Below are positions 1 to 53,387 of a stretch of 53,387 nt of DNA, piece by piece. The notes under the pieces are model-generated. The model was not told the origin of the DNA. It made no database searches and saw nothing but the letters and a program-made list of their open reading frames with translations. Source of the stretch: Methylobacter sp. (GTDB lineage Bacteria; Pseudomonadota; Gammaproteobacteria; Methylococcales; Methylomonadaceae); contig NZ_JAUXVR010000039.1 of assembly GCF_030680395.1 (NCBI RefSeq), positions 1-53,387 on the forward strand, written 5' to 3'. Position numbers and translations under genes: made by a program. The stretch's first letter is position 1, and each line of letters begins with the position of its first letter.

Positions 1-155
1 GGGATGCCGGAATCCAGTCACATGGATGTGAGACTATGGCTTGGCATCAAGCCTAAATCATGCCACAGCGGTATCGGAAAGTTACCATCCCTGGCTCTGG
101 ATACTGGCATCCCTGCCAGTATGACGGTGCTAGCTGAAGCAGCTTGCTAATCAAG
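1..155. repeat. 155-bp dispersed repeat, left copy (inverted relative to the right end)
   Basis: The first 155 bases are the reverse complement of the last 155 bases of the window (53233-53387), with one mismatch (G at 142 against T in the mirrored copy). The similarity stops abruptly after the shared TCAAG at 151-155. The internal part (ATCCCTGCCAGTATGACG) is related to the MITE at 13885-14028 (ATCCCTGCCGGGATGACG), so this is probably a member of the same repeat family that continues beyond the window edge. It holds no gene. Confidence 0.9.
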
Positions 156-181
156 TTGAGTTTTGATATCAGCGCTATTTG

Positions 182-210
182 GAGTCCAAAGCTTGTTTGG
201 GTCGTATAAT
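182..210 (+). promoter_or_regulatory. Possible promoter of the epimerase gene
   Basis: A perfect TATAAT lies at 205-210, about 80 bases before the TTG start at 290. No good -35 hexamer is seen at 16-18 bp spacing, so this call rests on the -10 box alone. Confidence 0.3.
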
Positions 211-289
211 AAGTAACCGTTATTTTCAGGACCCTGAATCAGGTACGTCAAACACAGCTTAGAATATTGCAGGAAATGGAGAGAAAATT

Positions 290-1303
290 TTGAAGATACT
301 GGTAACAGGAGCAGCCGGATTTATAGGTTCGGCGCTTAGCCTGAAATTGCTGGAACGGGGTGACGAGGTTGTTGGAATAGACAATCTTAACGATTATTAC
401 GATGTCAATCTGAAGCTGGCGCGGTTGGATCGGCTGCAAGGTTATGACCGCTTTAAATTTATCAAGCTTGAAATAGCGGATAGAACGGCGGTAGAAGAGC
501 TCTTCGCCCGTGAGCAGTTTCAACGAGTCATTCATTTGGCGGCTCAAGCCGGTGTACGCTATTCGATAACCAACCCTCATGCCTATATTGATTCCAACAT
601 AGTCGGCTTCATCAACATCCTGGAAGGATGCAGGCACAATTCCGTCGAGCATCTAGCCTATGCTTCATCCAGCTCGGTTTACGGGGCGAATACCAAAATG
701 CCGTTTTCTGTCCATGACAATGTCGATCATCCGGTTTCGCTTTATGCGGCCAGTAAAAAAGCCAACGAATTAATGGCCCATACCTATAGCCATCTTTATA
801 AGCTGCCGACCACCGGCTTGCGGTTTTTTACCGTTTACGGTCCGTGGGGAAGACCGGACATGTCGCCCATCAAGTTTGCCCGTAATATCATTGAAGGAAA
901 GCCGATTGACGTGTTTAATTACGGCAATCATCGTCGTGATTTTACTTATATAGACGACATCGTTGAAGGCGTGATCAGGGTTATTGATCAACCGGCGCAA
1001 GCCAACGCCGCCTGGGCCAGCAAAAATCCCGATCCTGCGACCAGTTTTGCACCTTATCGCATCTATAACATAGGCAATAATAATCCCGTGCATTTACTAA
1101 CGTTCATTGAAACGCTGGAAAAATATTTGGGTAAGGAGGCGATAAAAAATTTATTACCGATGCAGCCGGGAGATGTGCTTGATACCTATGCCGATGTTTC
1201 GGATTTAGCGCATGATTTGGGTTATAAACCCGTTACGCAGTTGGATGATGGGATTAGAAATTTTGTTGAATGGTATAAGGATTTTTACAGGATGGTTTTG
1301 TAG
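290..1303 (+). CDS. UDP-glucuronate 4-epimerase-like NAD-dependent epimerase
   Basis: A short-chain dehydrogenase/reductase-type sugar epimerase of 337 aa, the usual family length. The Rossmann NAD motif GAAGFIG is at residues 7-13, the SSS of the active site at 127-129, and the catalytic YxxxK pair is Y152/K156. The N-terminal stretch with DNLNDYYD is typical of enzymes converting UDP-glucuronate to UDP-galacturonate, which supply sugar for capsule, LPS or exopolysaccharide; the exact sugar is inferred from family resemblance. The start is TTG at 290, chosen because homologues begin MKILVTG and a GGAGAG ribosome site lies about 7 bases upstream. Two glycosyltransferase-like genes follow on the opposite strand, consistent with a polysaccharide region. 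Confidence 0.88.
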
Positions 1304-1328
1304 ATTGAGCATGCTGTTTATGCTCGAT
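1304..1328 (+). terminator. Hairpin just after the epimerase stop
   Basis: GAGCAT (1307-1312) pairs with ATGCTC (1320-1325) directly after the stop codon. No run of T follows, so it is a weak terminator candidate, possibly shared with the converging gene. Confidence 0.3.
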
Positions 1329-1432
1329 ATTCCTGTGATTCAATAGGACAAGGGTTTGCGGGTTTACCCGTCGCCGTTCCATCACCGGATGTTGAAATGT
1401 CGGGCAACGGAAAGCTTTGACTGACCGGGCTA

Positions 1433-2149
1433 TTACGCCTTGCCGGGATCTGGCCGCTGCTTGCAGTAACTCATGCGGGCAAATTCGGTAAACCATTCCG
1501 TTGAAAAATTGACGTTTTTGTATTCTTCAAAGTAAGGGCCGCCTACTGTCCAGTGGACATTCTTAACATCGGCTGGCGGTTGGTCGTACTCTCCCACCAG
1601 CCAGTTCCAGCGAACATCCAACTCACCAATTTGATCATCTTCAAGCCAACTGAAGCGGTGCAGTTCCAGCGCCGATGTAGTATTGACAAATTCCGCGGTC
1701 ACTTTTCTATTTGCCGGGTGTGCGCAGTTCCAAAGTACCACCGAAGACCAGTTTTTTCTTGGGTATTTATACTGAACGGTATTCAGGAATTTAATGTTGT
1801 CCTTAGGTTCATAATCGTGTTTTGTGACGTAAACGGCGCGGTCCGGATCAGTTTCTGTCACTTCCAGAATTTCCCAAATGTCAGTACGCAACATCATGTC
1901 GCAATCGAAGAACACCGCATAACCCTTGTAGTCGCACAAATACGGAACCAGAAACCTGGAAAATGAAAAGTCATTAGATTGTTTGGGATCCCGATCCCGC
2001 GTATAAATATCCTTCAAGTTTGCCAGATTTACCGGAATGATTGCGACAGGCCGGCTGCTGCGTGCCAGAATAGAATGTGCCATGGTGTGCCAAGCAACGC
2101 TTTCCACTTCATCGAAGCCTATAAATATTTTTAAAATTTTTGAATGCAT
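1433..2149 (-). CDS. Glycosyltransferase-like protein with DxD motif
   Basis: A 238-aa protein with no signal peptide or membrane segment. It begins with a beta-strand (KILKIFIGFDEVES) and carries FFDCDMML around residues 81-87; the D82-C-D84 triad after a hydrophobic strand is the metal/nucleotide-sugar motif of GT-A fold glycosyltransferases such as GT8. Donor and acceptor cannot be read from the sequence. The ATG at 2149 has AGGAA about 5 bases upstream. It converges with the UDP-glucuronate epimerase and is followed upstream by a GT29-like gene on the same strand, so a role in surface polysaccharide assembly is likely but inferred. A general GT-A protein of other function is the alternative. 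Confidence 0.65.
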   Translation of the reverse strand: MHSKILKIFIGFDEVESVAWHTMAHSILARSSRPVAIIPVNLANLKDIYTRDRDPKQSNDFSFSRFLVPYLCDYKGYAVFFDCDMMLRTDIWEILEVTETDPDRAVYVTKHDYEPKDNIKFLNTVQYKYPRKNWSSVVLWNCAHPANRKVTAEFVNTTSALELHRFSWLEDDQIGELDVRWNWLVGEYDQPPADVKNVHWTVGGPYFEEYKNVNFSTEWFTEFARMSYCKQRPDPGKA

Positions 2150-2560
2150 AGGTTTCCTGTTTAATAGTTGAAAAGGAAGTTGTTAGCGCCTTGGCATTTC
2201 GAGAATTTCAGGTTATCCGCTCGCTCAAGGGTGTGCAGATTGCAAGTGGTCGGCATTTAAAACCACGTTTCCAAAGAGCCCTGTTTTTTCGAATAGCTTG
2301 TTTAGGCGTCCATTATATAGATTGCTCCCCAATTGCAAGCGAAGCTTTCCAGCAGTTGTTGTTTCAAAAGAGATTAAAATTGAAGTTATATGATCAATCC
2401 CTTGGTCGACCGTGAGCTCCATACCGAACGGGGACGCTATGTGCGTAGTGATCCAGAAGAAAAGCCTTAAAGTGCGTTTTGCCAAAAAAGACTGTGAAAC
2501 AACAGACTCAGTGGCAACGTTAACTTAACTACGCGCTGGCGTGTAATGACTATTTTATCG
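2150..2560. other. Intergenic stretch, no supported gene
   Basis: About 410 bases between two minus-strand glycosyltransferase genes. Short open frames exist on both strands but show no recognisable domain or convincing ribosome site. A 26-codon plus-strand frame (2390-2470) ending in DPEEKP could be a scrap of a lost gene. No promoter or terminator was identified. Confidence 0.4.
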
Positions 2561-3166
2561 TTAAAGAAGCCTCAATAGGCCTTGCGCTTGTAATTTAAGC
2601 ACTTCCTCTTTCTCCTTTTGCCAACGATGAGTCTCGGAGCCCGAAAAAGTAAATCCGATCATCAACAGCTGATGCTCCGTCAAATCGAATTGCTGCAGCA
2701 CATATTGTAAGGCTAAAAAACCGGAACTAGGCCCATATAAACTGCAATCTTTGGCGATATCCAGCATGTGACAGCAATCATGGAACAGATCATCGCCAAA
2801 ATAAACGATTTTTTTATTTTTCAGGCCGTTCCTGGAAACGATGAATTTGGAATAATCGGTCTGTCTGAATGTCTGTCTCGACCAGGGTTTAAACCAAACC
2901 TGACGTGCTGGATTGCTGGTAGGTCTTGGAAACCAAATTTCATTCACTTCGTTGATAAAAGGTAAAGTAGCCAGCCTTCTATACTTGGCATAAGCCCGTC
3001 CGGGTGCCGATGAATTGCAGACGCATAAAACGTCGGTTTTTACTCCGGTATTGATATTAAAATTGTTCTTAGTCGCCACATTAAATCTCACTACCAAGTC
3101 TGCCGAATTTATTTCATCGGACAAATCGGTTTCGACCGTGGCATTACCTACTATTGCTATTATCAT
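2561..3166 (-). CDS. GT29-like (sialyltransferase-motif) protein
   Basis: A 201-aa soluble protein. Residues 4-51 (IVGNATV...INSADLVVRFN...TGVKTDVLCVCN) resemble the L-sialylmotif of family GT29 transferases. Residues 145-172 (GPSSGFLALQYVL...MIGF) resemble the S-sialylmotif, and H180 followed by E185/E187 resembles the VS motif. In the family these bind CMP-sialic acid and the acceptor. Bacterial GT29-like proteins are mostly uncharacterised, so CMP-sugar use is inference. No CMP-sialate synthesis gene is in the window. It is shorter than animal sialyltransferases, which carry a membrane anchor and stem absent here. No ribosome site is clear before the ATG at 3166. The region looks AT-rich compared with its neighbours, which may indicate transfer. 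Confidence 0.6.
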   Translation of the reverse strand: MIIAIVGNATVETDLSDEINSADLVVRFNVATKNNFNINTGVKTDVLCVCNSSAPGRAYAKYRRLATLPFINEVNEIWFPRPTSNPARQVWFKPWSRQTFRQTDYSKFIVSRNGLKNKKIVYFGDDLFHDCCHMLDIAKDCSLYGPSSGFLALQYVLQQFDLTEHQLLMIGFTFSGSETHRWQKEKEEVLKLQAQGLLRLL

Positions 3167-3192
3167 AAGGATTCAGAACTTTAGAGCTTTAA

Positions 3193-3341
3193 GGCGCAAT
3201 AACGATAATGTATTGCACCACATGTTAATTATCATAGTTAAGGGAGCATCCTGTTTATCTTAGCGCATAAAGATCTTGTTGCACATACGCAGTAAGGCGT
3301 AATCCGTAGGGTGCAATAGCGCGAGCGTATTGCTCCCTACG
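3193..3341. repeat. Two related hairpin repeats (GGTGCAATA family)
   Basis: GGCGCAATA (3193-3201) pairs with TATTGCACC (3211-3219). About 90 bases further on, a second hairpin runs from CGTAGG (3305) to CCTACG (3341) with GTGCAATA and TATTGC inside its arms. Both share the same core and are separated by an AT-rich spacer. They look like REP-type dispersed palindromes lying between the GT29-like and MFS/spermidine-synthase genes; the second may also act as a terminator for the latter. Confidence 0.6.
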
Positions 3342-3364
3342 ATGTCTATGGAGTTTAAACAGTC

Positions 3365-5593
3365 TTATTTCCAAATACTGACAATATTGGTGAAGTCGTC
3401 CGTCCAGGGCTTCATGTCGAAATATAAGGGCATCTTTTGCCAGTTGCCGAGGCGGCTTAGGCGTAGTGGTTCCAGTGTTTCGGCGTGCTTTGCCATGACA
3501 ACCCAGTCTGTTGCAACAACCAGCGGGATGTCCTGTTGCGGTTTGAATTCCTGAATCAGCGAGGCTAAGTGCAGGGCTTCCGCATTAATCGATAATACTT
3601 TTTTCAATGATAAATGGCGGTTGGTCATATGAAACGCCAGTATGCCGTTAGGTTTGAGTTTTTTGAAATAAAGCTCCAGTGCTTCCTTGGTCAGCAGGTG
3701 GGTCGGCACCGAGTCGGAGCTGAACGCATCCATGACTAATAAATCAAAGTGTTGATCCGGCTCTTTTTCCAGCGATAAACGGGCGTCTCCTACACGCATG
3801 ACGGCGTGATGAGCGCATTGGCTCAAGTAGCTGAAATAGGCGGGGTTGCTGGCTATGTCGACCACCAGCGGATCGATTTCGTACAGCGTCCAGCTTTGCT
3901 GGTCCTTGGCATAACAGGCCAAGGCCCCCGCGCCCAGTCCGACTACGCCGATATTCCAGGCTTGATCGTTATTATCATACTCTTTAAACAACTGTCCCAT
4001 CGGCCCCGGACGGCTGTAATAGGTCAGCGGTATTTGGCTCAGGTTTGCCGCCAGACGTTGCGCACCGTGCTTGGTCGTGCCGTGAAATAATTCATGATAG
4101 CTTTCAGGCTTGCCTTGTTCATCGGTCAACACCGCTTCACGAACGGCCAGTACGCCAAAAAAAGTGCGTTCCTGATAAAGCGTATGTGATGACAGACCAT
4201 GCAAGCCGAGCGCAAGGAAAATAATAGCGCCGGTCATTAAAGCGAAGCCGACCGGGCGCGCTCGGAGTAGATAGGTCAACAAGGTTAAACCTATCAGACT
4301 GATGACGATGGTGTCGAAATACTGGAGTAAATTATCGACAGTGGCATGAGCAACAATCCCGATAATAACCAGCAGGGCAGGGGCTATTATTTGCGGTAGG
4401 GGTGAATTCATTCGCCCAGGGCGCAGCAGTAAGGCTGCAATAATCATGATCGGGTATTCATAAACAGCATTGAATACAAACGGCGCAACAAAGGTGTTGA
4501 ACATGCCGCCTAACATGCCTGCAAACGACATGATCAGGTAGAAGGTTGTTAAATGCCGGGTATGCGGCCTTAGTTTAGCCAGCTCGCCGTGACAAACCAT
4601 CACCGCAAAGAAAAAAGCGATCAGGTGCAAAATCAGGTAGGCCCAATAAGGCAAATCGGCCGGATTAATGAACGCATAGGCGATAAACGGCAACAGGAAA
4701 ATCGGTTGCAGCTTCACCATTAACGGATGTATTTTGTCGTTCCATTTGGAAAAAACGATAACAAAAGACAATAGGTACAGTGTTAACGGGATAATCCACA
4801 ACAACGGAACGGAGGCAATATCAGTGCTGATGAAGTTGGTCAGACCCAGCAGCAGGCTGGAGGGTACAAAGGCTAGCGCCAGCCAGTGTAATTGGGTGGC
4901 AAGACTGAGATTATTTTCGTCGTTAACAGCATCTACGTTCTCTTGCTGCCCGGTTGTTTGTCTGCTTTTCCATAGCGCAAAAGCGCAGCCTGCAATCAGC
5001 AGGCATAGCAGCAGATAGCCTATGCTCCAATAACTCTTTTGGTTGGCCAGTCCGATATTGGGTTCAAGCAGAAACGGGTAACTCAGCAATGCAATCAGGC
5101 TGCCGGTATTGCTGGCCGCATAGAGATAGTATGGATCATGGCTGGTATGGTGGCCGACATTGGCGAACCATTTTTGAATCAGTGGTGCGGTTGTCGAAAC
5201 CACGAAAAAAGGCAGGCCGATAGCAAGAAATAACGTCCAAAACAGCCAGAATGTCGGGTTACTGTCTGTCGGAGGAACGGTGTTTTCCGGCAAGGCTAAA
5301 GGCAGTGCCAAAAAGCTGATCAGTATGAGTGCGGTATGGATCTGAATTTGGCGATGCTGGCTGTAGCGCGTAGATAGATAGTGTGCGTAAAGATAGCCGA
5401 GAAACAAAATGCTCTGGTAAAACACCATACAGGTGTTCCATACTGCCGGCGAACCGCCCAGCAGAGGTAATAAAATCTTCCCGAACAGGGGTTGCAACAC
5501 AAACATCAGCGATGCACTGGTAAACAAAGTTGCGGCAAATAAGAAGATCAGGGATAAATTGCGGTCGGTGGTGGCTTCTGAATGGTGGTTCAT
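3365..5593 (-). CDS. Fused MFS-like membrane protein / spermidine synthase-like domain
   Basis: A 742-aa protein. Residues 1 to about 480 contain many hydrophobic helices (for example SLIFLFAATLFTSASLMFVL near the start), matching the membrane half of 'fused MFS/spermidine synthase' proteins. The C-terminal part has the SAM-type nucleotide motif VVGLGAGALACYA, then YEIDP, GDARL and VMDAFSSDSVP, as in spermidine synthase-like aminopropyltransferase/methyltransferase folds. Whether it makes polyamines is unknown; many such fusions are uncharacterised. The gene stands alone, with hairpin repeats downstream and a long gene-free stretch upstream. Length and domain order are normal for the fusion family. 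Confidence 0.85.
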   Translation of the reverse strand: MNHHSEATTDRNLSLIFLFAATLFTSASLMFVLQPLFGKILLPLLGGSPAVWNTCMVFYQSILFLGYLYAHYLSTRYSQHRQIQIHTALILISFLALPLALPENTVPPTDSNPTFWLFWTLFLAIGLPFFVVSTTAPLIQKWFANVGHHTSHDPYYLYAASNTGSLIALLSYPFLLEPNIGLANQKSYWSIGYLLLCLLIAGCAFALWKSRQTTGQQENVDAVNDENNLSLATQLHWLALAFVPSSLLLGLTNFISTDIASVPLLWIIPLTLYLLSFVIVFSKWNDKIHPLMVKLQPIFLLPFIAYAFINPADLPYWAYLILHLIAFFFAVMVCHGELAKLRPHTRHLTTFYLIMSFAGMLGGMFNTFVAPFVFNAVYEYPIMIIAALLLRPGRMNSPLPQIIAPALLVIIGIVAHATVDNLLQYFDTIVISLIGLTLLTYLLRARPVGFALMTGAIIFLALGLHGLSSHTLYQERTFFGVLAVREAVLTDEQGKPESYHELFHGTTKHGAQRLAANLSQIPLTYYSRPGPMGQLFKEYDNNDQAWNIGVVGLGAGALACYAKDQQSWTLYEIDPLVVDIASNPAYFSYLSQCAHHAVMRVGDARLSLEKEPDQHFDLLVMDAFSSDSVPTHLLTKEALELYFKKLKPNGILAFHMTNRHLSLKKVLSINAEALHLASLIQEFKPQQDIPLVVATDWVVMAKHAETLEPLRLSRLGNWQKMPLYFDMKPWTDDFTNIVSIWK

Positions 5594-5883
5594 TATTTTT
5601 ATAGGTAGCCCTTAAGGCTTTTGATTTTTAATCTGCTAATGATAAAGCATTTGCTGTTGGATGGGGATAGGTATCTAAAGCAACGCGGCATATCCTGCCT
5701 GACGCCTTCCGGACTAATGCTAATTCCCAGACAAATTGGTGCCGAGATCCAGTAGTCATGGATAAATCAACACCAGATTGCGCTAACTGTTTTTTGCTAC
5801 AAGAACTTTTTCGATCTATTTTTTAGATTTCAGTGTTTTGGATTCGGCAATACTATGCTCAGGGCACGAAAATAACGCAGATA
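5594..5883. other. Intergenic stretch, nothing identified
   Basis: Roughly 290 bases upstream of the MFS/spermidine-synthase gene contain no supported ORF, RNA gene or clear repeat. The minus-strand promoter of that gene should lie here, but no convincing -10/-35 pair was picked out. Confidence 0.4.
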
Positions 5884-5885
5884 TA

Positions 5886-5912
5886 AAAAAGGCGGTGTGA
5901 CCGCCTTTTATA
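5886..5912 (-). terminator. Bidirectional rho-independent terminator
   Basis: GGCGG-TGTGA-CCGCC at 5891-5905, flanked by A's on one side and TTTTA on the other, forms a compact GC hairpin with a T tract in both readings. It lies just downstream of the minus-strand small exported protein and probably ends the cytochrome c4 transcript. Confidence 0.75.
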
Positions 5913-5934
5913 AGCCATAGTCCAACAATTTCCG

Positions 5935-6204
5935 TTAACGTTTGTACCGCTGCTGTTTTTCCGGCTTATTAGTGTCCTGGGAATTATCATAGTCTCTGGA
6001 TTCGTTAATCTCTTGTCTTTCGTCGGCTCTGTCCGCACCGCGCATATTATCCCCGGTTTCTGACTGCTTATTGCTGTTCAGCAAGCGGCCATCAGGACCG
6101 GGGCTTTCATTGCCGTGGTTACTCGGTTGCTTTGCAATAGCCGCCCCGGATAGAGATAAGGCCAAAACAGTTGCCGGAAGTAAAAAATATTTCCTGATTT
6201 TCAT
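5935..6204 (-). CDS. Small exported hydrophilic protein, function unknown
   Basis: An 89-aa protein with a clear signal peptide (MKIRKYFLLPATVLALSLSG, cleavage likely after AIA-K). The mature part is very polar, rich in N, D, E, R and Q, without cysteines or a recognised domain, and looks disordered. The frame is open further upstream, but the ATG at 6204 is chosen because it begins the signal peptide; the longer version would overlap cytochrome c4. It starts 16 bases after the cytochrome c4 stop and shares its terminator, so the two are probably cotranscribed. No function is proposed. Confidence 0.65.
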   Translation of the reverse strand: MKIRKYFLLPATVLALSLSGAAIAKQPSNHGNESPGPDGRLLNSNKQSETGDNMRGADRADERQEINESRDYDNSQDTNKPEKQQRYKR

Positions 6205-6220
6205 ATTGTTGCCTGAGTTG

Positions 6221-6787
6221 TTATAGCGATCCAAAATAAGCCGCCAATGCCTTAAAATCGGCTTCGGACATATTGGCGACAATGGCTTGCATCGGTCCGC
6301 TTTTACGTGAACCTTCTTTGAAGGCTTTTAATTGTTGCGCAAGGTATTCGGGGTGTTGCCCTGCAAGCCTTGGAAACTGGCCGTTACCTTCAGCCTTGGC
6401 GCCATGGCATCCCAGGCACATAGAGGCTTTGGCTTCGCCTGCTTTTGCCAATGCAGGATCGCCCCCGGCCTTGACAGGTTGCTGGCTGGAAAAATAAGCG
6501 GCAAGGTTGTTGATGTCTTCATTGTTCAGGTTGGCCGCCATCGGTTGCATCATCGGATTGGTGCGATTTCCAGCTTTGAATGCTTTAAGTTGATTGATCA
6601 GGTAGGTCGATTGTTGCGCTGCCAAGTTGGGCCATTGCGCATTGCCGCTGTTGCCTTTTTGACCATGACAACTGGCACAAGGGGCAGATTTTTGTTCTCC
6701 GGCGGTTATATCGGCTGCCGAAACCGGCAATGTTAAAAAAACGGACAGGAAAGAAGATAAGATAAAGGATTGTTGTAGTGAGTTCAT
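6221..6787 (-). CDS. Cytochrome c4 (dihaem periplasmic cytochrome)
   Basis: A 188-aa exported protein with a signal peptide ending at about VSA-A (residue 24). It has two class I cytochrome c halves with haem motifs CASCH (37-41) and CLGCH (124-128). Each is followed by an NLA/RLA-type turn and a QLKAFK(A/E)G(N/S)R helix, the internal duplication typical of cytochrome c4. The methionine ligands lie in the PMMQPM and GPMQAI segments. Known members carry electrons in the periplasm from the bc1 complex to terminal oxidases; petABC sits a few kilobases upstream on the same strand. The ATG at 6787 has an AGGTGA ribosome site. Confidence 0.93.
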   Translation of the reverse strand: MNSLQQSFILSSFLSVFLTLPVSAADITAGEQKSAPCASCHGQKGNSGNAQWPNLAAQQSTYLINQLKAFKAGNRTNPMMQPMAANLNNEDINNLAAYFSSQQPVKAGGDPALAKAGEAKASMCLGCHGAKAEGNGQFPRLAGQHPEYLAQQLKAFKEGSRKSGPMQAIVANMSEADFKALAAYFGSL

Positions 6788-7052
6788 GATTCACCTCATA
6801 GGATAGGGTTAGACTATCTGTGGCTATCTATTGGGCAGGCTATCGAAAGAGTCTGCCTTTTTCGGATAGGACTTCACTATACAACTAAAAAGATTAACTG
6901 ATAACAAAAAGTTAAGGGCTGTACGTAAGTATACAAAGTAATAAGTTCGTTTTTGGCAAATCAGGAGAGCAAGTCTACGAGATTTATAGAAGGCAAAAGA
7001 CCAAGTGGTTGCTATGTTCAGCGAGGACTGGCTGGACATAGCAAAAACACAG

Positions 7053-7430
7053 CTATTTTACGATGCGTAAATTGGGTTTTGCAGCAGGTTTTTTTACCGG
7101 CGGTGGCTCATCGCCATCACCATCTTCCTGGTCGAAGATCATGCCTTTGCCGTTTTCTTTAGCATAGATTGCCAACACCGCAGTTATTGGTGTGCTGATA
7201 TGCATTGGCTTTCCGCTAAACCGGGCATTAAATTCAATTTCCTCGTTACCGAGAGAAAGTCCCTGTATCGCTTCCGGCCTTATATTTAAAACGATTTTGC
7301 CGTCTTCAATAAATTCTTTCGGTAAAACGGCACTGGTATCTTCAGCGTCCACAAGAAGATGCGGCGTCAGGTTGTTATCAATAATCCATTCGTAAATTGA
7401 ACGAATTAAATAGGGCTTTAGAGAAGTCAT
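7053..7430 (-). CDS. sspB: ClpXP specificity-enhancing factor SspB
   Basis: A 125-aa protein beginning TSLKPYLIRSIYEWIIDNNLTPHLLVDA, the hallmark of SspB, with the folded domain through about residue 95 and a flexible acidic linker (DQEDGDGDEPPP) leading to a short C-terminal NLRIVK tail of the kind that docks on ClpX. In the family it delivers ssrA-tagged proteins to ClpXP. It lies 11 bases downstream of sspA, as in most gammaproteobacteria, and is the last gene of the petABC-sspAB run. Confidence 0.93.
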   Translation of the reverse strand: MTSLKPYLIRSIYEWIIDNNLTPHLLVDAEDTSAVLPKEFIEDGKIVLNIRPEAIQGLSLGNEEIEFNARFSGKPMHISTPITAVLAIYAKENGKGMIFDQEDGDGDEPPPVKKPAAKPNLRIVK

Positions 7431-7441
7431 AAGGCTAGGAT

Positions 7442-8077
7442 TTACTTTAAAGGCTCGACCATTTCTTTTTCAGCTTCGCTCAGGCTACGCTTGAATGCGG
7501 CTCTGTTGAATATGCGCTGGGCATAATTGGTGATTACTTCATTCGGGGTTGCCACGTCAATGCCTATGCTGGGTAGGCGCCATAACAAGGGTGCGATGAC
7601 ACAATCGATCAGTGAGAATTCATCACTCATAAAATAGGGTCTGGCGGCAAAAATAGGCGCAGCGGATAATATGCTTTCTCTGAGCATTTTTTTGGCACGG
7701 GCGGATTTTTTCTCCCCGGAAAATAAAATTTCGTCCAGTAACTGATACCAGTCCTGATCAATGCGCTTGATCAGCATTCGGGCATTAGCCCGTGAAACCG
7801 GATCCATTTGGTGTAAAGGGGGGTGCGGAAAACGTTCGTCCAGATATTCCATGATGATACGTGAATCATAGAGAACCAGATCGCGTTCAATCAATGTGGG
7901 TGACGTGCCATTGGGATTTAGTTCGAGTAAATCTTCAGGTGGATCTGTCGGGTCATAATATTCTATGTCTGCGACAACTCCTTTCTCGTGCAAAACAAAA
8001 CGGGCGCAGTGGCTCATCGCGCATGTTGGAGATGAGAAAAGCGTCATTACAGATTTACGAGTATTAATATTTGTCAC
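7442..8077 (-). CDS. sspA: Stringent starvation protein A (RNA polymerase-associated, GST fold)
   Basis: A 211-aa protein with a glutathione-transferase fold: N-terminal thioredoxin-like part (SVMTLFSSPT..SHCARFVLHEKG) then the helical part with the family signature PYFMSDEFSLIDCVIAPLLWRL. The stretch MEYLDERFPHPPL is nearly invariant in SspA. It binds RNA polymerase and alters transcription in stress. I chose GTG at 8077 because AAAGAGG lies 9 bases before it; a TTG nine bases upstream would abut that ribosome site directly. It follows petC after about 150 bases and is 11 bases before sspB. Confidence 0.92.
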   Translation of the reverse strand: MTNINTRKSVMTLFSSPTCAMSHCARFVLHEKGVVADIEYYDPTDPPEDLLELNPNGTSPTLIERDLVLYDSRIIMEYLDERFPHPPLHQMDPVSRANARMLIKRIDQDWYQLLDEILFSGEKKSARAKKMLRESILSAAPIFAARPYFMSDEFSLIDCVIAPLLWRLPSIGIDVATPNEVITNYAQRIFNRAAFKRSLSEAEKEMVEPLK

Positions 8078-8167
8078 GAATAACAACCTCTTTAAGACGT
8101 GTAGGGCGTTAAAAAAAAGGTATTATAACAGGTTGGCGATTTTTTTATTTACAGTTGTTAGTAAATA

Positions 8168-8194
8168 GGATGGGCCTTTTTCGTCAGCCCACCC
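8168..8194 (-). terminator. Hairpin between petC and sspA
   Basis: GGATGGGC (8168-8175) can pair with GCCCACCC (8187-8194), one wobble, just after the petC stop. No strong T tract follows on the minus strand, so it may be a partial terminator or mRNA-stability hairpin separating pet from ssp expression. Confidence 0.3.
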
Positions 8195-8229
8195 GATAGT
8201 TTTGGTAACTAAGTTCGTGTTTTCAAGAA

Positions 8230-8952
8230 TTAATGGATGTTCTTCCAATATTCTTTTTTCAGCAGATAAGCTAAAACTAAAAACATTAAAATAAAAAATA
8301 TCACATATTTTCCAAGACGTTGCCTTTCCAGTTGCACTGGTTCGCCGACATACACCAGGAAATTAACCAAGTCATTGACGAAAATATCAAATTCTCCTTC
8401 GGACAATGTACCCGGTTCTTTAATAACCAGCGTGGTATATTCATGACCCCATATGTTTTTTCTAGGTTCTGCATACTGATCACCTTGCAATTGCCAGAGC
8501 GGGTTAGGCATGGCGGTATCCTCGAAAATCAGGTTGTTTACGCCTCTAGGGCTTTTTGGGTCAATATAGTAACTTTTTAAATAGCTGTATAACCAATCGG
8601 CGCCACGCGATCTGGCAATTAAAGATAAATCGGGCGGCTGGGTGCCGAACCATTTTTCTGCGTCATGCCCATTCATGGCGCTGTGCAATTGGTCGTAGAT
8701 ATTGGCTCCTTCCGGTGCAATATCTTTCAACATCTTTTTTTGATCGACATCGGTATCAAGAGCAATACGTAGATAACGAATATGCTTGATTGAATGGCAG
8801 CCAAGACAATAGGTGACGAAGTGTTTCGCCCCGCGTTGCAATGAAGCATTATTGGAAAGATCAATATTCGCGTCTTGCAGTTCAACGCCTTCCGAGGCGG
8901 CAACTCCAAAAGACAGTAATAACAATAAAAGTAATGCCGTTAAATTTTTCAT
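8230..8952 (-). CDS. petC: Ubiquinol-cytochrome c reductase, cytochrome c1
   Basis: A 240-aa exported haem protein. It has a signal peptide at 1-20, haem c motif CLGCH (49-53), the TAMPNPLW segment supplying the methionine axial ligand, and a C-terminal membrane anchor (YVIFFILMFLVLAYLL) followed by KKEYWKNIH. It accepts electrons from the Rieske protein and passes them to soluble cytochrome c, plausibly the cytochrome c4 encoded nearby. It begins one base after the petB stop and is therefore translationally linked to it. Length is ordinary for bacterial c1. Confidence 0.95.
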   Translation of the reverse strand: MKNLTALLLLLLLSFGVAASEGVELQDANIDLSNNASLQRGAKHFVTYCLGCHSIKHIRYLRIALDTDVDQKKMLKDIAPEGANIYDQLHSAMNGHDAEKWFGTQPPDLSLIARSRGADWLYSYLKSYYIDPKSPRGVNNLIFEDTAMPNPLWQLQGDQYAEPRKNIWGHEYTTLVIKEPGTLSEGEFDIFVNDLVNFLVYVGEPVQLERQRLGKYVIFFILMFLVLAYLLKKEYWKNIH

Positions 8953-8953
8953 A

Positions 8954-10360
8954 TTAATCCAGACTCCCTATTGCTTTTTTTGCTAACCGACTGATAACGT
9001 TTTTTATGCCTTCGGGGTTAGGTTGTCTGGTAAAAGAAGAGCCTTTAAAAGCAGTATGACCAATTTCAGTCGCTGCTGGTTTTAATACGGTAATTTCCTC
9101 AATTAGCGCGGGCAATTGCTCCTCAAGACTATGTACTGTAGTTAAGCGTTTTGGCACCGGCTTGGTTTTTTCCCACCGTGTATAAAGTGGCATTAACAGG
9201 AAGAAGCCGAAGTATATCGCGCTAAAAATACGCGCAAATATGGTTGCTGTCGGCGTTGCAGGTTGCGTACCCAAATAGCCCAGAGCCAGGAAACTGATTA
9301 CAAACAGCATCAAGGCCTTTTTGTATATGCCGCCGCGATAGCGAATCGATTTGACCGGACTGCGATCCAGCCAAGGCAACAGGAATAATACGACAATCGC
9401 ACCGCCCATACCGATAACCCCTGCAAATTTATCTGGGATCGCTCTTAAAATGGCATAAAAAGGTGTGAAATACCAGACTGGAGCTATATGCTCCGGAGTT
9501 TTCATCGGATCGGCAGGGATGAAATTGGCGTGCTCAAGAAAATAACCGCCCATTTCCGGCATATAAAAAATAACCGTCGCGAAAAACAACATAAAGACGC
9601 CCACACCGACCAAGTCTTTGACGGTGTAGTAAGGATGGAAAGGAATGCCGTCCACAGGATGGCCCCACGGGTCTTTGGATTCCTTGATTTCAATACCGTC
9701 CGGGTTGTTTGATCCCACTTCATGCAATGCCACGATATGCAGGAATACCAGCATGACCAAAGCCAGCGGCACCGCAATAACATGGAAAGCGAAGAACCGG
9801 TTCAAGGTTGCGTCGGAAACGACATAATCGCCTCTGAGCCAGAGTGACAGGTCATCACCGATAACAGGGATGGCGCTGAACAGCGAGATAATAACCTGTG
9901 CGCCCCAGTATGACATCTGTCCCCAAGGCAACAGGTAGCCCATGAAGGCTTCGGCCATCAAGGCGACAAACAGCAACATGCCGAAAATCCAGACCAGCTC
10001 GCGGGGATGCTTGAACGAACCGTAAAGCAAGCCTCTGAACATGTGCAGATAAACGACGATAAAAAATGCCGACGAACCGGTCGAATGCATGTAGCGAATC
10101 AGCCAGCCCCAGTTCACATCGCGCATGATGTATTCTACGGAGTCGAATGCCAGTTTGGCATCCGGTTTGTAGTTCATGGTCAGGAAAATACCGGTCAATA
10201 TCTGGTTAACCAGCACCAGCAAAGCCAGTGAGCCGAAGAAATACCAGAAATTGAAGTTCTTGGGCGCGTAATAATGCGCCATGTGCTCATTCCAGAGTTT
10301 GGTCAGTGGAAAACGCTCCAAAAACCAATCGTTACATTCAGTTATGCGGCTACGTTTCAT
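8954..10360 (-). CDS. petB: Ubiquinol-cytochrome c reductase, cytochrome b
   Basis: A 468-aa membrane protein. The haem-ligating histidines are in helix B (RYMHSTG...YLHMFRG) and helix D (FAFHVIAVP...FLHIVALHE). The Qo-site motif reads PVWY rather than PEWY, the form common in beta- and gammaproteobacteria. Cytochrome b normally ends soon after the eighth helix; here about 75 hydrophilic residues follow it (from about TRWEKTKP), a tail I cannot assign. Its ATG overlaps the end of petA by 4 bases (ATGA). Confidence 0.95.
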   Translation of the reverse strand: MKRSRITECNDWFLERFPLTKLWNEHMAHYYAPKNFNFWYFFGSLALLVLVNQILTGIFLTMNYKPDAKLAFDSVEYIMRDVNWGWLIRYMHSTGSSAFFIVVYLHMFRGLLYGSFKHPRELVWIFGMLLFVALMAEAFMGYLLPWGQMSYWGAQVIISLFSAIPVIGDDLSLWLRGDYVVSDATLNRFFAFHVIAVPLALVMLVFLHIVALHEVGSNNPDGIEIKESKDPWGHPVDGIPFHPYYTVKDLVGVGVFMLFFATVIFYMPEMGGYFLEHANFIPADPMKTPEHIAPVWYFTPFYAILRAIPDKFAGVIGMGGAIVVLFLLPWLDRSPVKSIRYRGGIYKKALMLFVISFLALGYLGTQPATPTATIFARIFSAIYFGFFLLMPLYTRWEKTKPVPKRLTTVHSLEEQLPALIEEITVLKPAATEIGHTAFKGSSFTRQPNPEGIKNVISRLAKKAIGSLD

Positions 10361-10956
10361 GCGCTTGCTTCCTCTGCAGATTCACCAATAATCAGCTGAG
10401 TATCGGTAATATAGCGGTAAGGGGGGATTTCCAGGTTAGTCGGCGCCGGTACTCCGCGATAAACGCGACCAGCCAGATCAAACCAGGAGCCATGACATGG
10501 ACAGAAAAATCCGCCTTTCCACTTGTCGCCAAGATCGTTAGGCGCTATTTCAGGACGAAACGTGGGTGAACAGCCCAAGTGGGTACACAAACCCACGGCA
10601 ACAAACACTTCCGGTTTAATGGAGCGTACCGGATTTTTACTGGACTCCGGTTGTATCGATTCCTGAGAAAGAGGATCTCTTAACTCATTGTCCAAAGTTT
10701 TTAAAGTTTCAAGAACCTGTGGGGTTCTGTTGAGTATCCAGACCGGTTTGCCTCGCCATGCGACCCTGATTAATTGACCGGGTTCCATTTTGCTGATGTC
10801 AACTTCAACAGGTGCCCCGGCCGCCATGGCTTTGGCACTGGGTTGCATTTGAGCAAGAAAAGGAACAGCCAAATAGCCTGTGCCGACTGCGCCAACCACG
10901 GTCAAGGCCGTGGTTAAAAACTGGCGTTTGGACTGATCGACGCCTTTATTATTCAT
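10357..10956 (-). CDS. petA: Ubiquinol-cytochrome c reductase, Rieske iron-sulfur subunit
   Basis: A 199-aa protein. The N-terminus SKRQFLTTALTVVGAVG is a Tat-type signal anchor. The 2Fe-2S ligands are in CTHLGC (124-129) and CPCHGS (152-157), with the usual SWFDLAGRVYRGVPAP following. It moves electrons from ubiquinol in the Qo site to cytochrome c1. It is the first gene of petABC; an AGGAG-like ribosome site precedes the ATG at 10956 and the upstream 260 bases probably hold the operon promoter. Confidence 0.96.
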   Translation of the reverse strand: MNNKGVDQSKRQFLTTALTVVGAVGTGYLAVPFLAQMQPSAKAMAAGAPVEVDISKMEPGQLIRVAWRGKPVWILNRTPQVLETLKTLDNELRDPLSQESIQPESSKNPVRSIKPEVFVAVGLCTHLGCSPTFRPEIAPNDLGDKWKGGFFCPCHGSWFDLAGRVYRGVPAPTNLEIPPYRYITDTQLIIGESAEEASA

Positions 10957-11013
10957 TATAGAACTCTCCTGATTAAGTCTGCGCTTCTTAAGGGCGCATT
11001 ATTTTCTAGCGTC

Positions 11014-11043
11014 AATATACCATTAGAGCTTATAAGATTTGAA
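11014..11043 (-). promoter_or_regulatory. Possible petABC promoter
   Basis: On the minus strand, TTCAAA (11043-11038) and TATATT (11019-11014) are separated by 18 bases, about 60 bases before the petA start. This is a plausible sigma-70 promoter but the region is AT-rich and chance matches are likely. Confidence 0.3.
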
Positions 11044-11218
11044 GTGCTTATGCCGCCGGTTTTAGTATTTGTTAGCTATTAAAAATGGATTGAAGTAACA
11101 CGTAAAGCACAAGCCTATGATATTGCGACAGATTGTTTGTGGTTTAGCCTCGATAACGCCGTTAAGTTTTTTATATAAATGGTATATATTTGATGATTTG
11201 ATACGGTGGTTATTCCGA

Positions 11219-12307
11219 CTATGGAGTGACCAAGCTGCTTGTTAATGCAGCAAGAAAGGCCGCATTTTCTTCCGGTTTACCTACGGTTACCCGCAGACAA
11301 TCGGCCAACAAGCCGCCTTGGCCGCTAAGGTTTTTAATTAAAACGCCTTGTTGTTTTATTGACTCGAAGATTTCGTTTGCCCGGTTCTCAGGGGTTTTAA
11401 ACAGAATAAAATTAGCGGCGCTGGGATAGGCAGTAATGCCGTTTAGTGCATTAAGCCGGTTAAAAACGATTGACCGTTCAGCGCAAATTTTTTGCGTTTG
11501 CTGATCAAATAATGTTTTGTTGGACAAGGCAAAATCTGCGCTTGTCTGGGTGAGGCTGTTAATGTTGTAGGGCAGGCGGATTTTGTGGAGTTGTTCAATG
11601 ATGTCCGGCAAACCTGCGATGTAGCCGAGACGTAAACCCGCCAGACCCAGTTTCGATACGGTGCGCATGACCAGCAGGTTGTCATATTGCCCCAGGCTGT
11701 CGATGAAACTGGCATCGGCAAAAGGCGCATAGGCTTCATCAATGACTACCAAACCCTTGGCCGCTTTTATGATGTCCCGAATCGACGCTTCTGAAAATAA
11801 ATTGCCGGTGGGATTGTTAGGATAGGCCAGAAAAATGACCGAAGGCTGATGCTTTTCTATAGTCGACAGCATGGCCGGTAAATCCAGGTCAAAGTTATCG
11901 GCAAGCAAAGGGATAGCATGGTAAGTTAGACCCAGGCATAGACTCAGCTGTTTATACATCACAAAACCCGGATCCGGCGCCAACACGCAGGCATTGGAAG
12001 GCAGCGCCATTAACAGTAATTGGATGATTTCATCGGAACCATTGCCCAGCAGTACATCAAATTGATCGGGTATTTGATTCAAGCGTTTGATAGTTGCAGT
12101 CAAATGCCTCGCTTCAGGGTCGGGATACCGGTTCAACGGACAGTCTTTCAACGTTTCCAGCCAGTTTATTTTGATGTCTTCAGGCCAGCTATAGGGGTTT
12201 TCCATGGCATCCAGCTTGATCAAACCAGTAGCATCTGCAACTTTATAAGCAGACATCGCCAGAACTTCTTTGCGGAAAATGGAGGAAATGAGATTATTTT
12301 CGGACAT
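11219..12307 (-). CDS. hisC: Histidinol-phosphate aminotransferase
   Basis: A 362-aa PLP-dependent fold-type I aminotransferase. Recognisable are DAMENPY (33-39), the YPNNPTG loop (162-168), VIDEAYAPF (188-196) and TVSKLGLAGLRLGY with the PLP lysine K219. It converts imidazole-acetol phosphate to histidinol phosphate in histidine synthesis, the step before HisD. The start at 12307 is kept because related proteins begin with a similar IR/FRKE-LSAY leader; no ribosome site is evident. It is the last gene of the murA-hisG-hisD-hisC run and is separated from hisD by a repeat hairpin. Confidence 0.92.
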   Translation of the reverse strand: MSENNLISSIFRKEVLAMSAYKVADATGLIKLDAMENPYSWPEDIKINWLETLKDCPLNRYPDPEARHLTATIKRLNQIPDQFDVLLGNGSDEIIQLLLMALPSNACVLAPDPGFVMYKQLSLCLGLTYHAIPLLADNFDLDLPAMLSTIEKHQPSVIFLAYPNNPTGNLFSEASIRDIIKAAKGLVVIDEAYAPFADASFIDSLGQYDNLLVMRTVSKLGLAGLRLGYIAGLPDIIEQLHKIRLPYNINSLTQTSADFALSNKTLFDQQTQKICAERSIVFNRLNALNGITAYPSAANFILFKTPENRANEIFESIKQQGVLIKNLSGQGGLLADCLRVTVGKPEENAAFLAALTSSLVTP

Positions 12308-12320
12308 ATATGTGGGTCAG

Positions 12321-12410
12321 GGTAAAAGATGCAAGGCGAAAGGCGAAAGGCTAAGGCTTGGCGCAAACGGATGTTTTTTTCGCCCTTGGCCCTTCGTCCT
12401 TCGCCTTCTT
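12321..12410. repeat. Heptad-repeat hairpin between hisD and hisC
   Basis: The left arm (12334-12356) consists of 7-base units GGCGAAA, GGCGAAA, GGCTAAG. The right arm (12381-12410, CCCTTGGCCCTTCGTCCTTCGCC) is its imperfect reverse complement. The element fills the interval to the base before the hisD stop. Similar units occur at 16023-16087 and 17658-17714. Confidence 0.7.
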
Positions 12411-13721
12411 TTAGTCTGTTTTTATTCTATATTCCGCAGATCGCGCATGGGCAGTCAGACTTTCGCCTCGCGCCAATATGGAGGCGGTTTTACCCAGCGT
12501 ATCCGCACCTGCTTCAGAACAGTTGATCAAACTGGAGCGTTTTTGGAAATCGTAAACACCCAATGGTGACGAAAACCGTGCCGTGCTGGAGGTCGGTAAT
12601 ACATGGTTGGGTCCTGCACAGTAATCGCCTAATGCTTCGGCGGTATAGCGACCCATGAAAATAGCACCCGCGTGGCGAATGTTTTTACACAAGGCTTCCG
12701 GATCTTCAACGGAGAGTTCCAGATGCTCAGGCGCAATGACGTTGGCCACATCTGCAGCAGCGTTTAAGTCGCTGACCTTGATTAATGCGCCGCGCGTAGT
12801 CAGCGATGTTTTGATAATTTCGGCGCGTTCCATAGTTGGTAATAATTTATTGATGCTTTGCTCGACAGCATCCAGATAGGCTGCGTCAGTGCTGATCAAT
12901 ATGGCTTGGGCATTTTCGTCATGTTCGGCTTGCGAAAACATGTCCATCGCAATCCAGTCGGGATGGGTTTTGCCGTCGCAGATAATCAGGATTTCCGACG
13001 GACCTGCAATCATGTCAATGCCCACTTGACCGAAGACCAGTTTTTTGGCGGTAGCCACATAGATATTGCCGGGCCCTACAATTTTTGCCACAGCAGGAAT
13101 GGTTTCCGTGCCGTAAGCCAGCGCGGCAACGGCTTGAGCACCACCCATCGTAAATACGCGGTCTACCCCGGCCAGATAGGCGGCGGCCAGAACCAGTTGA
13201 TTGGTTTCGCCGTGAGGCGCAGGCACAACCATGATCAATTCGCCGACGCCCGCGACTTTGGCCGGTATCGCATTCATCAATACCGAAGAAGGGTAGGCTG
13301 CTTTACCGCCAGGCACATAAAGTCCTACACGATCCAGTGGGGTGATTTTCTGTCCGAGAACGGTACCGTCAGTCTCGGTGTATTGCCATGACTCTATTTT
13401 CTGGTGATCTGCATAAGCGCGAATACGGTCTGCGGCTGTTTGCAACGCCTGAGCTTGCTCAGCCGGTAAGCTGTTCCAGGCCGATTCGAGAACTTCCGGT
13501 GATAGTTCCAGTTCGGAGGCTTGCGTGATAGAGCGGTGGTCAAAGCGGTTGGTATATTCAATAACCGCTTTGTCGCCGTTTTTGCGGACATCGGCAATAA
13601 TAGCCAGAACGCGCTGATGAATTTCCAGATCGTCGGTTTCATCAAAAGCCAGCAAATTTTTTAATTGCCGGTCAAAATCAGCTGACGAGGCATCGAGTCG
13701 GGTGATATTTATGTCGGACAT
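12411..13721 (-). CDS. hisD: Histidinol dehydrogenase
   Basis: A 436-aa enzyme, the usual length. It has [24 protein letters not shown] and the zinc/active-site stretch [11 protein letters not shown], plus [13 protein letters not shown] near the C-terminus with the catalytic histidine. It oxidises histidinol to histidine in two NAD-dependent steps, completing the pathway. The next gene downstream is hisC (after a repeat hairpin); upstream, hisG lies behind 387 bases of repeats, so expression from the hisG transcript may be partly interrupted. Confidence 0.95.
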
Positions 13722-13752
13722 GAGCAGTAACCAAAATTGTTAAACGATGTAG

Positions 13753-13779
13753 GTTGGGTTAGCGGTAGCGTAACCCAAC
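13753..13779. repeat. Palindromic repeat upstream of hisD
   Basis: GTTGGGTTA (13753-13761) and TAACCCAAC (13771-13779) form a perfect 9-bp stem with a 9-base loop. This motif is a common type of dispersed bacterial palindrome and lies 32 bases before the hisD start. Confidence 0.7.
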
Positions 13780-13884
13780 ATTTGCCTAACGCAAAACGTT
13801 TCAGGCGGGGCAGCATACCCCCTCCGGCTTGTGGAAGACGCTGGGGCAGTCAGTGACTGAGTTCCTTCGCCGGAGCGCTCATCT

Positions 13885-14028
13885 TTATACACAAGTATCT
13901 AAGTAACGCGTCATACCCGCCGGGAAGCGGGTATCCAGTGCCATGGATGGCGAGCTGTGTACGTCCATGTAGCCTGGATCCCGGCAATCCCTGCCGGGAT
14001 GACGTGCTTTAAAAATACTTGTGTATAA
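13885..14028. mobile_element. 144-bp MITE between hisG and hisD
   Basis: Perfect 14-bp terminal inverted repeats, TTATACACAAGTAT (13885-13898) and ATACTTGTGTATAA (14015-14028), bound a core of nested palindromes. The core (TCATACCCGCC...CCGGGATGACG) matches the pattern of the 155-bp repeats at both ends of the window. It has no coding capacity, so any movement would depend on a transposase elsewhere. The flanks 13780-13884 and 14029-14108 hold further GC-rich repeat debris (for example GGAGCGTGGGAACGATGC after the right end) and no gene. Confidence 0.75.
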
Positions 14029-14108
14029 CGACGAGCGGCGGAGCGTGGGAACGATGCACTTTGCTTTTCTTCGTGGTGCAGTGTTTTTAAACTAAACCTA
14101 AATAAAGG

Positions 14109-14738
14109 TTAACCTCTTTTCGCCAGAGTCTTTTCAAACTGGTCAAGCAATGACTGAATCGCCTGATGCTTCATTTTCATCGCCGCTTTGTTGACCACCA
14201 GCCTGGAGCTGATATTCATAATCAGATCCCGAGGCTCAAGATCATTAGCTTTTAGCGTATTGCCGGTATCAACCAGATCGACGATGCAATCGGCAAGGCC
14301 GACCAGCGGCGCCAGTTCCATCGATCCGTACAGTTTAATGATTTCAGCCTGTATCCCTAAGCTGGCAAAATAGCGTTGGGTTATTTTTACGTATTTGGTC
14401 GCAACACGGACACGCCCTGCAATCGCGGGCGCATCTTTATGTGCAGCGGTCATTAACCGGCAACAGGCGATATTCAAATCCAACGGTTCATACAAACTTT
14501 CAGCGCCGTGCTCCAACAGGATGTCTTTTCCGGCGATACCCATATCGGCTGCGCCATATTCGACAAACGTAGGCACATCGGTGGCGCGGATAATGACCAG
14601 CTGAACATCATCGCGGGTGGTTCGTAAAATCAGTTTGCGGCAGGTAAGAGGATCATCAATCGGCGTGATGCCTGCCTCTGCCAATAAGGGCAGGGCATCC
14701 TCATAAATCCGGCCTTTAGATACGGCGATAGTTAGCAT
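14109..14738 (-). CDS. hisG: ATP phosphoribosyltransferase, short form
   Basis: A 209-aa protein starting [19 protein letters not shown], with [15 protein letters not shown] and [14 protein letters not shown] typical of HisG. It catalyses the first step of histidine synthesis (ATP + PRPP). The length is that of the short HisG form, which lacks the C-terminal regulatory domain and works with HisZ; no hisZ is in the window. The ATG has AAGGAAG upstream and lies 8 bases after the murA stop, indicating cotranscription. Confidence 0.94.
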
Positions 14739-14746
14739 AATCTTCC

Positions 14747-16087
<1,341 letters not shown>

Positions 16088-16089
16088 TA

Positions 16090-16401
16090 TTAATCGGTTT
16101 GACTTGCAAAATGGCTTGTTTGATCAAAGCCGCTGAGTTTAGCAAGGTTGAGCAACTGCTCGGGAATATTTTTGAAAGCTATCTGCGTTCTATTGTGCCG
16201 GGAATATTTTATCCATTCAATCATTAACGCAAGTCCGGCGCTGTCTGTATTGGATACGCGGCTCAGATCAATGGTGACTTCTTTTGCCGCTTTTAAGAAA
16301 GAAAACGATTTGAGCGTCTGTTTGTCGATGGTGGCGAAAGTTAAATCGCCATCAATAACAAAGCGCCCGTTACTTTCTCTAATAATATTCAGTCGGCTCA
16401 C
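16090..16401 (-). CDS. mlaB: STAS-domain protein MlaB
   Basis: A 103-aa single STAS domain: a short strand, then ATIDLSRVSNTDSAGLALMIEWIKY-type core (here VTIDLSRVSNTDSAGLAL) including the conserved serine/threonine region. MlaB binds the ATPase MlaF and supports the MlaFEDB inner-membrane lipid transporter. It starts with GTG at 16401, overlapping the mlaD stop by 4 bases (GTGA), so translation is coupled. The expected neighbour mlaC is not present between mlaD and mlaB. Confidence 0.88.
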   Translation of the reverse strand: MSRLNIIRESNGRFVIDGDLTFATIDKQTLKSFSFLKAAKEVTIDLSRVSNTDSAGLALMIEWIKYSRHNRTQIAFKNIPEQLLNLAKLSGFDQTSHFASQTD

Positions 16402-16865
16402 TTTTTTTCTTCCGCAGACTTAAATAGGAATTGGCCAAGTGCCTTTTCCAGAATAATAGCAGACTGGGTAATTTCGATTTGCCCGCCATTTTTTAAAAAC
16501 TCATCCGAACCGCCCGCGTCCAGGTTAACGTATTGCTCCCCTAACAGACCCGAAGTAAAAACGCTGGCGGTGGTGTCATCAGGCAGGGTATTGTATTGCG
16601 AGTCAATACTCAGTTTTACAACAGACTCGTAGGTTTTAGGGTCGAAGCTAATGGCGCTAACCTTGCCGATTTTAACACCGGCTGCTGAAACGGGCGATTT
16701 AACCTTCAAGCCGCCTGAGTTTTCAAAACGGGCAGTAACCGTATAACTATCATGCTCGGTAAAAGAGCTTAGATTACTCACTTGCAAGGCAAGAAAAAAC
16801 AACCCGACTATGCCTGCTGCGACAAAGAGTCCGACAAATGTGTCCTGGGTATTGGTGTGTTGCAT
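16398..16865 (-). CDS. mlaD: MCE-domain lipid-transport protein MlaD
   Basis: A 155-aa inner-membrane-anchored periplasmic protein. It begins MQHTNTQDTFVGLFVAAGIV with one transmembrane helix, followed by the MCE domain (YTVTARFENSGGLKVKSPVSAAGVKIGKVS) and a helical tail. In the family six MlaD subunits form the ring that shuttles phospholipids. The start is the ATG at 16865 because GGAG sits 8 bases upstream; a TTG 15 bases earlier overlaps that ribosome site. It starts one base after the mlaE stop and overlaps mlaB by 4 bases. Confidence 0.93.
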   Translation of the reverse strand: MQHTNTQDTFVGLFVAAGIVGLFFLALQVSNLSSFTEHDSYTVTARFENSGGLKVKSPVSAAGVKIGKVSAISFDPKTYESVVKLSIDSQYNTLPDDTTASVFTSGLLGEQYVNLDAGGSDEFLKNGGQIEITQSAIILEKALGQFLFKSAEEKK

Positions 16866-16866
16866 G

Positions 16867-17649
16867 TTAATTATCTCCAAACATGAGTGCGGTCAGAATA
16901 AAATCCAGACCTAAAATACTAAAAGCTGAATTAACTACGGTACGCGTGGTGGCGCGGCTGACGCCTTCCGAAGTCGGGATTGCGTCATAGCCTTCAAACA
17001 GTGCTATCCAGGAAGCGATAAAACCGAACACTATGCTTTTGATAACACCATTGATAATGTCATCCTGAAAATCGAGTTTGGCTTGCATCTGCGACCAATA
17101 AGCGCCTTCATCAACGCCTAATAAGCCAGAGCCAACCATTTGCCCGCCGATAATGCCTACTGCACTGAACAGTGCGGCAAGTAAGGGCATGGATAAAAAT
17201 CCGGCTAAAAAACGAGGAGAAATAATACGTTTAATCGGGTCGACAGCCATCATTTCCATGCCCGACAACTGTTCGGTCGCTTTCATCAGGCCAATTTCCG
17301 CCGTTAACGCGGAACCGGCCCGGCCTGCAAATAAAAGCGCCGAAACGACGGGGCCGAGCTCTCTGACCAAAGAGGCTGCAACCATGACTCCCAATGTTTC
17401 TTCCGCGCCGAAATCAGAGAGTATGTAATAGCCTTGCAGACCCAAAACCATGCCGACAAACAGTCCCGAAATAGTGATAATCAGAAAAGAGAGTACACCG
17501 ATCGAATACATCTGGTTAAGCACCAGTCTGGGACGAGGTAACACACTGAGTATGCCGGAAATAGTCTGAAACAGGAAAAACGTGCCTCGCCCAAGTTTGG
17601 TAAAACCGGTGCGGGTGTTTTGGCCCAATTGCTGTAGAAATTCAATCAT
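16867..17649 (-). CDS. mlaE: Lipid-asymmetry ABC transporter permease MlaE
   Basis: A 260-aa permease with five or six hydrophobic helices. It contains the MlaE signature segments GMVLGLQGYYILSDFGAEETLGVMVA and ELGPVVSALLFAGRAGSALTAEIGLMK. It forms the membrane channel of the Mla system, keeping phospholipids out of the outer leaflet of the outer membrane. A 63-base repeat-rich gap separates it from mlaF; mlaD follows with a single base between. Confidence 0.94.
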   Translation of the reverse strand: MIEFLQQLGQNTRTGFTKLGRGTFFLFQTISGILSVLPRPRLVLNQMYSIGVLSFLIITISGLFVGMVLGLQGYYILSDFGAEETLGVMVAASLVRELGPVVSALLFAGRAGSALTAEIGLMKATEQLSGMEMMAVDPIKRIISPRFLAGFLSMPLLAALFSAVGIIGGQMVGSGLLGVDEGAYWSQMQAKLDFQDDIINGVIKSIVFGFIASWIALFEGYDAIPTSEGVSRATTRTVVNSAFSILGLDFILTALMFGDN

Positions 17650-17657
17650 TTTAAATT

Positions 17658-17714
17658 AAGGTAAAAGGTGCAAGGTAAAAGGTGCAAGGTAAAAGGCAAA
17701 AAACCTTGAACCTT
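17658..17714. repeat. 14-bp tandem-repeat hairpin between mlaF and mlaE
   Basis: AAGGTAAAAGGTGC occurs twice in tandem and a third time truncated (AAGGTAAAAGGC) from 17658 to 17697. CCTTGAACCTT at 17704-17714 is complementary and overlaps the mlaF stop codon. The 14-base period is twice the heptad of the related elements at 12321 and 16023. Confidence 0.7.
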
Positions 17715-18540
17715 AATAACGTTTTCCTGTCGACAACAAATCATCAACATAATCTTTTGCCGGATAATGAAAATGCGCCGGGCCGTCAGCAGCGCCGGTC
17801 ATAAACTGTTGCACCCAGTCGGAGTCGGATTGTTCAATTTCCTTGGGCGTACCCTGGCCGACAATTTTGCCCTCTGAAATAACATAAATATAATCAGCTA
17901 TCGCCGCCGTTTCCTGAACATCATGAGAAACAACGATGCTGGTTAAGCTCAGGATAGTATTCAGCGACTTGATAAGGTGAACCAATGCCCCCTTGGAAAT
18001 GGGGTCCTGGCCGGTAAAAGGCTCATCGTACATGATCATCATCGGATCCAGCGCAATGGCCCTGGCCAGGGCAATACGCCTGGCCATGCCGCCGGAAAGT
18101 TCGTTAGGCATCAGATTCCGCGCGCCTCTCAAGCCTACCGCCTGCAATTTCATCAGCACCAGCGTGCGAATCATGGATTCAGGAAGATGGGTATGTTCGC
18201 GTAACGGAAAAGCCACATTATCAAAGACGTTCATATCCGTTAATAACGCGCCGCTTTGGAACAGCATGCCCATGCGTTTACGCAGATTGTACAGTTCCGA
18301 CCGGCGTAAGCGGTGAACATTGTTGCCATCGACGATAATAGTGCCTTGTTCAGGAAACAATTGCCCCCCGATCAGTTTTAACAGAGTCGTTTTGCCGGTG
18401 CCGCTGGGTCCCATGATGGCGGTAATTTTACCGCGCTCAAACTCCAGCGAAATATCGTCAAATATTTTCTTGTTGCCGCGAGAAAACGACAAGTTTTGAA
18501 CAGAAACCAGACTGTTTTGCGGAAGGCCGCTATTATCCAT
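17713..18540 (-). CDS. mlaF: Lipid-asymmetry ABC transporter ATPase MlaF
   Basis: A 275-aa ABC ATPase. Walker A is GPSGTGKTT (44-52), the signature is LSGGMARR, Walker B is MIMYDEPF, and the switch histidine is in VVSHDV. It powers phospholipid movement by MlaFEDB. The tail (about the last 30 residues, ending HYPAKDYVDDLLSTGKRY) is of the type used by MlaF dimers. It is the first gene of the mla-murA-his run; the promoter must lie in 18541-18650. Confidence 0.94.
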   Translation of the reverse strand: MDNSGLPQNSLVSVQNLSFSRGNKKIFDDISLEFERGKITAIMGPSGTGKTTLLKLIGGQLFPEQGTIIVDGNNVHRLRRSELYNLRKRMGMLFQSGALLTDMNVFDNVAFPLREHTHLPESMIRTLVLMKLQAVGLRGARNLMPNELSGGMARRIALARAIALDPMMIMYDEPFTGQDPISKGALVHLIKSLNTILSLTSIVVSHDVQETAAIADYIYVISEGKIVGQGTPKEIEQSDSDWVQQFMTGAADGPAHFHYPAKDYVDDLLSTGKRY

Positions 18541-18844
18541 GCGTAGAGAGTTAATGTGGGGAATTAAACGGCCTATTTTCTATGACTACTCCCTGTTAAG
18601 TCAATCTATTGTGCTGCCGGTTTAACAGGCAGCGGTTATACAAGGTTGAATTCACTTGTGCCTTGCCGTTATTTGAGCAATACGCCGTCAAGATTGCCGA
18701 TGAGTTTGTGGTAGTAACCACCATTGATAGAGTGGAGGATGTAAACCAAATACATTTCGTGTATCCTTTTTTGCGACTGATGCTTCTACACTACAGAGGT
18801 CACGGAATTTTCGGATGTTACTCGACTGAATTTAAGAGCCAGGA
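18541..18844. other. Intergenic stretch upstream of mlaF and the toxin-antitoxin relic
   Basis: About 300 bases between divergent genes. GCTGCC and GGCAGC (about 18612-18632) form a small hairpin. A 79-codon plus-strand frame with a TTG start reaches the antitoxin start but has no recognised domain and no ribosome site, so it is not called as a gene. The mlaF promoter is expected here but was not clearly located. Confidence 0.4.
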
Positions 18845-19037
18845 ATGAATGCAGCAATTACCGAAGTAAAGTCTTTACTGGAAAGGCTTCCGGAAGAGAG
18901 TACTTACGAAGACATTCAGTGTCACTTGTATGCGGTAGAGAAAATTCGACGCAGTATTTATTGGTCGGGCAGAAGTAGAAAGAACCATGAGCCAGGAAGA
19001 TGTAGAGCTGAAATTCGGTCAATGGCTTATAAAGTAA
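18845..19037 (+). pseudogene. Frameshifted type II antitoxin gene
   Basis: The first 38 codons read MNAAITEVKSLLERLPEE... through KIRRSI. A single extra T in AGTATTTATTGG (about 18956-18960) throws the frame. Read one base on, the sequence continues IGRAEVERTMSQEDVELKF and GQWLIK, then stops at 19035-19037. The two parts together give a normal-length antitoxin of about 63 aa whose end overlaps the toxin start by 16 bases, as in intact ParD/Phd-type operons. As written, the frame runs through into the toxin and gives a 155-aa fusion. A sequencing error could also explain the extra T. Confidence 0.65.
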
Positions 19038-19312
19038 GCAGGTCGCCGGAAACAATAGAAAATCTGCAATCGATCGCTGACTATATTGCAAAACACTCCC
19101 GCGTTTATGCGCAGTCAGTAATAGCAAAAGTCTTTGATGTTTCCAGAAGCCTTGGCCGGACTGTTACCGAGCGTTGGATAACCGAAATCAGGGAGCGATT
19201 CGTGTACAGTTATCGGCTTATTTATCAGATAGAGGGCAATAAAACTCTTATTGTCGCTGTTATTCACGGCAAGAGATCGATTAAAAATATCTCAGACCGT
19301 TCAGAATCATAA
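19022..19312 (+). CDS. RelE/ParE-family toxin, possibly inactive
   Basis: A 96-aa protein from the ATG at 19022. It opens MAYKVSRSPETIENLQSIAD-YIAKHS and ends FVYSYRLIYQIEGNKTLIVAVIHGKRSIKN, which are the conserved N- and C-terminal parts of ParE-like toxins (gyrase poisons or mRNA endonucleases). Between VSRSL and GRTVTE the usual short stretch with FP is missing, about 8 residues by comparison with the family pattern, so activity is doubtful. The upstream antitoxin is frameshifted; survival of a fully active toxin without it would be unlikely. Confidence 0.65.
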   Translation: MAYKVSRSPETIENLQSIADYIAKHSRVYAQSVIAKVFDVSRSLGRTVTERWITEIRERFVYSYRLIYQIEGNKTLIVAVIHGKRSIKNISDRSES

Positions 19313-19327
19313 AACTGCAATATCATC

Positions 19328-22123
19328 GTGAAAAATATTAATTCAAACTATTTAGTCGGCATCGACCTTGGCACAACGCATACCGTTGTTGCTTACACCA
19401 AAGCCGATAGTACCAACCAGGAAATACAAATTTTCCAAATCGAGCAGCTGATAGCTCCGGGCCAGGTTGCCGCAAGGCCGTTGTTGCCGTCGGTGCGTTA
19501 TCATCCTGCAAGCGGCGAATTATCCGAGGCCGATCTGTCGTTTCCCGGCGGAACACCGTCAGAAAGCGGAACCGCTGTGATTGGCGAGGCTGCGCGTCTA
19601 CTCGGCGCTAAAACCAAAGGGCGATTTGTCACCAGTGCCAAAAGCTGGCTGTCGCATCCGTCGGTTGATCATACGGCCGATATTCTGCCGTGGGGCAGTA
19701 GCGATGACATCAGCAAGGTGTCGCCCATCGCGGCCAGCGCCAGTTACCTGTCGCATATCCGCACGGTTTGGGGACATCAATTTCCTGATGCGCCGCTGGA
19801 ACAACAGGATATTGTGATTACCGTTCCCGCCTCGTTCGATGAGGCGGCCAGATCCCTGACACTGGAGGCCGCAAAGCTTGCCGGACTGTCTAACGTCCGG
19901 CTGCTGGAAGAACCCCAGGCTGTTTGTTACGACTGGTTAAGACGCAATACCGGAACCATTAAACAGGCGCTGGCGAATGTGCATCTGTTGCTGGTTTGCG
20001 ATGTCGGCGGCGGCACCACCGACTTAACGCTGATTAAAGTGGAGCAGGGCGAGCAAGAGCCCAAATTAACCCGCATCGGGGTCGGCGATCATTTAATGCT
20101 GGGCGGCGATAACATTGATTTGGCGCTGGCGCATCTTGTCGAAAGCCGCCTGAGTAGCAACGATGAAAAACGCCTGTCGGCGGCGGATTTGTCGCAACTG
20201 ATCGAACAATGCCGGATTGCCAAAGAGCGCCTGCTGGCAGAAGATGCGCCGGAGCAAGTCAACGTTACCTTGCTGGGCGGCGGTTCCAAGCTGATCGGCA
20301 GTTCCCGCTTTGTCGCGCTGTCTAAGGATGAAGTCAGGAAAATTGCGCTGGACGGTTTTTTTCCGTTGTCAGGCCTTGGCGATTTGCCCGACAGAAAACG
20401 TAGCGGCGTGGTCGAGTTCGGCTTGCCGTACGCCGCAGAACCTGCGGTCAGCAAGCATATCGCCGCGTTTTTAAAGCTGCACGGCGCAGCATCCCGCGAA
20501 GCTTTAGCAGGCGAGGGCAACGTACCTGATGCCTTGCTGCTTAACGGCGGCGTGTTCCGCAGTCAGCCGATTACCCAGCGCATTGTCGATTTAATCGGGT
20601 CGTGGCGCTCCAATCCGCCGGTATTGCTGGAAAACAGGCATCCCGAACTGTCCGTCGCTTTTGGCGCGGTCAGCTATGCGATTGCGAGGCGGGACAAAAA
20701 GCTTAAGATCGGCGGCGGTTCGGCGCGCAGTTATTTCCTGTTGGTCGATACCGACGATTCCAGCAAACAGCAAGGCCCTTCGACTCTACTCAGGACAGGC
20801 ATCTGCATTTTGCCGAAAGGCAGTGAAGAAGGTGATGAAGTCATCCTGAAAGACCGGCGTTTTGCGTTGCGCTTGGGCGTGCCGGTGCGTTTTCACCTGG
20901 TTTCATTGTCCGGCGACGGCGACTTCAAACCGGGCGATGTGACCGGCATTACCGAGATGTTTCATTCCCTGCCGCCGCTGGCCGTGGCTTTCGAAGGCGA
21001 TGCCGGCAAACCGAATGCCGAGGTTATCGTAGAATTGGCGGTTACCCAAACCGAAGTCGGCACGCTTAAAATTCAATGTATTTCTGTTCAAGACAGCAGC
21101 CAGCGTTGGGATGTTGAGTTTCAAATCAGGAAAAAAGCGGTCGGTTTGCAAACGGATGCCGCTTTGCCCGCCAATTTTAATCAGATCGTTGAACAGATAC
21201 AGGCTGTTTTTGGCGCAAAATCCAGACAGGTTGACCCCAAGGCGGTAAAAAACCTGCGCGCCGATCTGGAAAAACTGACTGGTGTCGCACGCACCGAATG
21301 GACGACGCCTCTGCTAAGAGCCATGTTCGGCATCTTGCTGGACGGGGCTAAATATCAACGACGCTCCGAAAATCACGAGCGCGTCTGGCTGAGTCTGGCC
21401 GGTTTTTGCTTGCGGCCCGGTTTCGGTTATCCGCTGGATGACTGGCGCGTCGAGCAGCTATGGAAAAACTATTCGCAAGGTATCCAGTTTGTTAACGAAA
21501 CCCAAAACTGGACAGAATGGTGGACGTTGTGGCGACGGATTTCCGGAGGTCTGGATGCGGCAGCGCAGGAGAAGATTTTTGCCGACATTGCAAAATTCCT
21601 GAACCCGGCGGCGGCAAGACAACCCGGCGTTATCAAACAAATCAAAAATCGCGGTTACGATGACATAGTGCGGCTGGCCGCCGTTTTGGAGCGCCTGCCG
21701 GTCGCCAAGAAAATACAACTCGGCGAATGGCTGCTAAAGCGCCTGGAAAAAGCCGGCGAGCCCAGTCAGACCTGGTGGGCAGTCGGACGTATCGGAGCAA
21801 GGATGCCGTTTCACGGGAGCAGCCATAATGTCATCCCTGCCGACATTGCCCGTCTGTGGTTACAACAGATGTTGGCAATAGACTGGAAGAAAATCCCGCA
21901 GGCAGGTTTTGCCGCTACACTCATTGCCCGAATGAGCGGCGACAGGGCGCGGGATATTGATGAGAATACGCGTCTGCAAGTCATTGAAAAACTGAAGCTG
22001 AGTAAAGCGCCCGCATCCTGGATAGACATGGTCGAACAGGTGAAAGAGCTGGACGAAAAGGAAGAAAAACAGATTTTTGGCGAAGCATTGCCGCCGGGAT
22101 TAAAACTCATCAATGAAGCGTAG
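19328..22123 (+). CDS. Large atypical Hsp70-family protein
   Basis: A 931-aa protein. The N-terminal ATPase has the actin/Hsp70 phosphate motifs GIDLGTTHTVVAY (about 11-23) and VCDVGGGTTDLTLIKV (about 222-237), plus ITVPASFDEAARSLT and LLEEPQAVCYDWL. After about residue 600 it does not resemble the DnaK substrate lid; instead it has about 320 residues rich in Trp, Arg and Lys, as in Hsp70-family proteins carrying a DUF3731-type C-terminus. Client and co-chaperone are unknown; no dnaJ or grpE is nearby. The start is GTG at 19328. A small membrane protein follows 18 bases later. Confidence 0.85.
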   Translation: MKNINSNYLVGIDLGTTHTVVAYTKADSTNQEIQIFQIEQLIAPGQVAARPLLPSVRYHPASGELSEADLSFPGGTPSESGTAVIGEAARLLGAKTKGRFVTSAKSWLSHPSVDHTADILPWGSSDDISKVSPIAASASYLSHIRTVWGHQFPDAPLEQQDIVITVPASFDEAARSLTLEAAKLAGLSNVRLLEEPQAVCYDWLRRNTGTIKQALANVHLLLVCDVGGGTTDLTLIKVEQGEQEPKLTRIGVGDHLMLGGDNIDLALAHLVESRLSSNDEKRLSAADLSQLIEQCRIAKERLLAEDAPEQVNVTLLGGGSKLIGSSRFVALSKDEVRKIALDGFFPLSGLGDLPDRKRSGVVEFGLPYAAEPAVSKHIAAFLKLHGAASREALAGEGNVPDALLLNGGVFRSQPITQRIVDLIGSWRSNPPVLLENRHPELSVAFGAVSYAIARRDKKLKIGGGSARSYFLLVDTDDSSKQQGPSTLLRTGICILPKGSEEGDEVILKDRRFALRLGVPVRFHLVSLSGDGDFKPGDVTGITEMFHSLPPLAVAFEGDAGKPNAEVIVELAVTQTEVGTLKIQCISVQDSSQRWDVEFQIRKKAVGLQTDAALPANFNQIVEQIQAVFGAKSRQVDPKAVKNLRADLEKLTGVARTEWTTPLLRAMFGILLDGAKYQRRSENHERVWLSLAGFCLRPGFGYPLDDWRVEQLWKNYSQGIQFVNETQNWTEWWTLWRRISGGLDAAAQEKIFADIAKFLNPAAARQPGVIKQIKNRGYDDIVRLAAVLERLPVAKKIQLGEWLLKRLEKAGEPSQTWWAVGRIGARMPFHGSSHNVIPADIARLWLQQMLAIDWKKIPQAGFAATLIARMSGDRARDIDENTRLQVIEKLKLSKAPASWIDMVEQVKELDEKEEKQIFGEALPPGLKLINEA

Positions 22124-22141
22124 CATTTAAAGAAGGTCACA

Positions 22142-22492
22142 ATGAAGTTAGTCAGTATCATCATCGTAGGACTTATCCTGCTGTATTTTATAGATTCGGC
22201 ATTTAAACTTAACCCGTTTAATGTGGAAATGTTAATTCACAGCGGCCTAAGATTTCTTGCCGGCTTTCTGATTCTCGGAATCGGGGTTTTTTATGCGCAT
22301 CAAATCAGGCTCAAATTTGCGATTTGTCTAATATTAGCGCTAGCTTTGGCTGATGACATCCGGGATTACACCCGAGATGTCGAGAGCTTCACAATTGAAG
22401 TTATGCTACATAGCATCTACATGTTGTTATGGGGTTCTTTGACGGGCTATATGCTGATGAGGCGGTGGCTGGATGGGCGCAGGCCGGAATAA
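22142..22492 (+). CDS. Small integral membrane protein, function unknown
   Basis: A 116-aa protein with four hydrophobic segments (about residues 3-19, 33-52, 57-72 and 86-105) and a short basic C-terminus (RRWLDGRRPE). No domain is recognised. The ATG has GAAGG about 7 bases upstream and starts 18 bases after the Hsp70-like gene, so the two are probably cotranscribed. Between helices 3 and 4 lies a charged loop (DDIRDYTRDVES). A link to the chaperone is only contextual. Confidence 0.65.
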   Translation: MKLVSIIIVGLILLYFIDSAFKLNPFNVEMLIHSGLRFLAGFLILGIGVFYAHQIRLKFAICLILALALADDIRDYTRDVESFTIEVMLHSIYMLLWGSLTGYMLMRRWLDGRRPE

Positions 22493-22570
22493 GGCCATCC
22501 AAGTCTGTCCTGAATTTGTCCAAGGGCGCGTAGCGCGAGGCGGCGAATCTGCATAGTGCTTAAGACATAT

Positions 22571-22857
22571 CACCACGAAGGCACGAAGAGCACGAAGAGC
22601 ACGAAGAAAAAATCGTGTGGTGCGCCAGAATGACAATGCTCTTGGTAATCGCTTCTGCGCTGCTCTACCTCCTGCATAACCCACATGGATGTGGGGAATG
22701 CAGATATTGCAGGAGCAAATATCTGTCCATGCAGTCGTGGCATCGTGAGTCTGGAAGCCGGAGCTTCCCGCACCGAATTCCCAAGCTGGAGCTTGGGAAC
22801 TAGCACTCATTAAAATCCTTAACTAAATGGCAGCGACTTAGCGCATGGGAACGAGTC
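22571..22857. repeat. Repeat island (CACGAAG tandem, three hairpins, MITE-related fragment)
   Basis: This gene-free region (22493-22911) is built of repeats. CACGAAG occurs at 22574, 22582, 22591 and 22600 (period 8-9). Hairpins are CCCACAT-GG-ATGTGGG (22680-22695), GGAAGC-CGGA-GCTTCC (22753-22768) and TTCCCAAGC-TGGA-GCTTGGGAA (22778-22799). From 22815 to 22857, CTTAACTAAATGGCAGC and GGGAACGAG match one arm of the inverted-repeat element at 40803-40980. No ORF here is supported. Confidence 0.75.
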
Positions 22858-22911
22858 CAAAATTTTCCTTGTTTCCATGCACCGCCCATAACAATATTTT
22901 GAAGAAAAACC

Positions 22912-24090
22912 ATGTTTGACACAGATGTCATTATTATCGGCGCAGGCGCATCGGGCCTGATGTGCGCAATCGAGGCGGGCAAGCGCGGTCGCAAGGTGCT
23001 TGTTTTGGATCACGCCAACAAGGCCGGGAAAAAGATCCTGATGTCCGGCGGCGGTCGCTGCAATTTCACCAATTATTCCATCGAGCCGAGTAACTATATC
23101 TCGCACAATCCGCATTTTTGCAAGTCGGCGCTGAGCCGCTATACCCAATGGGATTTTCTGGCGTTAATCGGGCGATACCAGATTCCTTTTCATGAACGGG
23201 ATCACGGGCAGTTGTTCTGCAATGAGAGTGCCCGGGAAATTCTGGAACTGTTGTTAGCGGAATGCCGGAAGGCCGGGGTGGTTGTGCAGTTGAACACCTG
23301 CATCGATTCGGTTGAACGGTCGGCTGACCGGTTCCATCTTAAAACCGGCAATGGCAATTTTTCCTGCCAGTCATTAGTCGTTGCGACAGGCGGCTTATCA
23401 ATCCCCAAAATGGGCGCGACCCCTTTGGGCTATAAGATTGCCGAGCAATTCGGCATTAATGTATTGCCTACCTGTGCAGGCCTGGTTCCGTTTACCTTGC
23501 AGCCGGAAGATAAAGAAAAATTCTCGGCGTTATCGGGCATTGCCGTGCCTTGCGTGGTTAGCAATAACAGGCAGAGTTTTACTGAAAATGTATTGTTTAC
23601 CCATCGCGGCTTGAGTGGCCCGGCGATTTTGCAGATTTCATCCTATTGGCATGCCGGAGAGGAAGTTGTTATTAACTTGCTGCCGCAGGTGAATCTGGAA
23701 ACAGAGCTGAAATCGAAGCGTCAGCAAAAAATCAAGAACAAGTTAAAAACGATTTTGGAAGGCTATTTGCCCAAGCGGCTGATAAGCAGTTTTCTGCCTG
23801 AGGATTTGCTGGAAAGGTCGTTGCAGGATTTATCGGACAAACAAGTTCAGCGGGTTGCAGATCAGTTCCACAACTGGACGATCAAACCTAATGGCACCGA
23901 AGGTTATCGTACCGCTGAAGTGACTTCCGGTGGCGTTGACTGTGACGCTGTTTCTTCCAAAACCATGGAAAGCAAGCAGGTGCCGGGGCTTTATTTTGTC
24001 GGGGAAGTGCTGGATGTGACCGGTTGGCTGGGCGGCTACAATTTTCAGTGGGCGTGGTCGTCAGCCTGGTGCGCGGGGCAATATTGTTGA
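22912..24090 (+). CDS. BaiN/RdsA (HI0933/YhiN) family FAD-dependent oxidoreductase
   Basis: A 392-aa flavoprotein. The FAD Rossmann motif is VIIIGAGASGLMCAIEAGKRG (about 6-26). GKKILMSGGGRCNFTN follows, the fingerprint of this family, and LVVATGG and the C-terminal TGWLGGYNFQWAWSSAWCAGQ close the FAD site. Substrates of most members are unknown. It starts at the ATG 22912 following a repeat island and is ended by a strong hairpin at 24141-24169, so it is probably a single-gene transcript. Confidence 0.9.
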   Translation: MFDTDVIIIGAGASGLMCAIEAGKRGRKVLVLDHANKAGKKILMSGGGRCNFTNYSIEPSNYISHNPHFCKSALSRYTQWDFLALIGRYQIPFHERDHGQLFCNESAREILELLLAECRKAGVVVQLNTCIDSVERSADRFHLKTGNGNFSCQSLVVATGGLSIPKMGATPLGYKIAEQFGINVLPTCAGLVPFTLQPEDKEKFSALSGIAVPCVVSNNRQSFTENVLFTHRGLSGPAILQISSYWHAGEEVVINLLPQVNLETELKSKRQQKIKNKLKTILEGYLPKRLISSFLPEDLLERSLQDLSDKQVQRVADQFHNWTIKPNGTEGYRTAEVTSGGVDCDAVSSKTMESKQVPGLYFVGEVLDVTGWLGGYNFQWAWSSAWCAGQYC

Positions 24091-24140
24091 CTTAACGGGG
24101 TTGTGCCGGGTAGTGAAAAGGCTTAAGTGCACCGGCAGGT

Positions 24141-24169
24141 CGGTAGAATATACTGAGCATATCCTACCG
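24141..24169 (+). terminator. Hairpin between convergent genes
   Basis: CGGTAGAATAT (24141-24151) and ATATCCTACCG (24159-24169) pair over 11 bases with one mismatch and a 7-base loop, followed by ATTTGATTG. It lies between the flavoprotein and the convergent coiled-coil gene and could terminate both. Confidence 0.5.
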
Positions 24170-24208
24170 ATTTGATTGTCAGGTGCTAAACTTAAGCGCC
24201 TGCGCAGA

Positions 24209-25564
24209 TCATTTATCTTTCGATCTGAATTTACTGTAAAAACCTTTCAGTTTCCCCGGCGTTTTTACATCATCAGGCTGTTGATCTGTATTGGCTTGAT
24301 CTTCGCTTGGCGGTACAGTTTCAAGCGGTTGTGTGTCTATCCACTGTGGTTCTGTTTTAACCGGCTGTTGCTTTTTTCCGAACAGGTTTTTGATTTTTCC
24401 TACTGATCCTTTAGCGGGAATAACCGGCTGCTGCTCCATATCCAATGATGCATAAGTATCTTCTTCGACGGCCGGTTGCGGTTCAATGTTTTGCGCAGGC
24501 TGCTTGCCGAATAGTCCTTTAATTTTTCCAAATGATCCTTTAGAGGGGGCAACTGCTTGTTCCCTATCTGATGATGCGGATGGGGTTTTTCTAGCTACCG
24601 GTTGCAGATCGTCGTCCAGCACCAAGTCCAAAGGCTCTGCTTCTTCGATAGCCCTTACTGATTCCATTGGTGTTTCTTCAACCTGACGGGTAACCGCCGC
24701 TTCCGGTACGGCATTAATTTGTTCGACCTGTTGACCGGGTTCAGGTTGGGCAATCAGAGGCTCTTCAACGGGTGTGTTTTCTGTTATTTGTATCGGCTGT
24801 TGCCAGTCGTTAACTGCCCTGAATATTTCCGGTTTAGGCTCTACTTTAGGCTCTACAGGGGAAGTCACAGCTGGCTGGAAATTTTTCAGGGTGTCGGATA
24901 AAACCAGTTGGGTATCGTTCTGCTGTTGCAGCATTGATTTTTGTTCTTCGAGTGCCTGTTCCAGTTTGGAAAGCTGGTTAGTGTGATTATCTAATGTCGA
25001 TTTGAGCGCATTAAGCAGGGATTCTTTTTCGGCCAGTTTAGTCGTTGCTGTCTGACAGGTTTGCTGTAACTCGATTTTTGCCTGCTGCTCGGTACGCAGG
25101 CGTTCTATGAGTTGCATAATGACCTTATCGTGCTGCTGCCATAACGAATCCGCCTTAACATCTTCGCTTGCAAGTAATGGCCGTTCGCCGAGATCAAAAC
25201 TTGTTGCCAGCGTTTGAATGGTTCCTGCAATCTGCTGGTTGCGTTGATAAATCAGCTGTTCAAGCGCTAAAGCCCGTTGCGTTTCAGCTTGAGCGGCAGA
25301 TTGGGCGTTTTCCATTTGTTCAACAGATGTCGCCAATTCCTCTTGACTGAGCCGTAGCTGTTGTTGCGTATCGTTGAGGATTTTAATAGCCGCTTTTTCG
25401 CCGGCTGCTTTCCCTCTTTTTATGGCAGCAATCCTGAAACTGTAAAGCAGTGCCGTCAGCAGCCAGACAGTTGCCGCTAATACCGCAGCGTACAGCGCAT
25501 TATTTAAGGTAAAAAGATACCATTCGGAAAGCATGGCTTTGATAAAGGGTAGGTATGTTTGCAT
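24209..25564 (-). CDS. Membrane-anchored coiled-coil protein with repeated basic tail motif
   Basis: A 451-aa protein, not recognised as a known family. One transmembrane helix (about 22-42) is followed by a long coiled coil rich in Q, E, L and A (about 50-228), then a Pro/Glu-rich disordered region. Near the C-terminus a motif occurs three times: KGSFGKIKGLFGKQ (342-355), KGSVGKIKNLFGKK (385-398) and, diverged, GKLKGFYSKFRSK (437-449). The acidic spacers between copies (about 30 and 40 residues) are themselves similar (EEDTYASLDMEQQP and so on). The motif could be an amphipathic membrane- or partner-binding element. The gene is monocistronic in this layout. Confidence 0.75.
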   Translation of the reverse strand: MQTYLPFIKAMLSEWYLFTLNNALYAAVLAATVWLLTALLYSFRIAAIKRGKAAGEKAAIKILNDTQQQLRLSQEELATSVEQMENAQSAAQAETQRALALEQLIYQRNQQIAGTIQTLATSFDLGERPLLASEDVKADSLWQQHDKVIMQLIERLRTEQQAKIELQQTCQTATTKLAEKESLLNALKSTLDNHTNQLSKLEQALEEQKSMLQQQNDTQLVLSDTLKNFQPAVTSPVEPKVEPKPEIFRAVNDWQQPIQITENTPVEEPLIAQPEPGQQVEQINAVPEAAVTRQVEETPMESVRAIEEAEPLDLVLDDDLQPVARKTPSASSDREQAVAPSKGSFGKIKGLFGKQPAQNIEPQPAVEEDTYASLDMEQQPVIPAKGSVGKIKNLFGKKQQPVKTEPQWIDTQPLETVPPSEDQANTDQQPDDVKTPGKLKGFYSKFRSKDK

Positions 25565-25870
25565 AAATGCTCCTCAATAATAAGATTTTTATATATTGTA
25601 CTCGGAGCACTGTTAGCGACGCTGATATTTTTGCCCAAGGCGTTATTCGGGCGATTGTTTTTGGGGCTTTGCGATATCGCTTTCAGGTTCAGCTTTTTAT
25701 CCGTTCAATCCCGGTTTATTGAGTGAAAGCTGCCATGTCCCTATGGCTGCGGATCTACATGCCGGATTTGCGGCTTTGAGTAGGGCAGGTTGTAGCGGCC
25801 TGTTCAAGTAAAGCACATGGAAAATTAAAATGATGTGCCAACACTTTTCCGGACGAACGTTCAGCGTTCG
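25565..25870. other. Intergenic stretch with a hairpin after the efflux operon
   Basis: No gene is supported. CGAACG (25854-25859) and CGTTCG (25865-25870) pair with a 5-base loop immediately after the stop of the outer-membrane-factor gene, a possible terminator without a clear T tract. The rest should contain the minus-strand promoter of the coiled-coil gene, not clearly located. Confidence 0.4.
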
Positions 25871-27382
25871 TTATTCCTTAGGCTGTTCATTGGCACGGTT
25901 TGAGTTATCTGCCTTACTCAAATCAAGGTTCGATTCCCAACCGCCGCCCAAAGCCTTGTAAAGCGCCGCCAGCGCCGTTGCCGTGGCGGTTTCGCTCAGA
26001 GCCAGACGGTTCTGGTCCTGCAACAGTCGCAATTCGGCATCCAGTACCGTCAGAAAATCGCTCACGCCTTCCGCAAAACGCAAGTGAGCCAGTTCATGGG
26101 CTCTTTCGCTGGCCTTGGCCGCCGAACTTAGCAACTCTCTGCGGCTTCGCTCCCGATTGTAATTCACCAGCGCGTTTTCGGTTTCTTCCAAAGCGCTGAG
26201 TACGGTCTGCTCGTACTGGGCCAGACTGGACTCGGCACGGGCATCGGCCGCTTTAATGCGGGCATACACACGACCTAGGTCTAATGCTGCCCAGCTGATT
26301 TTTGGTCCCAGGGAATAGGCATCCGAACGAGCCGCTCCTATGCCCGAAAAGGTGCTGGACTCAAGCGAGATAGTGCCGACGAAAGTAACGCGCGGAAACA
26401 GGTCGGCGGTAGCAACGCCGATGCGGGCAGTAGCCGCTGCCAGCGTTCGTTCGGCGGTGCGAATGTCAGGGCGGCGGCGTAATAGCTCCGCAGGCTGACC
26501 GATATGGATAGTCTTGGGAATCTTGGGCATTGGCGCGGGCTGCGACAGTTTGCCGGTCAACGCACCGGGAAGCTGCCCGGTGAGTACGCTGAGCCTGTGT
26601 ATAGCCTGCTGGATGGCGCTATCCAGCGGCGGAATGATAGCCAGAGTGGAGTCGAGCTGGGCTGTTGCCCTCGATGTATCGAGTTCGGTGCCGCGTCCGC
26701 CTTCGAGCCTGACGCGGGTGATTTCCAATGTTTGGGTTTGGTTTTCGGCGTTCTTTTTCGCCGTTGCCAGCTGGTTTTGCAGACCCCGCAATTCGAAATA
26801 ATTTCTGGCCACCTCGGCGATCAGACTGACGCCGAGATCTCGAAGATTGGCTTCCTGCGCATCGACTTCATCGCTGCTCGCTTCCACATTACGGCGTACG
26901 CGGCCAAAGAGATCGACTTCCCAAAAAGCATCGAAACCTATGTTGTAGAGTTTCAACTCGCGTGGCGCGAAGGACAGGTTGTTCATAGCCCCGGCACTGC
27001 GTTTTTGATCAGTATAATTAGCATGCGAGGTTACGATAGGGGCCAAATTCAGCCCCGCTTCCATATACAGCGAGCGTGCCTCCCGAAGATTAGCGCGGGC
27101 GGCCTGAAGGTCGCGGTTGTGCTGCACCGTCTTATCGACAAGCTCGGTCAGATCCTTGTCTTCAAACAGTTTCCACCACGCCGCGTCCACACCTTGCGCA
27201 GAAAATTCCGGGTTGTCGGCATTGGCAAAGGCCGGTCCTGCGTCGGTAGTCGGGGTCTTATAATCGGGACCCACCGCGCAGGCGCTGAGTAAAACGGTGC
27301 AGAGCAAAGTCAGGACAAAAACTCTGCTTTGTTCAAACATAAGCCCAAGCTGGTTGACGGGGCGAAATTCTGCGGAGTGCAT
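25871..27382 (-). CDS. RND efflux outer membrane factor (NodT/OprM-like lipoprotein)
   Basis: A 503-aa TolC-type channel. The lipobox LLSAC follows a hydrophobic leader, then CAVGPDYKTP, the usual N-terminus of NodT-type factors. Two OEP repeats follow; GQPAELLRRRPDIRTAERTLAAATARIG and LFPRVTFVG mark the second. It forms the outer membrane/periplasmic duct for the RND pump. The start at 27382 is supported by AAGGAA 5 bases upstream; the ATG at 27340 lacks a ribosome site but would give a shorter signal peptide. It starts 2 bases after the pump gene. Confidence 0.93.
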   Translation of the reverse strand: MHSAEFRPVNQLGLMFEQSRVFVLTLLCTVLLSACAVGPDYKTPTTDAGPAFANADNPEFSAQGVDAAWWKLFEDKDLTELVDKTVQHNRDLQAARANLREARSLYMEAGLNLAPIVTSHANYTDQKRSAGAMNNLSFAPRELKLYNIGFDAFWEVDLFGRVRRNVEASSDEVDAQEANLRDLGVSLIAEVARNYFELRGLQNQLATAKKNAENQTQTLEITRVRLEGGRGTELDTSRATAQLDSTLAIIPPLDSAIQQAIHRLSVLTGQLPGALTGKLSQPAPMPKIPKTIHIGQPAELLRRRPDIRTAERTLAAATARIGVATADLFPRVTFVGTISLESSTFSGIGAARSDAYSLGPKISWAALDLGRVYARIKAADARAESSLAQYEQTVLSALEETENALVNYNRERSRRELLSSAAKASERAHELAHLRFAEGVSDFLTVLDAELRLLQDQNRLALSETATATALAALYKALGGGWESNLDLSKADNSNRANEQPKE

Positions 27383-27384
27383 GT

Positions 27385-30300
27385 TTATTCCTTGGTTGAT
27401 AAGTGAGGCTCATCGGCCGACAAACGCTTGGCCTTGTGTTGGGAGGACTGCCAGCGTTGCGCCAAGCCCTGCACCATCACATAGAACACCGGCGTTAACA
27501 GCAGGCCGAACAAAGTCACGCCCAGCATGCCGCTGAATACCGCGGTGCCCAGTACCTGCCGCGATTCCGCTCCCGCCCCTTGGGCTATCACCAGCGGAAA
27601 CACGCCCATGATGAAGGCGAATGAGGTCATCAGAATGGGCCGCAGCCGGATCCGCGACGCTTCCACCGCTGCATCGAAACGGTTAAGTCCGCCCTCTTGC
27701 AGCCGCTTGGCGAATTCCACGATCAGAATGGCGTTCTTGCTGGCCAAGCCCACCAGTACGATGAAGCCGATCTGGGTGAAGATGTTGTTGTCCATGCCGC
27801 GCAACCATACGCCTGCCAGAGAGCACAGAATACACATGGGCACGATCAGGATCACTGCAAACGGTAACGACCAGCTTTCATATTGGGCCGCCAAAGCCAA
27901 AAATACGAAGATCACGCTCAGCGGAAAAACCAGCAGGGCGACGTTTCCGGCCAACACCTGTTGCAGGCTGAGCTCGGTCCATTCAAAGTCGAATCCCGGC
28001 GGCAGCTCTGCACCCAGCAGTTTGTTCATCACAGTAATCGCCTGGCCGGAACTGACCCCGGGCAAGGTGCCGCCGTTAATTTCCGCCGCCGGATACATGT
28101 TGTAGCGTGTGATTTTGTCGGGTCCGGTAATTTCCTTAACCGACATCAGAGACCCCAAAGGCACCATGCCGCCTTGAAGATTCCGTGTTTTCAGTTCGGT
28201 GATGTCCTCCGGTTTCATGCGAAACTCCGAATCGGCCTGAGCCACCACCTGATAGGTCCTGCCGAAACTGTTGAAATCATTCACATACATCGAACCCAGA
28301 TAGATCTGCAAGGTGTCGAACACGTCTTTCAAGGGCACATCCATAGACTTGGCTCGGGTACGGTCCACGTCCAGAAAAAGCTGCGGAACCGAGGCGCGGA
28401 AAGTCGTAAACAGCCCGGCCAGGCCGGGTTGCTGATTGCCCTTGGCGATCATCTCGTTGACCGTATCCTGTAGCGCCTCAATACCGGCATTGGTGCGATC
28501 CTGAACTTGCAGCTTGAAACCGCCTACCGAACTCATACCCCGGATCGGAGGCGGGGCAAATACGGCAATGTGAGCGCCCTCAATCTGGGCGAGCCGCTGC
28601 TGAAGATTTTTGATGACCGCATCGGCATGAAGCTCCGGGTGACCGGCGCGCTGGTCGAAATCATCGAGCCGGGCGAACATCGTGGCGACGTTGGACTGGC
28701 TCGAGCCGCTCAAGATGGAAAAACCGGCATAGGCGTTCAGATGTTTGACGCCTTTGGTTTCCAGAACGATACGGTTAGCCTGCTGCACCATTTCCTGGGT
28801 GCGCCCCAGCGAAGCGGCGTCCGGCAGCTGCGCATACAAAATCAGGTAGCCCTGATCCTGCTGAGGAATGAAGCCCGTCGGCACCTTTTCAAAGGCCAGA
28901 AAATTAAGGCCGTTGAGTCCCATATAAAGCACCAGCACCACCGCCGTCATGCGTATCAACCTGCCGACCAGGCGCGCATAACCTTCGCTGAACGAGTCGA
29001 AGAACCGGTTGAAGACGCCGAAAAACCGGCCGAACAGACGATCGATCAGCCGTGTGAACCAGTCCTTGTCGCCATGTGCCCGATCCAGCAGCTTCGCGCA
29101 CAGGGCCGGACTCAGGGTCAGCGAGTTAAACGCCGAGATCACCGTGGAAACCGCAATGGTCAGCGCAAATTGTTTGTAGAAGGCGCCGGAAACACCGGTA
29201 ATAAAGGCGGTGGGCACGAACACTGCGACCAGAACCAGAGCCGTAGCAATGATAGGGCCTACCACTTCTTCCATGGCTTTCCGGGTGGCATCCCGGGCCG
29301 ATAATCCTGTCGCGATATGGCGCTCCACGTTCTCTACCACGATGATGGCGTCATCCACGACGATACCGATAGCCAGCACCAGGCCGAATAACGATAAGGT
29401 GTTTAAGGACAGACCCATAGCGGCCATGACGGCAAACGTGCCAATCAACGAGACCGGCACGGTAAGCAGTGGAATGATGGTGGCGCGCCAGTTCTGCAAA
29501 AATATCACCACCACGAGCAAGACCAGCAGGATGGCCTCGAACAGGGTCTTGGCCACCGCGTTGATGGATTGCTGCACGAACACAACGGTGTCATAGACCA
29601 TATTGTAATCAAGACCCTCAGGAAAGCGCGTCTTCAGCTTTTCCATGGTGTTGACCACCGCCTCTTTGGTTTCCAGGGCGTTGGATCCGGGTAACTGGAA
29701 GATGGCAAGTCCCACCGTGGGCTCGCCATCCAGGAACAGCGCAGAATTGTAATCCTTGGCGCCCAGTTCGATGCGGGCCACGTCCTTGAGGCGGGTCACC
29801 TGGCCGTCCGCCCCTTTTTTGATCACGATGTCGGCGAACTGTTCGGCTTCCATCAGTCGGCCCGTGGTGCTGACCGTGTATTGGAAATCCGTGCTCTCCT
29901 TTGTCGGCAGCTGGCCGACCACGCCGGCCGCTACCTGGATGTTCTGTTCCCGCATGGCGTTGACTACGTCGCCGGCAGTCAGATTACGCGCGGCAACCTT
30001 CTCCGGATTCAGCCACAGGCGCATGCTGTAGTCACGGGCGCCGAACACCATGATTTCACCGACGCCGGGCAGTCGCGCCAAGGTATCCTTGATTTGCAGC
30101 AGCGCGTAATTGCTCAGGTAAACACTGTCGTAACGCTTGTCCGGGGATAACAGGTTGACGACCAGACTCAAGTCCGGGCTGCGCTTCTTGACGCTGATGC
30201 CTTGTCGGCTCACTTCCTGAGGCAGCTTGGGTTCGGCCAGCGCCACCCGGTTTTGCACCAGAACCTGGGCTTTATCCAGATCAGTACCCGGCTTGAACGT

Positions 30301-30585
30301 AACGGTAAGCGACATGCTGCCGCTATTGGTGGACTGAGAGGACATATACAGCATTTCCTCGACGCCGTTCACTTCCTGCTCGATAGGCGTCGCCACAGTT
30401 TCCGCGACCACTTTGGCGTTGGCGCCGGGATAGGTCGCACTTACGACCACAGTGGGGGGCGCAATCTCGGGATATTGGGCAATAGGCAGTCCAATCAGCG
30501 CGAGACCCCCGACCAGAACAATAATGATGGAGAGTACCGATGCGAAAATCGGGCGGTCGATGAAAAAGTGCGTGAATCGGTTCAT
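27385..30585 (-). CDS. RND multidrug efflux pump, HAE1 family (AcrB/MexB-like)
   Basis: A 1066-aa inner-membrane pump with twelve helices. It opens MNRFTHFFIDRPIFASVLS, the classic HAE1 start. The proton-relay motif GIVVDDAIIVVENVERH is in helix 4, and GGLALIGLPIAQYPEIAPP and SATYPGANA follow helix 1. It exports drugs or other amphiphiles by proton antiport with its adaptor and outer membrane factor. The ATG at 30585 is chosen because GGAG precedes it and it overlaps the adaptor stop by 4 bases (ATGA); the frame is open for 32 codons further upstream inside the adaptor gene. Confidence 0.95.
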   Translation of the reverse strand: MNRFTHFFIDRPIFASVLSIIIVLVGGLALIGLPIAQYPEIAPPTVVVSATYPGANAKVVAETVATPIEQEVNGVEEMLYMSSQSTNSGSMSLTVTFKPGTDLDKAQVLVQNRVALAEPKLPQEVSRQGISVKKRSPDLSLVVNLLSPDKRYDSVYLSNYALLQIKDTLARLPGVGEIMVFGARDYSMRLWLNPEKVAARNLTAGDVVNAMREQNIQVAAGVVGQLPTKESTDFQYTVSTTGRLMEAEQFADIVIKKGADGQVTRLKDVARIELGAKDYNSALFLDGEPTVGLAIFQLPGSNALETKEAVVNTMEKLKTRFPEGLDYNMVYDTVVFVQQSINAVAKTLFEAILLVLLVVVIFLQNWRATIIPLLTVPVSLIGTFAVMAAMGLSLNTLSLFGLVLAIGIVVDDAIIVVENVERHIATGLSARDATRKAMEEVVGPIIATALVLVAVFVPTAFITGVSGAFYKQFALTIAVSTVISAFNSLTLSPALCAKLLDRAHGDKDWFTRLIDRLFGRFFGVFNRFFDSFSEGYARLVGRLIRMTAVVLVLYMGLNGLNFLAFEKVPTGFIPQQDQGYLILYAQLPDAASLGRTQEMVQQANRIVLETKGVKHLNAYAGFSILSGSSQSNVATMFARLDDFDQRAGHPELHADAVIKNLQQRLAQIEGAHIAVFAPPPIRGMSSVGGFKLQVQDRTNAGIEALQDTVNEMIAKGNQQPGLAGLFTTFRASVPQLFLDVDRTRAKSMDVPLKDVFDTLQIYLGSMYVNDFNSFGRTYQVVAQADSEFRMKPEDITELKTRNLQGGMVPLGSLMSVKEITGPDKITRYNMYPAAEINGGTLPGVSSGQAITVMNKLLGAELPPGFDFEWTELSLQQVLAGNVALLVFPLSVIFVFLALAAQYESWSLPFAVILIVPMCILCSLAGVWLRGMDNNIFTQIGFIVLVGLASKNAILIVEFAKRLQEGGLNRFDAAVEASRIRLRPILMTSFAFIMGVFPLVIAQGAGAESRQVLGTAVFSGMLGVTLFGLLLTPVFYVMVQGLAQRWQSSQHKAKRLSADEPHLSTKE

Positions 30586-31871
30586 GGTCTCAATTCTCCA
30601 TCCGGCCCGGTCAGCGAGATGCGTTCCGGAGTCACCTTGACACCCGGCTTGAGCTTCTGGATACCTTCGATAACCGCCCATTCTTCAGGCCTCAATCCTT
30701 CGGTGATCACGCGGGACTGGCCGATATGGGCGCCGAGCACCACCGTGCGATATTCCACCTGGTTATCCTTGTTCACCACCCATACGAAACGCTGCGCCTG
30801 ATCCGTGCCGATGGCGCGATCGGGAAGCAGAATGGCCGGATACGGAGCGCTCGCGCGGATCCGCATCCGGGCAAAAAAGCCGGGACTCAACAATTCATCA
30901 GGGTTGGCGAACACGCCCCGCAACGAAAGCGTGCCGGTGGCCGCATCTTCACGCGGCGATATATAATCGAGACGGCCCTGGTGTGGAAAATTAAGCTCAT
31001 CAGCCACCGCTAACTCCACCGGTGTCTGTTCCTCTCCCAGACTGCCGCGACCTCCTTTCTTGGCCTGACGCCGATATTTCAGTACCGAGCGTTCGTCCGC
31101 ATCCACGTAAACATAAACCGGATCGGTAGAGACGATGAAAGTCAACACCGTTGCATCGCCACCGCCACCGTTGACCACATTGCCGGCGGTGATTAATTCG
31201 CGACCGATCCGGCCGTCTATCGGGGAGCGCACCTGAGTAAAATTCAGGTTCAACCTTGCCGTATAAACATTGGCTTCCGCAGACTGAACGGCGGCAAGGG
31301 TTTCCCGAAGCCCCTTGCTGCGGGCATCGTGCTCCTCTTCGGAAATGGCTTTGGCGCGGAACAAACGCTCGGCGCGCGCCAAGTCATTTTTTGCCAATTC
31401 GTGACGGGATTTTGCGCGTTCCAGTTCAGCTTCGGCATAGTTCAGTTGAGCAGTGAACGGTTTCGGGTCAATCAGGAATAGAAGATCGCCTTTATGTACC
31501 TTGTCCCCAGCCTTGAAATTCACTTTCTCCAGATAGCCGCTTACCCGTGCGCGCACGTCTACCGAATTGACTGCCTCGATGCGGCCCGTGTATTCGTCCC
31601 ATTCAGTGACTTCCTGCGACACCGGCTGTGCGATTTTGACATTGGGCGATTGGCTTTGGCCCGGCTGAGAATCCGATTTGTCCTGGTTCCCGCATCCGGT
31701 CATCGCCATCAGGGCGATGGTAACTAACAGGCCGACTCGTGTGCGCTGTATTAATGTCCCGTCATTCGAAGGCAGCCGCTGATGCCATGTTCTGTGAAAG
31801 CCTTCAGGGCTTGATTCCCTCAATGGACTTAAGCAATGGACGATGGTCGATATGAGAGTTTCTTTTTGCAT
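30582..31871 (-). CDS. RND efflux periplasmic adaptor (membrane fusion protein)
   Basis: A 429-aa HlyD/AcrA-type adaptor. A lipobox MAMTGC is at about residues 55-60, then the biotinyl-lipoyl parts (VRARVSGYLEKVNFKAGDKVHKGDLLFLIDP...RSPIDGRIGRELITAGNVV) around an alpha-helical hairpin, and the beta-barrel and proximal domains. The leader before the lipobox is unusually long (about 45 residues) and no better start is seen. It is the first gene of the operon adaptor-pump-outer membrane factor, transcribed away from the TetR gene. Confidence 0.92.
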   Translation of the reverse strand: MQKETLISTIVHCLSPLRESSPEGFHRTWHQRLPSNDGTLIQRTRVGLLVTIALMAMTGCGNQDKSDSQPGQSQSPNVKIAQPVSQEVTEWDEYTGRIEAVNSVDVRARVSGYLEKVNFKAGDKVHKGDLLFLIDPKPFTAQLNYAEAELERAKSRHELAKNDLARAERLFRAKAISEEEHDARSKGLRETLAAVQSAEANVYTARLNLNFTQVRSPIDGRIGRELITAGNVVNGGGGDATVLTFIVSTDPVYVYVDADERSVLKYRRQAKKGGRGSLGEEQTPVELAVADELNFPHQGRLDYISPREDAATGTLSLRGVFANPDELLSPGFFARMRIRASAPYPAILLPDRAIGTDQAQRFVWVVNKDNQVEYRTVVLGAHIGQSRVITEGLRPEEWAVIEGIQKLKPGVKVTPERISLTGPDGELRP

Positions 31872-31898
31872 CCTTTTACACCCTGTTTTTTTAAGGAA

Positions 31899-31943
31899 TT
31901 AAATGGTAAGACATATTATCATTTAAATTAAGGTATGATCATA
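31899..31943. promoter_or_regulatory. Candidate TetR operator in the divergent efflux/tetR promoter region
   Basis: TTAAATGGTAA (31899-31909) and TTATCATTTAA (31916-31926) form an 11-bp dyad with one mismatch and a 6-base spacer. Eight bases on is the perfect palindrome TATGATCATA (31934-31943). Both lie in the 108 bases between the divergent adaptor and TetR starts, the usual place for autoregulated efflux operators. Confidence 0.55.
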
Positions 31944-31979
31944 ATAATTTCAGTCAATGAATTTCGTGAGTATTACACA

Positions 31980-32657
31980 ATGATTAAATGTGGACGACCT
32001 CGCAAAGGAGAGGAGCTGTTAAGCCGTGATCGCTTACTGGACACAGCCTCCAGTCTGTTCCTCGAATACGGCTACGGCAACCTCAGCCTGGAAACCATCG
32101 CGCGGGATGCGCGCGTGTCGATGCGAACCATCTACAACCAGTTCGGCGGTAAGGCCGGACTCTTCGGCGCGGTGGTAAGGCGTTGCAGTGACCAGTTTGT
32201 CACCGGCCTGTCGGATGAGCATGTCCTGGAGCGTTCTCCGGAAGATACGCTGGTCTTTTTTGCCAAGCAGTTTTTGCGCCGCATCACGCAGCCGGATGTG
32301 GTGCGCATGCGCGCCATACTGATCGGCGAATCGCCACGCTTCCCCGATCTTGCCACTCAATTCTATGAACAAGGGCCGCAGCGCACCCTCGATCATCTTG
32401 CCCAGTTTTTCGCCCGGCAGCAGCAAGCAGGCCATTTTGTCGTAATGGATCCGCATTTTCTCGCCGACCAGTTTTTGAGTGCGTTACGTAGTGAACGGTT
32501 CCAAAAACTGCAACTCGGTCTGGAACCAACGCCTGATGAAGCGGAAATCGATGTTTGGGTACGACAGGCTATCGGCTTGTTCCTGCACGGTAGCCTGAAA
32601 AACAGGCAGGGCAGTACAAGTGATACCACGGTTGAACCGTGCGTCCGGAATCCTTAA
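31980..32657 (+). CDS. TetR-family transcriptional regulator of the efflux operon
   Basis: A 225-aa regulator. The helix-turn-helix is LSLETIARDARVSMRTIYNQFGGKAGLF (about 38-65), followed by a ligand domain with the TetR_C-type stretch ...RAILIGESPRFPDLATQFYEQGP as in AefR/AcrR-like proteins. It probably represses the divergent RND operon and itself. The start is ATG 31980 (MIKCGRPRKGEE), which fits the short basic arm typical before the helix-turn-helix; the frame is open 45 bases further up, into the operator region. Confidence 0.88.
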   Translation: MIKCGRPRKGEELLSRDRLLDTASSLFLEYGYGNLSLETIARDARVSMRTIYNQFGGKAGLFGAVVRRCSDQFVTGLSDEHVLERSPEDTLVFFAKQFLRRITQPDVVRMRAILIGESPRFPDLATQFYEQGPQRTLDHLAQFFARQQQAGHFVVMDPHFLADQFLSALRSERFQKLQLGLEPTPDEAEIDVWVRQAIGLFLHGSLKNRQGSTSDTTVEPCVRNP

Positions 32658-32843
32658 TTCGTCTGTAGCATTTAAGCTATACAGCAGGCTATGGAATTCA
32701 GGAGTCTTCCGTGTCTTCTGGAGTCCGGTAAATAGAAATATCCTTCAAGGTAGGCGGCTAGCAGGCAGGGAGTGTGCTCAATCAGATTGAGGGCACTCCC
32801 TGGCTAATGACCGGCAATACAGAATCACAACAAGGATTTAATC

Positions 32844-33209
32844 GTGAAGAATATTTTAACAACAGACAGTTCTGAAGCTCACAACGCATTCTGGAATACC
32901 CCTGCTGAGCAGCAACTCAAACAGCTGGCTAGTACTCAGTCAATTCTATTTTGACGGGTAAAAGTAAATCCGTTCGTCCTGAGCCTGTCGAAGGATGAGC
33001 GGATTTACGCTGAGCTAAACAAATTTTACACGACATAACAAGACTGACTGAGTACTAGGACAGCTCAAGGATTAAGCAATGAAGAAGCCGAGCAACGCAT
33101 AAAGCACTATGGTGCAAACCGCCTGAACAATAAAAAGCAGACGGGAAACTTACGACTGTTTTTTGCCCAGTTTAAAAACTCCACTGCAAAACGCATGATT
33201 GCGCCGTAA
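32844..33209 (+). pseudogene. P-type cation ATPase remnant, split by a MITE
   Basis: The GTG at 32844, with AAGGA upstream, reads MKNILTTDSSEAHNAFWNTP and on to KQLA. A 124-bp MITE then interrupts the frame and brings a stop. After it, the frame resumes as RTAQGLSNEEAEQRIK, then HYGANRLNNKKQ and LRLFFAQFKN. This is the N-terminal cation-ATPase domain that precedes the first helices of Ca/Mg-type P-ATPases. The coding sequence then diverges and stops at 33207-33209; the transmembrane and catalytic parts are lost. Removing the MITE plus one TA gives an open frame across the junction (GCT AGG). Confidence 0.75.
32932..33055. mobile_element. 124-bp MITE with TA target duplication
   Basis: Terminal inverted repeats GTACTCAGTCA (32932-32942) and TGACTGAGTAC (33045-33055) are perfect and flanked by TA on both sides (32930-32931, 33056-33057), as for IS630/Tc1-type elements. 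The interior has an inverted pair AAATCCG...CGGATTT around CGTCCTGAGCCTGTCGAAGG, a widespread bacterial repeat. It is non-coding and interrupts the P-type ATPase remnant. Confidence 0.85.
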
Positions 33210-33908
33210 TTATTTAATCTTTATACCCAGTTGCTTAACAGTTTTACCCGCAATTTTTGCCGCATAGATCAGCACTGCCAAGAAAATAGCTAAACCCAAC
33301 GTCAGCAGCGGATAGGAAACGGTACTCTGCGGCGCAGCATCACTGAGCAACCCGGACAGGTGTTTGGCGGTATAGCCGAAATAAACCAGACTGATATTGT
33401 AAATTAAAATACCGCTGGTAGCGGCCAGATAAGGCCGGAACCTGACCTGAGTCACCGAAAAAGCATAGCTCAGCATTGCAAACGGCAAAGGTGTCAGGCG
33501 CAATAAAAACATCAGCTTAAATTCATTACCCTTGATAACCTCGTTGAGCTCAGAAAAATGCTTATATTTGGCAAGATGCGTAAGCACTCTGTCGCGCAAT
33601 AAATAGCGGCCCACAAAAAAAATAAGTGCCGATGTTAAATAGGTTGCGATAACGATATAAAACATCCCGGCACTGATTGGGAATAATAAGCCGGCAGCAA
33701 AACAGAGTGCATCGACTGAAACAAAAAGAGGTGTCAGAATGACAAATAACGTAATAAAACCCAGTGGCGCAAAAGCGCCCAACTCCTGAATTCGGACTTC
33801 CAAATCAGGAAGATAAAGTTCCAGTTCATGGCCAATAAGTAATACAACCCCGACAAAAATGAAAGCTATCGCTAATTTTTTGATAAGTCCTGTTTCTTGC
33901 AGTTGCAT
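33210..33908 (-). CDS. TVP38/TMEM64 (VTT-domain) membrane protein
   Basis: A 232-aa protein with about five or six hydrophobic segments. The VTT/SNARE-associated core is visible: FAPLGFITLFVILTPLFVSVDALCFAAGLLFP, then FFVGRYLLRDRV and the LLRLTPLPFAMLSYAFSVTQVRFRPYLAAT stretch. DedA/VTT proteins are thought to move or flip lipids; the substrate here is unknown. The stop abuts the end of the ATPase remnant on the other strand. The ATG at 33908 is preceded by AAGGAG about 6 bases upstream. Confidence 0.88.
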   Translation of the reverse strand: MQLQETGLIKKLAIAFIFVGVVLLIGHELELYLPDLEVRIQELGAFAPLGFITLFVILTPLFVSVDALCFAAGLLFPISAGMFYIVIATYLTSALIFFVGRYLLRDRVLTHLAKYKHFSELNEVIKGNEFKLMFLLRLTPLPFAMLSYAFSVTQVRFRPYLAATSGILIYNISLVYFGYTAKHLSGLLSDAAPQSTVSYPLLTLGLAIFLAVLIYAAKIAGKTVKQLGIKIK

Positions 33909-34209
33909 GTGTTATTACTCCTTGAAGAAAATTATCAGTAATTAATAGAGCTGGAAGATTTTCAATATATTTTAACAATCCAAAAACCTCCACATTCCTT
34001 AAACTATTATTTCGTATATTTCTTTAGAACGAAATAGGAAAAACCCCGCAGGGTTGGGCTTATAATCCAATCATGAAATATTGACGGACATTTATTTCCG
34101 AAAACGCTTTCTTTTACCAAATTGTCAGGATAATCCCGATACTTATTCACAAAACCCAAAATATAGATTTTTCTGGAAAGCTTCAGATAATTTAGTGAAA
34201 TTAAAATCG
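33909..34209. other. AT-rich intergenic stretch before the cas3 remnant
   Basis: About 300 AT-rich bases between divergent genes. The only structure seen is a short AACCC-CGCA-GGGTT stem near 34044. The cas3 frame is open through part of it, but no ribosome site or homology supports an earlier start. No leader-like or repeat sequence was recognised. Confidence 0.35.
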
Positions 34210-34900
34210 ATGATGAAAAACCAATCAAATAAACTTCACATTGCCCATGTCCGCGCAGCAGACCAAAGTATTCAATCATTAGAAACCCACTTACTTGAAG
34301 TGGCGGAAATCAGCAAAAAATTAGCCGCTAAAATTAATGTGCCTGAAGCAGGAGAACTGATAGGGCTTTTGCATGATTTCGGCAAATACAGTGCGTCCTT
34401 TCAGAATTACATACAATCCGCTACCGAGTTAATTGACCAGGATAACGATGACTACGTTAATGCCGGTGCGCTAAAGGGAAAAATAGATCACTCAACAGTG
34501 GGCGCGCAGTGGGTATGGGAAGCGCTGAGTAAATACGGTAAAAACGGCGAAGGAAAATTATGCGGCCAAATACTGGCGCTGTGTATTGCCTCGCATCACA
34601 GCGGGTTGATCGATTGTTTAAAGCCGGAGGGCGTTAATGGCTTCAAAGAGCGGATAAATAAAGATGACCAGCGATCTCATCTAGCTGAATGCAAGCAAAA
34701 TGCACATCCATTTATTTCAGACAAGGCGCTGAACCTGGCCGGTAAGCCTTTGCTGACAGGCATGCTCGATCAAATAAAATTATTGACCCGGACGGAGCAG
34801 CATGGGCAAATAATATCGGAAGCCATTAAGCAATTTTATGTCGGCTTTTGGACTCGGTTTTTATTCAGCTGCCTGTGATAGACGCGGACCGGATTAACAG
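34210..34900 (+). pseudogene. cas3: Truncated cas3 (HD nuclease part only)
   Basis: From the ATG at 34210, 222 codons encode a Cas3 HD domain: H27 (ETHLLE), H55-D56 in LLHDFGKYSASFQNY, H94 in DHSTVGAQ and H129-H130 in ASHHSG. The frame stops (TGA 34876-34878) in FLFSCL. Reading one base back, VIDADRIN continues to 34898, the expected FSCLVDADR segment of Cas3, so a one-base deletion lies here. The sequence then passes directly into a CRISPR repeat at 34901. The whole helicase half and all other cas genes are gone, so the gene is a relic. Confidence 0.8.
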
Positions 34901-34932
34901 GTCGCGCCTCACGCAGGCGCGTGGATTGAAAC
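34901..34932 (+). CRISPR. Solitary type I-C-like CRISPR repeat
   Basis: The 32-base unit begins GTCGCGCC and ends GTGGATTGAAAC. Its arms CGCGCCT and AGGCGCG form a 7-bp stem with loop CACGC. Length, palindrome and the ATTGAAAC tail are those of type I-C repeats. Only one copy exists; four bases later the lon stop codon begins, so there is no spacer array. It is fused to the broken cas3, indicating a deletion that joined cas3 to the last repeat of the array. Confidence 0.75.
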
Positions 34933-34936
34933 AGCA

Positions 34937-37381
34937 TTATGCCGGGTTGGCCTTATTCCGGCCTGCAACAGGATCATTTTCCACGGCAACTTTTAACACA
35001 TCATCCACATTTTCCAGCCAGACAAAGCGGAGTTGATTTCTCACCGCTTCGGGTATTTCTTCAAAGTCTTTCTTGTTGAGCGCAGGAAGCATGACTGTTT
35101 TTAGCCCCGCTCTGGCCGCAGCAATGACTTTTTCTTTAATGCCGCCAACCGGCAATACCAGTCCGCGCAGGCTTATTTCTCCGGTCATTGCCACATCGCT
35201 ATGTACGGTACGCTCGGAAAACGCGGAAAATAATGCGGTAAACATGGCGACTCCCGCACTGGGGCCGTCTTTAGGAATAGCGCCTGCCGGTACGTGGACA
35301 TGGATATCGTTTGTTTTGAATATTTCCGGGCTTAAACCCAATTCATGAGCGCGCGATTTCACCAGGCTTAACGCGGCCTGGGCGCTTTCTTTCATGACTT
35401 CGCCCAACTGACCGGTAAGGATCAGTTTGCCGTCGCCGGGCAGACGGGTGGCTTCGATAAAAAGAATGTCGCCGCCGACCGGTGTCCAGGCAAGTCCTGT
35501 GGCAACGCCCGGAACGCTGGTGCGCATCGCGACGTCGCTGTAAAACCTTTTCGGTCCCAGAATGCCCGGAATATGTTCGCCGTCAATCTGTTCATTAACG
35601 ACAATATCCTCGGCAATACGCATCGCTACATGACGAAATACGGAGCCGATCTCTCGTTCCAGATTTCTGCAACCAGCCTCGCGGGTATAGTCCTGAATAA
35701 TGGTGAGTATTGCGTTATCGGTGATTGCGCATTGCTCGGGATTTAAGCCGTTGCTTTCCAGTTGCCTGTGTACCAGATAGCGTTTGGCAATCTGAAGCTT
35801 TTCCTCGGAGGTGTAACCGGATAATTCAATGACTTCCATCCGGTCGCGCAAAGGCGCGGGGATGCTGTCCAATACGTTGGCCGTTCCGATAAACATCACA
35901 TGGCTCAGATCGAATGCGACCGCCAGGTAATTATCGCGGAAAGTTGAGTTTTGCTCGGGATCCAACACTTCCAGCAAGGCCGAAGACGGATCGCCATGAA
36001 ACCCCGAGCCGAGCTTGTCCATTTCATCGAGCATAAATACCGGGTTATTGGTGCCGGCCTTGCGTATGGATTGAATAATGTTGCCCGGCAGTGCGCCGAT
36101 ATAAGTGCGCCGGTGACCGCGTATCTCGGCTTCGTCATGCAGACCGCCGAGGCTGGCGCGTACAAATTCACGCTCGGTTGCGCGGGCTATGCTGCGTCCC
36201 AATGAGGTTTTTCCGACGCCGGGCGGTCCGACAAAGCATAAAATGGGGCTCTTGCCATTCGGGTTCAGCTTGCGCACGGCCAAAAATTCCAATATGCGCT
36301 GCTTGATTTTATCCAGGCCGTAATGATCTTCATTGAGAATTTCCCTGGCTCTTTTTATATCGATAACGCCTGTACTTGCGACCGACCAGGGCAGTTCGAT
36401 CAGCCAATCAAGATAGGCGCGAATCATCGAATATTCGCCGCTGGCATCCGGCATGTGCTGCAAGCGGCCAAGTTCCTTGCGCGCTTGTTTCTCGACTTCT
36501 TCAGGCATTTTGGCCGCACTGATGGCGTTGCTTATTTCTTCAATTTCGGCAGCACCGCCTTCTTCTTCGCCCAATTCCTTCTGGATAGCCTTCATTTGTT
36601 CCCGCAAAACGAATTCGCGTTGCCGCTGCCCCATGGTTTCCTGAGTTTGTTCGTTAATCTTGTTGGAGATTTTTAACACTTCGACTTGATAATTGAGTAA
36701 CTCCAGGATTTTGTCGATACGTGCCTGTATATCGAACAGTCCCAGTATCTCTTGTTTTTCCGGGGATTTTGAAACCAGGTAACTGGCGACCAGGTCAGCC
36801 AGCATCGACGGTGAAGTGATGGATTGAATGGCGTTAATCAGCTCATCAGGCGCTTGGTGTGTCTGAGCCAGAACTTCCAGCGCTTTTTGCTTGAGCGTTA
36901 TGACGCGCGCTTCGACATCCTTGGAACGCATTTCAGGCTCTTCGTAACGGTCAATCCGGGCGACAAGAAACGGATAACCCGGCAAAAACTCCTGTACGCG
37001 AAAGCGTTGCACCCCCTGACAAACGACATGATGCGTGCCGTCAGGCGCAGTTATATAGCGTAAAATTTCCGCTACAGTACCGACTGTGTAAAGATCATCC
37101 GGGTTGGGTTCCTCATCTTTGTCCCTCAATTGCATAAGCAGTCCGATCGGTTTCTCGGAACGCACCGCTTCTTGCACAGCCGCAATAGACAGTTTACGGC
37201 CTATCACCAACGGAGAAACGTTTTGCGGGAAAAGCACGGTTCCGCGCATGGGCACAATGATAATCGCATCATTGGGAACGGGGGGGAATTGCAACGGCGC
37301 TTCCTGCTTTATCTCTGAAGATGGCTCTTCCGTATTCGTCGTTGATCCCAGAAGTATATTTTTCAGATCCTTGATTTGCAT
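34937..37381 (-). CDS. lon: ATP-dependent protease Lon
   Basis: An 814-aa protease of full length. The N-terminal substrate domain (IIVPMRGTVLFPQNVSPLVIGR...) is followed by a coiled region, the AAA+ module with Walker A GPPGVGKTS (about residue 370) and Walker B FMLDEMDK, and the C-terminal protease domain with the catalytic serine in KDGPSAGVAMFTA and the lysine in GGIKEKVIAA. It degrades misfolded and regulatory proteins. It starts 9 bases after the hsp20 stop, so the two share a transcript. Its 3' end is 4 bases from the CRISPR repeat. Confidence 0.97.
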   Translation of the reverse strand: MQIKDLKNILLGSTTNTEEPSSEIKQEAPLQFPPVPNDAIIIVPMRGTVLFPQNVSPLVIGRKLSIAAVQEAVRSEKPIGLLMQLRDKDEEPNPDDLYTVGTVAEILRYITAPDGTHHVVCQGVQRFRVQEFLPGYPFLVARIDRYEEPEMRSKDVEARVITLKQKALEVLAQTHQAPDELINAIQSITSPSMLADLVASYLVSKSPEKQEILGLFDIQARIDKILELLNYQVEVLKISNKINEQTQETMGQRQREFVLREQMKAIQKELGEEEGGAAEIEEISNAISAAKMPEEVEKQARKELGRLQHMPDASGEYSMIRAYLDWLIELPWSVASTGVIDIKRAREILNEDHYGLDKIKQRILEFLAVRKLNPNGKSPILCFVGPPGVGKTSLGRSIARATEREFVRASLGGLHDEAEIRGHRRTYIGALPGNIIQSIRKAGTNNPVFMLDEMDKLGSGFHGDPSSALLEVLDPEQNSTFRDNYLAVAFDLSHVMFIGTANVLDSIPAPLRDRMEVIELSGYTSEEKLQIAKRYLVHRQLESNGLNPEQCAITDNAILTIIQDYTREAGCRNLEREIGSVFRHVAMRIAEDIVVNEQIDGEHIPGILGPKRFYSDVAMRTSVPGVATGLAWTPVGGDILFIEATRLPGDGKLILTGQLGEVMKESAQAALSLVKSRAHELGLSPEIFKTNDIHVHVPAGAIPKDGPSAGVAMFTALFSAFSERTVHSDVAMTGEISLRGLVLPVGGIKEKVIAAARAGLKTVMLPALNKKDFEEIPEAVRNQLRFVWLENVDDVLKVAVENDPVAGRNKANPA

Positions 37382-37390
37382 AAGAAGCCC

Positions 37391-37798
37391 TTATATTATT
37401 TTGCGCAGTGAAATTAACAAACACCCGTTTACAAGTTCATTCGTACCGATTTCAAAACGTCCGGCGGGCAGTTCAATATGCCGCTCAAATCGTCCATAGG
37501 GGATTTCCAGTCGGCGAATAGTCGCTTGTGAGCTGTCCGGTAGATGCCGTTGTCCGTCAATAATCAAATGATCGCCTTCAAGCGCTACGTTCAACTGTTC
37601 CGGGGCAACACCCGGTAGTGCGATCATAATTTTGAATTCGTAATTGGTTTCATAGATATCGATCGGCGGTTCCCAAGTCGGTCGTTTGGCGTTGTTCATG
37701 ACAGACGGCCTAAAGAACTGTCGATGCAATCGGTCGGCCCGATCCAATATTTGACAAGCTTCTGCCCACATCCATGTTTCAAGGTTACGTAATGGCAT
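37391..37798 (-). CDS. Small heat-shock protein, Hsp20/alpha-crystallin family
   Basis: A 135-aa protein. After an N-terminal arm of about 40 residues the alpha-crystallin domain runs WEPPIDIYETNYEFKIMIALPGV...RRLEIPYGRFERHIELPAG to the C-terminal GCLLISLRKII. The IxI/V tail motif common in IbpA-type proteins is not evident. It holds unfolded proteins for refolding or degradation, and its pairing with lon (9 bases apart, hsp20 first) couples chaperone and protease output. A heat-shock promoter is likely upstream, but no clear sigma-32 box was found. Confidence 0.9.
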   Translation of the reverse strand: MPLRNLETWMWAEACQILDRADRLHRQFFRPSVMNNAKRPTWEPPIDIYETNYEFKIMIALPGVAPEQLNVALEGDHLIIDGQRHLPDSSQATIRRLEIPYGRFERHIELPAGRFEIGTNELVNGCLLISLRKII

Positions 37799-37888
37799 AA
37801 TGTGTTATTCCAGATTGTTGCAGTTTAACTACTCAAGCAGCGTAATTATTTGCCCCCGCTCCATTGTAAAATCGCTGTCCATGACGAT

Positions 37889-38404
37889 TTATTCGGCGGG
37901 AGCCGAATGGTGCTTGCTGTGTTCCGGTATCTTATCGTTGCCGTGTTCAATCATTTGCGCGTCAAACCATTCATGGAGCGCCTGGACAAACTGGGGATAT
38001 TCGGTTGAATAATGAATCTGCGCGCCATTAGGCAATGCTTTATATTCAAATTTTATATCGTCGGTTTTTGCCATTTTCAACTGGGTCAGACCCGGCATAT
38101 CGGCTCCGTGGACACGTTCAGTTATAGAAAAATCGCCTTTTCTGAATTCATTGGCAATTTCAAGCAGATGTGTCTGAATCAGTTTTATTTCCCGGGTATC
38201 GTTTGCCGATTTGGCGACAACATGCTGAATGCCGCCATGAACGGTTTTGGTAAACGTTTGCAGGGCTTGACCCAAGGTATAGGGCACCACTTGCTGTGCG
38301 CGTTGACGTACTTCATCAACCGGCTCCGGGCCGGTTTTTTCAAAAGCCGCGGCTGCGGTAGAAAAAAGTAAAAGCCCGACCAATATTAATGGGTTATTTT
38401 TCAT
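37889..38404 (-). CDS. Exported protein of unknown function
   Basis: A 171-aa protein with a signal peptide (MKNNPLILVGLLLFSTAAAAF, cut near AAA-F). The mature part has no cysteine or membrane segment. It shows blocks such as VHGADMPGLTQLKMAKTDDIKFEYKALPNG and TEYPQFVQALHEWFDAQMIEHG, the latter looking like a surface helix, and a His/Lys-rich end. I do not recognise a characterised family. It is 90 bases upstream of hsp20 on the same strand, so cotranscription is possible. Confidence 0.65.
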   Translation of the reverse strand: MKNNPLILVGLLLFSTAAAAFEKTGPEPVDEVRQRAQQVVPYTLGQALQTFTKTVHGGIQHVVAKSANDTREIKLIQTHLLEIANEFRKGDFSITERVHGADMPGLTQLKMAKTDDIKFEYKALPNGAQIHYSTEYPQFVQALHEWFDAQMIEHGNDKIPEHSKHHSAPAE

Positions 38405-39058
38405 AATCGTAGTTCTCGTTTAGTTAGGATCCAATGAAAATATTTGATGAGAACATCTAAAGACTCATAACAAAGTATGTCTTGCTTACGAACCCCGATA
38501 AATCCGTACAACTACTTACAAATACCGGTTTTGATGATCCGCATAGAAATTGGCAGCAATGTAAAAATGATGCTCAATACCTCGCTACGTTGGCGATAAA
38601 GACACAGCTCAAACGATGAGACGCGGGGCGGGAGTTCAACCGCCAACTAAAAAGCGGCTCGATCAACTCGCTGCCGAGCTGTCGTCATCCGGTTTTACTG
38701 GCTATGTCCAGAGGAAAGCGGAAAGGCCGGTTGTCGCCTGGCAATCTTAAAAATAATCAGGCGATCCGGGCAAAAAAACGGCTATTGAAAGGTGGATAAT
38801 CTATTTGTGTCGATGACATGAACAGGCCTTTGAATGCCCGAATTATCGGCTTTTCGAGCGGATTCAGCTAAGTATTCGTGCTTATTGAATATAGTCCGTA
38901 ACCTTGTATTCTGGTGTCGTAATTGGCGAGGATAAGATTAGGATTTTGGATCTGATTTTGAATTCGTTAAAGGACATTCAATATCAATCGAGTCTGATTC
39001 CGAGCTATCCGATCAGGAGCAATATCGACTCAAGCCATCACAGCAGAAAGGTGAATCC
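38405..39058. other. Long gene-poor stretch
   Basis: About 650 bases with no supported gene. Short frames on the plus strand are not backed by ribosome sites or domains. Short palindromic bits occur (for example AATCGT...), none convincing. It may be eroded coding sequence. The promoter for the plus-strand DUF3096 gene and that of the minus-strand exported protein must both lie here. Confidence 0.4.
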
Positions 39059-39187
39059 ATGTACGTTAATACACAAGCGCTCCTCTCGCTTACCGCCGGA
39101 ATTTTAATACTTGTTCGTCCCGCCTTGTTGAATTACATCATCGCTATTTATCTTATTATTGTCGGTGTTCTGGGCCTGGTCAGATGA
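39059..39187 (+). CDS. 42-aa DUF3096-type membrane peptide
   Basis: A very small gene of 43 codons. The protein has two short hydrophobic helices (LLSLTAGILILV and NYIIAIYLIIVGVLGLV) around RPALL, the pattern of DUF3096 proteins (small hydrophobic peptides of about 40-60 aa with AGILIL.P.LLNYIVAIYLI.VG). The ATG follows AAAGGTG at 6-base spacing. Function is unknown; related genes often sit beside stress-linked envelope genes, and here a DUF4398 lipoprotein and OmpA-like gene follow. Confidence 0.8.
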   Translation: MYVNTQALLSLTAGILILVRPALLNYIIAIYLIIVGVLGLVR

Positions 39188-39302
39188 TTTTCCATAATGT
39201 CAAAAAAGCCAATGATATTGCGGATTTTCATCGCAAACGTCTATGCGCCAATCCGTAACTTGGGTTCTTGTGAATCCTTAGATCAGTCAGAAGGTACCTA
39301 CT

Positions 39303-39686
39303 ATGTTTACAGCTAAAACACTCTTGAGATTAGGGCTATCGGCAGCATTGACAAGCTTGTTGTTCCTGATGGGATGTGCCTCGGCACCGCCGACAGATTT
39401 GCTGTCGCAGGCTGAACTGGCCATTCAGAATGCAGAACGGGCCGGAACCTCTCAGTACGAACCCGAACTGCTAAGCAGCGCCCGCACAAAACTTAATCGT
39501 GCCCACAAAAGAGTGGATGACGATGAAAATGAAGAGGCGCGCAGAATGGCCGAAGAAGCCATTGCCGAAGCAAATTTGGCCAATGCCAAAGCCGCGGCGG
39601 CAAGAGAGGCCAATCAGACGGATGAAATGAAAAAGGCGATCGAAGCCTTGAAACAGGAGACTTCGCGGCAAAGCGAAGGCCACTAA
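39303..39686 (+). CDS. DUF4398-domain lipoprotein
   Basis: A 127-aa protein. The lipobox is LLFLMGCASAPP (cysteine at about 25). The mature part is a helical DUF4398-type domain: LLSQAELAIQNAERAGTSQYEPELLSSARTKLNRAHK, followed by a charged coiled region rich in A, E, N and K. It is probably a periplasmic helical protein anchored to the outer membrane. A similar N-terminal segment is present in the OmpA-like protein encoded 22 bases downstream, suggesting that the two interact or share a ligand; both are likely in one operon. Confidence 0.85.
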   Translation: MFTAKTLLRLGLSAALTSLLFLMGCASAPPTDLLSQAELAIQNAERAGTSQYEPELLSSARTKLNRAHKRVDDDENEEARRMAEEAIAEANLANAKAAAAREANQTDEMKKAIEALKQETSRQSEGH

Positions 39687-39708
39687 CCAGCCATTTTGGA
39701 GGCGTACC

Positions 39709-40515
39709 ATGCGACCACAAATCTCTTTCCAGCCATCACCGTTGACCAGTCTCTTTCTTGTTCTAGCGAGCGTGTTGCTAACAGCTTGCACGCCGGCCGC
39801 CAATATGAGCCTTGAGAGAGCCCGTACCGATTATCAGCAAGCGGCAAATGACCCGGCAGTGAAGGCCAATGCTTCTGCGGATTTGTTTGCGGCGGAAAAA
39901 CTGCTGCAACAAGCCGAGGCCACCTGGGAGGAGGATGACGATTCCGACGAGGTGGACCATCTTTCCTATCTGACCAGCCGAAAGGTGGATTTGGCGCGAG
40001 CCACCGCTAATCAGGCGGTATCGAAAAAAAGCTTTGAAGAATTAAGCGGTCAAAAGGACCAGATTCGCTTGCAAGCTCGTGAAGCTGAAATTGCGAAACT
40101 GAAAGCTAAAAAGGTCCCGCAAGGCATTTTGGTGACATTGGGCGATGTGCTGTTCGACACGGCGCGCTCCAATCTCAAACCTGGAAGCCTTCAGAATATG
40201 TATCCCTTGGTGGAGTATTTGAAAAGACATGCCGAAACCAGGGTGAAGATTGATGGCCACACTGATAGCAGGGGATCTGCGGGCTATAACGCCAATCTTT
40301 CGCAGATGCGGGCCGAGGCCGTCAGAACTTTTCTGATTACCAACGGAATCTCATCGGCACGCATCAGTGCACAGGGCATGGGTGAGGATTACCCGGTCGC
40401 AACAAACTCAACCGCTGCAGGACGCCAGCAAAACCGGCGCGTGGAAGTGACAATAACCGACGCACCCGCAACAATGTCCCCCACTTCTTCCGGTTCTCCC
40501 GGCAGCGGCATGTGA
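39709..40515 (+). CDS. OmpA-like peptidoglycan-binding lipoprotein with DUF4398 region
   Basis: A 268-aa protein. The lipobox VLLTAC (cysteine near residue 27) is followed by a DUF4398-like helical segment (MSLERARTDYQQAANDPAVKANASADLFAAEKLLQQAEATW), then a linker, then an OmpA C-terminal domain with TLGDVLFDTARSNLKPGSL and KIDGHTDSRGSAGYNANLSQMRAEAV, where D and R bind peptidoglycan. It should tether the outer membrane to the cell wall. The ATG has GGAGG about 7 bases upstream. It forms a pair with the preceding DUF4398 lipoprotein. Confidence 0.9.
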   Translation: MRPQISFQPSPLTSLFLVLASVLLTACTPAANMSLERARTDYQQAANDPAVKANASADLFAAEKLLQQAEATWEEDDDSDEVDHLSYLTSRKVDLARATANQAVSKKSFEELSGQKDQIRLQAREAEIAKLKAKKVPQGILVTLGDVLFDTARSNLKPGSLQNMYPLVEYLKRHAETRVKIDGHTDSRGSAGYNANLSQMRAEAVRTFLITNGISSARISAQGMGEDYPVATNSTAAGRQQNRRVEVTITDAPATMSPTSSGSPGSGM

Positions 40516-40802
40516 TGTTAGGAAGTGATCTGATTGCTGCTTGTCTTGAGACAAAAGCACCGTCCTTGTCTCTGTCGAAACCAGCGGCGTTTTTGATGGA
40601 TTACAGCGTATCGATTATCTGATTTATAAAGTAATCGTTTGAGATAAACATCATATTTATAAAGTATTTAACGTTAATTATCGGATTTTGCCACGGTAAA
40701 GCGGATGCCGGCAGATCGAAGAATTACGCTTTAAACACAGGCGGCTGCACAAACGAAATTCCGCTTTAGGAGCATAGGTATCTACACAAGTGCGGCCTCT
40801 TG
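40516..40802. other. Intergenic stretch after the OmpA-like gene
   Basis: About 290 AT-rich bases with no supported gene. TTGTC-TTGA-GACAA near 40550 is a weak hairpin that could end the upstream transcript. No promoter was identified with confidence. Confidence 0.35.
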
Positions 40803-40980
40803 TCTCGTTCCCGCGCGCTGCGTCACTGCCATTAAGTTAAGAAGATAATGACGCCGTAGGAGCGGGCCGCGCCCGCGACATTTGGCCGGCGATTGCAGAG
40901 TTGCAGCGCTCTCATCGCAGGCGCGGCCCGCTCCTACAACGCTTAACTTAATGGCAGTGCCGTGTTGCGCGGGAACGAGA
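40803..40980. repeat. 178-bp nested inverted-repeat (MITE/REPIN-like) element
   Basis: Outer arms TCTCGTTCCCGCGC (40803-40816) and GCGCGGGAACGAGA (40967-40980) are perfect. Inside them CACTGCCATTAAGTTAAG pairs with CTTAACTTAATGGCAGTG, and further in TAGGAGCGGGCCGCGCC pairs with GGCGCGGCCCGCTCCTA. It is entirely non-coding; a 90-codon minus-strand frame across it is an artefact of the palindrome. A single arm of the same family is at 22815-22857. Confidence 0.8.
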
Positions 40981-41082
40981 GAAAGGCTAGGTATTTCTAT
41001 AGATACGTTGAGATCTAAGCTCAAAACTTCGGGCTGCTTTATAACGTCATTCACTTAATTCTATCCGCATGGAATTTTAAAT

Positions 41083-41772
41083 ATGAATACGATAAATACT
41101 AAACCTGAGCCGGAAATACCGCATTTTGTCTTAAAAGATTGCGCATTGATCGCGATTGCCACACACAGACGCGCCAATACCTTAAAAGAGTTCCGCGACC
41201 ATATCGCCAGCCTGAATCCGGACAGCTTGTATTACCATTTTTGGGCGAATTTATTATTGCCGCATTTTGAGGAGCGCGAGTACATCAACGACTTTGCCAG
41301 CTGGATGCGTCATGGTCTTTCCGATACCAAATTGGCCGAACAATTGGCCGTGCTCGACCCGACCTCATTCAATGATCTCGAGGAATTACGCTACCATCTA
41401 CTCGAATATATCGATGACCGCATGGAAGAAAGCGAATACTTGCAATGGACTCGGGCCTCGCAACAGTTTGAATTTATTCGCTCGCAAATTGTGGTATTCG
41501 ATACCCACACCCGGATAAGCGAACCGCATGAGATGTCGGGCCTGATTGCCCTCATGTCGGCAAGCAGCATCTTTTACCATTTTATTGATGCCCGTCGCCG
41601 TGCTCAGGACAAAATGGATGATTTTTGCCGATGGTTAACTTTTTTCGGTGAAACTTATCAGCCTTTAATTGTCCAGTTAAGCGGGATCGATCCTTATTTC
41701 AGTACCTTGGTTGAATTACGTCAACAAGTGGCGACGGCCTTTCAAAACCATTTTACGGAGCGAGTGTCATGA
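41083..41772 (+). CDS. DUF5752-family protein, coupled to trehalose synthase
   Basis: A 229-aa soluble protein of the DUF5752 type, without signal peptide or membrane helix. It seems to be a tandem of two similar halves: each has a 'leFrDhIaslnpdSlYYHFw..r....' pattern (HIASLNPDSLYYHFWANLL at about 38-56 and GLIALMSASSIFYHFIDARR at about 153-172), followed by a short W-containing helix and PF/LEELR..L. The catalytic role is unknown. Its stop overlaps the treT ATG by 4 bases (ATGA), so it is translationally coupled to the trehalose synthase and may regulate or assist it. Confidence 0.65.
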   Translation: MNTINTKPEPEIPHFVLKDCALIAIATHRRANTLKEFRDHIASLNPDSLYYHFWANLLLPHFEEREYINDFASWMRHGLSDTKLAEQLAVLDPTSFNDLEELRYHLLEYIDDRMEESEYLQWTRASQQFEFIRSQIVVFDTHTRISEPHEMSGLIALMSASSIFYHFIDARRRAQDKMDDFCRWLTFFGETYQPLIVQLSGIDPYFSTLVELRQQVATAFQNHFTERVS

Positions 41773-43010
41773 CCACGATGTTAGAGGCTTATGCGGCGGT
41801 AACCGGCGCAGATGTTATCCGGCATCTGCAACAGCTGGCGGAACTTTTGCAAGGCAAGACCGTGGTGCATGTTAATTCCACGCGCGTTGGCGGCGGCGTT
41901 GCCGAGATATTGGATAAGCTCGTGCCGCTTTCCCGGGAGCTAGGCATCGATACGCGCTGGGAAGTGATTAGCGGCGATAGCGAATTTTACCAGTGCACAA
42001 AAAGCATGCATAACGCAATACAGGGTGACAGGATCATTATTCCCGATAACTTGCTGGAACATTTTCTGGAAGTGAATGAGCAAAATGCCAACCAACTGCG
42101 TTCTGTTCTGGAAGAAGCCGACTTTGTTTTTATTCATGATCCGCAGCCGGTTGCCCTGTTAAAGTATTGCAGCAATCGGAAGGGTAAGTGGATCTGGCGC
42201 TGTCACATCGATGCCAGCCATCCGTACCGGGGAACCTGGCGCTTTTTAGACCGGTTTGTGCGTGAATACGATGCCAGCATTTTTTCATTATCGCAGTTTG
42301 TGCAACTGCTGCCGCATCCTGCCTATATTATCCCGCCCAGCATCGACCCGTTAAGCGACAAAAACGTTGACTTGACTCAAGACGAATTAGATTCGGTGCG
42401 GACACGTTTCGGCATAGATCCCGATGCGCCGATGATTGCGCAGATCTCGCGGTTTGACCGGTTTAAAGACCCGATAGGCGTCATAAAATCTTATAAACTG
42501 GCCAAGCAATATATTCCCGGGTTGCAATTGGTATTGGCCGGCGGCAGCGCAACGGACGATCCGGAAGGTGAGGTCGTGCTCGATGAAGTGCGCATCGCGG
42601 CGGGCGATGACCCCAATATTAAAATCTTACAGTTGCCGCCCGACGCCCACCGTACCATTAATGCGCTACAACGGCTTGCCGATATTGTTCTGCAAAAATC
42701 CACTAAAGAGGGCTTCGGCCTTACCGTAACCGAAGCCCTCTGGAAAGGTAAGCCGGTTATCGGCGGCGACACCGGCGGCATTCGTTTGCAGGTCGTTAAT
42801 TTTCATACCGGTTTTTTAGTCAACACGCCGGAAGGCGCTGCGCTGCGTATTCGGTACCTGTTTAATCAAAAGCAAAAAGTGCAGGAAATGGGCATTAAAT
42901 CCAGGGAATTCGTCCGCGAAAACTTCCTGTTAACCCGTCAGTTGCGTGAGTATCTAACCTTAATGGTATCGCTGCAACATGGTGCGGTTGACCGAATTGA
43001 ATTAAGTTGA
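41769..43010 (+). CDS. treT: Trehalose glycosyltransferring synthase TreT (GT4)
   Basis: A 413-aa GT-B glycosyltransferase. The N-terminal domain has VVHVNSTRVGGGVAEIL, typical of TreT, and WRCHIDASHPYRGTWRF; the C-terminal donor domain has EGFGLTVTEALWKGKPVIGGDTGGI with the E-x7-E motif of GT4. Known TreT enzymes make trehalose from NDP-glucose and glucose (reversibly). The preference for ADP- or UDP-glucose cannot be read. It overlaps the DUF5752 gene by 4 bases and is followed after 9 bases by treZ, so the three are one operon. Confidence 0.88.
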   Translation: MTTMLEAYAAVTGADVIRHLQQLAELLQGKTVVHVNSTRVGGGVAEILDKLVPLSRELGIDTRWEVISGDSEFYQCTKSMHNAIQGDRIIIPDNLLEHFLEVNEQNANQLRSVLEEADFVFIHDPQPVALLKYCSNRKGKWIWRCHIDASHPYRGTWRFLDRFVREYDASIFSLSQFVQLLPHPAYIIPPSIDPLSDKNVDLTQDELDSVRTRFGIDPDAPMIAQISRFDRFKDPIGVIKSYKLAKQYIPGLQLVLAGGSATDDPEGEVVLDEVRIAAGDDPNIKILQLPPDAHRTINALQRLADIVLQKSTKEGFGLTVTEALWKGKPVIGGDTGGIRLQVVNFHTGFLVNTPEGAALRIRYLFNQKQKVQEMGIKSREFVRENFLLTRQLREYLTLMVSLQHGAVDRIELS

Positions 43011-43019
43011 GTCCGGCGC

Positions 43020-44873
43020 ATGTCAAACCTGCATCGAAGTCATGCCATGCCTTTCGGGACTCATATACGGGATGACGGCAAGATCACTTTTAGATTATGG
43101 GCGCCCGGAGCCGACAAGGTTGAATTAAGCCTGCAAGGCAGCGCGCCTGAACTCAGGTTACTGATGACGCCTGAAGCCGATGGCTGGTATGGCATTACCA
43201 CCGAACTGGCCGGTATCGGCTTTTTTTACCAGTACCTGATCAACGGGCAATATTACGTTCCCGATCCTGCCTCCCGTTATCAACCTCAGGATGTTCATGG
43301 TTCCAGTCAGGTTATCGATCCCGATGCCTGGCAATGGCAGGATCATGGCTGGAAAGGACGGCCTTGGGAAGAGACGGTGTTTTACGAGCTGCATGTCGGG
43401 ACTTTCACTGAAGACGGCACTTTTACCGGGGTAACAAAACGTCTGGATTATCTGGTCGATTTGGGCGTGACCGCAATACAGCTAATGGCCATTGCCGATT
43501 TTCCCGGTCAACGTAATTGGGGCTATGACGGCGTATTGCCGTTTGCGCCTGACAGCAGCTACGGAACCGCAGAGGATCTTAAAGATCTGATTGACACCGC
43601 GCATGCCAAAGGCTTGATGGTGTTTAACGACGTGGTTTACAGCCATTTCGGCCCGGAAGGCAATTACCTGCATCTGTATGCGCCGGGATTTTTTACCGAT
43701 CGATTCCATACGCCGTGGGGCGATGCGGTTAATTTCGACCCTGAACATAACCACTGGGTACGCTGGTTCTTTATCCACAATGCGCTGTATTGGCTTGAAG
43801 AATATCATTTCGACGGGTTGCGCTTTGATGCCATACATGCCATTTTCGACGACTCATCCCCGGATATTCTGGAAGAACTGGCCGAAGCCGTTCGACTGGG
43901 GCCGGGATATGATCGCCCTGTCTATTTAGTGCTGGAAAACGACAATAATGTCACCCGTTACTTAAGGCGCAATCCGTCCTTGCCGCAGCGTTATTTCGAT
44001 GCGCAATGGAATGACGATCTGCATCATGTTTTGCATGTTCTGCTAACCGGAGAGAGCGCTGGCTATTATCAGGATTACAGTCAACAACCGCTACGCCATC
44101 TGGCCCGCTGTTTAACCGAGGGTTTTGCTTATCAGGGCGAAGAATCCGCTTATCAGGACGGGAAGCGGCGCGGCGAATCCTGTTCGGGGTTGCCGCTGAC
44201 GGCCTTTGTATCCTTCTTGCAGAATCATGACCAGGTCGGTAACCGGGCATTCGGCGAGCGCATCGCAAACCTTTGCGCTCCGGAAGCTGTGCGTGCGGCG
44301 ACCGCGATCGTATTGCTGACACCGTCGCTGCCTTTGTTGTTTATGGGCCAGGAATGGGCCTGTAATCAGCCGTTTACCTATTTTGTGGATTTTCCCGGCG
44401 AATTGGGCGAGGCAGTAAACCTGGGTCGATTACAGGAATTTTCCAGGTTCACGGGGTTTAACGATGCTGAATCGCGATTAAAAATACCTTTGCCCAACGC
44501 CGTTCAAACCTATCGGGCGGCCAAGCCGGCGTGGGATGAATCGGATCGGGAGCCGCATCGACAATGGCTCGATTATCACCGGGAATTATTGCGTATTCGT
44601 CGCTGTCATATTACCCCAAGGACAAAGGGAATAGTTGCCGGACAAGCCCATTACCTGCTTTTCAATGACAGGGCATTAACGGTGCAATGGCAGATGAACG
44701 ATGCTTCAATTTTAACGCTGGTGGCAAACCTTGGCAGTGATTCGGCGAGGGTTGATTGTTCTTGTGATGGGGACGTGCTGTTTGCCAGCGATTCGGTTGT
44801 GCATAAAAAACTGCGCCAGGGTTGTTTAAACCCTTGGTCGGTCATTTTTTATTTAAAGGAAGCCGACAAATGA
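43020..44873 (+). CDS. treZ: Malto-oligosyltrehalose trehalohydrolase
   Basis: A 617-aa GH13 enzyme. An N-terminal beta-sandwich (FRLWAPGADKVELSL) precedes the barrel. GVTAIQLMAIADFPGQRNWGYDG, FDGLRFDAIHAI (nucleophile D), YLVLENDNN (acid/base E) and FLQNHDQVGN are the conserved regions of TreZ. It releases trehalose from malto-oligosyltrehalose. It works with TreY, encoded 170 bases downstream, on glycogen or maltodextrin. A hairpin repeat lies in that gap. Confidence 0.95.
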   Translation: MSNLHRSHAMPFGTHIRDDGKITFRLWAPGADKVELSLQGSAPELRLLMTPEADGWYGITTELAGIGFFYQYLINGQYYVPDPASRYQPQDVHGSSQVIDPDAWQWQDHGWKGRPWEETVFYELHVGTFTEDGTFTGVTKRLDYLVDLGVTAIQLMAIADFPGQRNWGYDGVLPFAPDSSYGTAEDLKDLIDTAHAKGLMVFNDVVYSHFGPEGNYLHLYAPGFFTDRFHTPWGDAVNFDPEHNHWVRWFFIHNALYWLEEYHFDGLRFDAIHAIFDDSSPDILEELAEAVRLGPGYDRPVYLVLENDNNVTRYLRRNPSLPQRYFDAQWNDDLHHVLHVLLTGESAGYYQDYSQQPLRHLARCLTEGFAYQGEESAYQDGKRRGESCSGLPLTAFVSFLQNHDQVGNRAFGERIANLCAPEAVRAATAIVLLTPSLPLLFMGQEWACNQPFTYFVDFPGELGEAVNLGRLQEFSRFTGFNDAESRLKIPLPNAVQTYRAAKPAWDESDREPHRQWLDYHRELLRIRRCHITPRTKGIVAGQAHYLLFNDRALTVQWQMNDASILTLVANLGSDSARVDCSCDGDVLFASDSVVHKKLRQGCLNPWSVIFYLKEADK

Positions 44874-44888
44874 TGTGTGCAAAAGCGG

Positions 44889-44983
44889 TTTGTCCACGAA
44901 AAGCACGAAAATACTCACTCAGATACAAAACAGCAGCGGGTTCTCCAATGCATTGTTTTATTTCGTGTCTTTTCGTAGACAAA
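44889..44983. repeat. Inverted repeat between treZ and treY
   Basis: The arm TTTGTCCACGAAAAGCACGAAA (44889-44910, shown here with its 22 bases as two halves TTTGTCCACG and AAAAGCACGAAA) pairs with the arm at 44961-44983 (TTTCGTGTCT plus TTTCGTAGACAAA) with one substitution and one gap. It belongs to the CACGAA-type dispersed repeats also seen at 22574-22606. It separates treY from the treT-treZ transcript and may reduce read-through. Confidence 0.65.
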
Positions 44984-45043
44984 TTATTTTCAGGATTAAC
45001 AGTATGGCTGCCGGTTTTTCTATTCCACACAACAGCGTGATTT

Positions 45044-47929
45044 ATGACTGATTCCGTAAATCGGCAAAGAGAGATAGACATTCCCGTTTCGACTTATCGC
45101 CTGCAATTTAACAAGCAATTTACTTTTGCCGAGGCTACCCGGTTTATTTCCTATCTTCGCCGACTCGGCATTAGTCACTGTTACGCTTCTCCTTATCTGA
45201 AAGCCCGTCCCGGCAGTAATCACGGTTACGATATTGTTGACCATAACGAACTCAACCCCGAAATCGGCAGTTACCAGGATTTTGAGTGTTTTATCGCCGA
45301 ATTGCGGCGCAACGGGATGGGTCTGATAACGGATATTGTCCCGAATCACATGGGCATTATGGGCAGCGACAACATCTGGTGGCTGGATGTGCTGGAGAAT
45401 GGTCAGGCTTCTTACTATGCCTCATTTTTTGATGTTGATTGGTATCCGGTTAAGAGAACGCTGCAAAATAAAATACTGCTTCCTGTGCTGGGCGACCATT
45501 ACGGGAATATATTGGAACAGCAGGAACTGAAGCTGGTTTTCGATGCCGACCAGGGCGAGTTTAGCGTTTATTACTATCAGCACCGGTTTCCCGTTGATCC
45601 ACAGACTTATCCTTTTATCCTGAGCTCGCAACACGAACAGTTACTGAACTATTTCGCGGTCGACGATCCGGTGTTTCTGGAATATCAGACCATTGATAAC
45701 AGTTTCAGCAAATTGCCTTCACGCACGAACAGGACGGAAGAAAAAATAGAAGAACGCAAGCGCGATAAAGAAGTCTTTAAAAAGCAACTGGCCAAACTCT
45801 GTGCGGATAGTGCTCAACTCGTTAAGTTTATTAACTTTCATGTCATGGAAATTAACCGGATAGCGGGCGAAAGCGGCGAATTGCATGCATTGCTGGAGCA
45901 ACAGGTCTATCGGCTGGCTTATTGGCGCGTTGCCGGCGATGAAATAAATTACCGCCGGTTTTTCGACATCAACGAACTGGCCGGGTTGCGGATTGAAGAT
46001 GAAAAGGTATTTGATGCGACTCACCAACTGATCCTGTCGCTGATCGAACAGGGCAAGATTCAGGGGCTGCGTATCGATCATGCGGACGGATTGTGCAATC
46101 CGGTAGCTTATTATCAACGCCTTAATAAAAAAATTGCGGCTATTTTAAATACCGGCACCGAGCAGAATACGCCGCCGATCTATATCGTGGCCGAGAAAAT
46201 TGTCGCCAACTATGAATATTTATCCAACAATTGGCCGATTCACGGCACCACCGGCTACGAGTTTGCCAATATCGTTAACGGCGTTTTTATTGATGGCGCG
46301 GCCGAAAAATCATTAACGCATTGTTACGCACGTTTTATAAAGCATCGACAGAATTTCGACGAACTGGTGTATCAGGCTAAAAGGCAGGTGATGACAACCG
46401 CGTTGGCCAGTGAATTGAACGTGCTCGCCAATCAGTTGAGCAAAATCGCCGATGCCAGTTCAAAAACCCGAGACTATACACTCTACGCGTTGCGCAATGC
46501 CTTATCGGAAGTTATCGCCTGTTTTCCTGTTTATCGAACCTATATCAACAGTCAGCGCGTAAGCAAAGAGGACAGCCAGTATATTAATTGGGCGGTTGAC
46601 CAAGGCAGGCAGCGAAGTTGGGCGGCCGATAAAACCGTGTTTGAATTCATTCGACACCTTCTGTTTATGGAACATTATTCGCTAATTGAAAGTACGGATT
46701 TGTTGAGATTTGTAATGAAGTTTCAACAATATACGCCGCAGGTCATGGCCAAAGGCCATGAAGATACCGCGCTTTATCAATATAACCGGCTCATTTCCTT
46801 AAACGAAGTGGGCGGCGATCCCCGGTACTTCGGAAACTCGGTCAACGCCTTTCATCATTTTAACCGGGAACGGATTAAAAAATGGCCACATACCCTGTTA
46901 TGCCTGTCCACCCACGACACCAAACACAGCGCTGACGTACGGGCAAGAATCAATGTATTGACTGAAATACCTCTGCAATGGCAGGAAGCGGCACTACGCT
47001 GGCAGCGCTTGAATAAAGCCAAAAAAACCAAGACGAGCGGAGTGGTTATTGCCAGCAATGATGAATACCTGTTTTATCAGGTGCTGATTGGAACCTGGCC
47101 GCTAACAAGTTTGACGGATGCGGAGTCGGCCGATTATCGGGAACGCATCCGGAGCTATATGATTAAGGCGGTGCGTGAAGCAAAACAATACACCTCATGG
47201 CTCAATCCTAATGAAGATTATGAACAAGCCGTCAATCAATTTGTTTACCAATGCCTGGACGCCAATGCCAGTCCATTATTTTTAAAGGATTTTACCGAGT
47301 TCGAAAGGCAAATCAGAAAACCCGGCTTGTATAATGCGCTTGCGCAGGTAGTGTTGCATACAACCTCGCCGGGGGTGCCGGATATCTATCAAGGCAACGA
47401 ATTATGGCAATTTACTTTGGTTGATCCCGATAATCGACGACCCGTTGATTTCAGTAACAACAGTCAGTTATTGAACGAAATGGAGGCACTGCTGGCAAAA
47501 CCGGATTTTGACCGGCTGCAATTCATAAGATCCTTATTAGCAAATATGGAAGATGGGCGGATCAAGCTTTTTGTGGTCATGCAGACCTTACGCTTTCGAC
47601 ATCAACACGCCGCGTTATTTAAAAACGGCGAATATCTGAAAGTTAATATCCACGGAGCGGGGGCTGACAGACTGCTGGCTTTTGCCAGACAAGACCAAAA
47701 CAACTTTGCCGTTATGGTCGTGCCCCGCTTAAACGGGTTTAACAGATTGTTGGGCGATGTCGGGGCCGATACCTGGCTGGAATTGCCGCAAGACAGCCCC
47801 AGACAGTATCGGGAACTGTTCAGTCAATGCCGGGTTATGACCGAAGCGGTTGAAGACTCTCTTCAGCTCTATATTGGTGAGCCGTTAAAATTATTTCCTC
47901 TCGCCATTTTATTCGGCGTTGTTGAATAA
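45044..47929 (+). CDS. treY: Malto-oligosyltrehalose synthase
   Basis: A 961-aa GH13 enzyme. It opens IPVSTYRLQFNKQFTFAEA, with DIVPNHMGIMG, GLRIDHADGLCNP (nucleophile D), IYIVAEKI (acid/base E) and CLSTHDTKHSADVRARI, the signature TreY order, and the DIYQGNELWQFTLVDPDNRRPVDF end. It converts the terminal alpha-1,4 bond of maltodextrins to the alpha,alpha-1,1 bond of malto-oligosyltrehalose, the substrate for TreZ. Length is rather long compared with about 700-900 aa in many bacteria. tamA starts 27 bases downstream. Confidence 0.95.
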   Translation: MTDSVNRQREIDIPVSTYRLQFNKQFTFAEATRFISYLRRLGISHCYASPYLKARPGSNHGYDIVDHNELNPEIGSYQDFECFIAELRRNGMGLITDIVPNHMGIMGSDNIWWLDVLENGQASYYASFFDVDWYPVKRTLQNKILLPVLGDHYGNILEQQELKLVFDADQGEFSVYYYQHRFPVDPQTYPFILSSQHEQLLNYFAVDDPVFLEYQTIDNSFSKLPSRTNRTEEKIEERKRDKEVFKKQLAKLCADSAQLVKFINFHVMEINRIAGESGELHALLEQQVYRLAYWRVAGDEINYRRFFDINELAGLRIEDEKVFDATHQLILSLIEQGKIQGLRIDHADGLCNPVAYYQRLNKKIAAILNTGTEQNTPPIYIVAEKIVANYEYLSNNWPIHGTTGYEFANIVNGVFIDGAAEKSLTHCYARFIKHRQNFDELVYQAKRQVMTTALASELNVLANQLSKIADASSKTRDYTLYALRNALSEVIACFPVYRTYINSQRVSKEDSQYINWAVDQGRQRSWAADKTVFEFIRHLLFMEHYSLIESTDLLRFVMKFQQYTPQVMAKGHEDTALYQYNRLISLNEVGGDPRYFGNSVNAFHHFNRERIKKWPHTLLCLSTHDTKHSADVRARINVLTEIPLQWQEAALRWQRLNKAKKTKTSGVVIASNDEYLFYQVLIGTWPLTSLTDAESADYRERIRSYMIKAVREAKQYTSWLNPNEDYEQAVNQFVYQCLDANASPLFLKDFTEFERQIRKPGLYNALAQVVLHTTSPGVPDIYQGNELWQFTLVDPDNRRPVDFSNNSQLLNEMEALLAKPDFDRLQFIRSLLANMEDGRIKLFVVMQTLRFRHQHAALFKNGEYLKVNIHGAGADRLLAFARQDQNNFAVMVVPRLNGFNRLLGDVGADTWLELPQDSPRQYRELFSQCRVMTEAVEDSLQLYIGEPLKLFPLAILFGVVE

Positions 47930-47956
47930 AGTGATTGTCATGAAAGAATATTCCGG

Positions 47957-49750
47957 ATGCTATTTCTTATTCTCTCCGCGTGCCTGCGTAGCCCGGTAGG
48001 GTACGCTGTGCGTACCTTTCAGCCAATTTCCGCAACTCTCTGCATTGTGCCGTTCGCACTGTTGCTGTATTTTGCGGCCCCCGCTGTCAGCGCAGAGGTT
48101 TCCGTTAACGGACTTGCAGGAGAAGCTAAAAAAAATGTTCAGCTCATGCTGTCGCTGACAAAAGAGCCGTGCCAAGCATCGGAATGGAAAATACGCGGCT
48201 TGTTTGACAATGCCGATGAAGAAATATCGCAGGCTTTACGGGCTTTGGGTTATTACCATCCCGTTATCGACAAATCATTGGCTTTCAATGCGAAATGTTG
48301 GCAGGCGGACTTTACGATTGCTTCCGGCCCGCAGGTCATCATTGGCGACATCACCATTACCCTGAACGGCGATGCCCGCGATGACGCCGAGTTTCAAAAA
48401 CTGCGCAATGCGCTGCTGACTGCAAACGGCAAGCCTTTGCGCCACGATCACTACGAAAAGATGAAAAGTCGGCTCGAAACACTGGCGATGGAACGAGGTT
48501 ATCTGCAAGCCGCGTTTTCGGGAAAACAATTATTAATCGATAAAGCCAACAACAGGGCGCTCATCACGCTGGTGTTTAATACCGGGAAACGCAGGGTGTT
48601 TGGCGACGTTATTGTTGAACAGGATATTTTGAATCCCGAGTTTGTCAGCAGATTCATTTCAGTAAAAAGCGGCGATTTTTATTCCAGCGAACAACTGGCC
48701 AAAACCCACACAGCACTGTCGAAAAGCGGCTACTTCGACAGGATAGAAATTCGCCCGAATACTGAAAATACCCGCGGTAACCAAGTTCCCGTCAGCATCA
48801 AACTTTATCCGGGCAAAACCCGGCATTACGGATTCGGTGTTGGCTTTGACACCGATATAGGGCCTTTAGTCAATGCAGCTTACAGTAACCGTCGAATAAA
48901 TCGCCGCGGACATTTTATTAATGCCAATCTTGATCTTGCCCCAGTGCGGTCAACGGCAGATGTTGAATACAACGTGCCGCTGGACGACCCGACCCACGAT
49001 TTCTTCAGTTTCGGCGGCGGCTTTAAACGGGAAGATCTGGACGCTTATGAGTCCCTGTCGGCGAAGCTTTCCGCGCGCTTAAAACACGCCTTCGATAACG
49101 GTTGGAAGCAGACGCTGTTTCTCGATTCTCTTTACGAAGACTTTACCATCGGCAGCACATCCAATCAGGTCCTGTTATTAGTCCCCGGCGGCAGCTGGCT
49201 ACGTTCTGTTGCCGATAATCCCATGCGGCCTACCCGAGGCTATCGCCTGGAGCTTAATCTGGCCGGCAGTTATGAAAACCCGATTTCCGATATCAGTTTT
49301 GCGCAAGGCTCAGTAGCCGCCGTATGGACGCATCCCTTACCTTGGCGCGGCAGATTTATCGCTCGAACCGAGCAGGGTGCAACGCTGGTTGATCAATTCG
49401 ACAAGCTGCCGACCTCGTACCGGTTTTTTGCCGGCGGTATGAACAGCGTGCGCGGTTATGCTTATCGAGACCTGGGTCCCAAGGATAATACGGGTAATGT
49501 GATAGGCGGCAAGTTCTTAAGCGTAGTCAGCGCGGAATACGAACATTACCTGTTTGATAACTGGGGCGTTGCGGCATTTGTTGACGCCGGTAACGCTTAT
49601 AATCCCGGTAATGTCAGGATCAAAACAGGGGTCGGTTTAGGCGTCAGGTGGTATTCGCCTATCGGTCCGGTCAGGCTGGATTTTGCATTGCCTTTGAGCG
49701 AATCGGATTCTTCATTTCAAATCCATTTTGCCGCCGGGACAAGGCTATGA
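47957..49750 (+). CDS. tamA: Outer membrane translocation module subunit TamA
   Basis: A 597-aa Omp85-family protein. After a hydrophobic leader come about three POTRA domains (48100 to about 48800 nt; for example EISQALRALGYYHP and the SRFISVKSGDFYSSEQLAKTHTALSKSGYF segment) and a 16-strand barrel ending FQIHFAAGTRL. TamA with TamB assembles autotransporters and transports phospholipids. The start is uncertain: ATG 47957 lacks a ribosome site, while GTG 48008 has AGGG 6 bases before it and gives a cleaner signal peptide (RTFQPISATLCIVPFALLL). A palindrome GGTACGC-TGT-GCGTACC (47999-48015) lies in this leader, so a repeat insertion may have rebuilt the 5' end. Confidence 0.9.
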   Translation: MLFLILSACLRSPVGYAVRTFQPISATLCIVPFALLLYFAAPAVSAEVSVNGLAGEAKKNVQLMLSLTKEPCQASEWKIRGLFDNADEEISQALRALGYYHPVIDKSLAFNAKCWQADFTIASGPQVIIGDITITLNGDARDDAEFQKLRNALLTANGKPLRHDHYEKMKSRLETLAMERGYLQAAFSGKQLLIDKANNRALITLVFNTGKRRVFGDVIVEQDILNPEFVSRFISVKSGDFYSSEQLAKTHTALSKSGYFDRIEIRPNTENTRGNQVPVSIKLYPGKTRHYGFGVGFDTDIGPLVNAAYSNRRINRRGHFINANLDLAPVRSTADVEYNVPLDDPTHDFFSFGGGFKREDLDAYESLSAKLSARLKHAFDNGWKQTLFLDSLYEDFTIGSTSNQVLLLVPGGSWLRSVADNPMRPTRGYRLELNLAGSYENPISDISFAQGSVAAVWTHPLPWRGRFIARTEQGATLVDQFDKLPTSYRFFAGGMNSVRGYAYRDLGPKDNTGNVIGGKFLSVVSAEYEHYLFDNWGVAAFVDAGNAYNPGNVRIKTGVGLGVRWYSPIGPVRLDFALPLSESDSSFQIHFAAGTRL

Positions 49751-49774
49751 ATCCGGATCAATCGCCGTTTTAGA

Positions 49775-52700
49775 ATGATGAAGCGTATTCTTCTGATTAT
49801 CTTGATTGTGCTGCTGACGATCCCTGTCGGCTTGCTCGGTTTGATGAACAGCGTAACCGGCAGCCGCTGGCTGTTGCAGACGGTTTTTTCAAATTTACCG
49901 GTGCAGGTTTCGGTTAAAACCATTGACGGCCGGTTGCTTGAACGCATAGTACTTTCCGATCTGCATTATAAAAGCGATACGGAAACAGTCACCGTTAAAA
50001 ATCTTGTGTTCGCCTGGCAACCTTCCGAACTGTTTTCCGGCATTTTAAAAATTGTCGATATGAGCCTCAATGATGTCAATGTCAGCGTGACCAAGACCGC
50101 AGCCCCGGAACAAAGCACTTTCGACTTTAATGCAGAGTTACGCTTGCCGGTGCAGATCGTGCTTGAAAACCTGCTGTTAACGAACCTTACCTTTCAGCAA
50201 GGCGAGCAGTTGCAACAACTCGAAAAACTGCATTTGGCGGCCTTTACCGAACATGACCGGGTTAATCTGGTTTCACTGGACGTTAATGCCAAACCGCTGG
50301 AAGCAACAGTAAAAGGGCAGGTGGGCTTGGGCAAGGGCTTTCCATTAAGTTTGACCGCCGATTGGCAGGCGACAACGGAGGAATACGGTCTGTGGCAAGC
50401 GACAATTACCGTCACCGGCGACATTCGGCAACTGGCTTTCGACAATCAGTTGTCGTCACCGTTCAAATCAGCTTTGACAGGCAATCTGGATAATTTACAA
50501 GATGCGCCGCGTATCAACGTACGCGGCGATTGGCAAAATCTTAACTGGCCGCTTGGCGGCAACAAGCCTCAAGTAAGCAGTGAGCAGGGATCGCTTGAGG
50601 TGGACGGTTTGCTCAGCGATTATCGGATTATGCTAAACGCACAGCTAAGTCCGCAGTATTTGTCAAAATCCCGGTTAACGTTTAAAGGCCAAGGCAGTAC
50701 CGAGGCTTTGTCTATCAAAGAACTGGAGCTCAAATCACCGGAAGGCGTGTTTCAGATTGACGGCGATGTGTCCTGGAAAGACGCTACCGTTTTTGATCTG
50801 ACTGCAACCGGGCAGAATTTTAATCCGGCCATCCTGTTACCCGAGCTTCCCGGCAGCCTGAACTTTAACACCCGCATCAAAGGCAAACTGGCCGGAGAAG
50901 CGTTACAACTGGATGCCGAGATCAACAAGCTGTCGGGCAAGTTGCGCGGTTATCCGGTTAGCGCAGGCGGCAAGCTGGCGTTGGCCGGTGACCAGCTGAA
51001 AGTCGACGCCTTACAGGTTGTTTCGGGAAGGAATAAAATTGCCGTCAACGGCACGCTGGGACAGGAGCAAGCCGCTCTTATTGTTGCTATCGACGCGCCT
51101 GCGTTGGAATCGTTATGGCCGAAATTGGGCGGCAGCTTGAAAGGGGACGGGCGTTTACAAGGCGCGTGGAAGAACCCGTCGGTGGCCTTTCAGGCGAGCG
51201 GCAAGCGTTTGCGCTTTGCCGAACACAGCGCCGAGCAATTAACCGTCAACATCGATTATCAAGCCGATGCAAAACTGACTTCCAAAATGCAACTGTCTGT
51301 TAACGCGATCAAAACCGGCGAACTTCATATTGCAAAGCTGCTGATTGACGGATTGGGTACGCTTGAGCAACATCGCTTTAAAGCCGACATCAATTCTTCT
51401 TACGGTGATCTGTCAAGCATGCTGACAGGCAGTTTCAAGGCCGGTGTGTGGCAGGGCGATTTTTCCAGGCTGGATTTGAATACCAAAGATTCCGGACGGT
51501 GGCAGCTGACCCATAATATGACTGTCCGCGTCGCGCAAAGTCCTGCCGGTGTCGATGTGTCTTTGGCGCAAGCCTGTTTAGCCCAACAAGCCGCCGATCT
51601 TTGCGTACAAGGGCAGTATCCGGCCAGCGGTGATTTTCAGTTTAAAATTAACGCCAACGCATTGCCTACCGGCTTGATGCAAGTCTACCTACCTGAATCG
51701 ATGCAGTTAAAAGGCATTATTAACGCCGATGCGGAACTACGACAGCAGCAGGGTTTGCTGAGCGGCAATTTTCGACTGACCATGCCTGCAAACGCAAAGA
51801 TTGTGTTACAGACCCAGCAAGGGCCGATTGAGTTTATTTTGGGCTCATGGTTGTTATCAGGCAAACTGAAAGAAACGATGGTTTCAGCCGATTTCGATCT
51901 GGCCCTGACCGGCCGGGATTATCTGCGCGGACAAGTACAGCTGGATACAGGTCAGGGTAAAGCCCTGGCCGGACAGATAACGGGATCGATGCTTAACTTT
52001 GCCTGGTTGAATCCTTTTGTTCCGCAGTTATCTAACATTAAAGGCGATCTTAAAGCGAATTTAGCCTTACAAGGCCGTACCGACCAACCCGCTGTTAGCG
52101 GAGCGGTGCGATTCACCGGCGGAGCTGTTGACTTTGCCGAACTGGGACTCGGAATCCGCGACATCAGGCTTGAAGCGCTTCCATCTGCCTATGCCGAGCG
52201 TATTCAGCTACACGGTTCGGCAAAATCGGGACAAGGGTTCATTCAGCTCGACGGTTTTGCCAACCTGCAAGGGAATGGCGAGTTGATGCTGAATGGAACG
52301 AATTTTGAAGTGGCTAAACTGCCGGAAGCTCAAATAACGGTTTCACCGGAATTAAAAGGCACGTTTACCGACCGGCAACGGAAAGTGACCGGCAAATTAA
52401 AGATCCCCAAAGCCATCATACAGATGACTCAAATCCCTGAAAATGCGGTAAAAGTCAGCCCTGATGAAGTTATTCTCGGCGAGCAGCAAGCCGAACAGAA
52501 GGCAGCGGCGGCAGTCCCTGTCGATGCCGATATAGACATTGAACTCGGCAAACAAGTCAACTTTTCAGGGCAAGGTCTAAAGACCGACCTGTCCGGCACA
52601 TTAAAGGTAACCAAAACCGGAGAAACAACGGCCGTGCATGGCAATATCAACATGGACAAGGCGCGTTATAAAAGTTACGGGCAGGATCTTACCGTACGCA

Positions 52701-53212
52701 AAGGACAAATCCTTTTTAACGGTCCGATCGATAAGCCCTGGCTGGACGTGGAAGCGATACGCGTTTCAAAAAGCAAAGATGTTACCGCTATTCTCAGCCT
52801 GACCGGCCCGCTGGATGCGCCGAAAACGCATTTATATTCAGAACCTGCGTTGCCGGAAGAAGAAGTGCTTGCCTATTTAATTACCGGCGGGCCCTTAAAT
52901 CAGGTCAGCCAGGCGGAAGGAAATATGGTTGCCTCCGCCGCATTATCTTACGGTGCAGGCAAAGCATCATGGCTTGCCAACAAACTGGGCGTAGGCGAAC
53001 TTGAAGTTGAACAAGGAGAAACGCTAGAGGACACAATGGCTACGGTAGGCCAATATCTGACGCCGGATTTATATGTGGGCACCAAAGTCGGCTTGTTTAA
53101 TCAACAGGTTGTATTGGTATTAAAGCGCAAGCTGACCAAGACCTTGAATGTGGAAACGCAGACCGGTACTTCGCAAAGAATAAAACTTAACTATGAGAAG
53201 GATAGCCATTAA
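49775..53212 (+). CDS. tamB: Translocation and assembly module protein TamB
   Basis: An 1145-aa protein of the AsmA-like TamB family. One N-terminal anchor helix (KRILLIILIVLLTIPVGLLGL) is followed by a long periplasmic beta-rich domain and a conserved C-terminal DUF490-type region (DKARYKSYGQDLTVRKGQILFNGPIDKP, then LPEEEVLAYLITGGPL and LKRKLTKTLNVETQTGTSQ). It spans the periplasm as a hydrophobic groove and works with TamA in outer membrane biogenesis. It starts 24 bases after tamA. Length is in the usual range for TamB (about 1100-1400 aa). Confidence 0.94.
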   Translation: MMKRILLIILIVLLTIPVGLLGLMNSVTGSRWLLQTVFSNLPVQVSVKTIDGRLLERIVLSDLHYKSDTETVTVKNLVFAWQPSELFSGILKIVDMSLNDVNVSVTKTAAPEQSTFDFNAELRLPVQIVLENLLLTNLTFQQGEQLQQLEKLHLAAFTEHDRVNLVSLDVNAKPLEATVKGQVGLGKGFPLSLTADWQATTEEYGLWQATITVTGDIRQLAFDNQLSSPFKSALTGNLDNLQDAPRINVRGDWQNLNWPLGGNKPQVSSEQGSLEVDGLLSDYRIMLNAQLSPQYLSKSRLTFKGQGSTEALSIKELELKSPEGVFQIDGDVSWKDATVFDLTATGQNFNPAILLPELPGSLNFNTRIKGKLAGEALQLDAEINKLSGKLRGYPVSAGGKLALAGDQLKVDALQVVSGRNKIAVNGTLGQEQAALIVAIDAPALESLWPKLGGSLKGDGRLQGAWKNPSVAFQASGKRLRFAEHSAEQLTVNIDYQADAKLTSKMQLSVNAIKTGELHIAKLLIDGLGTLEQHRFKADINSSYGDLSSMLTGSFKAGVWQGDFSRLDLNTKDSGRWQLTHNMTVRVAQSPAGVDVSLAQACLAQQAADLCVQGQYPASGDFQFKINANALPTGLMQVYLPESMQLKGIINADAELRQQQGLLSGNFRLTMPANAKIVLQTQQGPIEFILGSWLLSGKLKETMVSADFDLALTGRDYLRGQVQLDTGQGKALAGQITGSMLNFAWLNPFVPQLSNIKGDLKANLALQGRTDQPAVSGAVRFTGGAVDFAELGLGIRDIRLEALPSAYAERIQLHGSAKSGQGFIQLDGFANLQGNGELMLNGTNFEVAKLPEAQITVSPELKGTFTDRQRKVTGKLKIPKAIIQMTQIPENAVKVSPDEVILGEQQAEQKAAAAVPVDADIDIELGKQVNFSGQGLKTDLSGTLKVTKTGETTAVHGNINMDKARYKSYGQDLTVRKGQILFNGPIDKPWLDVEAIRVSKSKDVTAILSLTGPLDAPKTHLYSEPALPEEEVLAYLITGGPLNQVSQAEGNMVASAALSYGAGKASWLANKLGVGELEVEQGETLEDTMATVGQYLTPDLYVGTKVGLFNQQVVLVLKRKLTKTLNVETQTGTSQRIKLNYEKDSH

Positions 53213-53232
53213 GGAACGTGGACAAAATAACT

Positions 53233-53387
53233 CTTGATTAGCAAGATGCTTCAGCTAGCACCGTCATACTGGCAGGGATGCCAGTATCCAGAGCCAGGGA
53301 TGGTAACTTTCCGATACCGCTGTGGCATGATTTAGGCTTGATGCCAAGCCATAGTCTCACATCCATGTGACTGGATTCCGGCATCCC
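53233..53387. repeat. 155-bp dispersed repeat, right copy
   Basis: This is the inverted copy of the sequence at 1-155, with a single mismatch at 53246. It starts 20 bases after the tamB stop with CTTGATTAGC and continues to the window end. Its TCATACTGGCAGGGATGCCAGTATCC segment (given here as GTCATACTGG and CCAGTATCC) forms a stem. The cut-off at CGGCATCCC suggests the element continues outside. Confidence 0.9.

Follow-up and report, generated by a model that had tools for sequence, protein, structure and literature searches.

How does the beginning of a cas3 gene come to stand directly against a solitary CRISPR repeat at the end of lon, and does anything left there still have a use? The window, by which we mean the whole analysed stretch of 53,387 nucleotides, is one contig of a 4.36-Mb genome in 49 contigs (G000), and its host is most likely a methanotroph. 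A preliminary description of this DNA, made from its letters alone, read the locus as the scar of one deletion that had fused cas3 to the last repeat of a type I-C array abutting lon, with an HD fold that was either decaying or persisting as a free nuclease. Here the remnant, the repeat and the surroundings of lon were compared with those of related genomes.

Results

The remnant is the HD part of a type I-C Cas3

In profile searches the remnant scored 102.6 bits against TIGR01596 (cut-off 43.45; model positions 1-169 of 178) and 34.7 bits against PF18019 (cut-off 23.1), and its best PADLOC family was Cas3c, the type I-C form, at 114.7 bits. Thus the protein search of 34210-34875 that had been proposed as a check did find Cas3 HD families, and these matches together with seven full-length homologues establish the stretch as a Cas3 HD remnant. 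The reading frame is also listed with an upstream TTG start at 34081; the ATG at 34210 gives 222 aa. Matches to the remnant at an E-value of 1e-3 were found in 18 of 61 genomes drawn from the genus, family and order, G000 itself included. The seven relatives with an intact, full-length cas3 (G015, G014, G023, G036, G032, G011 and G022) have open frames of 821-851 aa and are 67-79% identical over the remnant part.

The HD residues said to be kept (H27, H55-D56, H94 and H129-H130) are invariant columns among 10 aligned sequences. For the type I-C Cas3 of N. lactamica, the excerpted text of PMC11417383 gives the metal ligands as H8, H25, H52, D53, H118 and H119, and reports that mutation of S192 costs activity. 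In our alignment these ligands correspond to H13, H27, H55, D56, H129 and H130 of the remnant, all six of which are kept, and S192 corresponds to S220, where the serine is kept as well. The helicase and C-terminal domains are absent, the cas3 DNA ending in codon 230, in agreement with the reported loss of the helicase part; about a quarter of the gene, its beginning, survives. An AlphaFold model of the remnant with the 10-sequence alignment as input was uninformative (mean pLDDT 44).

The reading frame breaks before the cas3/repeat joint

The preliminary description placed a one-base frameshift at 34875. A frame break is present, but its size is two extra bases (Table 1). The product ends FSCL, after which a TGA stands directly before a TAG. 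LIDADR follows the FSCL position in all nine relatives covered by the HD-end comparison and is out of frame in the window, so that the SCLIDADR stretch that ends the HD part of type I-C Cas3 is cut short. With six metal ligands and S220 kept and LIDADR out of frame, the catalytic residues are present and the end of the domain is missing; the HD fold once called intact is therefore intact in those residues but not at its end.

Table 1. Features at and around the cas3/repeat joint (window coordinates)
Feature	Position	Strand	Basis
232-aa gene, left neighbour of the probable lost locus	33210..33908	-	90% identity to the G019 gene on the left of its repeat-free site
Flank left of the probable lost locus	33885..33944		80% over 61 aligned columns to the repeat-free G019 flank
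cas3 5' remnant, HD nuclease part of type I-C Cas3, 222 aa	34210..34878	+	TIGR01596, PADLOC Cas3c, seven full-length homologues
Two extra bases relative to relatives, placing two stop codons in frame	34876..34877	+	Alignments to G015 and G014; translations
Final stretch of cas3 DNA, out of frame (IDADRIN plus two bases)	34878..34900	+	Alignments, translations; DNA matches to relatives
Single 32-nt type I-C CRISPR repeat, oriented as cas3	34901..34932	+	Sequence searches, comparison with arrays of relatives
Four bases (AGCA) between repeat and lon stop codon	34933..34936		lon 3' flank common to G021 and G019 missing here
lon protease gene, intact, convergent with the remnant	34937..37381	-	ORF list, orthologues; name as in the preliminary description

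The broken cas3 does run into the repeat as described, but its homology does not end at 34875 and continues in another frame to 34900. DNA matches to G015, G014 and G022 stop at 34900, from which we infer that the final cas3 base most likely directly precedes the repeat; the match to G011 stops at 34904, four bases further, and a DNA alignment of the joint was useful for three of the seven relatives. At this place G015 and G014 read AACAG followed by TGCTGATTTT, and the window reads AACAG followed by the repeat, GTCGCGCC.

The 32-nt repeat occurs once in the genome

The repeat was correctly described as one 32-base unit with a 7-bp stem, four bases from the lon stop codon, which begins at 34937. 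At up to 3 mismatches it has one copy in the window, against 0 in 100 shuffles, and one copy in the whole of G000 (4.36 Mb), and it is therefore not a sequence common elsewhere in the genome. The stem (-12.1 kcal/mol) is not exceptional, with a z of -1.49 and 20 of 200 shuffles folding as well, and Rfam would not call the repeat by itself (CRISPR-DR9, 19.7 bits against a gathering score of 45, E 0.26). Its type is indicated by the arrays near related cas3 genes in G015, G011, G022, G023, G036, G032 and G027, from which it differs by 2-4 mismatches; 34901-34932 is a 32-nt repeat like those of the I-C loci of relatives.

The surroundings of lon in related genomes

A close lon orthologue (86-100% identity) is present in 13 of 23 genus genomes, G000 included. 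Besides the window, 12 lon flanks were compared, and as lon runs off the contig in G003, 11 of them show the 3' flank. The comparison of this flank had been proposed in search of an intact I-C locus: none of the 11 has one. In a search that allowed up to 8 mismatches, G021 alone of the 11 has a repeat there; a complete operon occurs in G015, a genome in which no close lon orthologue was found.

Among the genomes compared, G021 is the nearest relative by lon (96% protein identity; 94.8% DNA identity, 2317 of 2445 aligned bases). It carries the repeat once, identical at 32 of 32 bases, 556 bp from the lon stop codon (L086:7416-7447). On the left of this copy lies what we take to be a polyphosphate-kinase-like gene, the 232-aa gene is absent at that place, and the window cas3 has no match in the G021 genome. 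The 33 bases directly after this repeat (L086:7448-7480) start ACTAGG and end CCTAGT, an inverted repeat of about spacer length.

In G019 the order is an ATPase-like gene, a kinase-like gene, the 232-aa gene (presumably a TVP38/DedA-type membrane protein) and lon; between the last two there is no repeat, and a 136-aa ORF is listed. G019 has no match to the window cas3 or to cas8c anywhere, and no Cas1 match in the lon region. To the right of its repeat, G021 shares homology with the G019 flank in three matches, of 136 bp (79%), 50 bp (94%) and 68 bp (78%). When this right flank of G021 was compared with window positions 32601-33260 and 33881-34945, the repeat alone matched. Since both window flanks are collinear with G021 and G019, an assembly error is an unlikely source of the joint.

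The left side of the window has a further break. Positions 32823-33183 are a remnant of the ATPase-like gene, which is intact in G021 and G019 (847 aa). A MITE-like insertion of about 125 bp (32929-33058), whose 35-nt inverted ends are 80% complementary, interrupts it. At 33183/33184 this ATPase remnant passes directly into the final bases of the kinase-like gene, which marks a second deletion some 1 kb away from the cas3 remnant.

The rest of the type I-C system

A search for cas8c gave no match in G000, G021 or G019, and the same search matched G015 and G011. The sole Cas1 match in G000 is not I-C-like and sits on contig C34 beside Cas3fv, of the I-F variant. G021 has two Cas1 matches, one within a 574-aa frame on C20 and one, split, on C101. 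The G015 locus, typed gene by gene, is a complete type I-C operon of Cas3c, Cas5c, Cas8c, Cas7c, Cas4c, Cas1c and Cas2c, followed by 55 repeats.

The remaining CRISPR locus of G000 (L034, G000:C34:78000-95642) looks like a type I-F variant. It contains the Cas1 match, Cas3fv (1504 bits), three more ORFs (326, 347 and 193 aa) and 33 repeats, each of 28 nt, in an array that reaches the contig end. Self-targeting as a cause of the loss was considered and rejected: the 32 spacers of this array, compared with the loci retrieved from the genomes (L034 excluded), gave only matches of 14-15 nt with E up to 0.05, which is chance level.

Leader ends and substitution counts

In G021 the 37 bases preceding the repeat finish with TACGCC, the same six bases with which the G011 leader ends. 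Twelve leader ends were picked from 21 loci; G092 (L120), L100 (probably the same record as G036), L106 and L110 were left out, as were loci that start inside the array (L108, L111 and L114-L116). One of the 12 matches the bases before the G021 repeat to six bases, one more to three bases, and ten not at all. About 0.2% of 50,000 random window positions share at least six end bases with any of the 12 leaders, a figure to be read against a match that was noticed after the fact.

On the G000 branch of the remnant there are 31 nonsynonymous and 27 synonymous changes, versus 21 and 30 for G015 (Fisher p 0.25). Relaxed selection was tested in three comparisons, none of which was significant (p 0.25, 0.21 and 0.32); three further substitution counts were made besides these. 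The counts suggest that the loss of cas3 is recent or weakly visible, and they give no sign of function.

Discussion

Together, the results lead us to regard the feature as, very probably, the decayed remains that a lost type I-C CRISPR-Cas locus left beside lon, and neutral decay is the simplest account of the loss. The G015 operon, the G021 repeat, the repeat-free G019 site and the flank homologies uphold the earlier reading of a deletion scar of such a locus at lon. From the flank homologies and the comparison of G021 with G019, the ancestor of G000 and G021 most likely had an I-C locus between the 232-aa gene and the lon 3' flank, and this locus was most likely lost via different deletions in the two sister lineages. 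In their common ancestor it would have had the order seen in relatives, cas3-cas5c-cas8c-cas7c-cas4-cas1-cas2-array. In G000 a deletion of roughly at least 8 kb, as judged from the G015 locus, would then have joined cas3 codon 230 to the first base of the repeat, a further loss would have removed roughly 560 bp from the array to lon, and two extra bases would have brought what was left of the HD frame to a stop. The deletion in G021 would have been another one, taking the 232-aa gene and the cas genes and sparing only the repeat. Under neutral decay, any product of the G000 remnant would be no more than an inactive HD fragment, and its repeat would have no role.

Several points weigh against this reading. 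None of the 11 other lon 3' flanks shows an intact I-C locus, and G021 has the Cas1 match on C20, which might belong to any type. Random deletion does not predict an exact left edge, with zero bases between cas3 and the repeat, together with a near-exact right edge, with four bases (AGCA) before the lon stop codon. Moreover, with all six metal ligands and the serine still in place and no significant excess of amino-acid changes on the G000 branch, recent loss and some remaining use look alike at the level of sequence.

In the preliminary description a single deletion linked cas3 to the final repeat of the array, the leader-distal one at lon, and the repeat is indeed the element nearest lon and lies in array orientation. 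We nevertheless consider this variant doubtful, though still worth keeping in mind, because the G021 copy is preceded by TACGCC, the G011 leader end, and because the lon 3' flank common to G021 and G019 is missing in the window, so that array and lon were probably not adjacent to begin with. A single deletion to an array abutting lon is thus not enough, this shared intergenic region not being found in the window stretches compared. The bases shared with the G011 leader weakly favour a leader-adjacent repeat, or the repeat of a fully collapsed array, over the last one; arrays are known to lose spacer-repeat units in a way that keeps a repeat whole, as described in the excerpted text of PMC8047081. 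By our own rough estimate, with a repeat period of about 65 bases, a partial spacer or leader at the left edge would be expected by chance about 65 out of 66 times. Microhomology would explain the clean left joint; the G022 leader ends CAG, like the cas3 edge, whereas the bases before the G021 repeat end GCC. Alternatively, the spacer-integration machinery itself may have made the deletion, Cas4-Cas1-Cas2 having treated the broken cas3 end as a new spacer and joined it to the leader-repeat junction. The cas3/repeat joint is in the exact register of a spacer/repeat joint, and if the repeat is leader-adjacent the joint sits where the integrase, which attacks the leader-repeat junction first, would begin. 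This is a single case, microhomology with a leader ending CAG as in G022 could serve as well, and the break in G021 is not at a repeat border, and we judge such an origin quite improbable. If it were true, the immune system would have cut itself out, and leader-repeat junctions would be hot spots for the loss of CRISPR loci.

Neutral decay also has to be weighed against a remaining function of either piece. The HD remnant might be kept as a free-standing nuclease like Cas3'', still made and active, as the match of H13, H27, H55, D56, H129, H130 and S220 to the N. lactamica residues and the lack of significant relaxation of constraint would allow. However, the frame stops before LIDADR, which is present in nine of nine relatives checked, and the aspartate of this lost motif is perhaps, we presume, the counterpart of T. 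thermophilus D205. In the excerpted text of PMC5965380, D205 is a metal ligand of the T. thermophilus HD domain. Furthermore, cas8c has no match in G000, the structural model was uninformative, and no other HD-only gene of this length is among the genus matches listed, G016 and G020 having shorter cas3 fragments with open frames of 114 and 106 aa. Judged from sequence, a working free nuclease is therefore unlikely, indeed very improbable. The least probable of the readings is that the repeat has been preserved because it serves some purpose itself, for example as a terminal RNA hairpin of lon or the remnant. The identity of all 32 bases in G000 and G021 speaks for it, but at the 94.8% identity of lon DNA a stretch of 32 bases would be unchanged by chance in 18% of cases. 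There is also no run of T after the stem on either strand, and the distance to lon is four bases in G000 and 556 in G021.

The process is an ordinary one, genome decay, but its edges are clean, and it documents in good resolution how a probable methanotroph lost a CRISPR system. The same type I-C locus seems to have gone from both sister lineages, by different deletions, and G000 has a type I-F variant locus instead. Among the papers listed in a literature search, none concerned this scar. The scar is useful for the study of how CRISPR loci vanish, and alone it alters no general view.

A close known counterpart is the type I-C locus of G015 (C75:41818 onward, L024). Its cas3 is 79% identical over the remnant, its repeat has the same length and tail, and cas3 lies ahead of the array in the same orientation. 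In contrast to the window, G015 has the complete operon and a 55-repeat array, its repeat differs at 4 positions, and the locus is in a genome without a close lon orthologue among those found. Similarly, the type I-C Cas3 of N. lactamica (PDB 8g9u, as given in part of PMC11417383; 8zns by sequence match) has HD ligands and an S192 equivalent that are kept in the remnant, whereas the remnant lacks the helicase and C-terminal domains and ends inside the last conserved HD stretch.

Other broken cas3 starts were seen among relatives. In G027 (L032:7241-9726, contig C148) the start of a window-like cas3 (residues 3-78, 78% identical, one TGA inside) runs directly into a complete, different cas3 of 761 aa with its own downstream genes and array, which looks like a locus swap with a break inside cas3. 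In G020 (L033:15793-15975, contig C166) there is another cut cas3 start, of 61 residues and at 62% identity. The 16 kb read there contain no repeat; the genome has 23 repeats on contig C57.

Isolated repeats are rare, and G000 is probably not the only genome with one. The repeat pattern is matched by 21 of the 121 genomes in a family sample, with a single hit in three (G000, G021 and G092); G092 was rejected as a third solo repeat, for it holds a full array of variant repeats beside two cas1/cas2-like genes (names by eye). Of the 370 genomes in a class sample, 12 match a looser pattern, with one hit each in G000, G331, G427 and G502, the last of which was set aside because a second repeat is present, cut by the locus edge. 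The type I-C-like repeats of G427 (L140:1118-1149) and G331 (L145:1501-1532) look isolated, with no others in the short loci read. Thus repeats without nearby cas genes are found in G021 and, by pattern and short loci only, in G331 and G427; unlike these, the repeat in the window is joined directly to a 5' fragment of cas3.
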